DNA of 54,372 nt from Cypionkella sp. (GTDB lineage: Bacteria > Pseudomonadota > Alphaproteobacteria > Rhodobacterales > Rhodobacteraceae). The notes beneath the pieces are model-generated. The model did not search any database and had not been told where the DNA came from. It saw nothing but the letters and a program-made list of their open reading frames with translations. Shown here piece after piece: positions 1-54,372 of this stretch. The stretch covers positions 1 to 54,372 of the forward strand of contig JALOSF010000024.1 of the NCBI GenBank assembly GCA_025458525.1. The letters are read 5' to 3'. Each line of letters opens with the position of its first letter. The first letter of the stretch is position 1. Position numbers and translations under genes: made by a program.

Positions 1-24
1 TACACCGCCGATCAGCTGAAGTAA
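1..24 (+). CDS. C-terminal end of a probable sugar-binding protein (partial)
   Basis: The frame from base 1 reads YTADQLK and then TAA at 22-24. Only seven codons are inside the window, so identity rests on context: the next two genes are the ATPase and permease of a CUT2 sugar ABC transporter, and in the ChvE-GguA-GguB arrangement the periplasmic binding protein gene comes first. A short C-terminal tail of this kind is compatible with a ChvE-like protein. The bulk of the gene, its signal peptide and the operon promoter lie upstream of the window. Confidence 0.45.
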
Positions 25-37
25 CGGGCGCGATCCG

Positions 38-74
38 CGGGCCTGCCTGCCCCTTTTTCCGGCAGGCAGGCCCG
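38..74 (+). other. 14-bp perfect stem-loop between binding-protein and ATPase genes
   Basis: Bases 38-51 (CGGGCCTGCCTGCC) are exactly complementary to 61-74 (GGCAGGCAGGCCCG) around a 9-base pyrimidine-rich loop. The hairpin starts 13 bases after the stop of the binding-protein gene and ends about 18 bases before the ATPase start. It is followed by TTTGCTTT, not a long T-tract. Intercistronic hairpins at this place in sugar ABC operons commonly protect the abundant binding-protein message or cause partial termination. Either role is an inference here. Confidence 0.6.
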
Positions 75-92
75 TTTGCTTTGGGAGAGATG

Positions 93-1622
93 ATGGCAAC
101 GCTTCTGGAAATGCGCGGGATCAGCAAGCTGTTTCCCGGGGTCAAGGCGCTTGACCGGGTCAACCTGACGGTCGAGGCGGGTGAGATCCACGCGATCTGC
201 GGCGAGAATGGCGCCGGGAAATCCACCCTGATGAAGGTGCTGTCGGGGGTCTATCCGCATGGCAGCTATGACGGCGAGATCGTCTATGACGGCAAGACAC
301 TGGCCATGAAATCCATCGCCGATTCCGAGGCGAAGGGCATCATCATCATCCATCAGGAACTGGCGCTGGTGCCACTGTTGTCGATTGCCGAGAATCTGTT
401 TCTGGGCAACGAGGTGGCCACGGGTGGTGTCATCAACTGGCCCAAGGCGTTTCAGAAAACCTCGGAACTGCTGCGCAAGGTCGGGCTCAAGGAACCGCCC
501 GGCACGATCGTCGGCAAGCTGGGCGTCGGCAAGCAGCAGCTGATCGAGATCGCCAAGGCGCTGGCCAAGGATGTGCGGCTTCTGATCCTCGATGAACCCA
601 CTGCCGCCTTGCAGGAAAACGACAGCCAGAAACTGCTTGACCTGATGCTGGAGTTGAAGGCGCAAGGCGTGACGCAGATCATCATCAGCCACAAGCTGAA
701 CGAGATCGGCCGTGTCGCGGACCGGATCACCATCATTCGCGATGGCACCACGGTTTCCACCCTGAACCGCGACGAGATTGCCGAGGACCGCATCATCCGC
801 GACATGGTCGGCCGCGACATGTCGCACCGTTACCCTGAACGCACCCCGAACCCGGGCGAGATGCTGATGGAGGTCAGGGGCTGGAACGTGTTCCACCCCG
901 ACCAGAAGGACCGCCAGATGATCCGCGAGGCCGCCTTCAGCGTGCGGCGCGGCGAAATCGTCGGCATCGCCGGGCTGATGGGGGCAGGGCGCACCGAACT
1001 GGCGATGAGCCTGTTCGGTCACAGCTATGGGCGCGGCATCACCGGCACGGTCACGATGAACGGCAAGCCGGTCGATACCTCGACCGTGACAAAGGCGGTG
1101 GAGGCGGGGCTTGCCTATGTGACCGAGGACCGCAAGGCGCTTGGCCTGATCCTCGAGGAACCGATCCTGCGCAACATCAGCCTGGCCAACCTTGCCGGCG
1201 TCGCGCTGCGCGGCGTGCTGAACAAGGGGCGCGAGGCGCAGGTGGCCGAGGATTACCGCCGCGCGATGAACATCCGCACCCCGAACGTGCAGCAAAAGGT
1301 GGTCAACCTGTCGGGCGGCAACCAGCAAAAGGTGGTGCTGTCGAAATGGCTGTTCACCGACCCGCAGGTTCTGATCCTTGACGAGCCGACGCGCGGCATC
1401 GATGTGGGCGCGAAGTTTGAAATCTACAGCATCATGAACCAGTTGGCCGCCGATGGCCGGGGCATCGTGATGATCAGCTCGGAAATGCCCGAGCTTCTGG
1501 GCATGTGCGACCGCATCTATGTGATGAATGAGGGCCGGATCGTGGGCGAGCTGTCCCGCGCCGAGGCCAGCCAGGAACGCATCATGGCCATGATCCTGAA
1601 TTCTGTGGGGAAGGCGGCTTAA
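93..1622 (+). CDS. gguA: Sugar ABC transporter ATP-binding protein, two NBDs (GguA/MmsA type)
   Basis: This cytoplasmic ATPase energises monosaccharide import. It has two nucleotide-binding domains in tandem, as in the CUT2 family (RbsA, XylG, GguA). The first has Walker [10 protein letters not shown] at residues 37-45, signature region LGVGKQQ and Walker [12 protein letters not shown]. The second has a degenerate P-loop (GLMGAGRTE) but an intact LSGGNQQK signature and [13 protein letters not shown], the usual asymmetry in this family. The 509-residue length is normal. I chose the ATG at 93, behind GGGAGAG, over the in-frame TTG at 81 and ATG at 90. Its TAA directly abuts the permease start. 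With the L-arabinose catabolic genes downstream, arabinose, galactose or a similar sugar is the likely cargo. Confidence 0.9.
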
Positions 1623-2813
1623 ATGTCGGAAAAGAGCTATCTGGGCAGTCACCTGCGCGAGTATGGAATGATCATGGCGCTCGTCGCCATCGTGTTCTTC
1701 TTTACCGTGATCGTGCGCGCCAGCATCGATGTCGATTTCCTGTCGGCGCAGAACATCACCAACCTGTTCTTGCAGAACTCTTACGTCATCATCATGGCGC
1801 TGGGGATGCTTCTGGTCATCGTCGCCGGGCATATCGATCTGTCGGTCGGCTCGGTCGTGGGCTTTACCGGCGCGGTGGCGGCGGTGCTGACCGTCAACCT
1901 GGGCTGGCCTGTGCTGGCGGTGATCCCGGCCTGTCTGATCGTGGGCGGGCTGATCGGGGCGGCGCAGGGCTATTGGGTCGCCTATTGGAAGATCCCGTCG
2001 TTCATCGTGACGCTGGCGGGGATGCTGGTGTTCCGCGGGCTGACGCTTTGGCTGCTGAACGGGCAGAACATCGGGCCGTTTCCACGCGCGTTCCAGTCGC
2101 TTTCGACCGGGTTTTTGCCCGACCTGTTCGGCGAGGCCGATCAGGCGCTGTTGGGGATGGAGCGGCTGAACGGCACGGCGCTGTTGATCGTTGTGCTGGC
2201 GGCGCTGGTGGTGGTCTGGCTGGGCCTGCGCAAACGCACGCAAGACGCGGCCTTTGGCATCACGCCGGAACCTGCGGCGGTGTTCTGGGTGCGCAACGCC
2301 ATCGTTTGCGGTGCGCTGATCTTTGTCGGCTACAAGCTGGCGATCTTTCGCGGCCTGCCCAATGTGGTGATGATCCTTGCCGTGCTGACCGTGGTCTATG
2401 CGTTTTTCACTGAGAACATGACCAGCGGGCGGAGGATCTATGCGCTGGGCGGCAATGAGAAAGCCGCCAAGATGTCGGGGATCAAGACCGAACGGCTGGT
2501 GTTCTTCTGCTTTGTCAACATGGGTGTTCTGGCGGCCCTCGCGGGCATGATCGTGGCCGCGCGCCTCAACTCCTCCACCCCAAAGGCGGGGGCCGGGTTC
2601 GAGCTTGACGTGATCGCCGCCGTGTTCATCGGCGGGGCGTCGATGACCGGCGGGTCGGGCAAGATTGTCGGTGTCGTCGTGGGCGCGCTGATCATGGGGG
2701 TGATGAACAACGGCATGTCGATCCTTGGCATCGGCATCGACTATCAGCAGGTGATCAAGGGGCTGGTGCTGCTGGCTGCTGTGATCTTCGACGTTTACAA
2801 CAAGAACAAATGA
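1623..2813 (+). CDS. gguB: Sugar ABC transporter permease (GguB/MmsB type)
   Basis: This 396-residue inner-membrane permease of the CUT2/BPD_transp_2 family partners the ATPase encoded immediately upstream; there is no base between the stop and this ATG. Many hydrophobic segments are visible. Family landmarks are the GHIDLSVGSVVGF segment near residue 75, the [16 protein letters not shown] segment around residue 122 and YALGGNEKAAKMSGI in the C-terminal third, the loop expected to contact the ATPase. A cytoplasmic insert with charged KRTQDAAF residues separates the two halves, giving a protein longer than RbsC-type permeases, as in XylH and GguB. It presumably forms a homodimeric channel. Confidence 0.9.
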   Translation: MSEKSYLGSHLREYGMIMALVAIVFFFTVIVRASIDVDFLSAQNITNLFLQNSYVIIMALGMLLVIVAGHIDLSVGSVVGFTGAVAAVLTVNLGWPVLAVIPACLIVGGLIGAAQGYWVAYWKIPSFIVTLAGMLVFRGLTLWLLNGQNIGPFPRAFQSLSTGFLPDLFGEADQALLGMERLNGTALLIVVLAALVVVWLGLRKRTQDAAFGITPEPAAVFWVRNAIVCGALIFVGYKLAIFRGLPNVVMILAVLTVVYAFFTENMTSGRRIYALGGNEKAAKMSGIKTERLVFFCFVNMGVLAALAGMIVAARLNSSTPKAGAGFELDVIAAVFIGGASMTGGSGKIVGVVVGALIMGVMNNGMSILGIGIDYQQVIKGLVLLAAVIFDVYNKNK

Positions 2814-2821
2814 GGTGCGCG

Positions 2822-3802
2822 ATGCTACTTTCGCAAATCATCACCGACACCGGGATCAAGGTTGTCGCGCGCGAGGGGTCAGAGGCCGCCATCGTGCAGG
2901 GAGCGGCCAGCACCTATGCGCTCGCGCTGGAGGCGGCGAATTCTGGCCGCAGCCTGTCGCAGGTGATCGCCGGTCATGGTCTGGGCCCGGCGGTTGATCT
3001 GCTGCGTCTTGCCGCCGAGGGGCGGCTGACCCATCCGATCACCCACCCCGATCCGGCGCATCTGCATCTGACCGGAACCGGCCTGACCCATCTTGGCAGT
3101 GCCGCCACACGCGATGCGATGCATGCAAAGGCAAGCGCGGCGGACGCGACCGACAGCATGAAGATGTTCCGCCTGGGTCTGGAGGGCGGCAAGCCCGCGA
3201 CCGGCCCCGGCGTGCAGCCCGAATGGTTCTACAAGGGAAATGGCGTGCATCTGGTGGCGCCCGGCGCCGCATTGACATCGCCCGGTTTCGCCCTTGACGG
3301 CGGCGAGGAGCCAGAGCTTGCGGGCATTTACCTGATCGCGGCGGACGGCACGCCCTGCCGCATCGGCTGGGCCTTGGCGAACGAATTTTCCGACCATGTG
3401 ATGGAGCGCATCAATTATCTCTACCTCGCGCATTCCAAGCTGCGCCACGCCTCGATCGGCCCGGAAATCCTGGTGGGCGATCTGCCCGCCGATGTGCGCG
3501 GGTCCAGCCGCATCCGGCGCAACGGCGCGGTGATCTGGGAAAAGCCGTTCCTGTCGGGCGAAGCAAACATGTCGCACAGCTTTGCCAATCTGGAACATCA
3601 CCATTTCAAATATGATCTGTTCCGCCAGCCCGGCGATCTGCATGTGCACATGTTTGGCACCGCGACCCTGTCTTTTGCCGATGGGATCAGGGCGGAACCC
3701 GGCGACGTGTTCGAAATCGAAGTGGCCGAGTTTGGCCTTCCCTTGACCAACCCGCTTGCCATCGCGGCCGATGTCGGCATGGCAACCGTTCATAGCTTGT
3801 GA
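2822..3802 (+). CDS. AraD1/GguC-family FAH-fold protein, probable 2-keto-3-deoxy-L-arabinonate dehydratase
   Basis: The 326-residue protein resembles the GguC/AraD1 group of fumarylacetoacetate-hydrolase-like enzymes, often encoded directly after gguAB. Seen features are an EWFYKGNG segment and a GGEEPELAGIYL segment with the acidic metal-binding residues of the FAH fold, then GWALANEFSDH. In the non-phosphorylative arabinose pathway the expected step is dehydration of 2-keto-3-deoxy-L-arabinonate to 2-oxoglutarate semialdehyde. That assignment follows from its neighbours, a pentonate dehydratase and a semialdehyde dehydrogenase. The classical AraD of this pathway is a DapA-type enzyme, so this would be a non-homologous replacement. 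ATG 2822, preceded by GAGGTGCG, is preferred to ATG 2810, which overlaps the permease stop. Confidence 0.75.
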   Translation: MLLSQIITDTGIKVVAREGSEAAIVQGAASTYALALEAANSGRSLSQVIAGHGLGPAVDLLRLAAEGRLTHPITHPDPAHLHLTGTGLTHLGSAATRDAMHAKASAADATDSMKMFRLGLEGGKPATGPGVQPEWFYKGNGVHLVAPGAALTSPGFALDGGEEPELAGIYLIAADGTPCRIGWALANEFSDHVMERINYLYLAHSKLRHASIGPEILVGDLPADVRGSSRIRRNGAVIWEKPFLSGEANMSHSFANLEHHHFKYDLFRQPGDLHVHMFGTATLSFADGIRAEPGDVFEIEVAEFGLPLTNPLAIAADVGMATVHSL

Positions 3803-3809
3803 GGACGAC

Positions 3810-5552
3810 ATGACTTTCAAACCCGCCAAATGGCCCCGTCATCTGCGCAGCCAGGAATGGTTCGGTGGCAATGGCCGCGACCAGATCTATCACCGCGGCT
3901 GGATGAAGAACCAAGGTCTGCCGCATGACCTGTTCGATGGGCGCCCGGTGATCGGCATTCTGAACACCTGGTCGGAACTGACGCCGTGCAACGCCCATCT
4001 CAACGATCTTGCCCAGCGGGTGAAGCATGGCATTTACGAGGCGGGCGGCTTCCCGGTCGAAGTGCCGGTGTTTTCCGCCTCTGAATCCGCCTTTCGCCCC
4101 ACGGCGATGATGTTCCGCAACCTCGCCGCGATGGCGGTCGAGGAGGCGATGCGCGGCCAGCCGATGGATGGCTGCGTGCTGCTGGTCGGCTGCGACAAGA
4201 CCACGCCCAGCCTGCTTATGGCGGCGGCTTCCACCGACCTGCCGTCCATCGTGGTGACGGGCGGGCCGATGCTGAACGGCTACTATCGCAACGAACGCGT
4301 CGGCTCGGGCACCCACCTGTGGAAATTCTCGGAGGCCGTTAAGGCCGGCGAGATGACGCAGGAAGAATTCGCCGAAGCCGAGGCCAGCATGTCGCGCAGC
4401 CCCGGTTCGTGCAACACGATGGGCACCGCCAGCACGATGGCGTCGATGGCCGAGGCGCTGGGGATGGCCCTGTCGGGCAATGCCGCGATCCCGGCCGTTG
4501 ACTCACGGCGCCGCGTGATGGCGCAACTGACCGGGCGGCGCATCGTGCAGATGGTCAAGGACGATCTGAAACCGTCCGATATCCTCAAGAAAGAGGCGTT
4601 CGAAAACGCGATCCGCACCAATGCCGCCATCGGCGGGTCCACCAATGCGGTGATCCACATCCTTGCCATCGCGGGCCGCGTCGGCATCGACCTGACGCTT
4701 GATGACTGGGACCGCTGCGGCCGCGATGTGCCCACGATCGTGAACCTGATGCCATCGGGGAAATACCTGATGGAGGAGTTCTTCTATGCCGGCGGTCTGC
4801 CGGTCGTGATCAAGCGCCTTGGCGAGGCGGGGCTGCTGCACAAGGACGCCCTGACCGTCTCGGGCGAGACGATGTGGGATCAGGTCAAGGATGTGAAAAA
4901 CCACAATGAGGATGTCATTCTGCCCACCGACAAGGCCTTGACCAAATCGGGCGGCGTGGTGGTGGTCAAGGGCAACCTTGCGCCAAAGGGCGCGGTTCTC
5001 AAACCCTCGGCCGCCAGCCCGCATTTGATGGTGCATCGTGGCCGTGCCGTGGTGTTTGAAGACATCGACGACTACAAGGCAAAGATCAACGATCCGGATC
5101 TCGACATCGACGAAACCTGTGTGATGGTGTTGAAAAATTGTGGCCCGCGCGGCTATCCCGGCATGGCCGAGGTCGGCAACATGGGCCTGCCGCCCAAGGT
5201 GTTGAAAAAGGGCATCACCGATATGGTCCGCATTTCGGATGCGCGGATGTCAGGCACGGCCTATGGCACCGTCTGCCTGCACACGTCGCCCGAGGCGGCG
5301 GCAGGCGGGCCGCTGGCCGTGGTGCGCAACGGCGATTTCATCGAACTCGACGTGCCAAACCGCCGCTTGCACCTTGATATTTCGGACGAAGAACTGGCGG
5401 CCCGTCTGGCCGCATGGGTGCCCACGCACCAGACCTACGAGTCGGGCTATGGCTGGTTGCACCAGCAGCATGTGATGGGCGCCGATACCGGGGCGGATCT
5501 GGGCTTCCTCAAAGGGTGCCGGGGCGCGCCCGTCGGCAAGGACTCGCACTGA
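3810..5552 (+). CDS. IlvD/Edd-family sugar-acid dehydratase, probable L-arabinonate dehydratase
   Basis: This 580-residue cytosolic Fe-S and Mg-dependent dehydratase probably converts L-arabinonate to 2-keto-3-deoxy-L-arabinonate. Three cysteines sit where pentonate dehydratases of the IlvD/Edd family bind a [2Fe-2S] cluster: C60 in WSELTPCNAH, C128 in LLVGCDKTTP and C201 in SPGSCNTMGTAS. K130, just after C128, matches the metal-binding lysine position. The N-terminal LRSQEWFGGNGRD is typical of the arabinonate/xylonate subgroup and unlike dihydroxy-acid dehydratase. ATG 3810 follows GAGGAC; a longer in-frame start at 3756 would overlap the previous gene. The stop overlaps the next ATG (TGATG), implying coupling. 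D-xylonate or galactonate are alternative substrates. Confidence 0.87.
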   Translation: MTFKPAKWPRHLRSQEWFGGNGRDQIYHRGWMKNQGLPHDLFDGRPVIGILNTWSELTPCNAHLNDLAQRVKHGIYEAGGFPVEVPVFSASESAFRPTAMMFRNLAAMAVEEAMRGQPMDGCVLLVGCDKTTPSLLMAAASTDLPSIVVTGGPMLNGYYRNERVGSGTHLWKFSEAVKAGEMTQEEFAEAEASMSRSPGSCNTMGTASTMASMAEALGMALSGNAAIPAVDSRRRVMAQLTGRRIVQMVKDDLKPSDILKKEAFENAIRTNAAIGGSTNAVIHILAIAGRVGIDLTLDDWDRCGRDVPTIVNLMPSGKYLMEEFFYAGGLPVVIKRLGEAGLLHKDALTVSGETMWDQVKDVKNHNEDVILPTDKALTKSGGVVVVKGNLAPKGAVLKPSAASPHLMVHRGRAVVFEDIDDYKAKINDPDLDIDETCVMVLKNCGPRGYPGMAEVGNMGLPPKVLKKGITDMVRISDARMSGTAYGTVCLHTSPEAAAGGPLAVVRNGDFIELDVPNRRLHLDISDEELAARLAAWVPTHQTYESGYGWLHQQHVMGADTGADLGFLKGCRGAPVGKDSH

Positions 5553-6472
5553 TGGCTGCGATGAAGGTCGCGCTCGTCGGCATCGGCAAGATCGCCGTCG
5601 ATCAGCATGTGCCCGCCCTTGCCGCCAGCCCCGACTGGACGCTGGCGGCAACGGTGTCGCGGTCTGGCACTGTGGACGGGGTCGAGGCATTCACCGACAT
5701 CGCCACGATGCTGGCCGCGCGCCCCGACATCGGCATGGTCTCGCTTGCCTTGCCGCCGGTGCCACGTTTTGCCTATGCCGAGGCCGCCTTGCGCGCGGGT
5801 CGGCATGTGATGCTGGAAAAGCCGCCGGGGGCGACCTTGGCGGAAATCCACGCGTTACAGGCGCTGGCCGACCGACAGGGTGTCACGCTTTATGCCACCT
5901 GGCACAGCCGGATAGCCCATGCGGTCGCCCCGGCAAAGGCCTGGCTGGCGGACAAGACCATCACCCGCGCCCATATCACCTGGCGCGAGGATGTGCGCAA
6001 ATGGCACCCCGGTCAGGATTGGGTGTTCGAGCCGGGCGGAATGGGTGTGTTCGATCCCGGTATCAACGCCCTGTCGATCCTGACCGAGATCCTGCCCGCG
6101 CCTGTGCATCTGCGCTCTGCCGAGCTTGAGTTTCCCGAAAACCGCCAGACGCCGATCGCCGCTCGGTTGGCCTTTTCGGGGCATGTGACCGCGGATTTCG
6201 ACTGGCGTCAGACCGGACCGCAAACCTGGGACATCGAGGTCGAGACGACCGAAGGGCCAATGGCGCTGCGGATGGGTGGCAACCTGCTTGAAATCGGTGG
6301 CCAACCGTCGCTCGGGGCCAATACCATCATGGACGAATACCCGGCGCTTTATGCCCGGATGGCAGAACTGGTCGCGGCGGGCAGATCAGAGGTGGATCTG
6401 TCCCCGATGATCCATGTGGCCGATGCCATGACCCTTGGCAAACGCATCACCACGGATGCCTTTCATTTCTGA
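5552..6472 (+). CDS. Gfo/Idh/MocA-family dehydrogenase, probable L-arabinose/D-galactose 1-dehydrogenase
   Basis: The 306-residue protein starts with a Rossmann motif (VALVGIGKIAVDQH) and carries the EKPPGATLAE segment that supplies the EKP catalytic lysine in Gfo/Idh/MocA oxidoreductases. The later WHSRIAHAV and FDPGINALSI segments match the family's substrate domain. Length and position fit an NAD(P)-linked sugar 1-dehydrogenase that oxidises L-arabinose (often also D-galactose) to the 1,4-lactone, the first step of the oxidative pathway. Its ATG overlaps the dehydratase stop. An internal ATG at 5561 is a possible start three codons later. Substrate is inferred from the operon. Confidence 0.8.
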   Translation: MAAMKVALVGIGKIAVDQHVPALAASPDWTLAATVSRSGTVDGVEAFTDIATMLAARPDIGMVSLALPPVPRFAYAEAALRAGRHVMLEKPPGATLAEIHALQALADRQGVTLYATWHSRIAHAVAPAKAWLADKTITRAHITWREDVRKWHPGQDWVFEPGGMGVFDPGINALSILTEILPAPVHLRSAELEFPENRQTPIAARLAFSGHVTADFDWRQTGPQTWDIEVETTEGPMALRMGGNLLEIGGQPSLGANTIMDEYPALYARMAELVAAGRSEVDLSPMIHVADAMTLGKRITTDAFHF

Positions 6473-6500
6473 CCCATCCCCCGTTACTCAAGTTCACGCG

Positions 6501-6522
6501 CGGGGGCCGGGTCACGCCCCCG
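6501..6522 (+). other. Intercistronic stem-loop before the aldehyde dehydrogenase
   Basis: CGGGGGC at 6501-6507 pairs perfectly with GCCCCCG at 6516-6522 around an 8-base loop. It lies in the only sizeable gap (78 bp) inside the catabolic part of the arabinose operon. There is no T-tract, so partial termination or message processing is more likely than full termination. Confidence 0.45.
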
Positions 6523-6550
6523 GGTCCGCCGACAACCACCGGAGACTGAT

Positions 6551-8056
6551 ATGCTGACAGGCAAGCACCTTATCGCGGGCGACTGGATCGCCGGGGCCAC
6601 CACCTTCGGCTCGGCTCCGGCCCATGGCCCATCGCATGACTTTGCGGTGGGAACACCCGCCTTGGTGGATGCGGCGGTGCGCGGGGCCGAGGCGGCCTTC
6701 CCCTCGTTCTCCGCGCTGCCGCGAGAGGAGCGCGCGCAGTTTCTTGAGACGATTGCCGCCGAAATCGACGCGCGCGGGGCGGCAATCACCGAAATCGGCA
6801 CGCAGGAAACCGGCCTGCCCGCGGCGCGGCTGGAGGGTGAGCGCGGGCGCACCACGGGGCAGTTGCGGCTTTTTGCGCAGCATATCCGCGCCGACGATTA
6901 TCTGGACCGGCGTCACGATGCGGCCTTGCCCGACCGTCAGCCGCTGCCCCGGCCCGAGTTGCGCATGATCCAGCGCCCGATCGGGCCGGTCGCGGTGTTT
7001 GGGGCGTCGAACTTTCCGCTGGCGTTTTCCGTGGCGGGGGGCGACACGGCCAGCGCGCTTGCCGCGGGCTGTCCGGTCGTGGTCAAGGGCCATTCCGCCC
7101 ATCCCGGCACAGGCGAGATCGTGGCGCAAGCGATTGATGCCGCCCGCAAATCCTGCGGCCTGCATCCGGGCGTGTTCAGCCTTGTGCAAGGGGGCAAGCG
7201 TGATGTGGGCGAGGCGTTGGTGCAGCATCCGCTGATCCGTGCGGTGGGCTTTACCGGGTCTTTGGGCGGCGGGCGCGCATTGTTTGATCTGTGCGCCCGG
7301 CGGCCCGACCCCATCCCGTTCTTTGGCGAATTGGGCAGCGTCAACCCGATGTTCCTGTTGCCCGAGGCCCTTGCCGCGCGGGGCGATGCGATTGCCAAGG
7401 GCTGGGCCGCCAGCCTGACCATGGGGGCAGGGCAGTTCTGCACCAACCCCGGTCTTGCCGTGCTGATCGACGGGCCGCAGGCAGATGCCTTTGTCGCGGC
7501 GGCGCAATCCGCGCTGGGGCCGGTCGCGCCCCAGACCATGCTGACCGATGGCATGGCCGATGCCTATCGCACGGGCCGCGACCGGATGGCTGCGGCGCCG
7601 GGGGTGCGGTCGCTTTTGGCCACGTCTTGCGACGGGCGCAGCGCAACCCCCAACCTGTTCGAGGTGTCGGGTCAGGACTGGCTGTCGAACCACGCGCTGG
7701 CCGAGGAGGTGTTCGGCCCGCTGGGTCTGGTCATCCGCGTGGCAGACAGCGCGGAAATGCTGGCCATCGCCCAAGCCCTCGACGGGCAACTGACCTGCAC
7801 GCTCCATCTGGATGCGGGGGACACGGGTCTTGGCCAAAGCCTGATGCCGATCCTGGAACGCAAGGCAGGCCGCGTTTTGGCCAATGGCTTCCCCACCGGG
7901 GTAGAGGTGGCAGACAGCATGGTGCATGGCGGGCCCTATCCGGCCAGCACCAATTTCGGCGCCACCTCGGTTGGCACGTTATCGATCCGGCGCTGGCTGC
8001 GTCCGGTCTGCTATCAGAACATGCCCGAGGCGCTGTTGCCTGCCGATCTGCGCTAA
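6551..8056 (+). CDS. Aldehyde dehydrogenase, probable 2-oxoglutarate semialdehyde dehydrogenase
   Basis: The 501-residue enzyme is an NAD(P)-dependent aldehyde dehydrogenase. The catalytic cysteine is C297 in GAGQFCTNPG and the general-base glutamate E260 in FFGELGSVNP. The cofactor-binding ASNFPLAFSVAGGDTASALA and VVVKGHSAHPGT segments are characteristic of the 2,5-dioxovalerate (2-oxoglutarate semialdehyde) group. It would complete the oxidative arabinose route by making 2-oxoglutarate for the TCA cycle. The ATG at 6551 sits behind GGAGACTGAT. Its TAA overlaps, tail to tail, the stop of the convergent transglutaminase gene, so no terminator separates the two operons. It could also serve other pentose or hydroxyproline routes. 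Confidence 0.87.
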   Translation: MLTGKHLIAGDWIAGATTFGSAPAHGPSHDFAVGTPALVDAAVRGAEAAFPSFSALPREERAQFLETIAAEIDARGAAITEIGTQETGLPAARLEGERGRTTGQLRLFAQHIRADDYLDRRHDAALPDRQPLPRPELRMIQRPIGPVAVFGASNFPLAFSVAGGDTASALAAGCPVVVKGHSAHPGTGEIVAQAIDAARKSCGLHPGVFSLVQGGKRDVGEALVQHPLIRAVGFTGSLGGGRALFDLCARRPDPIPFFGELGSVNPMFLLPEALAARGDAIAKGWAASLTMGAGQFCTNPGLAVLIDGPQADAFVAAAQSALGPVAPQTMLTDGMADAYRTGRDRMAAAPGVRSLLATSCDGRSATPNLFEVSGQDWLSNHALAEEVFGPLGLVIRVADSAEMLAIAQALDGQLTCTLHLDAGDTGLGQSLMPILERKAGRVLANGFPTGVEVADSMVHGGPYPASTNFGATSVGTLSIRRWLRPVCYQNMPEALLPADLR

Positions 8057-8928
8057 AGCGGCACGATATCGACGCTGTGGCTGCCGGTCTGATTGCCGTC
8101 CAGCCGCAGCATGCCCGTCACAGGTGCCACATCGGCATAGTCGCGGCCAAAGCCAATGTCGATGTGATCCCGAGCGGCAAAGCAGGCGTTGGTCGGATCA
8201 TAGTCGATCCAGCCCATTTCCTCGCCGCCCCAGGCCCGCACCCAGGCATGCATGGCATCGGCCCCCGTCAGCCGCGGTTTGCCCGGAGGCGGGTCGGTGC
8301 GCAAATAACCGGCAACATAGGCCGCCGGGACGCCCAGGGTGCGCAGCGCCCCGACCATGATATGGGCGAAATCCTGACAGACGCCCCGCGCCGCCGCAAA
8401 GGCCTCGGCCGGGGGGGTGTCCACTGTGGTGGCGGCAGGGTCAAAGGTCATGTGCCGGTGCAGGGCGCGCCCCGTTTGCTCCACCAGATCGCGCACGGTG
8501 GTGCAGCCTGCCGCAAAATCGCGGGCAAAGCCGGCGATGGCCGGATCGGCCGGGATGCGCCGCGACGGCAAGGTAAAGTGATGCGGCGCCCGTGGGCCTA
8601 CGCTGTGATGTGCCGCAATTTCGCGTTCAAGATCGGACAGGGGGACCGAGATATCCAGAAGCGGCTCTGCCATCCGGTCCACCTCGGCGGTCAGTATCAA
8701 TTCAAGCGCGGTGTGGCCAGAGGGGATGCTGGCCTCGATCACCTGCGTGCCGAAGAAGTCGTGAAACCGGCTTTGCGGGCCAACATCCGGGGTCAGCGTG
8801 ACGCTGGAGTGCCGCACGGATTGCATCCCCGCCACCTCGGCGGGCAGGATACGAAACAGCTGTCGGCCCGCGCCGGTCGGGCGGTCAAAGGCATAGCGGA
8901 TGATCAGCTTGAGGGAATAGGCTGTCAC
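8053..8928 (-). CDS. Transglutaminase-like cysteine protein
   Basis: The 291-residue cytoplasmic-type protein has the bacterial N-terminal beta domain found before transglutaminase-like cores (LKLIIRYAF... start) and then the core itself. The catalytic triad is visible: C184 in ARGVCQDFAH, the histidine in ADAMHAWVRAW and the aspartate in WIDYDPTN. Members of this group are predicted peptidases or amidases, not cross-linking enzymes. The GTG start at 8928 overlaps the stop of the preceding ATP-grasp gene (GTGA), so translation is probably coupled. It is the last gene of the three-gene unit. Product and substrate are unknown. Confidence 0.85.
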   Translation of the reverse strand: MTAYSLKLIIRYAFDRPTGAGRQLFRILPAEVAGMQSVRHSSVTLTPDVGPQSRFHDFFGTQVIEASIPSGHTALELILTAEVDRMAEPLLDISVPLSDLEREIAAHHSVGPRAPHHFTLPSRRIPADPAIAGFARDFAAGCTTVRDLVEQTGRALHRHMTFDPAATTVDTPPAEAFAAARGVCQDFAHIMVGALRTLGVPAAYVAGYLRTDPPPGKPRLTGADAMHAWVRAWGGEEMGWIDYDPTNACFAARDHIDIGFGRDYADVAPVTGMLRLDGNQTGSHSVDIVPL

Positions 8929-11336
8929 GTCAGATAGGCCTCGGTCAACAGGTCGGAAAGCTGGGCGAGGGTTGCACGCAGCTCGGCCAGGGCTTCGGTG
9001 GTCAGGCTTTCGGGTGTTGCGGTCGCGACCTCTACCTGAGCGCGCAGCAGGGCGCGGCCAAGGTCGGACAATTGACCCAGCGGCGCCGCGCCCGGCAGCG
9101 CCTGCACCTGATCCCACAACCCGTCAAGCAGGTGGCGCAAGGAGCGCGGGTTCATCGGATCGAGCGCCAGAAGATCGATCACCGTCTCGCGCGAGGATGA
9201 AACGCTGAACCGGCGGCGATGGGTCAGCACGCTGTCCCCCAGTTCGATGCACAGGTCCAGCGCGCCCGGTGGCGCCGCGCCATCGGCAAAACGCTCCAGC
9301 ACGGCGGTCATGCCAAGCGCGCGTTCCAGTTGCCGCCCGATTGAGAGAAAGCGCCAGCCAAAGAAGCGATACATGTTTTCATGCACAAGCCCGGAAAACC
9401 CGGCCAGTTTTCGCAGCAAGGCCGAAAGCGCGCGCGCGGCGTCATCGCCCGCAGCGACCCGTTCGGCCATGCGCCGGGCGCTTTTGTTCAAATCATTCAG
9501 CGCCGACCAGCCATCCGGGGAAAAGCGGTCGCGCACCTGACCGGCTGCGCCAACCGCGGCCCCCAGCGACTCGAGCAGGCCATGGGCGATGCCAACCGTG
9601 CCGTCCACGCCATAGGTGGCAAGGGCGGCATCCATCTCTTGCTGAAGCGCAAGGCCCGCGCGCCCGCTTTCGGCAAGGCGGATATGGCGTGCCCGCAGCA
9701 GGCGCACGATGCCCTCGGTGCGTTCGACATAGCGGCCCAGCCAGTACAGATTGTCCGCCGCGCGCGACGGCAAGGCCCCCGGTGTGCTGCGCCGATAGGG
9801 CCCTGTCGGGGCGCTGACCAGGCTATGGGGGGGCACTTCCTCCCTGCTGACGATCCAGACATCGGCAGCGCCGCCACCGCGTTGCATGGCCAGCGCGGTC
9901 GGATCGGCTGTGGCGCCAATGCGGGCAAAGCCGCCTTGCATGACCTGCCATCCGTCCGGCGTCCGCGCAAGGAACACCCGCAGGCTCATCGGGCGGGGGG
10001 TCAGGCGCCCGTCGATCAGCGCCGGAGTGGTGGAGAGTGTCACCGCCTCTTGCGCCACCAGATCGGGGCCTTCCTGGTGCAGGCGCCGCGCCAGATGATC
10101 GGGCAAAAGGCTGCCCGCCGGGGTGCTTTCGCCCTGTCGGTCAAAGGGCAGGCCGGTGCCGAAGGCGGGCGACAGCACCAGATGACCGGGGTTGGCCAGA
10201 ACCTCGGCCCGTTCTGCCGCGCCCCCGCACCACCATGTGGCGATATTCGGCATGGCCAAGGGCACGCCCGTCAGGTGCAGCGACAATTTGGGCAGAAAGG
10301 CCATCAAGGCACGGGTTTCAAGCACGCCAGAGCCAAGACAGTTGACCATGGTCAACCCGCCCTGACGCAGCGCCGCCACCATGCCGGGGGTGCCGATGCG
10401 CGAGGCGGGGTCAAGTTCCAGCGGGTCGGCATAGCTTGCGTCCAGACGGCGCCACAGAACATCGACCGGCCGCAGCCCCGACACGGTGCGCACCATCAGA
10501 CGGCCCTGATCGACCGTCAGATCCTCGCCCTGAACCAGCGAGACGCCAAGATAACGGGCGATCCAGGCCTGTTCGAAATAGGTTTCGTTCAGCGGGCCGG
10601 GCGAGAGGATGGCCACGCGGCCATCGCGGCCCTGACGCAGGCCCAGCAGGGCATCACGAAAGTCGCGGAAGAAGCCAGCCAGACGGTGGACGTTCTGCCC
10701 GGCAAAGACATCTGAAAAGGTGCGCGAGGTGGCAACGCGGTTTTCCAGCGCATAGCCTGCGCCCGAAGGGGCTTGTGTCCGGTCGGCCAGCACCCACCAT
10801 CGCCCATCCGGCCCGCGCCCGATTTCAAACGCCACGAAATGCAGGAAATGCCCCGAGGCCGGGCGCACCCCTACCATCGGGCGCAGCCATTCGGGATTGC
10901 CCGCCACCAGAGAGGCCGGCAGATGCCCGCCCGCCACCAGCCGGTTTTCGCCATAAAGATCGGCCATCACCCGTTCAAGAAGATCGGCGCGCTGGATAAG
11001 GGCGGGCGCAAGGGCGGACCAGTCGGCTTCGTCGATCAGGACCGGCAGATGGCTGAGGGGCCAAGGTCTTTCAATCGATTGGCCAGAGCCATATTGGCGG
11101 TAGAACACCCCGGAATCGCGCAGATATTGATCGGCACGCCCGGTCGCGCGGGCCAGGTCTTCATCGCTTTGGCGCTGGAGATGATCGATCAGCGGCGCCC
11201 AGAGCGGGCGTGTGCGGCCATCCGGCAGCATGAGTTCATCCGGCACGCCGGGAAATGGCCGATAGGCAGACAGGCCCCGATCCCGCAGCCCGACCTGCCT
11301 ACCCGTCTTCACCCGCGCCGTTCCCGTGTTGTCCAT
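8925..11336 (-). CDS. Circularly permuted ATP-grasp protein fused to alpha-E domain
   Basis: The 803-residue protein joins two modules that are separate genes in many bacteria. Roughly residues 30-470 form a circularly permuted type 2 ATP-grasp domain (seen: SGVFYRQYGSGQ, ADLYGENRLVAGG, WWVLADRTQAPSGAGYALENR, LSPGPLNETYFEQAWIAR). Such domains are predicted amide/peptide ligases that use ATP. Roughly residues 485-803 form the alpha-helical alpha-E domain (seen: ADNLYWLGRYVERTEG, NMYRFFGWRFLSIGRQLERA). Comparative genomics by others ties these domains to transglutaminase-like proteins, as here. The gene starts 6 bp after the DUF2126 gene ends. The biochemical product is unknown. Confidence 0.87.
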   Translation of the reverse strand: MDNTGTARVKTGRQVGLRDRGLSAYRPFPGVPDELMLPDGRTRPLWAPLIDHLQRQSDEDLARATGRADQYLRDSGVFYRQYGSGQSIERPWPLSHLPVLIDEADWSALAPALIQRADLLERVMADLYGENRLVAGGHLPASLVAGNPEWLRPMVGVRPASGHFLHFVAFEIGRGPDGRWWVLADRTQAPSGAGYALENRVATSRTFSDVFAGQNVHRLAGFFRDFRDALLGLRQGRDGRVAILSPGPLNETYFEQAWIARYLGVSLVQGEDLTVDQGRLMVRTVSGLRPVDVLWRRLDASYADPLELDPASRIGTPGMVAALRQGGLTMVNCLGSGVLETRALMAFLPKLSLHLTGVPLAMPNIATWWCGGAAERAEVLANPGHLVLSPAFGTGLPFDRQGESTPAGSLLPDHLARRLHQEGPDLVAQEAVTLSTTPALIDGRLTPRPMSLRVFLARTPDGWQVMQGGFARIGATADPTALAMQRGGGAADVWIVSREEVPPHSLVSAPTGPYRRSTPGALPSRAADNLYWLGRYVERTEGIVRLLRARHIRLAESGRAGLALQQEMDAALATYGVDGTVGIAHGLLESLGAAVGAAGQVRDRFSPDGWSALNDLNKSARRMAERVAAGDDAARALSALLRKLAGFSGLVHENMYRFFGWRFLSIGRQLERALGMTAVLERFADGAAPPGALDLCIELGDSVLTHRRRFSVSSSRETVIDLLALDPMNPRSLRHLLDGLWDQVQALPGAAPLGQLSDLGRALLRAQVEVATATPESLTTEALAELRATLAQLSDLLTEAYLT

Positions 11337-11342
11337 GCCGGA

Positions 11343-14300
11343 CTAGAGCCCGATGGGCCGTCGCAGGTCAAGCGTCAGCGGGAATTCCCGGTGCACCCGT
11401 TCCGCCATTGGCCGCACCCCGTGGCCCGGGCGGTGGCCCATCGGTTCGAAACGCGCCAGACGCCGCGCCTCGGCCTCGTTGCCGTTGACGGGGAAGGTGT
11501 CGTAATTGCGCCCGCCCGGATGGGCGACGTGATAGACGCAGCCCCCCAAGGGCCGCCCGGACCAGGTGTCGAAGATATCAAACGTCAGCGGCGCATCGAC
11601 CGGCAGCACCGGGTGCATCGCCGAGGACGGCTGCCACGCCTTGTAGCGCACGCCCGCCACCGCCTCGCCGCCGCCCACCGGGGTCAGCGGCGTGACGCGC
11701 CCGTTGCACAACACCTGATAGCGCGACGGGTCGGCGGCAGTCAGCTTCACCTGCAACCGCTCGGTCGAGCTGTCGGTATAGCGCACCGTGCCGCCAATCG
11801 CCCCGGTCTCCCCCAGCACATGCCACGGCTCCAGCGCCTGACGCAGTTCCAGATGCACGCCTTCGTAAGCAACCTCGCCGCAGAACGGGAACCGGAACTC
11901 GGCCTGCGCCTTGAACCAATCTTCGCGCAGCGGAAAGCCGTACTGCGCAAGGTCTGCCAGCACATCGCGGAAATCCTGCCAGACATGGTGCGGCAGCATA
12001 AAACGGTCATGCAGCGCCGTGCCCCAGCGGGTCAGCTCCCCCTGGGCCGGGCTGGCCCAGAAGCGGGCGATCATCGCGCGGATCAGCAGTTGCTGCGCAA
12101 GGCTCATGCGCGGGTCTGGCGGCATCTCGAAGCCGCGAAACTCCACCAGGCCCAGCCGCCCGGTCGGGCCATCGGGGGAATAGAGCTTGTCAATGCAGAT
12201 CTCGGCCCGGTGGGTGTTGCCCGTGACATCGGTCAGCATGTTGCGCAGCAAACGGTCCACCAACCACGGCATGGGGGCCGCGCCTTGGCCCGGATCGGGG
12301 ATCTGCGCCAGCGCGATCTCCATCTCATAGAGCGCGTCGTGGCGCGCCTCGTCGATGCGCGGGGCCTGCGAGGTTGGCCCGATGAACAGGCCCGAGAACA
12401 GGTAGGACAGCGACGGGTGCCGGTTCCAGTGCAGGATCAGACTGCGCAGCAGATCCGGCCGGCGCAGGAAGGGACTGTCGTTCGGGGTCGCCCCGCCGAC
12501 CACCACATGGTTGCCGCCGCCGGTGCCCGCATGTTTGCCGTCGATCATGAACTTGTCGGCGCCAAGGCGGCACAACCGCGCCTCCTCATAGACGGCGCTG
12601 GTGATGTCGACGCAATCCTGCCAGCTGTGGGCGGGGTGGACGTTCACCTCGATCACGCCGGGGTCGGGGGCGACGCGGATCACGTTCAGACGCGGGTCAT
12701 GCGGCGGGGCGTAACCTTCGATATGCACCTGCAACCCCAGCCGCTTGGCCGCCAGTTCCGCTGCCGTGACCAGATCGAGGTAATCCTCGACCGACACCAC
12801 CGGCGGCATGAACACGCACAGCCGCCCATCGCGCGCCTCGACCGACAGGGCGGTGCGGATCGAGCCGTCCAGCTCCACCTCACCCGACCCTTGTGCCACC
12901 TGCGCGCCCTGCGGCGTGCTGGCGGTGAAACTGGCCGAGGCTTGCGGCCGTGTCTCTGTCACCTCGGGGCTGTTCGGGATCGGCAGGGGCGGGCGTTCCA
13001 CCGTGGGATCGACCGGGTTGATATAGGGGTATTGCGACGGCGGCAGCCAGGGCAGGCTTTCCAGCGGCAGGCGATAGCCGACCGGGCTGTCGCCGGGCAC
13101 GAGGAACATATGCCCGCGCCGCAGCTTCCACCGCTCGGTCCGCCAGCGCCGACCCGTGGCGCGGCTTTGCCAGCTTTGCACCGGCAGCACAAAGCCCGAC
13201 GGGTTGGTCAGCCCGCGGTTGAACACGGTGGCAAGGCGGTGGCGCTCCTCGGGGTCTTTCAGCTTCGAATTGGCGGGGGTCACGTTTTCGGGCAGGTTCG
13301 CCTCTTTGACCAGCCATTGCGCCGGGTCTTCATAGGCGGGCAGGATGCAGTCGGTTTCCAGCGCCAGATTTGTCGCGATCTCGGTCAGCAGGCGCTGCGC
13401 GTCATCGTTTGTCACGCCGGTCTGCGCGCCTTCCTCGGCGATCAGCGCGGGGTCGGACCAGATCGGCTGGCCATCGGTGCGCCAATAGAGCGAGAACGTC
13501 CAGCGCGGCAGCGTCTCGCCCGGATACCACTTGCCCTGCCCGTAATGCAGAAAGCCCCCCGGCGCAAAGCGGTTGCGCAGACGGCGGATCAGCCGGTCGG
13601 CCAGCACGCGTTTGGTGGGGCCGACGGCGGTCGTGTTCCACTCATCGGCCTCGAAATCGTCGATCGACACGAATGTCGGCTCGCCCCCCATCGTCAGGCG
13701 AACGTCACCCGCGGCCAACGCCGCATCGACCTTGTGGCCAAGCGCGTTCAACTCCTCCCACGCAGCATCGCTGAAGGGTTTGGTGATGCGCGGATGCTCG
13801 GCGATGCGCGCGACCTTCATGTCAAAGGCGAAATCGACCTCGGCAAAGCTGGCCATGCCGGAAATCGGGGCGGCGTTGCGATAATGCGGGGTCGCGGCCA
13901 GCGGGATATGGCTTTCGCCGGCCAAAAGGCCAGATGTCGGATCGAGCCCGATCCAGCCCGCGCCGGGCAGATAGACCTCGCACCAGGCGTGCAGATCGGT
14001 GAAATCAACCTCGGTCCCAGAAGGGCCATCCAGCGCCTTGAGGTCGGGTTTAAGCTGGATCAGATAGCCCGACACAAACCGCGCCGCGAACCCCAAATGC
14101 CGCAGCGCCTGCACCAGAAGCCAGCTTGAATCGCGGCAGGACCCGCTTTGCACGCCCAGCGTTTCCTCGGGCGTCTGCACGCCGGGTTCCATCCGGATGG
14201 TATAGCGCAGGGTGTTGGCCACCCGCGTGTTCAGCGCGACCACGAAATCGACGCTGCCCATCGCCGCCTTCGGCACGCCATCCAGAAACGCCTGCAACAG

Positions 14301-14675
14301 CGGCCCCGCAGGTTCGGCGCGGCGATAGATCGCCAGATCGTCGGTCAAGTCGGCCGGATATTCGAAGGGCCAGTCCTTGGCCGATTCCTCGACAAAGAAA
14401 TCGAACGGATTATAGACCGTCATGTCGGCGACCAGATCGACCTCGATCTTCAACTCGCGCACGGGTTCGGGAAACACGAACCGCGCCAGCCAGTTGCCGA
14501 ACGGGTCTTGCTGATGGTTCACGAAATGCCCGCCGGGACTGACCTTGAGCGCGTGCGAGATCACCCGCGTGCGGCTGTGCGGGGCAGGGCGCAGGCGCAC
14601 CACCTGCGGCCCAAGCACCACGGGCCGGTCATATTTGTAATGGGTCAGGTGGTAGATCGCGGCCTTGATGGACAT
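11343..14675 (-). CDS. DUF2126 transglutaminase-family protein
   Basis: The 1110-residue protein begins with a transglutaminase-like core: catalytic C180 in [13 protein letters not shown], histidine in [12 protein letters not shown] and aspartate in IGLDPTSG. A long DUF2126 region of about 800 residues follows (seen: [37 protein letters not shown], and near the end [18 protein letters not shown]). The length matches the family. I placed the start at ATG 14675, in front of [16 protein letters not shown], because an upstream in-frame extension to 14816 is low-complexity intergenic DNA. It is first of three genes with an ATP-grasp/alpha-E ligase and a second transglutaminase. It is probably a peptidase, amidase or ligase partner; no specific reaction can be assigned. 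Confidence 0.88.
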
Positions 14676-14793
14676 GGGCACTTTCTCGTGAAGGTCTGGA
14701 CCTTGGTAACAGCAGCCGATGGTCGAGTATGGGTCAAGACCTCTATTGCATGCCATGGCGCGCGCCGCTGCCCAAAAGACGCCCAGCCCCCAA

Positions 14794-14834
14794 ATCTTTG
14801 CGCAAAAGATGGGCAATGCGCAAAGGATGGGGCT
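14794..14834. promoter_or_regulatory. Candidate LysR-type operator and imperfect tandem repeat
   Basis: The 289-bp gap 14676-14964 separates the divergent DUF2126 operon and the lysR gene. It contains ATCTTT-GCGCA-AAAGAT at 14794-14810, which includes a T-N11-A core typical of LysR-family sites. Overlapping it are two tandem 18-base copies beginning TGCGCAAA (14799-14816 and 14817-14834) that agree at 14 of their first 15 positions. The position between divergent promoters suggests a control site. Binding by the adjacent LysR protein is inference. I saw no convincing ORF in the gap. Confidence 0.4.
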
Positions 14835-14964
14835 GGGTTGCCTGTTTCTGTGCCATCAACGATCCGCGGTAATTCCCCGGATAGACCGCATCCCCGCCGC
14901 TATCTTGCCCGATTTCAGGATCAATACGGTCTGACAAACCCGTATCGTGTCTGCTGGGGGAAAA

Positions 14965-15870
14965 ATGGATCGTCTGACTGAAATGGAAGCCTTTGCCACG
15001 GTCGTTGACCAGGGCGGGTTTACCGATGCTGCCAAAAAGATGGGAATATCGAAATCGGCGGTGTCAAAGCATGTGTCCGCTCTTGAGGCCCGCCTTGGCG
15101 CCCGGCTTTTGAACCGCACGACACGCAGGGTCAGCCCGACCGAAATCGGGCTTGCCTATTATGACCGCGCGCGCCGTGTTCTGAATGACGCGGGCGAGGC
15201 GGATGCGCTTGTCACTTCGATGCAATCGGCGCCCTCGGGTTTGCTGCGGATCAGCGTTGCCACTGATTTCGGCGTGAACCTGCTGTCGCCCATTCTGGGG
15301 GATTTCCTGCTGGAATATCCCGACATCACCGTGAACATGGTGCTGAACAACCGCTATGTGGAATTGATCTCCGAAGGGTTCGACATGGCGATCCGGGTGG
15401 GCGAGTTGGAGGACAGTTCGCTGCGCGCTCGCAAGCTGACCGATACGACCAAGCGGATGATCGCGTCCCCCAGTTATTTTCAGCGCTATGGCCGTCCGAT
15501 GAAGATCGACGATCTGAACGACCACAAGCTGCTTCATTATTCCAACCAGGCCAATGGCAATGTGTGGAAGATCACCGCGCCATCGGGCGAAAAGCGGCAG
15601 GTGCGCACGGCAGGCTGGCTGACGGTCAATGACGGGCAATCGCTGCTGAACGCGGCGATTTCCGGGCTTGGCATCGCCTATCTGCCCAGCTTTCTGTATG
15701 CCGATGCGATGAAGGAAGGGCTGGTCGAGGAGGCTCTGCCCGGCCTGCCGACCGAGGTGCTTGGCATTTACGCGGTTTATCCCCCGGGGCGGTTCACCCA
15801 GCCCAAGGTGCGGGCCTTCATCGATTTTCTGGCGCGCCGCTATTCGGACAAGGGCCCCGACAAGTGGTGA
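14965..15870 (+). CDS. LysR-family transcriptional regulator
   Basis: The 301-residue protein has the LysR winged helix-turn-helix at residues 1-60 (MDRLTEMEAFATVVDQGGF, then KKMGISKSAVSKHVSALE and RLLNRTTRRVSPTEIG). A periplasmic-binding-protein-like effector domain follows (GLLRISVATDFGVNLLSPIL, WLTVNDGQSLLNAAISGLGI). The MEAF/TTRR pattern is that of the large subgroup that often controls a neighbouring gene. I chose ATG 14965, preceded by GGGGGAAAA, rather than GTG 14947. It is divergent from the DUF2126 operon and could control that operon or itself. The inducer is unknown. Confidence 0.9.
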   Translation: MDRLTEMEAFATVVDQGGFTDAAKKMGISKSAVSKHVSALEARLGARLLNRTTRRVSPTEIGLAYYDRARRVLNDAGEADALVTSMQSAPSGLLRISVATDFGVNLLSPILGDFLLEYPDITVNMVLNNRYVELISEGFDMAIRVGELEDSSLRARKLTDTTKRMIASPSYFQRYGRPMKIDDLNDHKLLHYSNQANGNVWKITAPSGEKRQVRTAGWLTVNDGQSLLNAAISGLGIAYLPSFLYADAMKEGLVEEALPGLPTEVLGIYAVYPPGRFTQPKVRAFIDFLARRYSDKGPDKW

Positions 15871-15888
15871 GGTTTTTCTGACGCTTCC

Positions 15889-16881
15889 TCAAGGCGTAAA
15901 CTGGGTCGAAGTCACCATGACTTCGACCCTTCTGTTTTGCTTGCGCCCGTCCTCTGTCAGGTTGCTGGCGCGCGGCGAGAGATAGCCCACGCCCTGCGCC
16001 TCGACCTGTGTGGGCGGGATGCCATGCACTTCGATCAGATGCTGGCGCACCGCTTCGGCCCGTTTGCGCGACAAGGCGATGTTGCCATCCAGCCCGCCCG
16101 ACGCATCGGTATGCCCGACAAGCGCCACCGTCAGCCCCGGATTGTCGATAAGCCAGCCAGCAAGATCAATCAGCGAGGGATATTGCCCATCGGCAAGGGC
16201 CGCGCTGCCAGAGGCAAAGACCAGATCTTCAAGCGGAACCGACCCGCCCGAGGTCAAGCGGTCTGCCAGAGTGTCCGCGCCTGCGAGTGTGGCAGCGGTC
16301 TGTGGCGGCATAAGCGCCACCGGCTGCCCCGGAACCGGCGGCGCCTTGGTCGAAGCGACAAGCGCCGGTGGGGCCGCGTTTGCCGCCCCCCCCACATGGA
16401 TCATCTGCACAAAGCCCGCAACCGAGGAACGGCTGACCACAAGGCTTACCACCTCGGCCCCGCGCTCGGCCGCGAAAAAGCGGAAATCGCCCAGATCGAC
16501 ATGCATGTCCGGCTCTGGCAGGATCAAGGTGCCATAGCGGAAATCAAAGCCGCCACAGGCCGCGGTTTCGCATTCGAACAGCGGGCGAAAGCCTGCTTCG
16601 ACGAGTTGCGCGCGCAGCGGTGCGAGCAGTTCAAGCGTGCTTGCCCCGGGCGCATCGACGCGCCAGACGGTCTGGCGCATCGGCCCTTCGACCCGGCGGC
16701 TTGGCAACGTGCCCGCGCGAAACGGGCCGGTGGGAACGGCATAAGAGGTCAGGTCAGAGGTCTGGCCCGCGCTGGTCACAGCGGCGGCAGGCATCTCAAG
16801 CGACAAGGCCTGCGCCAGACCCGTCGGGGCGGCAAGGCACAGCAAAAGCGCTGCTGAAAGGGTCGATGTGGTCCGTTTCAC
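15889..16881 (-). CDS. OmpA-family envelope protein
   Basis: The 330-residue precursor has a signal peptide (basic MKRTTS, hydrophobic core LLLCLAAPTG, cleavage near AQA). A middle domain of unknown type contains a CETAACGG pair of cysteines that may form a disulfide. From about residue 215 to the end is an OmpA-like peptidoglycan-binding domain: FASGSAAL, LVGHTDASGG, LSRKRAEAVRQHL and QNRRVEV. It should sit in the periplasm or outer membrane and bind the cell wall. No beta-barrel domain is evident, so it is not OmpA itself. The gene converges with lysR (18 bp between stops) and follows the GNAT gene. Confidence 0.85.
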   Translation of the reverse strand: MKRTTSTLSAALLLCLAAPTGLAQALSLEMPAAAVTSAGQTSDLTSYAVPTGPFRAGTLPSRRVEGPMRQTVWRVDAPGASTLELLAPLRAQLVEAGFRPLFECETAACGGFDFRYGTLILPEPDMHVDLGDFRFFAAERGAEVVSLVVSRSSVAGFVQMIHVGGAANAAPPALVASTKAPPVPGQPVALMPPQTAATLAGADTLADRLTSGGSVPLEDLVFASGSAALADGQYPSLIDLAGWLIDNPGLTVALVGHTDASGGLDGNIALSRKRAEAVRQHLIEVHGIPPTQVEAQGVGYLSPRASNLTEDGRKQNRRVEVMVTSTQFTP

Positions 16882-16902
16882 CTGCCGTGCGCCTCTTTGG
16901 GC

Positions 16903-17613
16903 TTATCGCTGCCGATAGTGATAGTGTCCCACAACTTGCATGTTCAGGGAAGCATAGAGGTTGCGCGCCGGCAGATTTGCGACCGTGACCACAAGGCAAA
17001 GCGTGTCAGCCCCGTTTTGTTGCGCCCAGACCGCAGCGGCCCGCAAGATATTGTGGGCGGAACCCTGCCGACGGGCACTTGGCCGGACCTCTAGCGCGTG
17101 AAGCATCGCGATGCCGCCTGCGGTTGCGACAAAGGCCACGCCCGTCGGCCGATCGTTGTTGCGGGCGAGGACGGCGCATTTCGCACCAGACACCCGGTCC
17201 ATCACCGCCAGACGCTCTGGCCCGATGCCGCCTTCGGCCCAAAGCTCGGCGCAGATTGCCAGGGGCGGCCAATGGGCAAAGGCGGCCATGGCCGAGGGCG
17301 GCGGATCGGCCAGCTGGGCACAGGGCGCGGCATAGGCCACGACAGGGTCCACGACGCGGTAGCCCCGGGATTGCAGCGCCTGGTCCAGCAGATCGTCGCC
17401 CGCGCGGATCACGAAAAGCGGCCTTTGCCCCAGCGCCTGCATGGCGGCTTCGGCGTCGGGGATCGCTTCATCCGCCCAGTCTGGCCCGGCGCTGGCCGCC
17501 GACACCCGCTTGCCGCCGCCTTGACCGTCGCGAATGGTCCAGGGCCCCGACTGAAGACGGCGGGCCGGGGGCCAGCTTTGCTCCATCGCGGCGGCAAGCT
17601 GGTCCGGGGTCAT
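16903..17613 (-). CDS. GNAT-family N-acetyltransferase
   Basis: The 236-residue protein has a GNAT fold in its C-terminal half: MLHALEVRPSARRQGSAHNI contains the beta4 strand and the R-x-x-G-x-A acetyl-CoA pyrophosphate loop, followed by VTVANLPARNLYASLNMQ, the usual terminal strand-helix. The N-terminal half, about 110 residues, is less conserved and may be a second degenerate GNAT domain. The substrate is unknown. The start overlaps the stop of the upstream CinA-like gene by 4 bp (ATGA), so the two are likely co-translated. Confidence 0.82.
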   Translation of the reverse strand: MTPDQLAAAMEQSWPPARRLQSGPWTIRDGQGGGKRVSAASAGPDWADEAIPDAEAAMQALGQRPLFVIRAGDDLLDQALQSRGYRVVDPVVAYAAPCAQLADPPPSAMAAFAHWPPLAICAELWAEGGIGPERLAVMDRVSGAKCAVLARNNDRPTGVAFVATAGGIAMLHALEVRPSARRQGSAHNILRAAAVWAQQNGADTLCLVVTVANLPARNLYASLNMQVVGHYHYRQR

Positions 17614-18329
17614 CCGAACAGCGCAGCCAGGCGCGTCATCGCCTCATCTATCCGCGCCGCATTGGTGCCGCGGATCACCAGATTGGTGCCATGCGCCCCG
17701 TTCTGGACAAAGGGATAAGACCCCATCCCGAGGTCGGGATAGGCCGCGGCCAGTTCCCCGAATGCCGCGGCAATCTCGCCCTCGCCCCGGTTGACTCGCA
17801 GGCTCTGGCTCAACAACGGGTCGCCCCCGGTCAGGGTCGGCATCACGCTGGCCACCATCGCTTCGAAGATTTTCGGCACACCGGCCATCACATGCACATT
17901 GCCCAGCGTGAACCCCGGCGCGGTGCTGACCGGGTTGTCGATCAGGCGGGCCCCGTCGGGGATGCGCGCCATCCGCTTGCGGGCATCGTTGAACTCGAGC
18001 CCCGCGCGGTCGTAATGCGCCTGAAGCAGGGCCATCGCATCGGCGCGGTGGGTGATCGGCACGCCAAAGGCCGCGGCAATCGCATCGGCGGTGATGTCGT
18101 CATGGGTTGGCCCGATGCCGCCGCTGGTGAACAGATGGTCATAGGCACCACGCAGGGCGTTCACGGCGGCGACGATCGCCGCCTGATCATCGGCGACCAC
18201 CCGCGCCTCCATCAGGCGGATGCCGTGGCGCGTCAGCTCCCCGGCCAGAAAATGCATGTTCGAATCGCGTGTGCGGCCCGACAGGATCTCATCCCCGATG
18301 ACCAGCATCGCAGCGGTTGGATTTGCCAT
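17610..18329 (-). CDS. CinA-like molybdopterin-binding-domain protein
   Basis: The 239-residue protein matches the N-terminal MoCF_biosynth domain of CinA: AAMLVIGDEILSGRTRDSN at the N terminus and LFTSGGIGPTHDDITADAIA in the middle. Full-length CinA (about 400 residues) also has a C-terminal nicotinamide-nucleotide amidase domain. That domain is absent, as in the common alphaproteobacterial 'competence/damage-inducible protein A' form. The exact reaction is uncertain; the related domain in other proteins hydrolyses ADP-ribose-type compounds or binds pterin. The gene is divergent from map with 140 bp between starts. Confidence 0.85.
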   Translation of the reverse strand: MANPTAAMLVIGDEILSGRTRDSNMHFLAGELTRHGIRLMEARVVADDQAAIVAAVNALRGAYDHLFTSGGIGPTHDDITADAIAAAFGVPITHRADAMALLQAHYDRAGLEFNDARKRMARIPDGARLIDNPVSTAPGFTLGNVHVMAGVPKIFEAMVASVMPTLTGGDPLLSQSLRVNRGEGEIAAAFGELAAAYPDLGMGSYPFVQNGAHGTNLVIRGTNAARIDEAMTRLAALFG

Positions 18330-18469
18330 GTCGTCTTTTCCCTCTCCTGCGTCCTGTGCAGGTATATGCCGTGTGGCGCGTGTTTCAATCCGCTGCTGTG
18401 CGGCCTTGCGCCCCTCTGGTCAAGCCTTGCCGATTTCCCTATTCAGGAAAAAGGCAAAGGGTGGAAACC

Positions 18470-19297
18470 ATGGACGATACACGCGGACGCGTCACCAAGG
18501 ATGGCATTCGGATCTATGAGGATGCGGATTTCGCCGGCATGCGCGCGGCGGGGCGCATTGCGGCAGAAATCCTTGATGCGGTGGCGCCCTTGGTCAGGCC
18601 GGGGGCCACGACGGCGGATCTGGATGACTTCATCCGCCAGGACATCATCCGGCGCGGCGTCACCTCGGCCACCATCGGCTACAAGGGCTATCAGCATGCC
18701 TCGTGCATTTCGGTCAACCATGTGGTGTGCCACGGGATTCCGGGGGCAAAGGTTCTGGCGGACGGCGATATCCTGAACATCGATGTGACGGTGATTGTCG
18801 ATGGCTGGTTCGGCGATACCAGCCGCATGTATGTGGCGGGCACCTTGGGCCGCAAGGCGGAGCGGCTGATCGAAGTCACGCATGAAGGCCTGATGCGCGG
18901 CATTGCAGCCGTGCGGCCCGGCAATACATTCGGTGACATTGGTCATGCGATCCAGTCCTATGTCGAGGCCAACCGGATGTCGGTCGTGCGCGATTTTTGC
19001 GGCCACGGGTTGGGCCGCGTGTTCCATGCCCCGCCGAATGTGCTGCACTACGGCCGGCCCGGCGCGGGCGCGGTGCTGGAGGAAGGCATGTTCTTCACGA
19101 TCGAGCCGATGGTGAATCTTGGCCGGCCCGAGACTAAGATTCTGGCCGACGACTGGACCGCAGTCACCCGCGACAAGTCGCTTTCGGCGCAGTTCGAACA
19201 TTCCGTGGGCGTCACCGCCACGGGATGCGAGATTTTCACGCTCTCGCCCGCGGGGCTGTTCCATCCGACCTGGGGCGAGGCACAGCGGTTAACCTGA
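18470..19297 (+). CDS. map: Type I methionine aminopeptidase
   Basis: The 275-residue cytosolic metalloprotease removes the initiator methionine from new proteins. The five metal ligands are visible: aspartates in NIDVTVIVDGWFGDTSR, the histidine in FCGHGLGRVFH, and the glutamates in FFTIEPM and SAQFEHSVGVT. The substrate-pocket segment SVNHVVCHGIPG is also canonical. I started at ATG 18470 (GGTGGAAACC upstream), before DDTRGRVTKDG; an in-frame extension to 18317 runs through the divergent promoter region. The gene lies tail to tail with flgI (14 bp), so it only interrupts, and is not part of, the flagellar cluster. Confidence 0.95.
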   Translation: MDDTRGRVTKDGIRIYEDADFAGMRAAGRIAAEILDAVAPLVRPGATTADLDDFIRQDIIRRGVTSATIGYKGYQHASCISVNHVVCHGIPGAKVLADGDILNIDVTVIVDGWFGDTSRMYVAGTLGRKAERLIEVTHEGLMRGIAAVRPGNTFGDIGHAIQSYVEANRMSVVRDFCGHGLGRVFHAPPNVLHYGRPGAGAVLEEGMFFTIEPMVNLGRPETKILADDWTAVTRDKSLSAQFEHSVGVTATGCEIFTLSPAGLFHPTWGEAQRLT

Positions 19298-19311
19298 CGT
19301 CCGCGTTGCCG

Positions 19312-20412
19312 TCAATTCACCACGAACTCTGCATGCAGCGCCCCGGCGGCCTTTATGCTTTTCAGAATGTCGATCATGTCATTGGGCGCAACACCAAGGG
19401 CGTTCAGACCTGCAACAAGTTCCGAAAGCGACGTGCCCCCCGACACTTCGGCCAGACCTGTGCCGGGGTCCTGATCGATGTTGGCGTTGGTGCGGGGCAC
19501 CACCATGGTCTCGCCCTCGGCAAAGGGGTTGGGTTGCACCACCATCGGTGCCTCCTCGATCCGCAGGGTCAGATTGCCCTGGGCAACGGCCACGCGGCTG
19601 ATGCGCACATCCTCGCCGATCACGATGGTGCCAGAGCGCTGATCCACCACGACGCGGGCCCGCGCCTGAGGCGTGATGGTCAGGTTCTCGATCCGCCCGA
19701 TCACATGTGCAGGAGATCGCATGCCCGCCGCGTCGATGTTCACCTCCACGGTGCCGGCGTCCAGCATCGCGGCGATCCGCCGACCGAATTCACGGTTCAG
19801 CACATCTTCGATACGCGCGGCGGTCGAGAAATCGGGACTGCGCAAGGCAAGCCGCACGGATTGCAGGGTGGTGAAATCAAACTCCACCTCCCGTTCCACA
19901 CGCGCGCCCGAGGGGATGACCCCTGCGGTCGGCACGCCCTGCACCACCCGCGCCGCCTCGCCTTCGGCTGAAATGCCGCCCGCGATGATGGTGCCTTGCG
20001 CCACGGCATAGATCTGGCCATCTGCCCCGTTGAGCGGGGTCATGATCAAGGTGCCGCCAAGCAGACTGCTGGAATCCCCGATGGCCGAAACCGTCACATC
20101 GATGCGTCCGCCGGCCCGCGCAAAAGGGGGCAGCGTGCCGGTGACAAAGACCGCGGCGACGTTCTTCGGGCGGTAAGCCTCGCCCGCGACGTTCACGCCA
20201 AGGCGTTCCAGCAGGTTCGACATGATTTCTTCGGTGAAGGGCGCGTTTCGGATGCCATCGCCCGTGCCGTTCAATCCGACCACCAGACCATAGCCCACCA
20301 GATCGTTGCCGCGCACCCCGTCAAATTCGACAAGATCCTTCAGCCGGATATCCTCGGCCGCGGCGAGACTGGGCCAGATCAGGGCCATAAGCAGCATCAG
20401 ACGCCAGATCAT
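19312..20412 (-). CDS. flgI: Flagellar P-ring protein
   Basis: The 366-residue precursor starts with a signal peptide (LMLLMALIWPSLAAA). Mature FlgI forms the ring around the flagellar rod in the peptidoglycan layer. Family segments seen are IRLKDLVEFDGVRGNDLVGY and VVGLNGTGDG near the N terminus and MIDILKSIKAAGALHAE at the C terminus. The length is normal. Its ATG overlaps the flgL stop by 4 bp, and it is the last gene of the motB-flgE-flgK-flgL-flgI series. Confidence 0.95.
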   Translation of the reverse strand: MIWRLMLLMALIWPSLAAAEDIRLKDLVEFDGVRGNDLVGYGLVVGLNGTGDGIRNAPFTEEIMSNLLERLGVNVAGEAYRPKNVAAVFVTGTLPPFARAGGRIDVTVSAIGDSSSLLGGTLIMTPLNGADGQIYAVAQGTIIAGGISAEGEAARVVQGVPTAGVIPSGARVEREVEFDFTTLQSVRLALRSPDFSTAARIEDVLNREFGRRIAAMLDAGTVEVNIDAAGMRSPAHVIGRIENLTITPQARARVVVDQRSGTIVIGEDVRISRVAVAQGNLTLRIEEAPMVVQPNPFAEGETMVVPRTNANIDQDPGTGLAEVSGGTSLSELVAGLNALGVAPNDMIDILKSIKAAGALHAEFVVN

Positions 20413-21413
20413 CGCAGGAAATCCGTCAGCGTCAGGCGCGACAGGCGCGCGGTGATGGCATAGACGGTTTCCAGATTGGTCTGCACCGCCTCAAGCTCGG
20501 TCGCCGTGCGATAGGGGTCACTGGTCACCAGCTCGGCCTCGGCCATCTCAAGGGTCAGCAGATCGGCGGCGTTGCGGCTTTGGGCGGTATCGATGCGGCT
20601 TTCGCTGACCCCGACCTTGGCCGCAAGCTGGGTCATTTCCGCCTGCGCGCCAAGCAGAGCAGTCCCAGCGGCCTGCGCAAAGGCCCTGCGCTCTGCCGTC
20701 GGCAGGGGATTGCCCGCGTCTGCCGTCAGCGCCGCCGCGGTCAGCCCGGTGAGCATGGCACGAAACGCGGGGTCGTTTGCCGTAACCCCCATCCAGACCT
20801 TGTCGGTTTGCGCGACGGCGACATCGGCCAAGGGCTGATCCCCCAGATAGGCCAGCGCGGCAAAACCAGCCGGGTCGTCAAACCAGTTGGAAATCTGTGC
20901 CATCGCAGCCTCGGCAGTTGTTGCGCCCGCCATCGCCCCGCGCACCGCCGCAAGCAGGCTGTCGGAATCGGTGATCGCGGGGCCTTCGATCCGAACCCCG
21001 GCGAAAAGTGCCCGTCCTCCGACCGATGTGTTCATGCTGGACAGAACATCGTTCAGGCGGTTGCGCGCGTCGGACCCGATCAGCGCGCGCTGTTCGGGTA
21101 TTTCCATCTGCGACGCGGTCAGCAGCGGCGCGATCAATTCCTGCACCTTGTCCGACATCGTGCCAAGTGCTGCCTGGGTGGCGCTGGCCTGTGCCGCCGC
21201 TTCGCGCGCGGCGGACTGATACCCCTCGGTGATGGTGCGGGCGCGGGTCAGCGCCGACAGGCGTGTGAAATCCCCCGACAGACCCAAGGCAGGATCTGCG
21301 GTCTTTCCACTGCTCAGTTCCTGCGTCAGCCGCCCAACCTCTCCCCTCAGCCGCGAGGATTGTGACTTGAGCAGGAACGACTGGGCCAGATCGCCAAAAG
21401 ACACTGTTGTCAT
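20409..21413 (-). CDS. flgL: Flagellar hook-filament junction protein FlgL (HAP3)
   Basis: This 334-residue protein forms the second junction layer between hook and filament. It has the flagellin-like N-terminal coiled region (SQSSRLRGEVGRLTQELSSG) and a helical C terminus (ELEAVQTNLETVYAITARLS). I chose ATG 21413, one base after the flgK stop. An in-frame extension to 21479 would lie wholly inside flgK and lacks the usual N terminus. The sequence is diverged from enterobacterial FlgL, but its position after flgK and its length support the call. Confidence 0.9.
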   Translation of the reverse strand: MTTVSFGDLAQSFLLKSQSSRLRGEVGRLTQELSSGKTADPALGLSGDFTRLSALTRARTITEGYQSAAREAAAQASATQAALGTMSDKVQELIAPLLTASQMEIPEQRALIGSDARNRLNDVLSSMNTSVGGRALFAGVRIEGPAITDSDSLLAAVRGAMAGATTAEAAMAQISNWFDDPAGFAALAYLGDQPLADVAVAQTDKVWMGVTANDPAFRAMLTGLTAAALTADAGNPLPTAERRAFAQAAGTALLGAQAEMTQLAAKVGVSESRIDTAQSRNAADLLTLEMAEAELVTSDPYRTATELEAVQTNLETVYAITARLSRLTLTDFLR

Positions 21414-21414
21414 G

Positions 21415-22872
21415 TCAAATTCCCAACAAAACCTGAAGCATGTCATCCGCGGTCTGGATGACCTTTGCATTGGCGGCATAAGCCTGTTCGATCAAAAGCA
21501 GGTTCTGCAATTCCTGATCGGTATCGACGCCATCGCGCAGCATTTCAGACCGAAGACTGTCGCTGCGCGCGGCGGCAAAGGCAGCCGACGTTTCGGCCCC
21601 GAGCCGTTTGACCGATTGCGACGACAGAATGTCGGACGCGAATTCCGCAAGGCTCCGCGATCCGGGGGCCAGGGTGCCACTGATCTGGGGGCGACGGTCG
21701 GACAAGGCGGTGGCATAAGCGGTCAGGCGGTCGGACACCGCGGCAGGGCCGGGTGACGTAGCGCCCAGACCGTCGCGCAGTTTCCATAGCGCGCCGCCCT
21801 GTTCGGGAATGACAAGCGCGTTGAGTTGCAGCCGCCCGGCCAGGCCAGCCTCATCCGCCGGGTCAAAGACGGCGCCCCGGTCGGTGAACAAGCCCGGCGC
21901 TGTTGGCGCAAGGGTCGGATCGGTCGTCGGGTTTGCAAAGCGGGCGATCAGGTCGCGGGCCAGTGCATCCAGATCGGACTGAGCCGCAGGTGCAAGCCGG
22001 TCGCGCAGGTCAAACAGGGCCGAAAGCCGCCCTTCGCCAAGCCGGCCACCCGCCGGTGCCGTGGCAACCGGCTGCCCGTTCAGCGACAGGCCCGAGAGCG
22101 CGCCCGAGGCAAGTGTCATGTCCGCCGTAATCAGGCCGGTGGGTGTAAAGCTGAGCTCTGCGGCACGCCCTTCGAGGAGGACGGCCCCCCCCGTGGTGAA
22201 CAAGGCGACCTGGTCGTGCTCGCGAGCCACTTCCTTGACCGGCACGATGGCCGCAATCGAATCGATCAGCTGCTGGCGCTGATCGATCAGGCCCGAGGTG
22301 TCGCGCCCCGCGCTTTTGAAGCTGCGGATCTGGATGTTAAGCTCGGCGACGCCTGACAGCGCATCATTGACCCGCTTGACGTCTGACGCAATTGCCGCGT
22401 CGGCGGTCTGCCGTTCCGATTGCAGACTGCGCGCCATGTCGTTGAGGCCAAGCGTGAGGGAACGGGCCGCATCGACAACAGAGGCCAGCCGCGCGTCCAC
22501 CTCGGGTCGCGCGCTCGCCTCTTGCAGGCTACGCTCCAGCGCGGCGATGCGCGCCGAGAGCGAGGCAGGGTTATCGGGCGTGCCGACCGACGCCTCGACA
22601 CGCGACAGGAAGCCTGCGGTCATGTCGCGCGCGCCCTGGCCCGATGTCGACAGGCGCAGATCTTGCAGCAGCACATGGTTGACGTGGCGCGTGATGCCCT
22701 TGATCGCCACGCCCACGCCGGTGCCGCCCAATGTGCGGGCCGACAGTTGCACCTCACGCCGCGCATAACCTTCGGTCAGGGCATTTGACACGTTCGACGC
22801 CGTCACCTCGGCCATGCGCGACGATGCGGCAAGGCCGGTGAGGGCGGTGGACAGCGCGGATGAGATGCTCAT
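21415..22872 (-). CDS. flgK: Flagellar hook-associated protein FlgK (HAP1)
   Basis: This 485-residue exported protein caps the hook and joins it to FlgL. The N terminus has the axial-protein pattern (SSALSTALTGLAASSRMAEV, then SNVSNALTEGYARREV). The C terminus ends with the shared rod/hook motif LIEQAYAANAKVIQTADDML. It starts 11 bp downstream of flgE and ends one base before flgL, so the three genes form one transcription unit. Confidence 0.93.
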   Translation of the reverse strand: MSISSALSTALTGLAASSRMAEVTASNVSNALTEGYARREVQLSARTLGGTGVGVAIKGITRHVNHVLLQDLRLSTSGQGARDMTAGFLSRVEASVGTPDNPASLSARIAALERSLQEASARPEVDARLASVVDAARSLTLGLNDMARSLQSERQTADAAIASDVKRVNDALSGVAELNIQIRSFKSAGRDTSGLIDQRQQLIDSIAAIVPVKEVAREHDQVALFTTGGAVLLEGRAAELSFTPTGLITADMTLASGALSGLSLNGQPVATAPAGGRLGEGRLSALFDLRDRLAPAAQSDLDALARDLIARFANPTTDPTLAPTAPGLFTDRGAVFDPADEAGLAGRLQLNALVIPEQGGALWKLRDGLGATSPGPAAVSDRLTAYATALSDRRPQISGTLAPGSRSLAEFASDILSSQSVKRLGAETSAAFAAARSDSLRSEMLRDGVDTDQELQNLLLIEQAYAANAKVIQTADDMLQVLLGI

Positions 22873-22883
22873 CTACCAGTTCC

Positions 22884-24194
22884 TCAGCGTTTGATGTTGG
22901 TGGTTTCCTGCAGCATTTCATCCACGGTCTGAATGACCTTGGCGTTGGATGAATAGGCCCGCTGGGTGGTGATCAGGGCGGTCAGTTCAGCCGCGACATC
23001 GGTGGTCGATCCTTCACGGGCATAGCCCACCACGCTGCCTGTGGGGCCATCGCCTGCGTTCCACAGGAAGAACGATCCCGAAATCGGAGACACCTGAAAG
23101 GTCTGGTTGTTGAGCGGGGTCAGCCCGTTCACATTTGGCACATCGACCAGGGGAATCTGATAGATGCGGCGGATGAACCCGGTGTCGTAGGTCGCCATGA
23201 TGAAGCCGTTTTCATCCACCTCCACCGCGGTCAGGTTGCCGACCGGCGAGCCATCCTTGGTGATGGCGGTCGGGGCGAAGGTATCGGACAACTGGGTCAG
23301 ACCGTTGGGGTCGCCGGTGCGGCCGATCGTCATGGTGATGGGCCCGCCCGCCACCGTCAGCGCAAGGGACCCGTCCACCGCGTTATAGGCCCCGCCCGAC
23401 ACGGTGGTGACAGAGGCAAGCGTGCCGCCAGACCCGCGCGTGTCGTCAAAAGTCAGCGTGTATTCGCCCACCACCGCATTGGCGGAGGCGCTGTCGCGGA
23501 TCACCATCGTCCAGGTGTTGGACGAACCCGTCGCGGGAACGGTGGGCGTGAAGGTGATGTCGAGCGTTTCCGACGTGCCAAGGTTGCCGAAGTATTCGAC
23601 CGAAAGCGGCAGGGTGTCGCCCGAGGCGCCGGTTTCGGTGGCGGTCGCGGGCAGGTTCACGCCCAGCCGCATCTGGGTGGTAGGATCGCCCGCCGTCTGG
23701 TTGGCGTTGATCACCACAGGTTGCAGGCCCGACATGGTGTCGCGCGGATAGGTCGGGATTTCGCCATCGGCATTGGCAGGCCAGCCCAGCAGCACCAACC
23801 CCGATTCGGTGCGTAAGACGCCCGCGGCATCGGTGCGGAAGGCGCCGGTTGTGGTCATCATCATGGGCTGAGATCCGATCCCGCCCTCGCCCATGCGGAC
23901 AGAGGGTATCACGGGCAGCATGCCGCGCCCCGATACCGCAAGGTCCAGCGCATTTGACGTGCCGACGATGGCGCCCCGTTCCTCGATCAGGCGGTGGGTC
24001 GAAGCCCGCACGCCCCCGGCCGAGTATTTCCCAGCCCCGCGCGAATTGGTGATGACCATGCTTTCAAACTCGGCCGCAGCCCGTTTGTAGCCAAAGGTCG
24101 ATGAGTTGGCGATGTTGTCGGAGATGGTGGCAAGCCGGGTCGCATTCGCGTTCAAGCCCGCCACCCCCGCGTTCAGCGAGGAAGAAATGGTCAT
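22884..24194 (-). CDS. flgE: Flagellar hook protein
   Basis: The 436-residue protein polymerises into the hook. The N-terminal axial motif is clear (TISSSLNAGVAGLNANATRL, ATISDNIANSSTFGYKRAAA). The C terminus carries ALITTQRAYSSNAKVIQTVD. The middle contains the variable hook domains. I start at ATG 24194; the in-frame codon just before it is TTG. A CtrA-like box lies about 60 bp upstream. Confidence 0.94.
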   Translation of the reverse strand: MTISSSLNAGVAGLNANATRLATISDNIANSSTFGYKRAAAEFESMVITNSRGAGKYSAGGVRASTHRLIEERGAIVGTSNALDLAVSGRGMLPVIPSVRMGEGGIGSQPMMMTTTGAFRTDAAGVLRTESGLVLLGWPANADGEIPTYPRDTMSGLQPVVINANQTAGDPTTQMRLGVNLPATATETGASGDTLPLSVEYFGNLGTSETLDITFTPTVPATGSSNTWTMVIRDSASANAVVGEYTLTFDDTRGSGGTLASVTTVSGGAYNAVDGSLALTVAGGPITMTIGRTGDPNGLTQLSDTFAPTAITKDGSPVGNLTAVEVDENGFIMATYDTGFIRRIYQIPLVDVPNVNGLTPLNNQTFQVSPISGSFFLWNAGDGPTGSVVGYAREGSTTDVAAELTALITTQRAYSSNAKVIQTVDEMLQETTNIKR

Positions 24195-24252
24195 CAATGC
24201 CGCCTTTCTACAGGTCGATGCCTCTATGTGCCCCCAACCTGCAGCATGGCGA

Positions 24253-24267
24253 TTAACAGCCCGCTAA
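24253..24267 (-). promoter_or_regulatory. Candidate CtrA box upstream of flgE
   Basis: Read on the minus strand the 15 bases are TTAG-CGGGCTG-TTAA, one mismatch from the CtrA consensus TTAA-N7-TTAA. The site is centred about 66 bp before the flgE start, in the 96-bp gap after motB. CtrA controls motility genes in Rhodobacterales, so the location makes sense. A single 7-of-8 match in one short gap could still be chance. Confidence 0.4.
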
Positions 24268-24290
24268 TGCCTTCAATTTGAACGATCAAG

Positions 24291-25130
24291 CTAGCGATCG
24301 GTTCGAAGCAGGATCACCTCCAGCCGGTTGTTGCGGATCACGGACGGGTCGGGCGTCAGCGGCTTGCGGTCGGCAAAGCCCGTCACGCGGGCAAAGCGGG
24401 CATCGGGCACCCCTTCGTCGCCCAAGAGCTTGCGCCCGGCCTGCGCGCGCTCTGCCGAGAGGGTCCAGACAGGATTGTTCATCATCATCAAGGGGTAGCT
24501 GCGCACATAGCCCCCGATGGCGATCTGGTTCCGGGTCGCCAGCAGCACATCGGCCAAGACCGAGGACAGATCGCGCAGCGTTTGGGTCGGGGTCGCCTGA
24601 TCGACCTCGAACAAGGGGGCATCTTCCAGATCGAACAGCTCGATCACCAGGCCTTCGTCGGTGACGCGCGTCACGACATGGCGCAGCAACCGCTGCATCG
24701 TCATGCTTTCGCCGCTGCGGGCCAGCAGGGATTTTTCCACCTCGGCCAGCCGTTCTTCCTCGGCGGCGCGGGCCCTCTCGGCGGTTTCAGAATCGCCCCG
24801 CGCCTGCCGGTCTTCGGTCGGCTTGCCCGCCGCCGCCCCGGTGCCGTTCTGGGCGAGCGTGTTTTCGGACATGACAGACTCGCCGCCAAAAGCGCCATCC
24901 CCACCGCCAGAAACGCGGTTGATCGGGATCGTCGGGTTGAAATAATCCGCGATTCCCTTGCGTTGCTTTTCTGTCGTCGCGTTCAACAGCCACATCAGCA
25001 TGAAGAAGGCCATCATGGCCGTCACGAAATCGGCATAGGCAACCTTCCACGCACCCCCGTGGTGGCCGCCGCCAATGACTTTCTTCTTCCGCTTGATGAT
25101 GACTGGCGCGGCATTTGATTGCCCTGCCAT
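24291..25130 (-). CDS. motB: Flagellar motor stator protein MotB
   Basis: The 279-residue inner-membrane protein has a short basic cytoplasmic N terminus (KRKKKVIGG) and a single transmembrane segment starting WKVAYADFVTAMMAFFM. D34 in YADF is the proton-conducting aspartate. The periplasmic OmpA-like domain includes IGGYVRSYPLMMM, LSAERAQAGRKLL and IRNNRLEVIL and would anchor the stator to peptidoglycan. MotA is not encoded in the window. ATG 25130 is preferred to an upstream ATG at 25148 because MAGQ fits the usual N terminus. It leads the flagellar series. Confidence 0.92.
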   Translation of the reverse strand: MAGQSNAAPVIIKRKKKVIGGGHHGGAWKVAYADFVTAMMAFFMLMWLLNATTEKQRKGIADYFNPTIPINRVSGGGDGAFGGESVMSENTLAQNGTGAAAGKPTEDRQARGDSETAERARAAEEERLAEVEKSLLARSGESMTMQRLLRHVVTRVTDEGLVIELFDLEDAPLFEVDQATPTQTLRDLSSVLADVLLATRNQIAIGGYVRSYPLMMMNNPVWTLSAERAQAGRKLLGDEGVPDARFARVTGFADRKPLTPDPSVIRNNRLEVILLRTDR

Positions 25131-25147
25131 CACACACCCATGTTTCA

Positions 25148-25186
25148 CACCCGTTCCCAGCGATATAGAAGCGCGGTGAACGGGTG
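25148..25186. repeat. 9-bp inverted repeat upstream of motB
   Basis: CACCCGTTC (25148-25156) and GAACGGGTG (25178-25186) are perfectly complementary across 21 bases. They lie in the gap between the aldo/keto reductase stop and motB, close to the motB start. They could be a regulator site or a leader hairpin; the sequence does not decide between these. Confidence 0.35.
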
Positions 25187-25231
25187 CTTAAAGAATGGGG
25201 TTTTAGCTATCTTTGCCGATCACTGGGCCGA

Positions 25232-26260
25232 TCACTGGGCAGATGATCGGGCCCACAGGTTGATGTCTTCCTCGGCCGATACCCGGTCGATTTCGGCAAG
25301 TTCGGCCGCGCTGAAAGTCAGGTTGCCGATGGCGCCCGCACAATCCACCACCTGTTCTGGCCGCGAGGCGCCGATCAAGGCCGTTGTGATCTTTTCTTCG
25401 CGCAGCACCCAGGCAATCGCCATTTGTGCCAGGGTCTGACCCCGGGCCTGGGCAATGGCATCCAGTGCGCGCACGCTTTCAAGCGCGCGGGGGGTAATCG
25501 TTGCGGGGTTGAGGCTTTTCCCTTGCGTGGCGCGGCTCCCCTCCGGAATGCCGCCAAGATATTTCTTGGTCAGGATGCCTTGCGCCAGCGGGGTAAAGGC
25601 AATCGAGCCGATCCCCAGGTCTGCCAGCGTTTCCCGCAACCCATCCTTTTCCACCCAACGGTTCAGGAGGTTATAGCTGGGCTGATGGATCACGCAGGGC
25701 GTGCCAAGGTCTTTCAGAATCGCCGCGGCTTCACGGGTTTTCGCGCTGGAATAGCTTGAAATGCCCACATACAGCGCCCGGCCCGACCGCACGATGTGGT
25801 CAAGCGCACCCATCGTTTCCTCAAGCGGGGTGGCCGGGTCAAAGCGGTGCGAATAGAAGATATCGACATAGTCCAGACCCATCCGCTTCAGGCTCTGATC
25901 GCAGGACGCGATCAGGCTCTTGCGGCTGCCCCATTCGCCATAGGGGCCGTTCCACATCAGATATCCGGCTTTCGAACTGATGATCAGCTCATCCCGATGC
26001 CCGGCGAAATCCGTCCGCAAGATCTCGCCAAACGCCTCCTCGGCGCTGCCCGGAGGCGGGCCGTAATTGTTGGCAAGGTCGAAATGGGTGATCCCGTGGT
26101 CAAAGGCGGTGCGGCAGATGTCGCGCTTGACCTGATGCGGGGTGTCATGGCCAAAATTGTGCCACAGGCCCAGGCTGATTGCGGGCAGCTTCAAACCCGA
26201 GGCGCCGCAGCGGCGATAGGTCATGCGGGAATAGCGGTCGGGGTGGGGGGTATAGGTCAT
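25232..26260 (-). CDS. Aldo/keto reductase, YghZ/L-glyceraldehyde-3-phosphate reductase type
   Basis: The 342-residue cytosolic NADPH oxidoreductase shows the AKR catalytic set: aspartate and tyrosine in FDLANNYGPPPGSAEE, lysine in IISSKAGYLMW and histidine in IFYSHRFDP. The N-terminal MTYRRCGASGLKLPAISLGL and the extended NNYGPPPG loop match the YghZ group, which reduces L-glyceraldehyde 3-phosphate and methylglyoxal. ATG 26260 is preceded by AGGAGG; the longer frame to 26311 is not needed. The end of the gene has a 12-base tandem duplication that repeats the stop codon region. Physiological substrate unknown. Confidence 0.88.
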   Translation of the reverse strand: MTYTPHPDRYSRMTYRRCGASGLKLPAISLGLWHNFGHDTPHQVKRDICRTAFDHGITHFDLANNYGPPPGSAEEAFGEILRTDFAGHRDELIISSKAGYLMWNGPYGEWGSRKSLIASCDQSLKRMGLDYVDIFYSHRFDPATPLEETMGALDHIVRSGRALYVGISSYSSAKTREAAAILKDLGTPCVIHQPSYNLLNRWVEKDGLRETLADLGIGSIAFTPLAQGILTKKYLGGIPEGSRATQGKSLNPATITPRALESVRALDAIAQARGQTLAQMAIAWVLREEKITTALIGASRPEQVVDCAGAIGNLTFSAAELAEIDRVSAEEDINLWARSSAQ

Positions 26261-26349
26261 TGGCAAGCCTCCTGATCGGTCTATCCTTTCACCCGAGCGC
26301 CGCCTGTGCAAGTTGCACTGGTCGGGTCAACTGGCATAGATGAGGCATG

Positions 26350-27216
26350 ATGGATCAGATCAAATCCTGCGCAGCCTTTGCCATGGCCGTCTGGAGCCGC
26401 ATCACCGATGGCCATTTTGGCCTGATCGCGGCGGGCGTGGCCTTTTACGCCATGTTCGCGGTGTTCCCCGGCCTTGCCGCCAGTGTCGCACTCTGGAGCT
26501 TGATGGCCGATCCCGCGGTGATTGCCGAATATCTGGAGGTGGGTGAGCAATTCCTGCCCGATGACGCCGCGGTTCTGGTGCATGATCAGGTGATGGGTCT
26601 GCTTGCGACGCCGCGGGCCACGCTGGGCTGGGCCACCTTTGTGTCGCTGATGATCGCGCTTTATTCGGCGCGTGCCGGGGTTTCGGCGCTGATCACCGGG
26701 CTCGATGTTGTCAACCGCGCGCAGCCGCGTGGCTGGGTCTGGGGTTGGGTGGTCGATATCGCGCTGACGCTTGCGCTGATCCTTGCGATCCTGGTCGGCC
26801 TGGCCACCATCGTTCTGGTGCCGTTCGTGCTGCAATACATCGACCTTGGCCCGGCCGAGGAATGGTTTCTGGGCGTGCTGCCTTGGGTTGCGATGTTTGC
26901 GCTTGTGCTGTCCTGCCTGTCGATCCTGTATCACTTCGGCCCCAACCTGCCCCCCGAGGCAGGGCGGCCCTGGGTCAGTGTCGGGGTGGTGGTCGCTGCC
27001 GTCACATGGTCGGCGGTCAGCTTTGCCTTTTCGGCCTATCTTGCGAATTTCGACAGCTATAACCGGGTTTACGGGTCCATCGGGGCGGTGGTGGCGCTTT
27101 TGATGTGGCTGTATCTGGGCGTGCTGGCCGTGCTTTTGGGGGGCGCGGTCAATGCCGAACTTTCAGCCCCCCGCGCGGCGGCAGACAAGGATCGCGCAGA
27201 CGCCCTCAGCGCGTGA
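26350..27216 (+). CDS. YihY/BrkB-family inner-membrane protein
   Basis: The 288-residue protein has six or so hydrophobic segments and the family's conserved features: HFGLIAAGVAFYAMFAVFPG near residue 22, YSARAGVSALITGLDVVNR, and the C-terminal NRVYGSIGAVVALLMWLYL. The BrkB/YihY family is widespread and its function is unsettled; the old RNase BN label is wrong for it. ATG 26350 follows GAGG; ATG 26347 is the alternative. The last 11 bp overlap the end of the convergent CRTAC1 gene. Confidence 0.88.
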   Translation: MDQIKSCAAFAMAVWSRITDGHFGLIAAGVAFYAMFAVFPGLAASVALWSLMADPAVIAEYLEVGEQFLPDDAAVLVHDQVMGLLATPRATLGWATFVSLMIALYSARAGVSALITGLDVVNRAQPRGWVWGWVVDIALTLALILAILVGLATIVLVPFVLQYIDLGPAEEWFLGVLPWVAMFALVLSCLSILYHFGPNLPPEAGRPWVSVGVVVAAVTWSAVSFAFSAYLANFDSYNRVYGSIGAVVALLMWLYLGVLAVLLGGAVNAELSAPRAAADKDRADALSA

Positions 27217-28735
27217 TCGTGACAGGCTGGTTCGCTTGTGCCCGGGTCCAGTCTGACGCGCTGCCATCGGGCCAGATCACCCGCACCTCGGCCTCTGACG
27301 CCTGCCCAAGGCCGAAATGCTGCGGCCCCCAGATGCCGCTGACATGGCCGCCGCCCACCGTGATCTCGTGCCGTTGCAGATGGTCGCCCGTGCGCACCTC
27401 GACCCAGGCGCCGATGGCTGTCGGGTTCGGCCCCGGCTGCGACAAGGCCACCGTCAGCCAGTTCCCCACCGGCCCCGTATTGCGCCAGACCTGCGCCAGG
27501 GCGTTGCGGTTGACGACCACCAGATCAAGCGCCCCATCGGCGTTCAGGTCCACCACCGCGCCGCCCCGGCTGGGCTGGATGCTGGCCACCCCGGCGCGGT
27601 CGGCGGCCTCGGTAAACACCCCGTCCACGCCTTGCAGCAGCAGGTTGTTGGGGTCGGCCATCGCGAAATCCGGCATCTCCCAGACATTGCCCTTGGCCAC
27701 GAACAGATCGGCCCGCGCGTCATTGTTCACATCGGCAAACTGCGCATGCCAGCCGGTGGAGGGGCGCAGATCCTCGCCCATGAACGGCCGATGCGCCGTC
27801 ACCCCGCGCGCCCAGGCGATGTCGGTATAGTCGGGCGTCGCGCCCGGCCCCGGGGCCACAAGGCGCTGAAGCTTGTTGTCGGCCATGCTGGTGAGGTAGA
27901 ATTCGGGGTAGCCGTCTGCATCCAGATCGGTGCTGGCGATCCCCATGCCCCAGATGCGCAGGCGCTTCCACCCCTCGGCCTCGGTGTAAAGCCGCGGGGG
28001 CTGGCCCGGCTCCAGATGCCACATCTGCTCCTGCCCGCCCTCGTAATACTCGCGGTCATTCGACACCCGCAGCGATTTTTTCCCCGACCCGTTCCAGTCT
28101 GTGAACAGGATCGACAGCGCGCAATGGCTGGGGGTCAGCTCGATGGGCGCGCCATAGCGATCCCCCTCGGGCCGGTGCAGCCAGTTGGCGGTGCACGACC
28201 CCCAGGGATAGGCTTCCTCGCGCTGGTTGATGTAATTGCCGATGGCGATGGTGGGCAGCGTCGCTCCCGCCTCCCATGTCGCGGCAAGGGCTGTGGACCA
28301 CGCATCGCCGCCGTCAAGGCCCCAGGCCTCGTTCGCGCGTTCGAACCGGCAATCGCCAAGGCCGCGCATCACCACATTCTCGCCCACCCGCAGCAGCACC
28401 AGATCGGTGATCCCGTCGCTGTCGATGTCGATGGGGTAGGCGCCGGTGACGGCCTCCATCTCTATCCCCGAAGGTTCGGGCGCAAAGGCCAGCGCGCCGC
28501 CGGGTGTGCTGCGGTTGACCATCAGCACCGCCTTGCCCGTGCCGCCCGCCAGCGCGAGATCAGGCAGCGCATCGGCGTTGCAGTCAAAGGCCGCGACGCC
28601 GCCGCCAACCATATACTCCCACTCGCCGGTGAACTGGTGCGCCAGCCCCGACGAGGTGGTCTCCTCGGCAAACAGCGGCACGTCCTGCGCAGCGGCAGGC
28701 GTGGCGAGCAGCAGCACGGCAAGCGCCAACCTCAT
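27206..28735 (-). CDS. Secreted CRTAC1/ASPIC-UnbV family protein with FG-GAP/VCBS repeats
   Basis: The 509-residue precursor has a signal peptide (RLALAVLLLATPAAAQ). A beta-propeller-like array of calcium-binding repeats follows; five are easy to see: FDCNADALPDLAL, IDIDSDGITDLVLL, TDLDADGYPEFYL, ADVNNDARADLFV and VDLNADGALDLVV. The C terminus (HVSGIWGPQHFGLGQASEAE) is the ASPIC/UnbV domain. It should act outside the cytoplasm, probably as a binding or scaffold protein; no catalytic site is apparent. The ATG overlaps the haloperoxidase stop (ATGA), a strong sign that the two proteins work together. Confidence 0.87.
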   Translation of the reverse strand: MRLALAVLLLATPAAAQDVPLFAEETTSSGLAHQFTGEWEYMVGGGVAAFDCNADALPDLALAGGTGKAVLMVNRSTPGGALAFAPEPSGIEMEAVTGAYPIDIDSDGITDLVLLRVGENVVMRGLGDCRFERANEAWGLDGGDAWSTALAATWEAGATLPTIAIGNYINQREEAYPWGSCTANWLHRPEGDRYGAPIELTPSHCALSILFTDWNGSGKKSLRVSNDREYYEGGQEQMWHLEPGQPPRLYTEAEGWKRLRIWGMGIASTDLDADGYPEFYLTSMADNKLQRLVAPGPGATPDYTDIAWARGVTAHRPFMGEDLRPSTGWHAQFADVNNDARADLFVAKGNVWEMPDFAMADPNNLLLQGVDGVFTEAADRAGVASIQPSRGGAVVDLNADGALDLVVVNRNALAQVWRNTGPVGNWLTVALSQPGPNPTAIGAWVEVRTGDHLQRHEITVGGGHVSGIWGPQHFGLGQASEAEVRVIWPDGSASDWTRAQANQPVTITR

Positions 28736-30039
28736 GACAATGTCCTCAGCCCGGCGGCAAAGGCCCCGATGCAGCGGCCCTGCGCCAGCCCCTGCTCGAT
28801 CGCCGCGCGGAAGTGGATCCCGCCATACAGGCGGGAAATGCCCGCCTCATCCGCCGCCTGCCAGAAACTGTCATAGCGGCGCGGTGCCATCCCTTCACGC
28901 TCATGCGTGTGGTCGTCAAAGGCATAGCCGTCACCCAGCACCGCCGTCAGCACCGTCGCCGCCGCCCCCGACACGGTCGAATGGCCCGAGGGGTATTCGG
29001 GGAACGGCGGGGTGTTGATCAAGGGCGTCCAGGCCGGATCAATCACCCGCTTGATATAGGTCACAGGCCGCAGCAGGTTGTATTCGGACTTGGCCTGCCA
29101 GCAACCGATGAAGGCATCGGCCATTCCGATGCCAAGCCGCGCCATCATGTCGACACTCACCGAAAGCGACAGCCCGCGCCGGGTGATCAGGTCATTGGCG
29201 ATGAATATCCAGTGCCCCGGCGGGGTGGAGGACAGCATCGGGTCATCCGACCAGAACCGCGCGATCAGCTTTTGCTCTGCGGTCAGCGACTTTGAGGTCG
29301 TGTAAACCTCCATCGCCTCGGCATGGAAGGCCGACCCCGGTTCCTCGCTATAGGCGGGGGGCGGGGGCAGGGCGCAGGTGTCGCCCGCGGGCATGGCAAA
29401 GGGGCGGATCTGGCCCCAGCCGGGCAGCAAGGGCGCCTGCTGCTGGCGGATCAGGCTGGTCGGCACCCAGGCCGACGGGTCGTCTTTCGGAACATAGGTC
29501 ATGGGAAAGCCCATGTTTTCAATCACCGCCCCGCCATCGGCATCGGCCCAGGCGATGACATGGGCGGCGATGGCCTGCCCGAGGGCGGTGCTGCGCGCCA
29601 GCACATCGGGGGCCAGCCCCTCGGCCACACGGGCGTCTTGCGTGCGGGTCATCGTGGCCTTGGCGCGCTGCCCCGACGGCCCGGTGTTGGAAAAGAAATG
29701 CGCCACAGCCGTGGACAGCGCCGCTTGCAGCACCGCCGCCATATCATGCGCCCCCGCCTCGGGCCGGGGCAGGGGCGCCAGCCCATTGAGCTGCCCCGCA
29801 AGGCTGGTCAGGCTTGGGTCGCAGGCCGCCACCGACTCATAGCCGATGACGCCCAGATAGCCAAAGGCCCGTGCGGCCACGGGCGGCGAATAGGTCGCCG
29901 TGTGCCGCACCAGTTGCAGCGTCAGCTTGTACCAGTTGGTCAGCACCGGCACCGGATCGACCCCGGTTTGCGCGCGGGCAGGAAGGGCCGCCAGCGCAAG
30001 CCCCGCCGCCCCCAGTGTCAGAAACCCGCGCCGCTGCAT
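28732..30039 (-). CDS. Tat-exported vanadium haloperoxidase / PAP2-type phosphatase
   Basis: The 435-residue precursor begins with a twin-arginine signal (MQRRGFLTLGAAGLALAALP, cleavage near ARA), so the enzyme folds with its cofactor in the cytoplasm before export. The vanadate/phosphate-binding motifs are present: KSEYNLLRP, YPSGHSTVSG and SRLYGGIHFRAAIEQG, the last giving the catalytic histidine. The family includes vanadium-dependent haloperoxidases and acid phosphatases; motifs alone do not separate them. GGGG upstream favours ATG 30039 over ATG 30042 or GTG 30045. It begins about 10 bp after the xylA stop and overlaps the CRTAC1 gene, placing both in the xylose operon. Confidence 0.87.
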   Translation of the reverse strand: MQRRGFLTLGAAGLALAALPARAQTGVDPVPVLTNWYKLTLQLVRHTATYSPPVAARAFGYLGVIGYESVAACDPSLTSLAGQLNGLAPLPRPEAGAHDMAAVLQAALSTAVAHFFSNTGPSGQRAKATMTRTQDARVAEGLAPDVLARSTALGQAIAAHVIAWADADGGAVIENMGFPMTYVPKDDPSAWVPTSLIRQQQAPLLPGWGQIRPFAMPAGDTCALPPPPAYSEEPGSAFHAEAMEVYTTSKSLTAEQKLIARFWSDDPMLSSTPPGHWIFIANDLITRRGLSLSVSVDMMARLGIGMADAFIGCWQAKSEYNLLRPVTYIKRVIDPAWTPLINTPPFPEYPSGHSTVSGAAATVLTAVLGDGYAFDDHTHEREGMAPRRYDSFWQAADEAGISRLYGGIHFRAAIEQGLAQGRCIGAFAAGLRTLS

Positions 30040-30049
30040 CATCACCCCG

Positions 30050-31351
30050 TCAGATATACTTGTTCCACAGGTTCTCGAGCCGTTCCTGCCTGCCCGATTT
30101 CGGCTGCGGCTCCAGCCCTTCGGCGGTCACGCGGGCGGCTGCCGCCTCCAGCCCGCCGGTCAGCATGGCCTTGGCCGCGGGCGTCTCCCACCCGGCATAG
30201 CGGGCGCGGCGATTGGCCTCCAGCTCATCCGACTCCAGCATGGCCGCCGCGCATTTCAGCGCCCGCGCGCAGGTGTCCATCCCGCCGACATGGGCGAGGA
30301 TCAGATCCTCGGGGTCAAGGCTCTGGCGCCGCACCTTGGCGTCAAAGTTTGTGCCGCCGGTGGTGTAGCCACCTGCCCGCAGGATTTCATAAAAGGCGAG
30401 GGCCTTTTCGGCGTGGTTGTTCGGGAACTGGTCGGTGTCCCAGCCCGACTGGTAATCGTTGCGGTTCATGTCGATCGACCCGAAGATCCCAAGGCTGGCC
30501 GCCATGGCGATCTCATGCTCGAACGAATGGCCGGCAAGGATGGCGTGGCCCTGTTCGATATTGGTCTGAACCTCTTTTTCCAGCCCGAAATCCTTCAGGA
30601 AGCCGTAAACCGTTGCCACATCGTAATCATACTGATGCTTGCTCGGCTCCTGCGGCTTTGGCTCGATCAGGATCGCGCCCTTGAAGCCGATCTTGTGCTT
30701 GTATTCCACCACCTGTTGCAGGAACCGCCCGGCATGGGCGCGCTCGGCCTTCAGGTCGGTGTTCAAAAGCGTCTCATAGCCTTCGCGCCCGCCCCACAGC
30801 ACATAGTTCTGCCCGCCCAGTTTCATCGTGGCGTCCATGTTGGCCTTCACGGTGGCAGCCGCATAGGCATAGACATCCGGATCGGGGTTGGTGGCGGCCC
30901 CACTCATCCAGCGGCGGTTGGAAAACAGGTTGGCGGTGCCCCAGAGCAGCTTGGCCTTGTGGCTTTCCTGCTTGGCGGCCAGGTGATCGACCATGACGTC
31001 CAGATTGCGCTTGCTCTCGGCGAATGTCGCACCTTCGGGGCGCATGTCGGCGTCGTGGAAGCAATAGAACGGCACGCCCAGAATATCGAACATCTCGAAG
31101 GCCACATCAGCCTTCAGCCGCGCCAGATCCATCGTGTCGCCAAACCACGGGCGATCAAAGGTCTGTCCGCCGAACGGGTCACCGCCGGGCCAGGCGAAGC
31201 TGTGCCAATAGGCGACGGCAAAGCGCAGATGGTCCTCCATCCGCTTGCCAAGGATCACCTCGTCGGGATTGTAATGGCGAAAGGCGAATTCGGTGCTGGC
31301 ATCCGCGCCTTGATAGGTGACGGCGGGGATATCCTTGAAAAACTCGGTCAT
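30050..31351 (-). CDS. xylA: Xylose isomerase
   Basis: The 433-residue cytosolic metalloenzyme converts D-xylose to D-xylulose. Metal and substrate residues are seen in [12 protein letters not shown] (catalytic histidine), [17 protein letters not shown] (glutamate, lysine), [18 protein letters not shown] (histidine, glutamate) and [20 protein letters not shown] (aspartates). The length fits class II isomerases. Its start overlaps the xylB stop by 4 bp. Confidence 0.96.
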
Positions 31352-32784
31352 GTCAGGCCCTTGATGGCGGATTGAGCGGAAAGGTGGCGGGCGTGGCCCG
31401 CATCGAAAGCGTCTTTGAGCGCGGCATCAGGTTCGATGACGCGGGCGATGGCGGGCAGGGTGGCGATCTCGGCCCCGGCCCCGGTCGCGGCCATCAGTGC
31501 AAGGCGCGCGGCGCCAAAAGCCCCGCCGAAATCGCCCGCCACCGGCACCTGCACCGGACAGTTCAGCGCGGTGGCAATCGCGCGCAGCCAGTAGTCAGAC
31601 CGCGACCCGCCGCCCACGGCGAGCAGGCTGTCGATCCGCGTGCCGGTCGCGGCCAGCGCGTCGCGGCAATCGCGGAAAGCGAAGGTCACGCCTTCGAGCA
31701 GCGCGCGCGTCGCGGCATCGCGGTCGGTCGCATGTTCCAGCCCGACAAAGGCCCCGCGCACCGAAGCCGAGTTCAGCGGCGTGCGCTCGCCGCCCAGATA
31801 GGGCAGGAACAGGGTCTTGCCGGGTGCTTGCAAGGCGCCAAGGCCCCCCGTCAGCCCCGCCGCATCGGTGCCGGTCAGCCGCGCAAACCAGTTCAGCGCA
31901 TCAGTGCAGGCCAGGATCACGCCCATCTGGTGCCAGGTGTTCGGCAAGGCGTGGCAGAATGTGTGCACGGCCGTCGCCGCGTCCGGCTGATAGCCGTCAT
32001 TGGCGGCAAAAAGCACCCCGCTGGTGCCCAGCGACACAAACGCCTCACCCGCGCGCACCACGCCCACACCGACGCCCGACGCCGCATTGTCGCCGCCACC
32101 GCCTGCGATCACCACGCCCTTCGGCAGGCCCCAGCGCGCCGCAAGATCGGGCCGCAAGGTGCCCGAAACTTCTGACCCCTCGACCAGCGCCGGCATGTGG
32201 CCGCGCGTCAGCCCGCAGGCGGTCAGCAGATCATCCGACCAGTCGCGCGCCCCGGTATCAAGCCACGCCGTGCCCGCCGCATCCGACATTTCGGACACAT
32301 GGTTGCCAGACAGCCACAGCCGCAGATAATCCTTGGGCAGCAGCACCTTGGCGACCTTGTCCCACAGGCTTGGCTCATGCGCCTGCACCCACATCAGCTT
32401 GGGCGCGGTAAAGCCCGGGAAGACGATATTGCCGGTCAATCGGCGGAACATCGGGTCGCCGTCCATCTCGGCGGCCTCGGCAGCACTCCGGGTATCGTTC
32501 CACAGGATGCAGGGCCGCAGCACCTGATCCGACGCATCCAGCAGCGTCGCCCCATGCATGTGCCCCGACAACCCGATGCCGCGCACCGCGCCAAGGCCAT
32601 GCACCGCCAGCGCATCCATCACCGTCTCGGCGGCGGTGATCCAGTCGCTGGGGGATTGCTCGCTCCACCCGTCATGAGGGCGCTGCACGGTCAGCGGGGC
32701 GGTGGCTTCTGCCACCACCGCCTGATCCTCGGACATCAGGATACCCTTCAGCCCCGAGGTGCCAAGATCAAGCCCGATGAACAT
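31348..32784 (-). CDS. xylB: Xylulokinase
   Basis: The 478-residue FGGY kinase phosphorylates D-xylulose to xylulose 5-phosphate for the pentose phosphate pathway. Seen are the phosphate-binding [13 protein letters not shown] at the N terminus, [13 protein letters not shown] (the substrate-loop QMHG region, here HMHG), [17 protein letters not shown] and [20 protein letters not shown]. The start overlaps the transporter ATPase stop (TGATG) and the end overlaps xylA, so the genes are coupled. Confidence 0.95.
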
Positions 32785-33545
32785 CAGTAGGCCGCGGCAG
32801 GCTTCTTGCCCATGATGATCATGCCAAGGATATCGTCATCGGTGACCTCGCCCACATTCACCGTGCCGACGCGCTGGCCGTTCTTCATCACCACGGCGCG
32901 GTCGCACAGGTCCATCACGGCGTGAATGTCATGCTCGATCAGGAAGATGCCCAGACCCTGACGCTTCAGCTCCTGGATCAGTTCGGCCACCATCTGCGTT
33001 TCCTGCGGGCCAAGGGCGGCGGTGGGTTCGTCCATGATCAGGATCTTGGCGTTGAAATACACCGCCCGCGCGATGGCGACCGACTGCCGCTGCCCGCCCG
33101 AAAGTGCCGACACCGGCACGTTGAACTTACGGAAGTTGGGGTTCAGCCGCGCCATGATCTTGCGCGTCTCTGCCTCCATCCGCGCGTCATCGACGAAACC
33201 GGCGGCTGTCACCAGCTCGCGCCCCAGAAACAGGTTCGAGGCCGCATCCAGATTGTCGGCCAAGGCCAGTGTCTGGTAGATCGTCTCGATGTTGTAATGG
33301 CGGGCGTCGCGCGGATTGTTGATCTCGGCCCGCGCGCCGTTGATGTAGATCTCGCCCGCGTCTTTCTGATAAGCGCCCGACAGGCATTTGATCAGCGTCG
33401 ATTTGCCCGCGCCGTTGTGGCCCAGCAGGCCCACGACTTCACCCGGATACAGGTCGATGCTGACGTGATCGACGGCCTTGATCCCGCCGAACGAGATCGA
33501 GATGTCGCGCATCTCGACCAACGGAGTTCCTTTGCTTGCGGTCAT
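32784..33545 (-). CDS. xylG: Xylose ABC transporter ATP-binding protein, single NBD
   Basis: The 253-residue ATPase has one nucleotide-binding domain only: Walker [11 protein letters not shown]-loop ETIYQTLAL, signature [14 protein letters not shown] and Walker [12 protein letters not shown], with the H-loop LIEHDIHAV. The name follows context; the classical XylG of enterobacteria has two NBDs and about 510 residues, so this is the FrcA-like short form. ATG 33545 is used; the frame extends to 33644 inside the permease gene but that part is not homologous. It would work as a homodimer with XylH. Confidence 0.88.
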
Positions 33546-33555
33546 GGCTGCGCCC

Positions 33556-34869
33556 TCACTTGGTCTTGGCGTTGTAAAGATTGTCGAGATAGACGGCGAG
33601 GACCAGCACCAGACCCACGACGATCCGCTGGATTGCGGCGTCAAAGCCGATCAGCACCATCCCCGATTGCAGCGACTGCATCACCAGCGCCCCAAGGATC
33701 GCGCCGTAAATCGTGCCCACCCCACCGGCCAGCGACGTGCCTCCGATCACGGCCGCGGCGATCACATACAATTCGTCGAGCGTGCCAAGCGCGTTGGTGG
33801 CCGAGTTCAGGCGGGCCGAGGCGATCACCGCCGCGATCCCGGTCAAGGCCCCCATCAGTGCGAAAATCTTCAGTGTCATCCAGCGGGTGTTGATGCCCGC
33901 AAGTGCGGCTGCCTCGGGGTTGCCGCCGATGGCGAACACATAGCGGCCAAAGCGGGTGCGGGTCATCAGGATGGTCATGCCGATGCCCACCGCGATCATG
34001 ATCAGCACCGGAATGGCAAAGCCGTGCGAGACAAAGGCGTCTTCCGGCAGGCCCATCTGGCGCAGGATGCCCTTGGGCAGCGGATAGGCGTTCATCAAGA
34101 GGACCGACCCGATGATCGCGCCGCAACCGATGGCGCCCAGCGTCACCTCGGCCCACATCGGGCGGAGCGGGAAGTCGTGCTTGCGGCGCTGCTTGCGCCC
34201 GTTGACCAGCAGCCAGACCACACCGGCGCAGGCCAGCAGGCCGACGATCCAGCTGCCCATCGCGCCCACATTGCCGCCCGGGCCACCGCCCAGAAGCGCG
34301 AATGTGCTGTCCACCGGGGAAATCGTCTTGCCGCCATTGGCGATGAACGCCATGCCGCGCCAGACCATCAACCCGCCGAGTGTAACGATAAAGGACGGAA
34401 TGCCGCGGAACGCGATCAGCCAGCCATGGAACGCCCCGATCAGCGCCCCCAGTGCAATGCCCACCACGCAGGTGATGATCCAGATCGACCAATGCCCCAG
34501 ACCCAGGATCTGCGGCAGCACATCCACCTGAAGGATACCCATCATCATCCCGGTCACGCCGATGATCGACCCCACCGACAGGTCGATGTTGCGCGTGATG
34601 ATGACCAGCACCATGCCCGTCGCCATGATCGCGATGCTGGAGGTCTGCACCGACAGGTTCCACAGGTTGCGCGGCGTCAGAAAGGCGCCGTTGCCGTTGA
34701 CGATGGCCCCATAGAGGTGAAACCCGATCCAGATCAGCGCCAGCGCGCCCAGCATGCCCAGAAGGCGGGTGTCGATTTCAGTGGCGGCCAGAAAGCGTTT
34801 GACCGGATTGCCCTCCGTGGCGCCGGCAAGCGGCGCTGTGGCGGGGGAAGTTTGGGGTGACTTGCTCAT
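33556..34869 (-). CDS. xylH: Xylose ABC transporter permease
   Basis: The 437-residue CUT2 permease carries family segments [31 protein letters not shown] and [17 protein letters not shown], with about ten or more hydrophobic stretches. A charged cytoplasmic loop ([11 protein letters not shown]) lies mid-protein. The N-terminal 30 residues are polar and Pro/Ser/Thr-rich, which is common in alphaproteobacterial XylH. It lies between xylF (149-bp gap with hairpin) and xylG (10-bp gap). Confidence 0.92.
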
Positions 34870-34980
34870 GGCATCCTCCGGAAACTGGGGGCAAAGCGGT
34901 CAGGGCGGGCCTGCATCTGTGCAAGCTGCCGGAACGGCCTTGTCATGCAAGGCGGGTCCGGCAGGGCAAGGCCTCTGCGC

Positions 34981-35001
34981 GGCGCCCGGGGTCCGGGCGC
35001 C
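34981..35001 (-). other. 9-bp GC stem-loop after xylF
   Basis: GGCGCCCGG (34981-34989) and CCGGGCGCC (34993-35001) form a perfect stem with a 3-base loop, starting 18 bases after the xylF stop on the minus strand. A second 6-bp stem (GCCTTG/CAAGGC) follows at 34937-34953. Neither has a T-tract. The likely effect is protection of the xylF message or partial termination, which would give more binding protein than permease. That is inference. Confidence 0.55.
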
Positions 35002-35018
35002 ACGCGATAGGTCAGGGC

Positions 35019-36044
35019 TTACTCGCAGCCCACCACGCCGGCAATCGCGCCTTCGCAGGCGGCTTCCTTGGTGATGTGACCTGCGTCGATGGCGACGTTC
35101 AGGTTGGCACGGGTCAGCGGGGTCGGTGCCAGCAGGATGGCGTTCATTTCAACGCCCTTCTCGCCGCCCGAGAACTTGGTCGCGCCGGGGATCGAGTCCA
35201 GAGCGGCCCCGTCGGCCAGAGCCGAGGCGATTTCGCCCGCAGCCTTGCCCAGCTGGCGCGCGTCCTTCCAGACCGACACGGTCTGGGTGCCGCGGGCCAC
35301 ACGGTTGATCGCTGCAAGGTCGCCGTCCTGGCCGCCGACCGGAATGGTCAGGCCCTGAGCGCCCAGTGCCGCGACCACGCCACCGGCCATGCCGTCGTTC
35401 TGGCTCAGCACCGCGTCCACGTCGTTGTTGGCCGAGGTCAGGATCTGCTCCATGTTCTTCTGGGCGTTCTCCGGCTTCCAGCCGTCCGAGAAGGCCTCGC
35501 CGACGATGGTGATCTTGCCCGCGTCGATCGCCGGCTGGATCACCGACATCATGCCTTGCAGCAAGAAGCCTGCGTTCGGGTCGCCCGGGTCGCCCTTGAT
35601 GATCGCATAGTTGCCTTCCGGCACTTCGGCGAACACCGATTCCGCAATGATCTTGCCGACGCCGACGTTGTCGAAGGTCAGATAGAAGGTGCGGTCATCT
35701 TCGATCAGGCGGTCATAGCCGACGACCGGAATGCCTTCGTTGGCAGCCAGTTCGATGGCCGGCCCGATGGCGTCCTTGTCCCAGGCGTTGATGATCAGGG
35801 CGTCCACGCCCTGTGCGATCAGCGCCTCGATGTCGGTCAGCTGCTTGGCCGAGGACGATTCGGCATCGGCCGAGACGTATTCGTTGCCAGCGGCTTCCAG
35901 AGCGGCCTTCACGGCTGCTTCGTCGATCTTCCAGCGCTCTTCCTGAAAGCTGCCCCACGACACGCCGATTTTCTTGCCCTCTGCCAATGCGGCAGACGAA
36001 AAACCTGCCGCCGCGATCACGGCGAGCACGATTGCGTTACGCAT
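35019..36044 (-). CDS. xylF: Xylose ABC transporter periplasmic binding protein
   Basis: The 341-residue precursor has a signal peptide (RNAIVLAVIAAAGFSSAALA). The mature part is a type 1 periplasmic sugar-binding protein: IGVSWGSFQEERWKIDE at the N-terminal strand, DALIINAWDKDAIGPAIE, IPVVGYDRLIEDD and AVLSQNDGMAGGVVAALG. These match XylF closely. The ATG at 36044 has a strong GGAGG eight bases upstream; the in-frame extension to 36221 is promoter DNA. The gene is divergent from the ROK regulator. Confidence 0.95.
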   Translation of the reverse strand: MRNAIVLAVIAAAGFSSAALAEGKKIGVSWGSFQEERWKIDEAAVKAALEAAGNEYVSADAESSSAKQLTDIEALIAQGVDALIINAWDKDAIGPAIELAANEGIPVVGYDRLIEDDRTFYLTFDNVGVGKIIAESVFAEVPEGNYAIIKGDPGDPNAGFLLQGMMSVIQPAIDAGKITIVGEAFSDGWKPENAQKNMEQILTSANNDVDAVLSQNDGMAGGVVAALGAQGLTIPVGGQDGDLAAINRVARGTQTVSVWKDARQLGKAAGEIASALADGAALDSIPGATKFSGGEKGVEMNAILLAPTPLTRANLNVAIDAGHITKEAACEGAIAGVVGCE

Positions 36045-36102
36045 ATGTATCCTCCCTATGGATGCAGCCAGCGTATGGCTGGTTCGACAGATTCGTCGAT
36101 AC

Positions 36103-36142
36103 GGGCGAAAATTGCCCTTATTAATTTCAGTTGTCAAAATAA
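36103..36142 (-). promoter_or_regulatory. Candidate xylF promoter with overlapping ROK-type operator
   Basis: On the minus strand TTGACA (36132-36137) and CAATTT (36109-36114) are separated by exactly 17 bases, a plausible sigma-70 promoter firing toward xylF. An AT-rich repeat with TTATT (36118-36122) and AATAA (36138-36142) as arms covers the -35 element. ROK regulators such as NagC and XylR bind AT-rich sites of this kind. An imperfect GGGC-N7-GCCC palindrome (36103-36117) covers the -10. The picture fits repression by XylR in the absence of xylose. Confidence 0.45.
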
Positions 36143-36187
36143 AAATTGTGATGAAACCTAGGGTAGCGCAAGGATCGATCCCGGAAA

Positions 36188-36202
36188 TGCTGCTTTGCAG
36201 CA
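36188..36202. promoter_or_regulatory. 6-bp-arm palindrome near xylR
   Basis: TGCTGC-TTT-GCAGCA is a perfect inverted repeat about 55 bp before the xylR start, in the 213-bp divergent region. It could be an autoregulatory site for XylR or a leader hairpin. No direct evidence chooses between them. Confidence 0.3.
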
Positions 36203-36257
36203 ATTCTTGGGCGGTTCGCAAAGCGTGTCGGCGCTAATTTGTTAGGAAGCCAAAGAA

Positions 36258-37535
36258 ATGCTGACCCAATACACGGCAGGCGACACGCCAGAGGCCCGCA
36301 AAGGCGTGGGCCCTCTGATTCCCCCGTTGTCCGACACCTTGCGCCCCATGCGGCAACAAGTTTTCGAATGTGTCCGGGCAGCCGGACTGATTCCCCGTGT
36401 GCAGGTGGCAAAGGATCTGGGGATCAGCCCGGCCTCTGTCACCACCATCACCTCGGAGCTGATTGATTCGGGTCTGATCGAGGAAGTTGCCGCCCCGCGC
36501 GAAGGCGAGGGGGTGCGCGGCCGGCCCGCCGTGGCGCTTGGTGTGCGGGCCGTGGCGCATCGCGTGGCGGGCATGAAGCTGTCGGATCGCGAACATACCG
36601 CGGTCATCGTTGATTTTGCAGGCAATCTGATTGCCGACGATGCCATCCCGCGCCGACCCGGCCCGATGACAGTGACCGAATTACTGGCCGCTGTCGAAAC
36701 CCTGCTCGACCGTGTTTGCGCCAAGGCCGGGATCAGCCGGGCGGACCTGTCGGCCATCGGTCTTGGCGTTCCGGGCTTTGTCGATTGCGCCGATGGCGTG
36801 GTGCTTTGGTCATCCGTCCTCAATGACCGCAATGTTGCGCTGGCGTCGCTTGCGGGCAATCGGCTTGGACTGCCGGTCTGGGTCGATAACGATGCCAATC
36901 TGGTGGCGCTGGCCGAGTTGTGGTTCGGCGCCGGTCGCGAGCTTTCGGATTTTGCGGTTGTCACCATTGAACATGGTGTGGGTATGGGGCTGGTGCTGAA
37001 CCACCGCATCTATCGTGGGTCGCAACGGCTTGGGCTGGAACTGGGCCACACCAAGGTGCAGCTTGATGGCGCGCTGTGCCGCTGCGGCCAGCGCGGCTGT
37101 CTGGAGGCGTATATCGCCGACTATGCCCTTGCGCGCGAGGCGACGACCGCGCTGAACTGGGGCCACAAGGAAGGCCAGAGCATCGCAGTGCTGCTCGAAA
37201 GCCTCTATGACCACGCCAAGGCCGGCAATGCCACTGCGCGCAGCATCTTTCGCCGCGCGGGGCGGTATCTGGCGGTTGGTTTGTCCAATGTCGTCAATCT
37301 GTTCGACCCCGCGCTGATCATCCTGTCGGGCGAACGGATGCGCTATGACTACCTTTATGCCGCCGAAACCCTGGCCGAGATGGACAATCTGGCCATCAAC
37401 ACCGGGCGCCCGCGGCCCCCCATCGAAATCCATGCCTGGGGCGATCTGCTGTGGGCGCATGGTGCGGCGGCGCTGGCGCTTTCGGCGGTCAGCGAAGGGC
37501 TTCTTGCCGCCAACCGTGACATTGCCGCGCAATAA
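36258..37535 (+). CDS. xylR: ROK-family transcriptional regulator, probable xylose repressor XylR
   Basis: The 425-residue protein has an N-terminal winged helix-turn-helix (residues about 30-80, LGISPASVTTITSELIDSG) and a sugar-kinase-like ROK domain. Seen in the latter are the ATP-site-like IGLGVPGFVD, WVDNDANLVALAELWFGAG, the GVGMGLVLN segment and the zinc-binding-type CRCGQRGCLEAYI. ROK repressors of this layout bind xylose and release the operator. It is divergent from xylF, with AGGAAG before its ATG, the usual place for the regulator of that operon. Confidence 0.9.
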   Translation: MLTQYTAGDTPEARKGVGPLIPPLSDTLRPMRQQVFECVRAAGLIPRVQVAKDLGISPASVTTITSELIDSGLIEEVAAPREGEGVRGRPAVALGVRAVAHRVAGMKLSDREHTAVIVDFAGNLIADDAIPRRPGPMTVTELLAAVETLLDRVCAKAGISRADLSAIGLGVPGFVDCADGVVLWSSVLNDRNVALASLAGNRLGLPVWVDNDANLVALAELWFGAGRELSDFAVVTIEHGVGMGLVLNHRIYRGSQRLGLELGHTKVQLDGALCRCGQRGCLEAYIADYALAREATTALNWGHKEGQSIAVLLESLYDHAKAGNATARSIFRRAGRYLAVGLSNVVNLFDPALIILSGERMRYDYLYAAETLAEMDNLAINTGRPRPPIEIHAWGDLLWAHGAAALALSAVSEGLLAANRDIAAQ

Positions 37536-37546
37536 CCGGCCTGCCC

Positions 37547-37564
37547 GAATGTCACAGGACATTC
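37547..37564 (+). other. Stem-loop after xylR
   Basis: GAATGTC and GACATTC form a perfect 7-bp stem with loop ACAG, 11 bases beyond the xylR stop. No T-run follows, so it is at best a weak terminator. The rest of the 163-bp gap to tamA shows nothing I can name. Confidence 0.35.
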
Positions 37565-37698
37565 CGATGGCCGCGAAATCTGCAAGACCGGCGGGCCGGC
37601 GCAAAATGTGATGTCTGCAAGGCCCCGACGGACAAGCAGTTGATTGCACATCGGGTCGGCTGTTGCGATACTCGACCCACCTGTCCGTGAGGTCCGAT

Positions 37699-39534
37699 TT
37701 GAAACAGCGCAGACCCGTCCTGTCCCGCCTGAGCTTCGTCGCGTGCCTTGCGGCTGCCTTGACCCTGGGTCAGGCCGGTCACGCGCTGGACCGGGTGCAA
37801 TTCTCGGTCAGCGGTGCCGATGCCGCCTTGGGCGATGCGCTGCGGGGGGCGTCGGCGCTGCTCGCGCTGTCCAACGCCGAAGACCAACCCGATCAGGTCT
37901 TGGCCGCGGCCCGTGCCGAATATGGACGGCTGATCGGCGCGCTCTATGCACAAGGCCATTACTCGCCCGTCATTTCCGTGCTGCTTGATGGGCGCGAGGC
38001 GGCGGGCATCGCGCCGCTCGATGCGCCGCAGCGCGTGGGCCGCATCGAGGTGCGCGTGACCCCCGGCCCGCAGTTCCGCTTTGGCGAGGCCGCGGTGACG
38101 CCGCTTGCGCGGGGCACCGAATTGCCCGAGGGGTTTGCCCGTGGCGCGGTCGCGCAAAGCGGCACCGTGCGGCAGGCCGTGACTGCCGGGGTGGATGGGT
38201 GGCGCGCCCTTGGGCACGCCAAGGCCCGGGTCGGCGGGCAGGACGTGGTCGCCGACCACCCGAACAGCACGCTGTCGGCGCGCGTCACGCTGGAGCCCGG
38301 CCCGAGGTTGCGCTTTGGCCCGGTCGATGTGGTGGGCAATCAGCGCACCCGCGAAAACCGCGTGCGCAAGATTGCCGGCCTTCCGCAAGGCGAGGTGTTT
38401 GATCCTGCCGAAGTGACCCGCGCCGAAAACCGTCTGCGGCGCACCGGCACATTTTCATCCGTAACCATCACCGAGGATGAGGGCATCACGCGGCCCGATC
38501 TGCTGGGCACCACCATAACAGTGGTCGAGGAAAAGCCGAGGCACCTGAGCTTCGGCGCCGAAATCTCCAGCCTTGAGGGCCTTGACCTGACCGGCGCGTG
38601 GATGCACCGCAATCTGCTGGGCGGGGCCGAGCGGCTTCGGCTTGAGGGGGCGATCACCAATATCGGCGCATCGGACAGCGGGGTCGATTACGGGCTGAAA
38701 CTGTCGATCGACCGTCCTGCCACGCTGACCCCGGATACCACGGCGCGTTTTGTCACCGAAGTCGATCATCTGGACGAGGCCGATTTCCGGGCAAATTCTT
38801 TCAGCCTTGGGATCGGTTTCACCCATGTGTTCAGCGACAGCCTGACGGGCCGTGTCGATCTGGCCTATAGCATCATCGACGGGACCGAGTTTTCCGAAGA
38901 CCGCGCGGTGTCGTCCGATTTTCGGTTTCGTAGCCTTGCGCTGCCGGTCGGCCTGATCTGGGACCGGCGCGACAACAAGACCGATGCCAAGCGCGGGTTC
39001 TATGTCGAGGCAGAGGTGAAGCCCTTCCTTGGCTTTGGCACCACCGGGTCGGGCCTGCGCGCGACGGCCGATCTGCGCGCCTATCGCGGCTTTGGCGAGG
39101 CGGATCGCTTTGTCGTGGCGGCGCGCGCGCAGGCGGGGATCGTCACCGGGGCCGATCTTCTTGAAACGCCACGCGATGACCTGTTCTATTCCGGCGGCGG
39201 CGGCACTGTGCGCGGGCAACCGTTTCAATCGCTTGGCGTGAATCTCGCACGGGGGCCACAAAGGTTTCAGATCGGCGGAAATCATTTTCTCGGCGCGTCT
39301 GTCGAACTGCGCGCGCGGGTATCGGGCAAGATCGGGGTGGTCGGCTTTGTCGATGCGGGCCGCATCGATGTGGGCAGCTTTTTTGACGCCTCGGGCGACT
39401 GGCATGCCGGGGCGGGGTTGGGCCTGCGCTATGACACCGGATTTGGCCCGATCCGCCTTGACGTGGCAGCCCCGGTGCGCGGCACTACGGGCAAGGGTGT
39501 GCAGCTTTACGTTGGTCTGGGGCAAGCCTTCTGA
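37699..39534 (+). CDS. tamA: Outer-membrane assembly protein TamA (BamA/Omp85 family)
   Basis: The 611-residue precursor has a signal peptide (PVLSRLSFVACLAAALTLG, cleavage after GHA), POTRA domains in the N-terminal half (VDVVGNQRTRENRVRKIAGL is typical) and a C-terminal 16-strand Omp85 barrel. The barrel lid motif is seen in GGGGTVRGQ, and the chain ends in phenylalanine (VGLGQAF), the outer-membrane insertion signal. TamA works with TamB in envelope lipid/protein transfer and autotransporter assembly. I favour the TTG at 37699 because GTGAGG lies seven bases upstream; GTG 37687 and TTG 37663 are alternatives. The stop overlaps the tamB ATG. Confidence 0.9.
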   Translation: MKQRRPVLSRLSFVACLAAALTLGQAGHALDRVQFSVSGADAALGDALRGASALLALSNAEDQPDQVLAAARAEYGRLIGALYAQGHYSPVISVLLDGREAAGIAPLDAPQRVGRIEVRVTPGPQFRFGEAAVTPLARGTELPEGFARGAVAQSGTVRQAVTAGVDGWRALGHAKARVGGQDVVADHPNSTLSARVTLEPGPRLRFGPVDVVGNQRTRENRVRKIAGLPQGEVFDPAEVTRAENRLRRTGTFSSVTITEDEGITRPDLLGTTITVVEEKPRHLSFGAEISSLEGLDLTGAWMHRNLLGGAERLRLEGAITNIGASDSGVDYGLKLSIDRPATLTPDTTARFVTEVDHLDEADFRANSFSLGIGFTHVFSDSLTGRVDLAYSIIDGTEFSEDRAVSSDFRFRSLALPVGLIWDRRDNKTDAKRGFYVEAEVKPFLGFGTTGSGLRATADLRAYRGFGEADRFVVAARAQAGIVTGADLLETPRDDLFYSGGGGTVRGQPFQSLGVNLARGPQRFQIGGNHFLGASVELRARVSGKIGVVGFVDAGRIDVGSFFDASGDWHAGAGLGLRYDTGFGPIRLDVAAPVRGTTGKGVQLYVGLGQAF

Positions 39535-42500
39535 TGCGTCACCTGTTCTTGGCCACCGCCCTCATCGCCGCCCCGCTCGCCGCCTTTGCCCAGGAAACCG
39601 AGGCGGAACGCACAGATCGCGGCACCATCGTCGCCTTTCTTGAGGATAATCTGTCCACGCCCGGTCGCCAGATCACCTTGCGTGGCTTTGCCGGGGCCCT
39701 GTCGTCGCGCGCGACTGCGACCCAGCTGACCATTGCCGATTCCGAAGGGGTCTGGCTCACGCTCAATGACATCGTCCTTGACTGGAGCCGGTCTGCCCTG
39801 TTGACCGGGCAGATCACGATCTCCGAACTCTCGGCTGGCGAAATCATCGTGGCGCGGGCCCCGATACCGGAACCCGGCGTTCCTTCGCCAGAGGCGACGG
39901 GCTTTGCCCTGCCGGAATTGCCGGTTTCGATACAGATTTCCAAGGTGGCAGCGGCCCGGGTCGAATTGGGCGAGTCGCTGTTGGGCCAGACGGTCGAGGG
40001 CAGCATCGAGGCCGCGCTGTCCCTTGCGGGCGGGGAAGGCTCTGCCGAGTTGACCATGACCCGGACAGACAGCGGGCCTGAGGGGCAGGTCACGCTTGCC
40101 GCGTCCTATGCCAACGAAAGCCGCCAGCTTGCCATCGATCTGACCGCGGTCGAAGGGGAAGGGGGCATTGCCGCCACCTTGCTGGGTCTGCCGGGCACGC
40201 CCGCCGTCTCGCTCGAGGTGCAGGGCGAAGGGCCGATTGACGATTTCACCGCCACCCTTGGCCTGTCCAGCGATGGTGTCGAGCGTTTGGCAGGCACGGT
40301 CACACTGATGGGGGCAGATGCGGGTGGCACCCGTTTTGCCGCCGAGGTGGCGGGCGATCTTGCCCCGCTGTTCTTGCCTGAATACGCTGATTTCCTTGGG
40401 AATTCCGTGGCGCTTGACGTGACGGGGCAGCGCAGCGCGCTGGGCCGGGTCGATCTGTCGGACCTGAACCTGCGCACGCAATCGCTGTCCTTGCAAGGCC
40501 AGACGACCTTTGCCGCCGATGGTCTGCCCGAGGCGATCGCCCTGACCGGCGCGCTGCGCGGGCCGGATGGTGCGCCGGTGCTTATCCCGGGCTTTGACGC
40601 AGGGGTGTCGATCCGCGCGGCGCAGATCGATATCGCATACAACGCGGCCACCGATACCGCATGGCGCGCGCTGATTGCGGCCGAGGGCGTCACGACCCCG
40701 GACGCAAGCCTTGCCACGGTTGATCTGCGCGGCTCGGGCCGGATCAGCCGGACGGCGGCGGGCAATGTGGTGGGGGGCAGCTTTACCGCAAGCGGCACTG
40801 GCATCGCCCTTGCCGATCCAAGCCTGGCCATGGCGCTTGGCGATTCGGCGACAGCCGCCGCGCGATTGTCCTGGCAAGAGGGGACGGGCCTTGTGCGCAT
40901 CGGTGCGCTTGATCTGGCCGCCGGGCCGCTGACCCTGTCAGCGGGGGGCGAGGTTGCGGGGCCGAGCGACGGTTTGCGCATCACAGGCCGGCTTCGGATC
41001 GACGCAGAGGATCTTGCGCCGCTGTCCGGCCTTGCCGACCGGCCGTTGTCGGGGCGCGGCACGATCACGGCCAGCGGCACCGGCAGCCCCTTGGGCGGCG
41101 ATTTCGATGTGCAGGCGCGAGTGGACGGGCAAGACCTGACGGTCGATATCCCCGAGGCCGACAACCTGCTGCGCGGCCCGTCCAGCCTTGCGGTCGATAT
41201 CCGGCGCGATACCACGGGCACGGTTTTGCGCAGTTTTGCCTTGCGCGCGGCCGATCTGGCCGCCGATGGCGCGGGCACTGTCACCTCGGATCGCGCCGAT
41301 CTGGACCTTACCTTGCGCATGGAAAATCTTGCGCGGCTTGGGTCGGCTTATGGCGGGCGGATCGATGGGCAGGTGCAACTTGCCGGCCCGCTGACGGAGG
41401 GGCGGGCGCGCATTGTGGCCGATCTGAACGCGTCCGATCTGCGCGTGGGGGTGGCTGAAGCTGACCGCCTGCTGCGCGGCGCGTCGAAGGTCTCGCTCCT
41501 TGCCGATCTCGACGGTGCGCAGCTGCGCGTGGAGCAGCTTTCCATCACGGCCCCCGTGGCCAGCGTTTCGGCCAGCGGCCTGTTGGCCGCAGAAGGCAGC
41601 GATGTCACGGCGCGCATGTCGCTGGCCGATCTATCGCGGCTGCGGCCCGAATTTGGCGGGCGTGTCACGGCGGATGCCGCGTTTCGCGGCACCGCGCAAA
41701 CCGCGGCGCTGACGCTTTCGGCCAATGCCGCCGACCTGCGTTTGGGTGTGCCCGAGGCGGATCGCGTGCTTGCGGGGGCGTCACAGGTGACGGCGGCGCT
41801 TCGGCTTGAAAACGGCGCGCTGCGGGTCGATGACCTGCGGTTGAACAACCCGCAGCTTTCGGTCCAGGCCACCGGGCGCATCGCCGGAACCCGCCGGGAT
41901 ATTGATCTGTCGGCACGTCTGGTCAATCTTGGCCTGATCTTGCCGGAGTTTCCGGGCCCCGTCACCGTTTCGGGCACCGCGGTCGATACCGGCGCGGGAT
42001 ATACCGTGTCGCTCTCTGGCACCGGGCCGGGCAGCATCAACGCCCGTGTGGCGGGGACGGTCGCGCAAAACCTTGGCAGTGCCAATCTGACCGTGACCGG
42101 ATCGGCGCAAGCCGGGCTGGCCAATCCGTTCCTGGGCAGCCGTGTGGTTTCTGGCCCGGTCACTGTCGATCTGCGTCTGAACGGGCCCATTGCGCTGTCC
42201 TCTCTTTCGGGCCGCGTCGGTCTGTCGGGGGGCACCTTGGCCGATCCGGCGTTGCCCTTTTCGTTGCAGGGGATCGAGGCCAGCGCCACGCTTTCGAATG
42301 GCTCGGCGCAGGTTGCGACCGCGGCCGCTGTGTCCACCGGGGGGCGGCTTGTCCTGTCCGGCCCGGTTGCCTTGACGGCGCCTTATCGCGGCGATCTTGG
42401 CCTGACCCTGTCAGGGGTCGTTCTGCGTGATCCGCAGCTTTACGAAACGCTGGCCAACGGACAATTGCGCATCACCGGCCCGCTGACGGGGGGCGCGCTG

Positions 42501-43385
42501 ATCTCGGGCCGCATCGCGCTGCCGCAGACCGAGATCCGCATCGCCGCCACCGGGCTTGGTGGACAGGAATTGATTGACGGGTTGCGCCATGTCGGTGAGC
42601 CCGCGCCCGTGCGGGAAACCCGCCGCCGTGCCGGTCTTCTGGATGACGGGACGGCGGGCGGCACAGGCGGGGGCAGCGCGCGCAGCCAGCCCTTTGAACT
42701 GAACGTTGAAATCTCGGCCCCAAATCAGCTGTTCATCCGGGGCCGCGGGCTGGATGCAGAGCTGGGCGGCACGCTGCTGGTAACGGGCACCACCGATGCC
42801 ATCGTTCCTTCTGGCGCGTTCAACCTGATCCGGGGGCGTCTGGATATTCTGGGCCGCCGCTTGACCCTGACCGAGGCCTCGCTTCAGCTTGAAGGCGATT
42901 TTGACGCAACTTTGCGGATTGTGGCCAGTTCGCAGAATGACGATGTCACCAGCGCGGTTGTCATCGAGGGGGCGGTCAGCGACCCGCAGGTCACGTTCAC
43001 ATCGACCCCGCAACTCCCGCAAGAGGAGGTCTTGGCACAGCTTCTGTTCGGGCGGCGTCTTGAATCGCTTTCGGCGCTACAGGCGCTGCAACTGGCCAGC
43101 GCAGTGGCCACCCTGGCCGGACGCGGGGGCGAGGGCATTGTCAGTCGCTTGCGCACCGGCTTTGGCCTCGATGATCTGGACGTTCAGACCAGTGCCTCGG
43201 GCGATACGCAGCTGACCGCCGGCAAGTATCTGAGCGAGAACATCTATTCCGAGGTGGTCGTGGATCAGTCCGGCAAAAGCCAGATCAACCTGAACTTGGA
43301 CATCACCGATAACCTGACGCTCAAGGGACGGGTTGGCGGTGATGGGGGGACGGGGCTTGGTTTGTTCTTTGAACGCGATTACTGA
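39534..43385 (+). CDS. tamB: Translocation and assembly module protein TamB
   Basis: The 1283-residue AsmA-like protein is anchored in the inner membrane by an uncleaved or cleaved N-terminal hydrophobic segment (HLFLATALIAAPLAAFA) and spans the periplasm as a beta-taco groove. The C-terminal DUF490 domain is clear (FELNVEISAPNQLFIRGRGL, PQVTFTSTPQLPQEEVLAQL, LFGRRLESLSALQALQLAS) and ends in GLGLFFERDY. Residues 534-833 contain three repeats of about 100 residues, each starting with a DL-(T/R)-V-x-x-x-EAD-x-x-L-x-G motif. It is coupled to tamA and overlaps the end of the convergent TetR gene by 7 bp. Confidence 0.93.
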   Translation: MRHLFLATALIAAPLAAFAQETEAERTDRGTIVAFLEDNLSTPGRQITLRGFAGALSSRATATQLTIADSEGVWLTLNDIVLDWSRSALLTGQITISELSAGEIIVARAPIPEPGVPSPEATGFALPELPVSIQISKVAAARVELGESLLGQTVEGSIEAALSLAGGEGSAELTMTRTDSGPEGQVTLAASYANESRQLAIDLTAVEGEGGIAATLLGLPGTPAVSLEVQGEGPIDDFTATLGLSSDGVERLAGTVTLMGADAGGTRFAAEVAGDLAPLFLPEYADFLGNSVALDVTGQRSALGRVDLSDLNLRTQSLSLQGQTTFAADGLPEAIALTGALRGPDGAPVLIPGFDAGVSIRAAQIDIAYNAATDTAWRALIAAEGVTTPDASLATVDLRGSGRISRTAAGNVVGGSFTASGTGIALADPSLAMALGDSATAAARLSWQEGTGLVRIGALDLAAGPLTLSAGGEVAGPSDGLRITGRLRIDAEDLAPLSGLADRPLSGRGTITASGTGSPLGGDFDVQARVDGQDLTVDIPEADNLLRGPSSLAVDIRRDTTGTVLRSFALRAADLAADGAGTVTSDRADLDLTLRMENLARLGSAYGGRIDGQVQLAGPLTEGRARIVADLNASDLRVGVAEADRLLRGASKVSLLADLDGAQLRVEQLSITAPVASVSASGLLAAEGSDVTARMSLADLSRLRPEFGGRVTADAAFRGTAQTAALTLSANAADLRLGVPEADRVLAGASQVTAALRLENGALRVDDLRLNNPQLSVQATGRIAGTRRDIDLSARLVNLGLILPEFPGPVTVSGTAVDTGAGYTVSLSGTGPGSINARVAGTVAQNLGSANLTVTGSAQAGLANPFLGSRVVSGPVTVDLRLNGPIALSSLSGRVGLSGGTLADPALPFSLQGIEASATLSNGSAQVATAAAVSTGGRLVLSGPVALTAPYRGDLGLTLSGVVLRDPQLYETLANGQLRITGPLTGGALISGRIALPQTEIRIAATGLGGQELIDGLRHVGEPAPVRETRRRAGLLDDGTAGGTGGGSARSQPFELNVEISAPNQLFIRGRGLDAELGGTLLVTGTTDAIVPSGAFNLIRGRLDILGRRLTLTEASLQLEGDFDATLRIVASSQNDDVTSAVVIEGAVSDPQVTFTSTPQLPQEEVLAQLLFGRRLESLSALQALQLASAVATLAGRGGEGIVSRLRTGFGLDDLDVQTSASGDTQLTAGKYLSENIYSEVVVDQSGKSQINLNLDITDNLTLKGRVGGDGGTGLGLFFERDY

Positions 43386-44029
43386 ACCCGCAACCCGTTC
43401 AACACCAAGGCCGTGATTTCGGCCACGATATGGGCTTCGTCCAACGGGTCGTCAGGGCCAAGGCCCGACATGAAGCGGGCCTCGCTGGCCATGACGGCAT
43501 AGGCTTCGGTCATGGCCCAGATATGAAACTGAAGCAGCAAAGGGTCCACCCGGCGGATCAGCCCCTGATCGGCCCAGGCGCCAATCAGGCGTGAGGCCCG
43601 CAGCGTCGCCTCACGCGATCCGGCCCAGACGGCGTGCAGCATCGGCGCGCCGCGCATCACCTCGCCGGTGAACATCCGCACCTCTGCGGGGTGGGTCAGC
43701 GAAAACCGCACCTTGCGGGCGATGTAATCCGACAGGAACGCCTCTGGCCCCTTGTCCAGTGCAATGCCTTCGAACAGATCGGCCCAGATTCCGGTGATAT
43801 GGGTCAGAGCCTCGGCGTAAAGCTCCTCCTTGCTGTCGATGTAATAGTGCAATTTGGTTTTCGAGATGCCCGCCCGGTCGGCAATGCCTTGGGTCGAGGC
43901 ACCGCGCAGGCCATGTTCGGCAAATTCCACGATGGCCGCCGCGCGAATATGGTCGCGCAACTCGCCCCGTTTGCGGGCAAGATCACCGCGCCCCACATGG
44001 CGCAGGCTCAGGGCTTCTGGGGCAGCCAT
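43379..44029 (-). CDS. TetR-family regulator, RutR-like
   Basis: The 216-residue protein has an N-terminal TetR helix-turn-helix (AAAIVEFAEHGLRGASTQG, IADRAGISKTKLHYYIDSKE) and a C-terminal domain with VRMFTGEVMRGAP, resembling the RutR-type ligand domain. RutR in other bacteria senses pyrimidines and controls pyrimidine and purine degradation. Here it is the last gene of the nine-gene catabolic operon; its start overlaps the ridA stop by 22 bp. The palindrome at 51122-51143 before the operon is the obvious candidate site. Confidence 0.85.
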   Translation of the reverse strand: MAAPEALSLRHVGRGDLARKRGELRDHIRAAAIVEFAEHGLRGASTQGIADRAGISKTKLHYYIDSKEELYAEALTHITGIWADLFEGIALDKGPEAFLSDYIARKVRFSLTHPAEVRMFTGEVMRGAPMLHAVWAGSREATLRASRLIGAWADQGLIRRVDPLLLQFHIWAMTEAYAVMASEARFMSGLGPDDPLDEAHIVAEITALVLNGLRVQ

Positions 44030-44460
44030 GCCGTCGCCTCCACTTCGATCAGGATATCGGGCGAAGGCATCATCGCGCTGACCTCTACCACCGTGGACAC
44101 GGGCGGGGTCCCGGGAAAGAACTGCCGCCGCACCGCGTTATAGCGGGGGAAGTCATTCAGATTCTTGAAATATTGCACCAACTTGAACACATCCGCCATC
44201 GACCCGCCGGCCTGTTCCACCGTGGCGCGGATACGGTCCAGCACATACCAGGACTGCGCGAGGATCGGCCCATCCTTGGCATCGACCGAGAATTCCCCGG
44301 TCTGACCAATCGTCGGGCCGATCCCGTCGGGCAGATCGCCAAACCCCCGGATCACCCGCCCAGCGGCCGCGTCCACCGCGATGACGCCGGACAGAAAGAT
44401 GAAATCGCCGCGCCGCACCCAGGCGGAATAGCGGGCAAGGGGGCGTGCTGCATCATTCAT
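44008..44460 (-). CDS. RidA/YjgF family protein
   Basis: The 150-residue protein shows the RidA pattern: SGVIAVDAAAGRVIRG, QSWYVLDRIRATVEQAGGSM, VFKLVQYFKNLNDFPRYN and the C-terminal STVVEVSAMMPSPDILIEVE. Family members deaminate reactive enamines or imines; RutC of the uracil pathway belongs here. An arginine of the usual deaminase site is not placed where I would expect in IEVEATAW, so imine deaminase activity is uncertain. It probably handles an unstable intermediate of the pathway encoded around it. Confidence 0.87.
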   Translation of the reverse strand: MNDAARPLARYSAWVRRGDFIFLSGVIAVDAAAGRVIRGFGDLPDGIGPTIGQTGEFSVDAKDGPILAQSWYVLDRIRATVEQAGGSMADVFKLVQYFKNLNDFPRYNAVRRQFFPGTPPVSTVVEVSAMMPSPDILIEVEATAWLPQKP

Positions 44461-44463
44461 CGC

Positions 44464-45063
44464 TTACACCGGAATGGTTTTCAGACTGCGCTCGACCTTG
44501 CCCAGAAAGGTCTTCCGCTCGTCCTCGGTCACGTGGTTCATGTTGTAAAGCTGCTTCCAGATCACCCGGCAGCGCGGGCTGAACAAGGGCCGCAGCCCGC
44601 GCGTCCACAACGACCGCCCCGGATCGCGGATCATCCTGATCCACCACCACGGACTGCCCGAGGTGGTGATCCCCACCATCAGCCGGATGTTCTGCAACTT
44701 TGGCTTGGTGCGTTTCTGTTTGCCGTCGGCCACCTCGAAGGTGATCCCCGGCAGCCAGACCCGCTCCAGCCAGCCTTTCAGCATGGCAGGGGGGCCGTAA
44801 TACCAGGTCGGATAGATCACCACCAAACCCTCGGCCCATTGCAGGTTCTCCACATGGTCCGGGTGCTTTGCGATGATTGCTGCGGTATCGGTCAGATATT
44901 GTCGACGTTCCTCGGTCGAAAGCACCGGGTTGAAGTTCTCGGCGTAAAGATCATGGCAGCGCAGTTCGTGGCCCGCCGCACGAAGCGTGCGACAGGCGGT
45001 CTCATAAAGCGCCGCGCCAAAACTTTCCGGGCACGGATGCGAGAAAACGACCAGAAGGCGCAT
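44464..45063 (-). CDS. NAD(P)H-dependent flavodoxin-fold oxidoreductase (NQO1-like)
   Basis: The 199-residue protein has the flavodoxin-like start RLLVVFSHPCPESFGAALYE and the FMN/FAD-contacting VVIYPTWYYGPPAMLKGWLERVW region typical of quinone-reductase-like enzymes. The second half (ITTSGSPWWWIRMIRD) matches the small MdaB/YwrO-type group. I used ATG 45063; the in-frame extension to 45147 overlaps the binding-protein gene. In this operon it may reduce a quinone or supply flavin electrons, but the substrate is unknown. Confidence 0.83.
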   Translation of the reverse strand: MRLLVVFSHPCPESFGAALYETACRTLRAAGHELRCHDLYAENFNPVLSTEERRQYLTDTAAIIAKHPDHVENLQWAEGLVVIYPTWYYGPPAMLKGWLERVWLPGITFEVADGKQKRTKPKLQNIRLMVGITTSGSPWWWIRMIRDPGRSLWTRGLRPLFSPRCRVIWKQLYNMNHVTEDERKTFLGKVERSLKTIPV

Positions 45064-45076
45064 GGCGCATAACCCC

Positions 45077-46069
45077 TTACTTTGGCAGCAAATCCATGCC
45101 GACCTTCTTGTTGACGAACTGGTCGGTTGCGACCTTGGCAATGTCAACCGACCCTGCCTCGAGAATGCCGGCGTTCACCGCCAGATCGTAGAACGCCTGC
45201 ACGCGCGCCATGTCGATCGCGCCGATCCCGACCTCGGCCTGATAGCCGGTGCCGATGATGCCAAGCGCCTTCATCTGCTCGACCTCCTGGTTCAGCTTTT
45301 CGACCGTCTGTTCCGGGTTGTCGGCAATGATCGCCGCATTGCCAGCCGAATTGTCGTTATACAGGTAGTTATACCAGCCGATGGTCGATGCATCGACAAA
45401 GCGCTGCACCAGATCGGGGTTGTTTTCCACCATCTCCACCCGCGCCTCGATCGTGGTGGAATAGGTGTTCCAGCCATTGTCGGCAAGCAGGAACCATTCC
45501 GGGTCCGCGCCTTCGGCTTTGGCATAGATCGGTTCTGCGGTGCCATAGCCCTGCTGCACCATTTTCTTGTCGGTCAGGTATTCGGCAAGGTTGAAACCAT
45601 AGGGTTTCAGCTGTTCATCCTTGAACCCCTTGGCCTTGACCATCCACTGCCAATAGCTGAACTGCCCATCCTTCGACACAAGGATCGTCGGCGCGTTCAC
45701 CAGATCGTCGAAGGACGCATATTCCCCCTTGTGGGTCAGCATCACCTGCGGGTCCTTCTCGAAATAGGAGGCCACCACCACCGTCGGAATGCCGTTGCGC
45801 ACGTTGTCCATCGACAAGAGCAGGTTGCCCGCCATCAGGAAATCCACCTTGCCGGCCGGCAGCATCGGGCGGTTGTTGACCTGCGGCCCGCCTTGCTGAA
45901 TCTCCACCTCCAGCCCGTATTTGGCATAGGTGCCATCGGCCATCGCCTGATAGAACCCGCCATGCCCGCCTTGCGCCAACCAGTTGGTGGCGAACACCAC
46001 CTTGTCTTGTGCCATGGCGCCACTGGCGACCACGGTTGCCGCCACTGCGGCCAGAAGAATTGCCTTCAT
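45077..46069 (-). CDS. ABC transporter substrate-binding protein, NMT1/THI5-like
   Basis: The 330-residue precursor has a signal peptide (KAILLAAVAATVVASGAMA). The mature part follows the NMT1/THI5-like fold: VVFATNWLAQGGHGGFYQAM, GTYAKYGLEVEIQQGG, PAGKVDFLMAGNLLLSM and a VDASTIGWYNYLY segment. This group binds HMP-type pyrimidines, riboflavin-like or other N-heterocycles, and alkanesulfonates. Separation from the permease gene by two enzyme genes, on the same strand, suggests one operon with a single transported compound. Confidence 0.88.
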   Translation of the reverse strand: MKAILLAAVAATVVASGAMAQDKVVFATNWLAQGGHGGFYQAMADGTYAKYGLEVEIQQGGPQVNNRPMLPAGKVDFLMAGNLLLSMDNVRNGIPTVVVASYFEKDPQVMLTHKGEYASFDDLVNAPTILVSKDGQFSYWQWMVKAKGFKDEQLKPYGFNLAEYLTDKKMVQQGYGTAEPIYAKAEGADPEWFLLADNGWNTYSTTIEARVEMVENNPDLVQRFVDASTIGWYNYLYNDNSAGNAAIIADNPEQTVEKLNQEVEQMKALGIIGTGYQAEVGIGAIDMARVQAFYDLAVNAGILEAGSVDIAKVATDQFVNKKVGMDLLPK

Positions 46070-46096
46070 GTCAAACCCTTTCCCTGTTGTGCCAAA

Positions 46097-47464
46097 TCAC
46101 GCCTTGGCCATATCCGGCGTCCAGCCCCGGGTTTTTCCCGGATTCATCAAACCATGCGGATCGGCCTCGCGTTTGAAGTCGATCTGCGTGGTGTCGATTT
46201 CCTTCATCCCGCCATCCTCGATGGTGATGACATGCGGGTCAAAGATCGTGCAGCCATCCAGCTGCTCCATCTCGGCGATGATTTCATACATCCGCGCGCG
46301 GGTGGTCCAACGCACGAGCGGCAGGGCGAAAATCTGCACCTCGCCGCCCAGCCGCGCCATTTCGTGATGCATCAAAACCTCGTCGCCGTAACGCGCCATC
46401 TGGCGCATCACCAGCGCGGGGTCGAACGGGCTGGGATAGGCGGTTTGCAGATAGGTCCAGACCCCCGGCTCATGCTTCAGCGCCTGCAAGGTCGTGTGGT
46501 TCCAGCCACATTCCCAGGCGGCGGGCAGGTTCTGCGCCTCAAGCTCGTGCAGCGTCCCGGTCAGGGACACCCGCCCCCCCATCGCCGCCACGCGGGCGTG
46601 AAAATCCGCCATCGCCTCGGGCGCGATCATTGAAAACACCGCGTCCTTGTCGGCGGGAAAATGCGCGGCCAACCGCTTGTAGAAGGGGGCGATCCGCCCC
46701 TCGACCACCGTCATCAGATAGGCGTCCACCCCCTCGGCCTGCGCCTGTGCCGCAAAGCGCAGCGCGGTGTCGTAGCCATCGAACAGCGCAATCGTGTGGA
46801 CCCAGTCGGTTGCGGGCACGAGCGCGTAATCCATCGCCGTGATGATCCCGTTGGTGCCATAGGCATGCTGCACCTTCATGATGTCGGCCCCGTGCAATTC
46901 GATGATGCGCGGCGTCTCCTCTACCGTCACCAGCCGCAGCCAGGTGATGTTCTCGCCATCGCGCAGCATCCCGTGGCGCAAGGACCCGATGCCCCCCGAC
47001 CCGCCCGAGACAAAGCCGCCCATCGTGGCAAAGCGCTTGGTTGACGGGAACATCGACAGCATCTGGCCGCTCTCGCCGACGGCCGTCTCTACCCGTTCCA
47101 TCCGCGCGCCCGCCTCGCAGACCACCCGGCCCGGCGCGATGCTGATGATCCGGTCCAGCTTGGTCATCTCCAGGATGATCCCGCCCTCCATCGGCACGCA
47201 TTGGCCGTAGTTCCCGGTGCCGCCGCCGCGCACGGTGACGGGCAGGCGGTGGCGCGCGGCGGCGGCTGCCACCACGATCACCTCGGCCTCGGTCCTCGGG
47301 GTCACCACCAGTTGGGCGGCGCGATTGTCCAGCAATTCCTTAAGGATAGGGGAATACCAGAAGTAATCCTTGGATTTCGCCTCCACCAGCTTTGTGTCCG
47401 CCGAATGGGGAATATCCCCGATCTCGGCGCAAAAGGCGGCAAGGGTCTCAGCGCTCACGCTCAT
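46097..47464 (-). CDS. FAD-binding (VAO/PCMH-type) oxidoreductase
   Basis: The 455-residue protein carries an FAD-binding PCMH domain: VVTPRTEAEVIVVAAAAARH, LPVTVRGGGTGNYGQCVPM (the pyrophosphate loop), MLSMFPSTKRFATMGGFVSG and SGGIGSLRHGMLRD. The C terminus ends with READPHGLMNPGKTRGW, as in glycolate oxidase and related D-2-hydroxy-acid or heterocycle oxidases. No cysteine for bicovalent flavin is evident. ATG 47464 overlaps the stop of the amidohydrolase gene (ATGA). It likely oxidises an intermediate produced by that amidohydrolase; this is inference. Confidence 0.85.
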   Translation of the reverse strand: MSVSAETLAAFCAEIGDIPHSADTKLVEAKSKDYFWYSPILKELLDNRAAQLVVTPRTEAEVIVVAAAAARHRLPVTVRGGGTGNYGQCVPMEGGIILEMTKLDRIISIAPGRVVCEAGARMERVETAVGESGQMLSMFPSTKRFATMGGFVSGGSGGIGSLRHGMLRDGENITWLRLVTVEETPRIIELHGADIMKVQHAYGTNGIITAMDYALVPATDWVHTIALFDGYDTALRFAAQAQAEGVDAYLMTVVEGRIAPFYKRLAAHFPADKDAVFSMIAPEAMADFHARVAAMGGRVSLTGTLHELEAQNLPAAWECGWNHTTLQALKHEPGVWTYLQTAYPSPFDPALVMRQMARYGDEVLMHHEMARLGGEVQIFALPLVRWTTRARMYEIIAEMEQLDGCTIFDPHVITIEDGGMKEIDTTQIDFKREADPHGLMNPGKTRGWTPDMAKA

Positions 47465-48615
47465 GCAGCATATCCTTGGCTTTGGGCCATCCCGGCCCGG
47501 TAAATCCGGCGCGGCGCACGCGGGTCGGCCAACGCCTCCCGCCAATCGGCCCCGCCGATGGTCATGAAATCCGCCGGTCGCCCCACAGCGAGCGGCGCGG
47601 GCGCAGCCCCAAGCACGCGAGCGGCGTCCGTCGTGATCGCCCCCAGCCAGTCGCCCGGGTCAAGGTGCAGCGTCAGGCTTGCCAGCCGCAGCATCTCCAG
47701 CGGGTCATGGGTGCCGTAAGGGTAGAACGGGTCACGCACATTGTCGGACGCGAACAGCACCGTCACGCCCGCCGCGCGCAATTCCTGCGCCGGGGCCAGA
47801 CCGCGCAACCGGGGGCTGCGCCCCGGCGCCATATCCTGCAAATGCAGGTTGGTGGTCGGCAAAATGGTCAGCGCGAGCCCCGCCTCGGCCATCATGGCAA
47901 TGGCCCGGCCCGCATCCTCCCGGATCGACAGCGCACAGGCGTGCCCGCACAACACGCGGCCCGCCATGCCGTGCTGCCGGGTCAGCTGGGCAATCTCATC
48001 CACCCCCACCGCATCGGCATCCAGCCCCTCATCCACATGGAAATCGAGGGTCAACCCATGCTCCGCCGCCAACCGGAACACCCGGCCCAGATGGTCGGCA
48101 TAGTTGGCATGGCGATAGATGAAACTGCCCAGAACCCCACCATCCGCCGCCACCTTTGTGGCAATCCGCGGCCCGTGATCCGCGTCGCCCAGCACCTCCA
48201 GCGACACCAGCGCCGCCCGTTGCAGATGCACCCCTTCTGCCGCGACCTCGCCCATCACGCTCCACGCCAGCGGCACGGCAGGCTCGGTCCAGTCCACATG
48301 GCTGCGCACCAAGGCCGCCCCATGCGCTGCCGCATCCTGCAACCCTCGCGTGATGCGGGCGCGCAGATCGACCTCGGTCCAGGCCGCCTTGTCCGCCGCC
48401 ATCGCTTCGATCGCGCCAAACAGCCCCGGCTTTTCCGCCCGCGTCCGATGCGCGGTAAAGCATTTGTCCAGATGCACATGCGCATCCACCACGAGCGGGA
48501 TTGCAACCGACCGCGCCGGCCCGACGGCGGGCGTCATCGCCGCGATCCGCCCCCCGGCCAGCGTGATCTGCACCACCCGTCCGTCGACCAGAACATGGGT
48601 CAGATCATTGCTCAC
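47461..48615 (-). CDS. Cytosine-deaminase-like amidohydrolase
   Basis: The 384-residue enzyme belongs to the amidohydrolase superfamily near cytosine/isoguanine deaminases and N-isopropylammelide-type enzymes. The metal site is visible: HxH in VDAHVHLDKCF, a histidine-glutamate region in LDFHVDEGLDADAVG, GRVLCGHACAL and the aspartate of VLFASDNVRDPF. These are all intact, so catalysis is expected: deamination or ring opening of a pyrimidine, purine, triazine, hydantoin or creatinine-like substrate. Bacterial creatinine deaminases are from the same family. The start overlaps the permease gene by 11 bp. Confidence 0.86.
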   Translation of the reverse strand: MSNDLTHVLVDGRVVQITLAGGRIAAMTPAVGPARSVAIPLVVDAHVHLDKCFTAHRTRAEKPGLFGAIEAMAADKAAWTEVDLRARITRGLQDAAAHGAALVRSHVDWTEPAVPLAWSVMGEVAAEGVHLQRAALVSLEVLGDADHGPRIATKVAADGGVLGSFIYRHANYADHLGRVFRLAAEHGLTLDFHVDEGLDADAVGVDEIAQLTRQHGMAGRVLCGHACALSIREDAGRAIAMMAEAGLALTILPTTNLHLQDMAPGRSPRLRGLAPAQELRAAGVTVLFASDNVRDPFYPYGTHDPLEMLRLASLTLHLDPGDWLGAITTDAARVLGAAPAPLAVGRPADFMTIGGADWREALADPRAPRRIYRAGMAQSQGYAA

Positions 48616-49459
48616 GGCGGATCTCGCTTTCGTGCCAATGCCCCAGCACCCGCCGCGACAGCCAAGCGGTCGCCAGAAAGATCACCACCCCCAGCACCGA
48701 CACCAGAACCAGTGCCGCGAACATCCGCGGAATCTCATTCCTGAACGAGGATTCGATAATGCGGCTGGCAAGCCCCGTATTCTGCCCCGCGGCGCCTGCC
48801 ACAAACTCCGCCACCACGGCGCCAATCAGGCTCAGCCCGCCGGCAACCTTTAGCGCCGCCATGAAAGAGGGCAAAGCCGAGGGGGCCAGCAGGAACCGCA
48901 ACCGCTGCCATGGCGTTGCGCGATACAGGGTGAACAGGTCGCGCAGATTGTGGTCCGCACTGCGCAACCCGATCACCGTGCCGGACAGGATCGGGAAAAA
49001 CGCCACGATCCACGCGCAGATCAGCAGGGCCGCAAAGGTGCTGTCGACATAGATCAGGATCAAGGGCGCAATCGCCACGACCGGCGTCACCTGCAAGATC
49101 ACCGCGAAGGGAAACAGGCTCATCTCCACCGCCCGCGACAGCGCAAAGAGGGCGCCAAGCAGCACCCCGCCAAGGATCGCAAGGCCCAGCGAAAACACCG
49201 TCAGCTTTACCGTGAACCACGCCGACCCCATCAGCGACGGGCCATCGGTCCACAGCGTCTGCGCGATCCGGCTTGGCGCGGGAATAAGGTAATGCGGGAT
49301 CTCATAGGCCCGCACCGCCCATTCCCAGCCGCCAATCGCCGCCACCAGAGTGACCACCGGCAGCAGCCATGTCAGCACTTTTTCTCGCCGCTCGCGCGCA
49401 ATCGCCGCCGCGTTGACCGGCGCCTCAGGCCCCGCGTCAATGGTCGATATGCTCTGCAT
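48605..49459 (-). CDS. ABC transporter permease (SsuC/TauC/ThiX type)
   Basis: The 284-residue inner-membrane protein has about six membrane segments. Its cytoplasmic EAA-type loop is DLFTLYRATPWQRLRFLLAPSAL, the expected ATPase contact. VTPVVAIAPLILIY and VVAEFVAGAAGQNTGLASRI match the sulfonate/taurine/HMP permease family. It overlaps the ATPase gene by 23 bp and the amidohydrolase gene by 11 bp, so the three are tightly packed. Confidence 0.9.
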   Translation of the reverse strand: MQSISTIDAGPEAPVNAAAIARERREKVLTWLLPVVTLVAAIGGWEWAVRAYEIPHYLIPAPSRIAQTLWTDGPSLMGSAWFTVKLTVFSLGLAILGGVLLGALFALSRAVEMSLFPFAVILQVTPVVAIAPLILIYVDSTFAALLICAWIVAFFPILSGTVIGLRSADHNLRDLFTLYRATPWQRLRFLLAPSALPSFMAALKVAGGLSLIGAVVAEFVAGAAGQNTGLASRIIESSFRNEIPRMFAALVLVSVLGVVIFLATAWLSRRVLGHWHESEIRREQ

Positions 49460-50213
49460 CCAGCGTCCCCTTCAATGTCTCGGACACCCGCCGCGCCTCG
49501 GCGGAAAACTCTTGCGACACGCGCCAATCCTCGGCCCTTGGCCAAGGCACATCGATGGTCAGATCGGCCGCCACCCGCCCAGGCCGCGCCGCCATCACCA
49601 CCACGCGGCTGGACAGGAACACGCTCTCGAACACCGAATGCGTGACAAAGATCACCGTCAGCCCCTGCTCTGCCGCCAGCCGCACCACATCATTGTTCAG
49701 CTTGGCCCGGGTCATCTCGTCCAGGGCCGCAAAGGGTTCATCCATCAGCAGAATCCGCGGCCGCGTGACCATGGCGCGCGCAATCGACACCCGCATCTTC
49801 ATGCCGCCAGACAGCTCTCGCGGATAGGCTTGCGCGAATTTCGTCAGCCCCACATCCCGCAGCGCCTGCGCGATCCGCGGTGCGGCCGCCTCACGCCCGA
49901 CGCCCGCCAGACGCAAGGGCAGGAACACATTGTCCTCTACCGTGGCCCAGGGCATCAGCGTCGGCTCCTGAAATACGAACCCAAGGTCATGCTCGGTCTG
50001 GCCCGTCGCAGGGGCGATGGTGATCGTGCCCGATGTCACCGGCAAAAGCCCGGCGATCATCTTGAGCGCGGTTGATTTCCCGCAGCCCGAGGGGCCAAGG
50101 AAACTGATGAAATCGCCCTCGTTGATCGTCAGCGTCATGTCCGACACCGCCAGCGTGTCATTGCCGAACCGCTTCGACACCCGCGCCAGCCGGATGATCG
50201 GATCGCCCTTCAT
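49437..50213 (-). CDS. ABC transporter ATP-binding protein (SsuB/TauB/ThiZ type)
   Basis: The 258-residue ATPase has Walker A GPSGCGKST, Q-loop VFQEPTLMPW, signature LSGGMKMRVSIARAM, Walker B ILLMDEPFAALDE and H-loop FVTHSVFESV. It is the cytoplasmic motor for the permease and NMT1-like binding protein of the operon. The start overlaps the creatininase gene by 4 bp. Confidence 0.92.
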   Translation of the reverse strand: MKGDPIIRLARVSKRFGNDTLAVSDMTLTINEGDFISFLGPSGCGKSTALKMIAGLLPVTSGTITIAPATGQTEHDLGFVFQEPTLMPWATVEDNVFLPLRLAGVGREAAAPRIAQALRDVGLTKFAQAYPRELSGGMKMRVSIARAMVTRPRILLMDEPFAALDEMTRAKLNNDVVRLAAEQGLTVIFVTHSVFESVFLSSRVVVMAARPGRVAADLTIDVPWPRAEDWRVSQEFSAEARRVSETLKGTLDAEHIDH

Positions 50214-51025
50214 GCAAAGGCCTCCGGGTTGGCCTTTGTGTCCAGAAAGGACAGCGGCATGCGGTGCACCTCGCGCAGCAGCGTCACGATCTGCGTGGCC
50301 GCATGGTCAATCGCGCGCTGCCCCTTGTCAGCGGTGGCCAGCGTGGCATTGCCCGCCGCCCCCGCCGCGTTGATATCCTGCATCATCCAGGCCAAACGCC
50401 CCGCCGGGGTCAGGCCCAACAGCCGGTTTTCAGCCGCCAGCCGCGCGTTCTGCGGCACGAAATCGCGGGCCTGGTCCATCTGCACCAGATCGGGGCGCAG
50501 CGCCAGCATCACGCTGGTTTCCAGATCACCGGCATGAATGCCATGGCGATCCTCCTCTGGCGAAATCAGCCCCTCGGGCAGGCCCATCGCGAACCAGTTG
50601 GCCGACACGACCAGCATCTTGTGCTTGATCCGCAGATCCCGCGCCACGATGTCCATCGGCGCGATCTGCCCGCCGTGACTGTTGAGGATCACCAGCTTGC
50701 GCACCCCCGCCGCCGCCACGCAATCGCCGATCTCGCCCCACATCGCCATCAGTGTGGCCGCTGAAAACGTCAATGTGCCGGGCCAATGCGAATGCTCATT
50801 CGATTTGCCGACCGGCATCGTGGGCAGGAACAGCACCGGCAAATCCGCAGGCAGGCGTGGGATCACCGCCGCGACCATCCCGTCCACAATGGCTTGGTCA
50901 ACGGACAGGGGCAGGTGCGGGCCGTGCTGCTCGACCGCGCCAACTGGCAACACCGCGATCACCTTGTCGCGGGGCAGCGCGGCAAAATCTCGAGCCGTGT
51001 AGTCAGCCCAGAACCGGTGCTTCAT
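50210..51025 (-). CDS. Creatininase-family amidohydrolase
   Basis: The 271-residue enzyme shows the creatininase fold: VLPVGAVEQHGPHLPLSVD (metal-binding glutamate and histidine), HSHWPGTLTFSAATL, ILNSHGGQ and EDRHGIHAGDLETSVML (the second metal cluster). The family hydrolyses small ring amides: creatinine, F420 precursor FAPy, sterically strained lactams. With a cytosine-deaminase-like enzyme and a heterocycle-type transporter in the same operon, a cyclic amide substrate is likely, but which one is unknown. It is the first gene after the candidate operator. Confidence 0.87.
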   Translation of the reverse strand: MKHRFWADYTARDFAALPRDKVIAVLPVGAVEQHGPHLPLSVDQAIVDGMVAAVIPRLPADLPVLFLPTMPVGKSNEHSHWPGTLTFSAATLMAMWGEIGDCVAAAGVRKLVILNSHGGQIAPMDIVARDLRIKHKMLVVSANWFAMGLPEGLISPEEDRHGIHAGDLETSVMLALRPDLVQMDQARDFVPQNARLAAENRLLGLTPAGRLAWMMQDINAAGAAGNATLATADKGQRAIDHAATQIVTLLREVHRMPLSFLDTKANPEAFA

Positions 51026-51121
51026 GCTGCGCCTCGCCCGGTCTTGCGTTCCTGTCGCACCATGGACTCACCCCCGGTCATTGTCCCGTCTGTGACAAGT
51101 TGACGCGAGGATAATCCATTC

Positions 51122-51143
51122 TGTCAAACCATTTGGTCTGACA
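51122..51143 (-). promoter_or_regulatory. 22-bp near-perfect palindrome, candidate RutR-type operator
   Basis: TGTCAAACCA (51122-51131), TT, TGGTCTGACA (51134-51143) match as inverted halves at 9 of 10 positions, with the core ACCA-TT-TGGT. RutR of E. coli recognises a palindrome with core TTGACCA-N2-TGGTCAA, so the resemblance is specific. The site is about 97 bp before the creatininase start, in the 201-bp gap after the LOG gene. The gap also holds GCCCAAG-g-CTTGGGC (51195-51209), perhaps the end of the LOG transcript. The distal TetR gene is the likely ligand-responsive binder. Confidence 0.65.
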
Positions 51144-51226
51144 TCCGCAGATTGTTTTTTGTGCACGCCGGCGCAGCGGGTTTTGCGCCGCCGCGCCCAA
51201 GGCTTGGGCAGCGCGCAAAGGGCCGG

Positions 51227-52033
51227 TCAGCGCCAGCCGTCGATTGCGGCCAAAGCCTCCTCGGCGGTTTCGACATAGCGAAACAGATCAAGGTCTTCGC
51301 GGCTGATCGTTCCTGCCTCGGCAAGGGCCTCCCAGTTGATGATCTTCTCCCAGAAACTCTGGCCGAACAAAAGAAAGGGGATCACTTTCATGCGCTTGGT
51401 CTGGATCAGCGTCAGGGCCTCGAACATCTCGTCCAGGGTGCCAAACCCACCGGGGAAGACGCAGATCGCCTTGGCCCGCATCAGGAAATGCATCTTGCGG
51501 ATGGCGAAATAGTGAAAGTTGAAGCACAGGTCCGGCGTCACATAGGGGTTGGGCGCCTGTTCATGCGGCAGGACGATATTCAACCCGATCGATTGCCCAC
51601 CCGCCTCTTGTGCGCCAAGGTTTCCGGCCTCCATCACCCCGGGCCCGCCGCCGGTGATGATCACATTCTCGCGGCCATAGCTTTCCAGACTGCGTTGCGT
51701 CATCATCCGGGCAAAGCGTCGTGCTTCGTCGTAATAGGCTGACAAGGCTGACAGGGCAGGGGTGCGCCCGTCCTCGGGCCGGGCCGGAATGCGCGCCCCG
51801 CCGAACAGAACGATGGTCGATTCTATACCGCGTTCATCCATCACCAGTTGTGGCTTGAGCAACTCCAGTTGCAGCCGCACGGGCCGCAGATCCTCGCGCG
51901 TCATGAAATCGGGGTCGGCAAAGGCCAGCCGATAGGCGGGCGCGCGGGTTTGGGGCGTATCCGGCGCCTTGTGGGCGGCCTTTACGTCTTCGACGCTGTC
52001 GCGGAACGGATGGGCGCGGGGTTCGTCTTTCAT
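51227..52033 (-). CDS. LOG-family Rossmann-fold protein (TIGR00730-like)
   Basis: The 268-residue protein has the lysine-decarboxylase-like fold of LOG proteins: IVLFGGARIPAR, VIITGGGPGVMEAGN and the catalytic PGGFGTLDE motif with the nearby RKMHFLM segment. LOG proteins hydrolyse nucleoside 5'-monophosphates (cytokinin-type or AMP) to base and ribose 5-phosphate. This longer group has an extra N-terminal arm. I used ATG 52033; ATG 52048 is an in-frame alternative. It is divergent from dapD. Confidence 0.88.
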   Translation of the reverse strand: MKDEPRAHPFRDSVEDVKAAHKAPDTPQTRAPAYRLAFADPDFMTREDLRPVRLQLELLKPQLVMDERGIESTIVLFGGARIPARPEDGRTPALSALSAYYDEARRFARMMTQRSLESYGRENVIITGGGPGVMEAGNLGAQEAGGQSIGLNIVLPHEQAPNPYVTPDLCFNFHYFAIRKMHFLMRAKAICVFPGGFGTLDEMFEALTLIQTKRMKVIPFLLFGQSFWEKIINWEALAEAGTISREDLDLFRYVETAEEALAAIDGWR

Positions 52034-52112
52034 AAGCTGCCTTTGCATTGCGTGACCTGTGCCCAAGCCTTATAGGCAGGGCGCAACAGGACCAACCAAA
52101 AAGGGTGACACC

Positions 52113-52937
52113 ATGTCGAACGCCGCCTTGGAAACAGCCATCGAAGCCGCGTGGGACACCCGCGACAGTATCAGCCCCGCCACCAAGGGCGAGGTCCGTG
52201 ATGCGATCGAGGCCACTCTGGCCGCGCTGGACAGCGGCGCCTTGCGCGTGGCCGAAAAGCGCGGGGCCGATTGGCATGTGAACCAATGGGCCAAGAAGGC
52301 CGTGCTGCTGTCTTTCCGCCTGACCGACATGTATGAGATTTCGGGGTCCAACGGCGGCGCAAACTGGTGGGACAAGGTGCCATCGAAATGGCAGGGCTGG
52401 ACCGAAGCCGATTGGCGCGCCGCCGGCTTTCGCGCGGTGCCCGGCTCTATCGTCCGCCGGTCGGCCTATATCGGCAAGGGCGTCGTGCTGATGCCGTCCT
52501 TTGTGAACCTTGGCGCCTATGTCGATGAGGGCACGATGGTCGATGGCTGGGCCACGGTCGGTTCCTGCGCCCAGATCGGCAAGAACGTCCACCTGTCGGG
52601 CGGGGTTGGCATCGGCGGCGTGCTGGAGCCGATGCAGGCAGGCCCGACCATCATCGAGGACAACTGCTTCATCGGTGCGCGGTCTGAAGTCGTCGAAGGC
52701 TGCATCATCCGTGAAGGTTCGGTGCTGGGCATGGGCGTGTTCATCGGCAAATCGACCAAGATCGTCGATCGCGAAATCGGCGAAGTGATGTATGGCGAGG
52801 TGCCGGCAGGATCGGTCGTGGTGGCGGGCTCCATGCCCTCCAAGGGCGGAGTGAACCTTTACTGCGCGGTGATCGTGAAAAAGGTTGACGCGCAGACGCG
52901 GTCCAAAACCTCGATCAACGAGCTTTTGCGCGACTGA
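52113..52937 (+). CDS. dapD: Tetrahydrodipicolinate N-succinyltransferase
   Basis: The 274-residue cytosolic enzyme transfers a succinyl group in lysine and meso-diaminopimelate synthesis. The C-terminal left-handed beta-helix is apparent from hexapeptide repeats ([54 protein letters not shown]), and the N-terminal helical domain ends with [15 protein letters not shown]. Length is normal. The ATG at 52113 replaces an in-frame extension to 52059 that would overlap the divergent promoter. Confidence 0.96.
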
Positions 52938-52989
52938 GGCGGGGGCCGCGACCTCTCGGACAACCGTGAGGTGCGGCGCCAGACTCCCC

Positions 52990-53022
52990 CAAGACGAACA
53001 GCTGTTCCTTACCCTCGTCTTG
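52990..53022 (+). other. Stem-loop after dapD
   Basis: CAAGACGA (52990-52997) pairs perfectly with TCGTCTTG (53015-53022) across 17 bases; the loop contains the palindrome GAACAGCTGTTC. It lies in the 120-bp gap between dapD and the next small gene. There is no T-tract. It may be a weak terminator or a control element of the small gene. Confidence 0.35.
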
Positions 53023-53057
53023 CAAAGAACGGGGGGCTTTCCCCGAAAGGTTGCCCG

Positions 53058-53393
53058 ATGTCCGATGAAAAGCCTGCCCGCACCAGCCGCCAGCAGGTCT
53101 ATACCCTTTTGGTGCAAGTCGGTCGCAAGCCCGGCGATGGCTTGCCCGCCAAGGCCACAGGGGGCGCGCTGATGTGCTATGCCAGTGGCGTGGACGAGGC
53201 CGAGGCGGTGCGCGAGACTGTGGCAATCCTCAAGCAGGCCGATCTTGCCGTTCTGGAAGTGGAAGGTCACGGCTCGCTGGAGGAGCAACGCGAGGCCGGG
53301 GCCGAGATCGACCCCGAGGAGGAGGCGTTGATGCTGCGCGCGCTGGAGGAAAACTCGGTGGTGGTGGCCCAGATGACGGCGCTCTATGACTGA
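53058..53393 (+). CDS. Small acidic protein of unknown function
   Basis: The 111-residue product starts at ATG 53058 (GAAAGG upstream) and is not a family I recognise. It has no signal peptide or membrane segment. A basic N-terminal third (KPARTSRQQVYTLLVQVGRK) is followed by a helix-rich middle (VDEAEAVRETVAILKQADLA) and an acidic end (EIDPEEEALMLRALEENS). Codon use matches its neighbours and the frame is uninterrupted, so it is probably real. It follows dapD on the same strand and ends 3 bp from the convergent Hint gene. Confidence 0.7.
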   Translation: MSDEKPARTSRQQVYTLLVQVGRKPGDGLPAKATGGALMCYASGVDEAEAVRETVAILKQADLAVLEVEGHGSLEEQREAGAEIDPEEEALMLRALEENSVVVAQMTALYD

Positions 53394-53396
53394 TCC

Positions 53397-54372
53397 CTAG
53401 GCGGCGCCGAACAGGCTGCGGCGTGCCAACATGCTGACCAGTTGCTGGGCTTCGAACGCTTTCAGCACCGGGAGCGGCGCGGCCCCAGCGTAGCCATGGC
53501 TCAGCAGCCGCAGCCCGTCGGCCTGCACCATCTCGGGCAAGCCAAGGTCGATGGAGACGCAATCTATCGCAGCCTGCCGTTCATCCGTGCGCGCGATGGT
53601 TCCGTTCGCCAGCGCATGGGCGCGCAGCAAGACCTCCTCGACACCGAACATATACTCGACTTCCGCGCCGCGCAGCGCGACCAACTGATCCGCCGACAGC
53701 AGCACATCGCTGCCCTGGCCAAGGAAAGGCGCCCGCATGAGGATCGGCGCGAAACTCCCGCGGCTGGGCAGGCGCAGGCGCGTGACGCGCAACACGGGTT
53801 GCAGCCCGTTGTCGGCGGTATGGATCAGATCGCCGGGCCGCAAGCTGCCGGCGGCGACAGGGCCACGCGCCGTCTCGATCGGAGTGCGCAGGCCAAGCCA
53901 GGGCGCGCGTTCCGGCGGAGTGTCGCCTTGCGTGACCCCAAACCACAGCACAGAGCGGTGGCGCAACGCCGCACCATCATGGCGGCAGAGCGCGGCAAGT
54001 TCGTGGGGCGACAGTTCAATCGGGCCGATCCCGCTGCTTTGGCATTCCTCCCCGCGGCCGATGCGACCAAAGCCAAGCGTCCAGCGCCCCGTGCGCCGGT
54101 TCCAACCATAGGTCATGCGCGCAGTGCCCAGCCCAAAGGGCAAAGGGCCGGGCAGCACAAGGCGCCGCACAATCTTGCCCGTTCTGTGCAACAGGATCAG
54201 CCCCGCCTTGGGATCGGCAAAGATCGAAAAGGTGCGCCGCACGCCATCATCCTGATGCCATTCCAGCAAGACGGTGCCATCGCCAAGTGGCAGCGATGCC
54301 TCCAGCACCATCAGACCCTGCGCCAAAGGCGCGCGATCGCCTTCGGGCAGCATCAGATCGGACAGGGCAAGC
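53397..54372 (-). CDS. Hint-domain-like protein (partial, runs off the window)
   Basis: At least 318 residues are visible and the frame is open to the window edge; the true start may lie beyond, with ATG 54353 only one option. The C-terminal half resembles the Hedgehog/intein (Hint) type 2 domain of Rhodobacterales: RTPIETARGPVAAGSLRPGD, DLIHTADNGLQPVLRV, LLSADQLVALRG and EVLLRAHALANG. In an active Hint the segment before the TPIxT motif begins with a cysteine; here it reads WLGLRTPIE, so the self-cleaving residue is missing. The N-terminal part (VLLEWHQDDGVRRTFSIFAD) is a beta-rich region of unknown role. Confidence 0.78.
   Translation of the reverse strand, partial: LALSDLMLPEGDRAPLAQGLMVLEASLPLGDGTVLLEWHQDDGVRRTFSIFADPKAGLILLHRTGKIVRRLVLPGPLPFGLGTARMTYGWNRRTGRWTLGFGRIGRGEECQSSGIGPIELSPHELAALCRHDGAALRHRSVLWFGVTQGDTPPERAPWLGLRTPIETARGPVAAGSLRPGDLIHTADNGLQPVLRVTRLRLPSRGSFAPILMRAPFLGQGSDVLLSADQLVALRGAEVEYMFGVEEVLLRAHALANGTIARTDERQAAIDCVSIDLGLPEMVQADGLRLLSHGYAGAAPLPVLKAFEAQQLVSMLARRSLFGAA

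Follow-up and report, generated by a model that had tools for sequence, protein, structure and literature searches.

A conserved nine-gene operon of Cypionkella sp. predicted to import a pterin and begin its breakdown

Pterins are very widely produced and released, and the genes for degradation of their ring are largely undescribed in the searchable literature. Two relatives of the proteins considered here had already been tied to folate breakdown elsewhere, through experiment or a solved structure. The experimentally proven pterin deaminase (EC 3.5.4.11) of Variovorax sp. F1 deaminates folate and pteroate and shares 37.0% identity with the only other proven pterin deaminase of that type; strain F1 accumulated deaminopteroate, and its extracts degraded minimal amounts of this product (available part of PMC9513972). 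The second relative, the protein of PDB entry 6v42, is titled "flavin oxygenase ... involved in folate catabolism," and our literature search found no paper on it. Genes linked to xanthine riboswitches include, according to the accessible part of their description, an NMT1 transporter, Rieske and 2OG-Fe oxygenases, and an NF009059 amidohydrolase (PMC7373994). For the whole gene set described below, no paper was found in the literature search.

The operon and its two anchored enzymes

The window, i.e., the whole 54,372-nucleotide stretch of Cypionkella sp. DNA that was analyzed, carries nine genes, all on the minus strand and spanning positions 43379 to 51143, whose content and order (ORF coordinates and Pfam profiles) are those of the preliminary description. 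Adjacent genes overlap by 4, 23, 11, 4, and 22 bp or are separated by gaps of 3, 13, and 27 bp. Three starts were corrected (amidohydrolase, GTG at 48615; FAD gene, ATG at 47464; NQO-like gene, ATG at 45063), and an Rfam scan of positions 43000 to 52500 found no element. The operon is real and conserved, and its features are as follows:

51122..51143, no strand: near-palindrome of 22 bp, TGTCAGACCAAATGGTTTGACA, likely TetR operator (upstream of the first gene; related sites in orthologous loci)
50210..51025, minus strand: creatininase-family metallohydrolase, first gene (PF02633, 249 bits)
49437..50213, minus strand: ABC transporter ATPase (PF00005)
48605..49459, minus strand: ABC transporter permease (PF00528)
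47461..48615, minus strand: amidohydrolase of predicted pterin deaminase type (Amidohydro_3), GTG start (identity, tree, active site)
46097..47464, minus strand: FAD_binding_4 flavoenzyme, ATG start, kin of 6v42 (phmmer, Foldseek)
45077..46069, minus strand: NMT1/THI5-like periplasmic binding protein (PF09084)
44464..45063, minus strand: NAD(P)H oxidoreductase of the Flavodoxin_2/NQO type, ATG start (PF02525)
44008..44460, minus strand: Rid-family protein (Ribonuc_L-PSP) with Ser122 where RidA has arginine (PF01042, alignments)
43379..44029, minus strand: TetR-type regulator with a RutR-like C-terminal domain (TetR_C_3; PF08362)

The amidohydrolase had been read as cytosine deaminase-like, and among NCBIfam models it best matches cytosine deaminase NF005759, at 306 bits and hence below the cut-off of 403; the Variovorax orthologue of the proven pterin deaminase likewise stays below it (335 versus 403 bits). 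This orthologue was identified via the published 5' and 3' primers of the F1 gene, of which the 3' primer stands backwards in the available print (PMC9513972). The 5' primer matches the start of the cluster amidohydrolase with 2 to 4 mismatches in 21 positions in seven of eight Variovorax loci (6 in L066), and this start is the genome-wide best match in six of the eight, the best match in the whole locus L074 lying elsewhere; the 3' primer matches the Rid gene directly behind the deaminase with 0 to 2 mismatches in all eight.

The window deaminase and the Variovorax orthologue share 46% identity, and a tree branch (100/100) parts 37 proteins, the window protein included, from Escherichia coli CodA and seven CodA-like proteins, a placement that goes through the primer-identified orthologues, which stood in the tree in place of the F1 protein and Arad3529 themselves. 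Of these 37 rows, 35 are cluster linked or orthologous and two come from genomes without the FAD gene; five Variovorax orthologues are included. The metal and catalytic residues of the amidohydrolases (H61, H63, H214, E217, H246, and D313 in CodA numbering) are all present in the window protein, and Q156, D314, and W319, which we take to be specificity residues of CodA, are replaced by S, N, and F. Among 79 rows, D314 is Asn in all, W319 is Phe in 78, F154 is Leu in 73, and Q156 is Pro in 41. With the cut-off missed and the specificity residues replaced, cytosine deaminase was rejected, and the enzyme belongs, as judged from sequence, to the pterin deaminase lineage.

For the FAD enzyme, Foldseek placed 6v42 first among solved structures (TM score of 0.92, 43% identity), and the two sequences match over their full length (phmmer, 1e-117; blastp, 44% identity); the other 49 folds listed by Foldseek are at most 21% identical. 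Homology thus places the enzyme in the family of the structure titled as a folate catabolism flavin oxygenase, clear of other FAD_binding_4 enzymes; that a 6v42-type enzyme would oxygenate a folate-derived ring is suggested by the PDB title. The 6v42 protein is itself 86% identical to Hoeflea proteins from two loci (L102 and L098), both of which carry the same core genes. For both enzymes, the predicted functions (deaminase and flavin oxygenase) hence find support in homologues with an experimental or structural anchor.

Accessory proteins, regulator, and conservation

Several family names of the preliminary description stood, but the functions attached to them did not. The product of the first gene is a creatininase-family protein with conserved E32, H34, D43, H117, H164, and E169 (82 rows) but no true creatininase, since it stays below the cut-offs of creatininase (TIGR04448, 89.7 versus 235 bits), MftE, and IolN, and since its G119 aligns in 1q3k with creatininase E122, presumably a metal ligand of that enzyme. 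For RidA, Arg105 is essential in the imine hydrolase (PMC4433059). The window Rid protein has Ser122, conserved in at least 97% of 26 rows, at the position aligned with the arginine of PH0854 and of 2-aminomuconate deaminase, and because this required arginine is missing, RidA imine hydrolase was rejected and an imine step appears weak. The NQO-type oxidoreductase is a possible electron donor, and for the binding protein, the best match among solved structures is only a short one.

The nearest solved relative of the TetR protein is RutR (5e-27), in line with its description as RutR-like, but RutR proper was rejected, as the protein reaches 127 bits against a TIGR03613 cut-off of 368. The near-palindrome is likely its operator, as related sites lie upstream of the creatininase gene in orthologous loci. 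Their consensus is matched at 13 or more of 16 positions in 20 of 38 loci versus 0.22 expected, a count that represents an upper view because the consensus was built from the very loci counted, many of them close kin; the window site itself scores 11 of 16.

For comparison, the best 80 of at least 587 relatives were fetched by the FAD protein alone and ranked by its identity; they span 38 named genera. Linkage was counted in the 57 loci with at least 8 kb on either side, 23 of the 80 being left out for short flanks. In these 57 complete neighborhoods (from the best 80 of at least 587), the amidohydrolase is present in 53, the creatininase-family gene in 52, both together with the FAD gene in 49, all of these plus the three ABC genes in 45, and the NQO-type gene in 32; the window-type Rid query matches 23 and only partly catches a second Rid type (32 loci). 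Deaminase or creatininase is missing in eight (L034, L046, L062, L065, L076, L083, L094, and L096). Since deaminase, creatininase, and ABC genes recur at loci picked by the FAD protein alone, the grouping is not due to chance. In the reverse direction, with the deaminase as a query, the FAD gene lies within 4.5 kb in 12 of 12 close orthologues (split across two frames in G371); in the Variovorax-family search, it was counted up to an E value of 1e-40. Homologues scattered in other genomes, which the preliminary description had named as evidence against its reading, were looked for, and the genes were instead found to travel together.

Relatives of the operon occur in Alpha-, Beta-, and Gammaproteobacteria and on many plasmids. 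For the flanks of the clusters, 63 proteins were picked from the 133 representatives listed for 390 groups; the 25 families listed of their 51 include none for pterin synthesis or folate cleavage, a single folate-binding GCV_T being the only folate-specific one among them. The R. etli cluster lies near genes for urea amidolyase, an isochorismatase-type protein, and allophanate hydrolase.

Proposed function and competing readings

The operon very probably imports a pterin (folate, neopterin, or biopterin derived) and begins taking its ring apart. A pteridine is the most likely substrate because of the deaminase lineage, the primer fit, the relation to 6v42, and the linkage seen from both sides; the anchors are only 46% and 43 to 44% identical, so that the exact pterin could differ, or the substrate be another amino heterocycle. 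The proposal that a nitrogen heterocycle is imported and broken down stepwise is thereby supported, but the rings that had been put forward (pyrimidine, purine, hydantoin, or creatinine-like) did not include the pteridine to which the deaminase and the FAD enzyme point.

We infer the following order of steps. The NMT1-type ABC system would import the pterin, and the deaminase would take off the 2-amino group, presumably yielding a lumazine. The flavoenzyme, with electrons from the NQO-like reductase, may then add oxygen to the pyrazine half, and the creatininase-family enzyme may hydrolyze the resulting cyclic amide of the oxidized pteridine to a 5-acylamino-6-aminouracil. The Rid protein would deal with an unstable amino intermediate, and the TetR protein would leave its operator upon binding the pterin or its product.

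Breakdown of an oxidized purine (8-oxoguanine, isoguanine, or urate-related ureides) instead of a pterin was considered until the deaminase had been traced to a pterin deaminase and is now improbable. It would agree with the genes beside the R. etli cluster, with the relatedness and partial promiscuity of guanine- and pterin-acting enzymes (available part of PMC5270733), and with an FAD-family gene lying no more than 10 kb from a xanthine/urate riboswitch in 3 of 16 riboswitch-bearing genomes or records. However, the FAD copies nearest these riboswitches belong mostly to a distant branch, about 38% identical, no RF03054 xanthine riboswitch was found in the window's own genome, and the two anchors are a deaminase acting on folate and pteroate and an oxygenase titled for folate catabolism. 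A pyrimidine, hydantoin, or creatinine-like compound, as the family names creatininase, cytosine deaminase, and RutR-like TetR had suggested, is even less probable, given that the cut-offs of cytosine deaminase, creatininase, RutR, and RutC were all missed, that the CodA specificity residues and creatininase E122 are replaced, and that no RutA was found. Catabolism of the thiamin pyrimidine HMP after import by a ThiXYZ-like system would suit the NMT1/THI5-like binding protein, a deaminase-like enzyme for amino-pyrimidines, and a flavoenzyme that might oxidize an alcohol. It was dismissed as very improbable, since the searches gave no support, NMT1/THI5-like genes beside xanthine riboswitches have been distinguished from thiamin metabolism genes (accessible part of PMC7373994), and the lack of any Rfam element in positions 43000 to 52500 means that no TPP riboswitch was found there.

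Under the pterin reading, the operon supplies candidates for an importer, a regulator, a deaminase, an oxygenase, and a ring opener together; the cytosine deaminase label is corrected, and the role of the xanthine-riboswitch genes becomes testable. Tentatively, and with the odds somewhat against it, the operon might be a self-regulated module for degrading the pteridine ring, in which the creatininase-family enzyme would supply the missing ring-opening step, and the xanthine-riboswitch genes (Rieske and 2OG-Fe oxygenases, isoxanthopterin-type deaminase, and NMT1 transporter) might form a sister branch within the pterin pathway, with xanthine as the final product and the riboswitch as end-product control. 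Such a branch would fit the conversion of tetraoxypteridine to xanthine-8-carboxylate reportedly described by McNutt and Damle in 1964.

Comparison with known systems

With the Rut uracil pathway, the operon has a RutR-like regulator and a Rid protein in common, but there is no RutB-type gene among the nine, the RutR and RutC cut-offs are missed, and RutA was not found in the window's own assembly (87% complete), where the best match has 47.5 of the 498 bits required. Membership in the Rut pathway was rejected.

The xanthine-riboswitch genes share parts with the operon and occur together with the FAD family in L029/L170, L069, and L165 and, without a riboswitch, in L081. In L081 and L165, the FAD/ABC operons carry an amidohydrolase whose nearest structure is 2paj, which we take to be isoxanthopterin deaminase; no CodA-like deaminase was found in these two operons, a replacement that agrees with a pterin substrate, and L165 gave no creatininase match. 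In contrast, the window operon lacks Rieske and 2OG-Fe oxygenases, and its own genome, besides having no riboswitch, matches NF009059 at 410 bits at best (cut-off of 543).

The 6v42/6v43 flavin oxygenase is 43 to 44% identical to the window enzyme, and its closest relatives among those compared lie in clusters without a TetR match. With the Variovorax F1/Arad3529 pterin deaminase, the window enzyme shares the Amidohydro_3 lineage and the metal ligands. In Variovorax, the orthologue and the primer sites of the proven gene lie in an orthologous cluster, with the Rid gene following directly, but the gene place differs, as the window deaminase lies inside the ABC-FAD operon, whereas the Variovorax deaminase and Rid genes are on the opposite strand.

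Operon and its amidohydrolase

The ring degraded by the nine-gene operon is most likely a pteridine. The preliminary description had proposed nine genes for the import and stepwise catabolism of a pyrimidine, purine, hydantoin or creatinine-like ring. The operon was correctly delimited, with nine genes in one direction that overlap or are separated by at most 27 bp, and catabolism of a nitrogen heterocycle holds in outline, but the likely ring can now be named, based on the orthologue of a Variovorax pterin deaminase in the cluster and on the structure PDB 6v42. The window represents contig C16 of a draft genome of 3.43 Mb (197 contigs, 87% complete), and the flanking LOG-type, dapD-like and TamB-like genes, named by eye from their translations, seem unrelated to the operon.

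51025-43379, minus strand: genes for a creatininase-family protein, ABC ATPase, permease, Amidohydro_3 enzyme, FAD_binding_4 enzyme, NMT1/THI5-like binding protein, Flavodoxin_2 (NQO-type) reductase, Rid protein and TetR regulator with a RutR-like C terminus, in this order
44008-44460, minus strand: the Rid protein gene
51122-51143: near-palindrome upstream of the creatininase-family gene, likely the TetR operator

Judged by its sequence, the amidohydrolase, previously described as cytosine deaminase-like, is of the pterin deaminase type. The pterin deaminase of Variovorax sp. F1, a cloned protein of 399 residues, deaminates folate and pteroate (You et al. 2022, PMC9513972); this source reports 37.0% identity to Arad3529, the other proven case, and an "endoribonuclease" gene directly downstream. 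Within the amidohydrolase genes of eight Variovorax clusters, the 5' primer of the F1 gene finds its best match at the start codon, which lies 396 or 398 codons from the end (mismatches of 21 positions: two in L067 and L071, three in L075, four in L070, L073, L074 and L080, and six in L066), which is also the best site over the whole locus in six of the eight. The 3' primer, with its letter order reversed, matches the beginning of the Rid gene that immediately follows the deaminase in all eight Variovorax clusters (0 to 2 mismatches) and fits in neither of the two loci tried from other genera (L076 and L077). Since both primers fit, an orthologue of the proven F1 gene belongs to this cluster. 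PMC9513972 prints the downstream primer in reverse letter order; it is the reversed sequence that fits the Rid gene start.

The window deaminase is 46% identical to the Variovorax orthologue of L071. In a tree of 45 rows, a long branch with 100/100 support separates Escherichia coli CodA and seven CodA-like proteins from the other 37 rows, of which 35 are cluster-linked or orthologous and 2 come from genomes that lack the FAD gene. Of the CodA residues compared over 79 aligned rows, D313 is present in all 79, H61, H63, H214 and H246 in 78 each and E217 in 76, and other positions are exchanged (D314 to Asn in 79, W319 to Phe in 78, F154 to Leu in 73, Q156 to Pro in 41). An assignment of the window enzyme to the NCBIfam "cytosine deaminase" NF005759 was rejected at 306 bits, below the cut-off of 403; the Variovorax pterin deaminase orthologue likewise falls short (335 bits), and one Rhizobium member passes (691 bits).

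Flavoenzyme and gene neighborhoods

The second anchor is independent of the deaminase. The AlphaFold2 model of the FAD enzyme (pLDDT 88) matches PDB 6v42 best (TM 0.92, 43% identity), and the other 49 structural matches listed have at most 21% identity. The folate link is the title of this PDB entry, which names a flavin oxygenase involved in folate catabolism, and no paper on 6v42 was found in the literature searched. The 6v42 protein is 86% identical to Hoeflea proteins of L102 and L098, two loci with genes for creatininase, binding protein, ATPase, permease, amidohydrolase, FAD enzyme and NQO.

With the FAD protein as the sole query, relatives were found in 14 of the 289 genomes sampled from the class, including its own (E ≤ 1e-30), and on 141 of 72,556 plasmid records (E ≤ 1e-40), 63 of which are predicted to be conjugative. 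The nearest proteins among the matches listed (L034 to L041, 67 to 75% identity) are from Rhodobacterales. A scan of named genomes with the same query revealed at least 587 relatives, of which the best 80, from 38 named genera, were retained; neighborhoods were counted for the 57 loci with at least 8 kb on each side. The amidohydrolase is present in 53, the creatininase in 52 and both in 49 of the 57, and 45 contain both together with all three ABC genes. TetR was found in 28 and an NQO-type gene in 32. In 50, the FAD gene has one or more electron-transfer genes (NQO, PDR/VanB, ferredoxin reductase or ferredoxin) no farther than 8 kb away; of the other neighborhoods, 6 lack all six redox genes sought and 1 has a Rieske gene alone. 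Cluster architectures vary. One is a TetR type, some members of which also carry ferredoxin and ferredoxin reductase; Rhizobium has a LysR type, Pantoea and Klebsiella have a PDR/VanB type, and a further type combines a 2OG-Fe(II) oxygenase with two NQO genes.

In the reverse search, the Variovorax deaminase had matches in 48 of 150 genomes of its family. Each of the 12 closest orthologues (≥55% identity) shares its contig with an FAD gene no more than 4.5 kb away (split over two frames in G371), and 13 of 15 places with 38 to 44% identity lie within 4.7 kb of one. No FAD match at E ≤ 1e-40 occurs in the 27 genomes whose matches are all weaker and CodA-like (≤35%). Deaminase and flavoenzyme are thus linked both ways.

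Six clusters (L086, L096, L106, L107, L108 and L112) harbor two adjacent FAD_binding_4 paralogues, which suggests two oxidation steps or two substrates. In L037, L038 and L040 (Tabrizicola/Rhodobacter), only the creatininase, deaminase and FAD genes stand together and ABC genes were not found; three recurrent neighboring ORFs, possibly read in the wrong frame, had no Pfam match. On the R. etli plasmid pC (L027:15771-19021), the cluster is flanked by genes for isochorismatase-type hydrolases and allophanate hydrolase on one side and for a urea amidolyase on the other; these enzymes could complete the breakdown of ureide products.

Accessory proteins and regulation

The creatininase-family protein of the window keeps E32, H34, D43 and H117 in the alignment and has Gly119 in place of the metal-binding Glu of creatininase. 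Another member of the family, ArfB, has a 5-formylamino-6-aminopyrimidine as its substrate, which is relevant to the cyclic amide hydrolysis proposed below. The role of the Rid protein, whose closest solved relative is 3lyb (1e-58), is the least certain of all parts: Ser122 replaces the RidA arginine. PMC4433059 describes this arginine as essential for imine hydrolysis and notes that roughly 10% of RidA proteins have Ser instead. Another 32 loci form a separate group with a second Rid type.

Sites matching TTGACCRATYGGTCAA at 13 or more of 16 positions, sought from 300 bp upstream to 150 bp inside the creatininase ORF, occur in 20 of the 38 loci with TetR and creatininase, including the window, versus 0.22 expected from shuffles; the consensus was drawn from these same loci, many of them close kin. 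The window near-palindrome (9/10) has diverged, with 11/16 to the consensus.

The RF03054 riboswitch, which according to PMC7373994 binds xanthine and urate and turns genes off, was detected in 2 of 7 loci of a first scan and with 26 matches in 16 of 49 genomes or records, in 3 of them within 10 kb of an FAD-family gene (G300, G301 and W04). Of 15 riboswitch regions examined, 10 contain a Rieske gene whose family is also represented near some FAD clusters. Riboswitches at L029:1333-1386 and L069:1160-1229 lie beside clusters and precede either a set of transporter, deaminase and 2OG oxygenase genes or a gene for a Rieske oxygenase. The link is a lead and not a proof, because RF03054 is absent from the window genome and located away from these clusters in 13 of the 16.

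Alternative deaminase and proposed pathway

The operon of L081 (fad-rid-creatininase-binding protein-ATPase-permease-amidohydrolase-fad-Rieske-nqo) encodes another kind of amidohydrolase (L081:13656-15089), which passes NF009059 (670 bits, cut-off 543) and is nearest to the structure 2paj (1e-160), reportedly isoxanthopterin deaminase (Hall et al. 2010). A similar enzyme (L165:13760-15169) has FAD and ABC genes, both a 2OG-Fe and a Rieske oxygenase, and a xanthine riboswitch as neighbors in a locus without a creatininase match, and a third (822 bits to NF009059) adjoins the Klebsiella cluster. According to PMC5270733, isoxanthopterin deaminase is active on isoxanthopterin and on pterin-6-carboxylate. 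A CodA-like deaminase was not found in the FAD/ABC operons of L081 and L165, which looks like an exchange of one pterin deaminase for another. The window genome has a further amidohydrolase (G000:C22:7597-8922, L185) with 410 bits to NF009059, below the cut-off.

In the proposed pathway, a pterin would be imported by the NMT1-type ABC system and, by analogy with the proven relatives, deaminated to a lumazine. The flavoenzyme would act like its folate-catabolism relative as a flavin oxygenase, probably with electrons supplied by the NQO protein, and the newly formed cyclic amide may be hydrolyzed by the creatininase-family enzyme. No description of the whole module was found in the literature searched; its components are members of established enzyme families, two of them with a previous link to folate or pterin breakdown.
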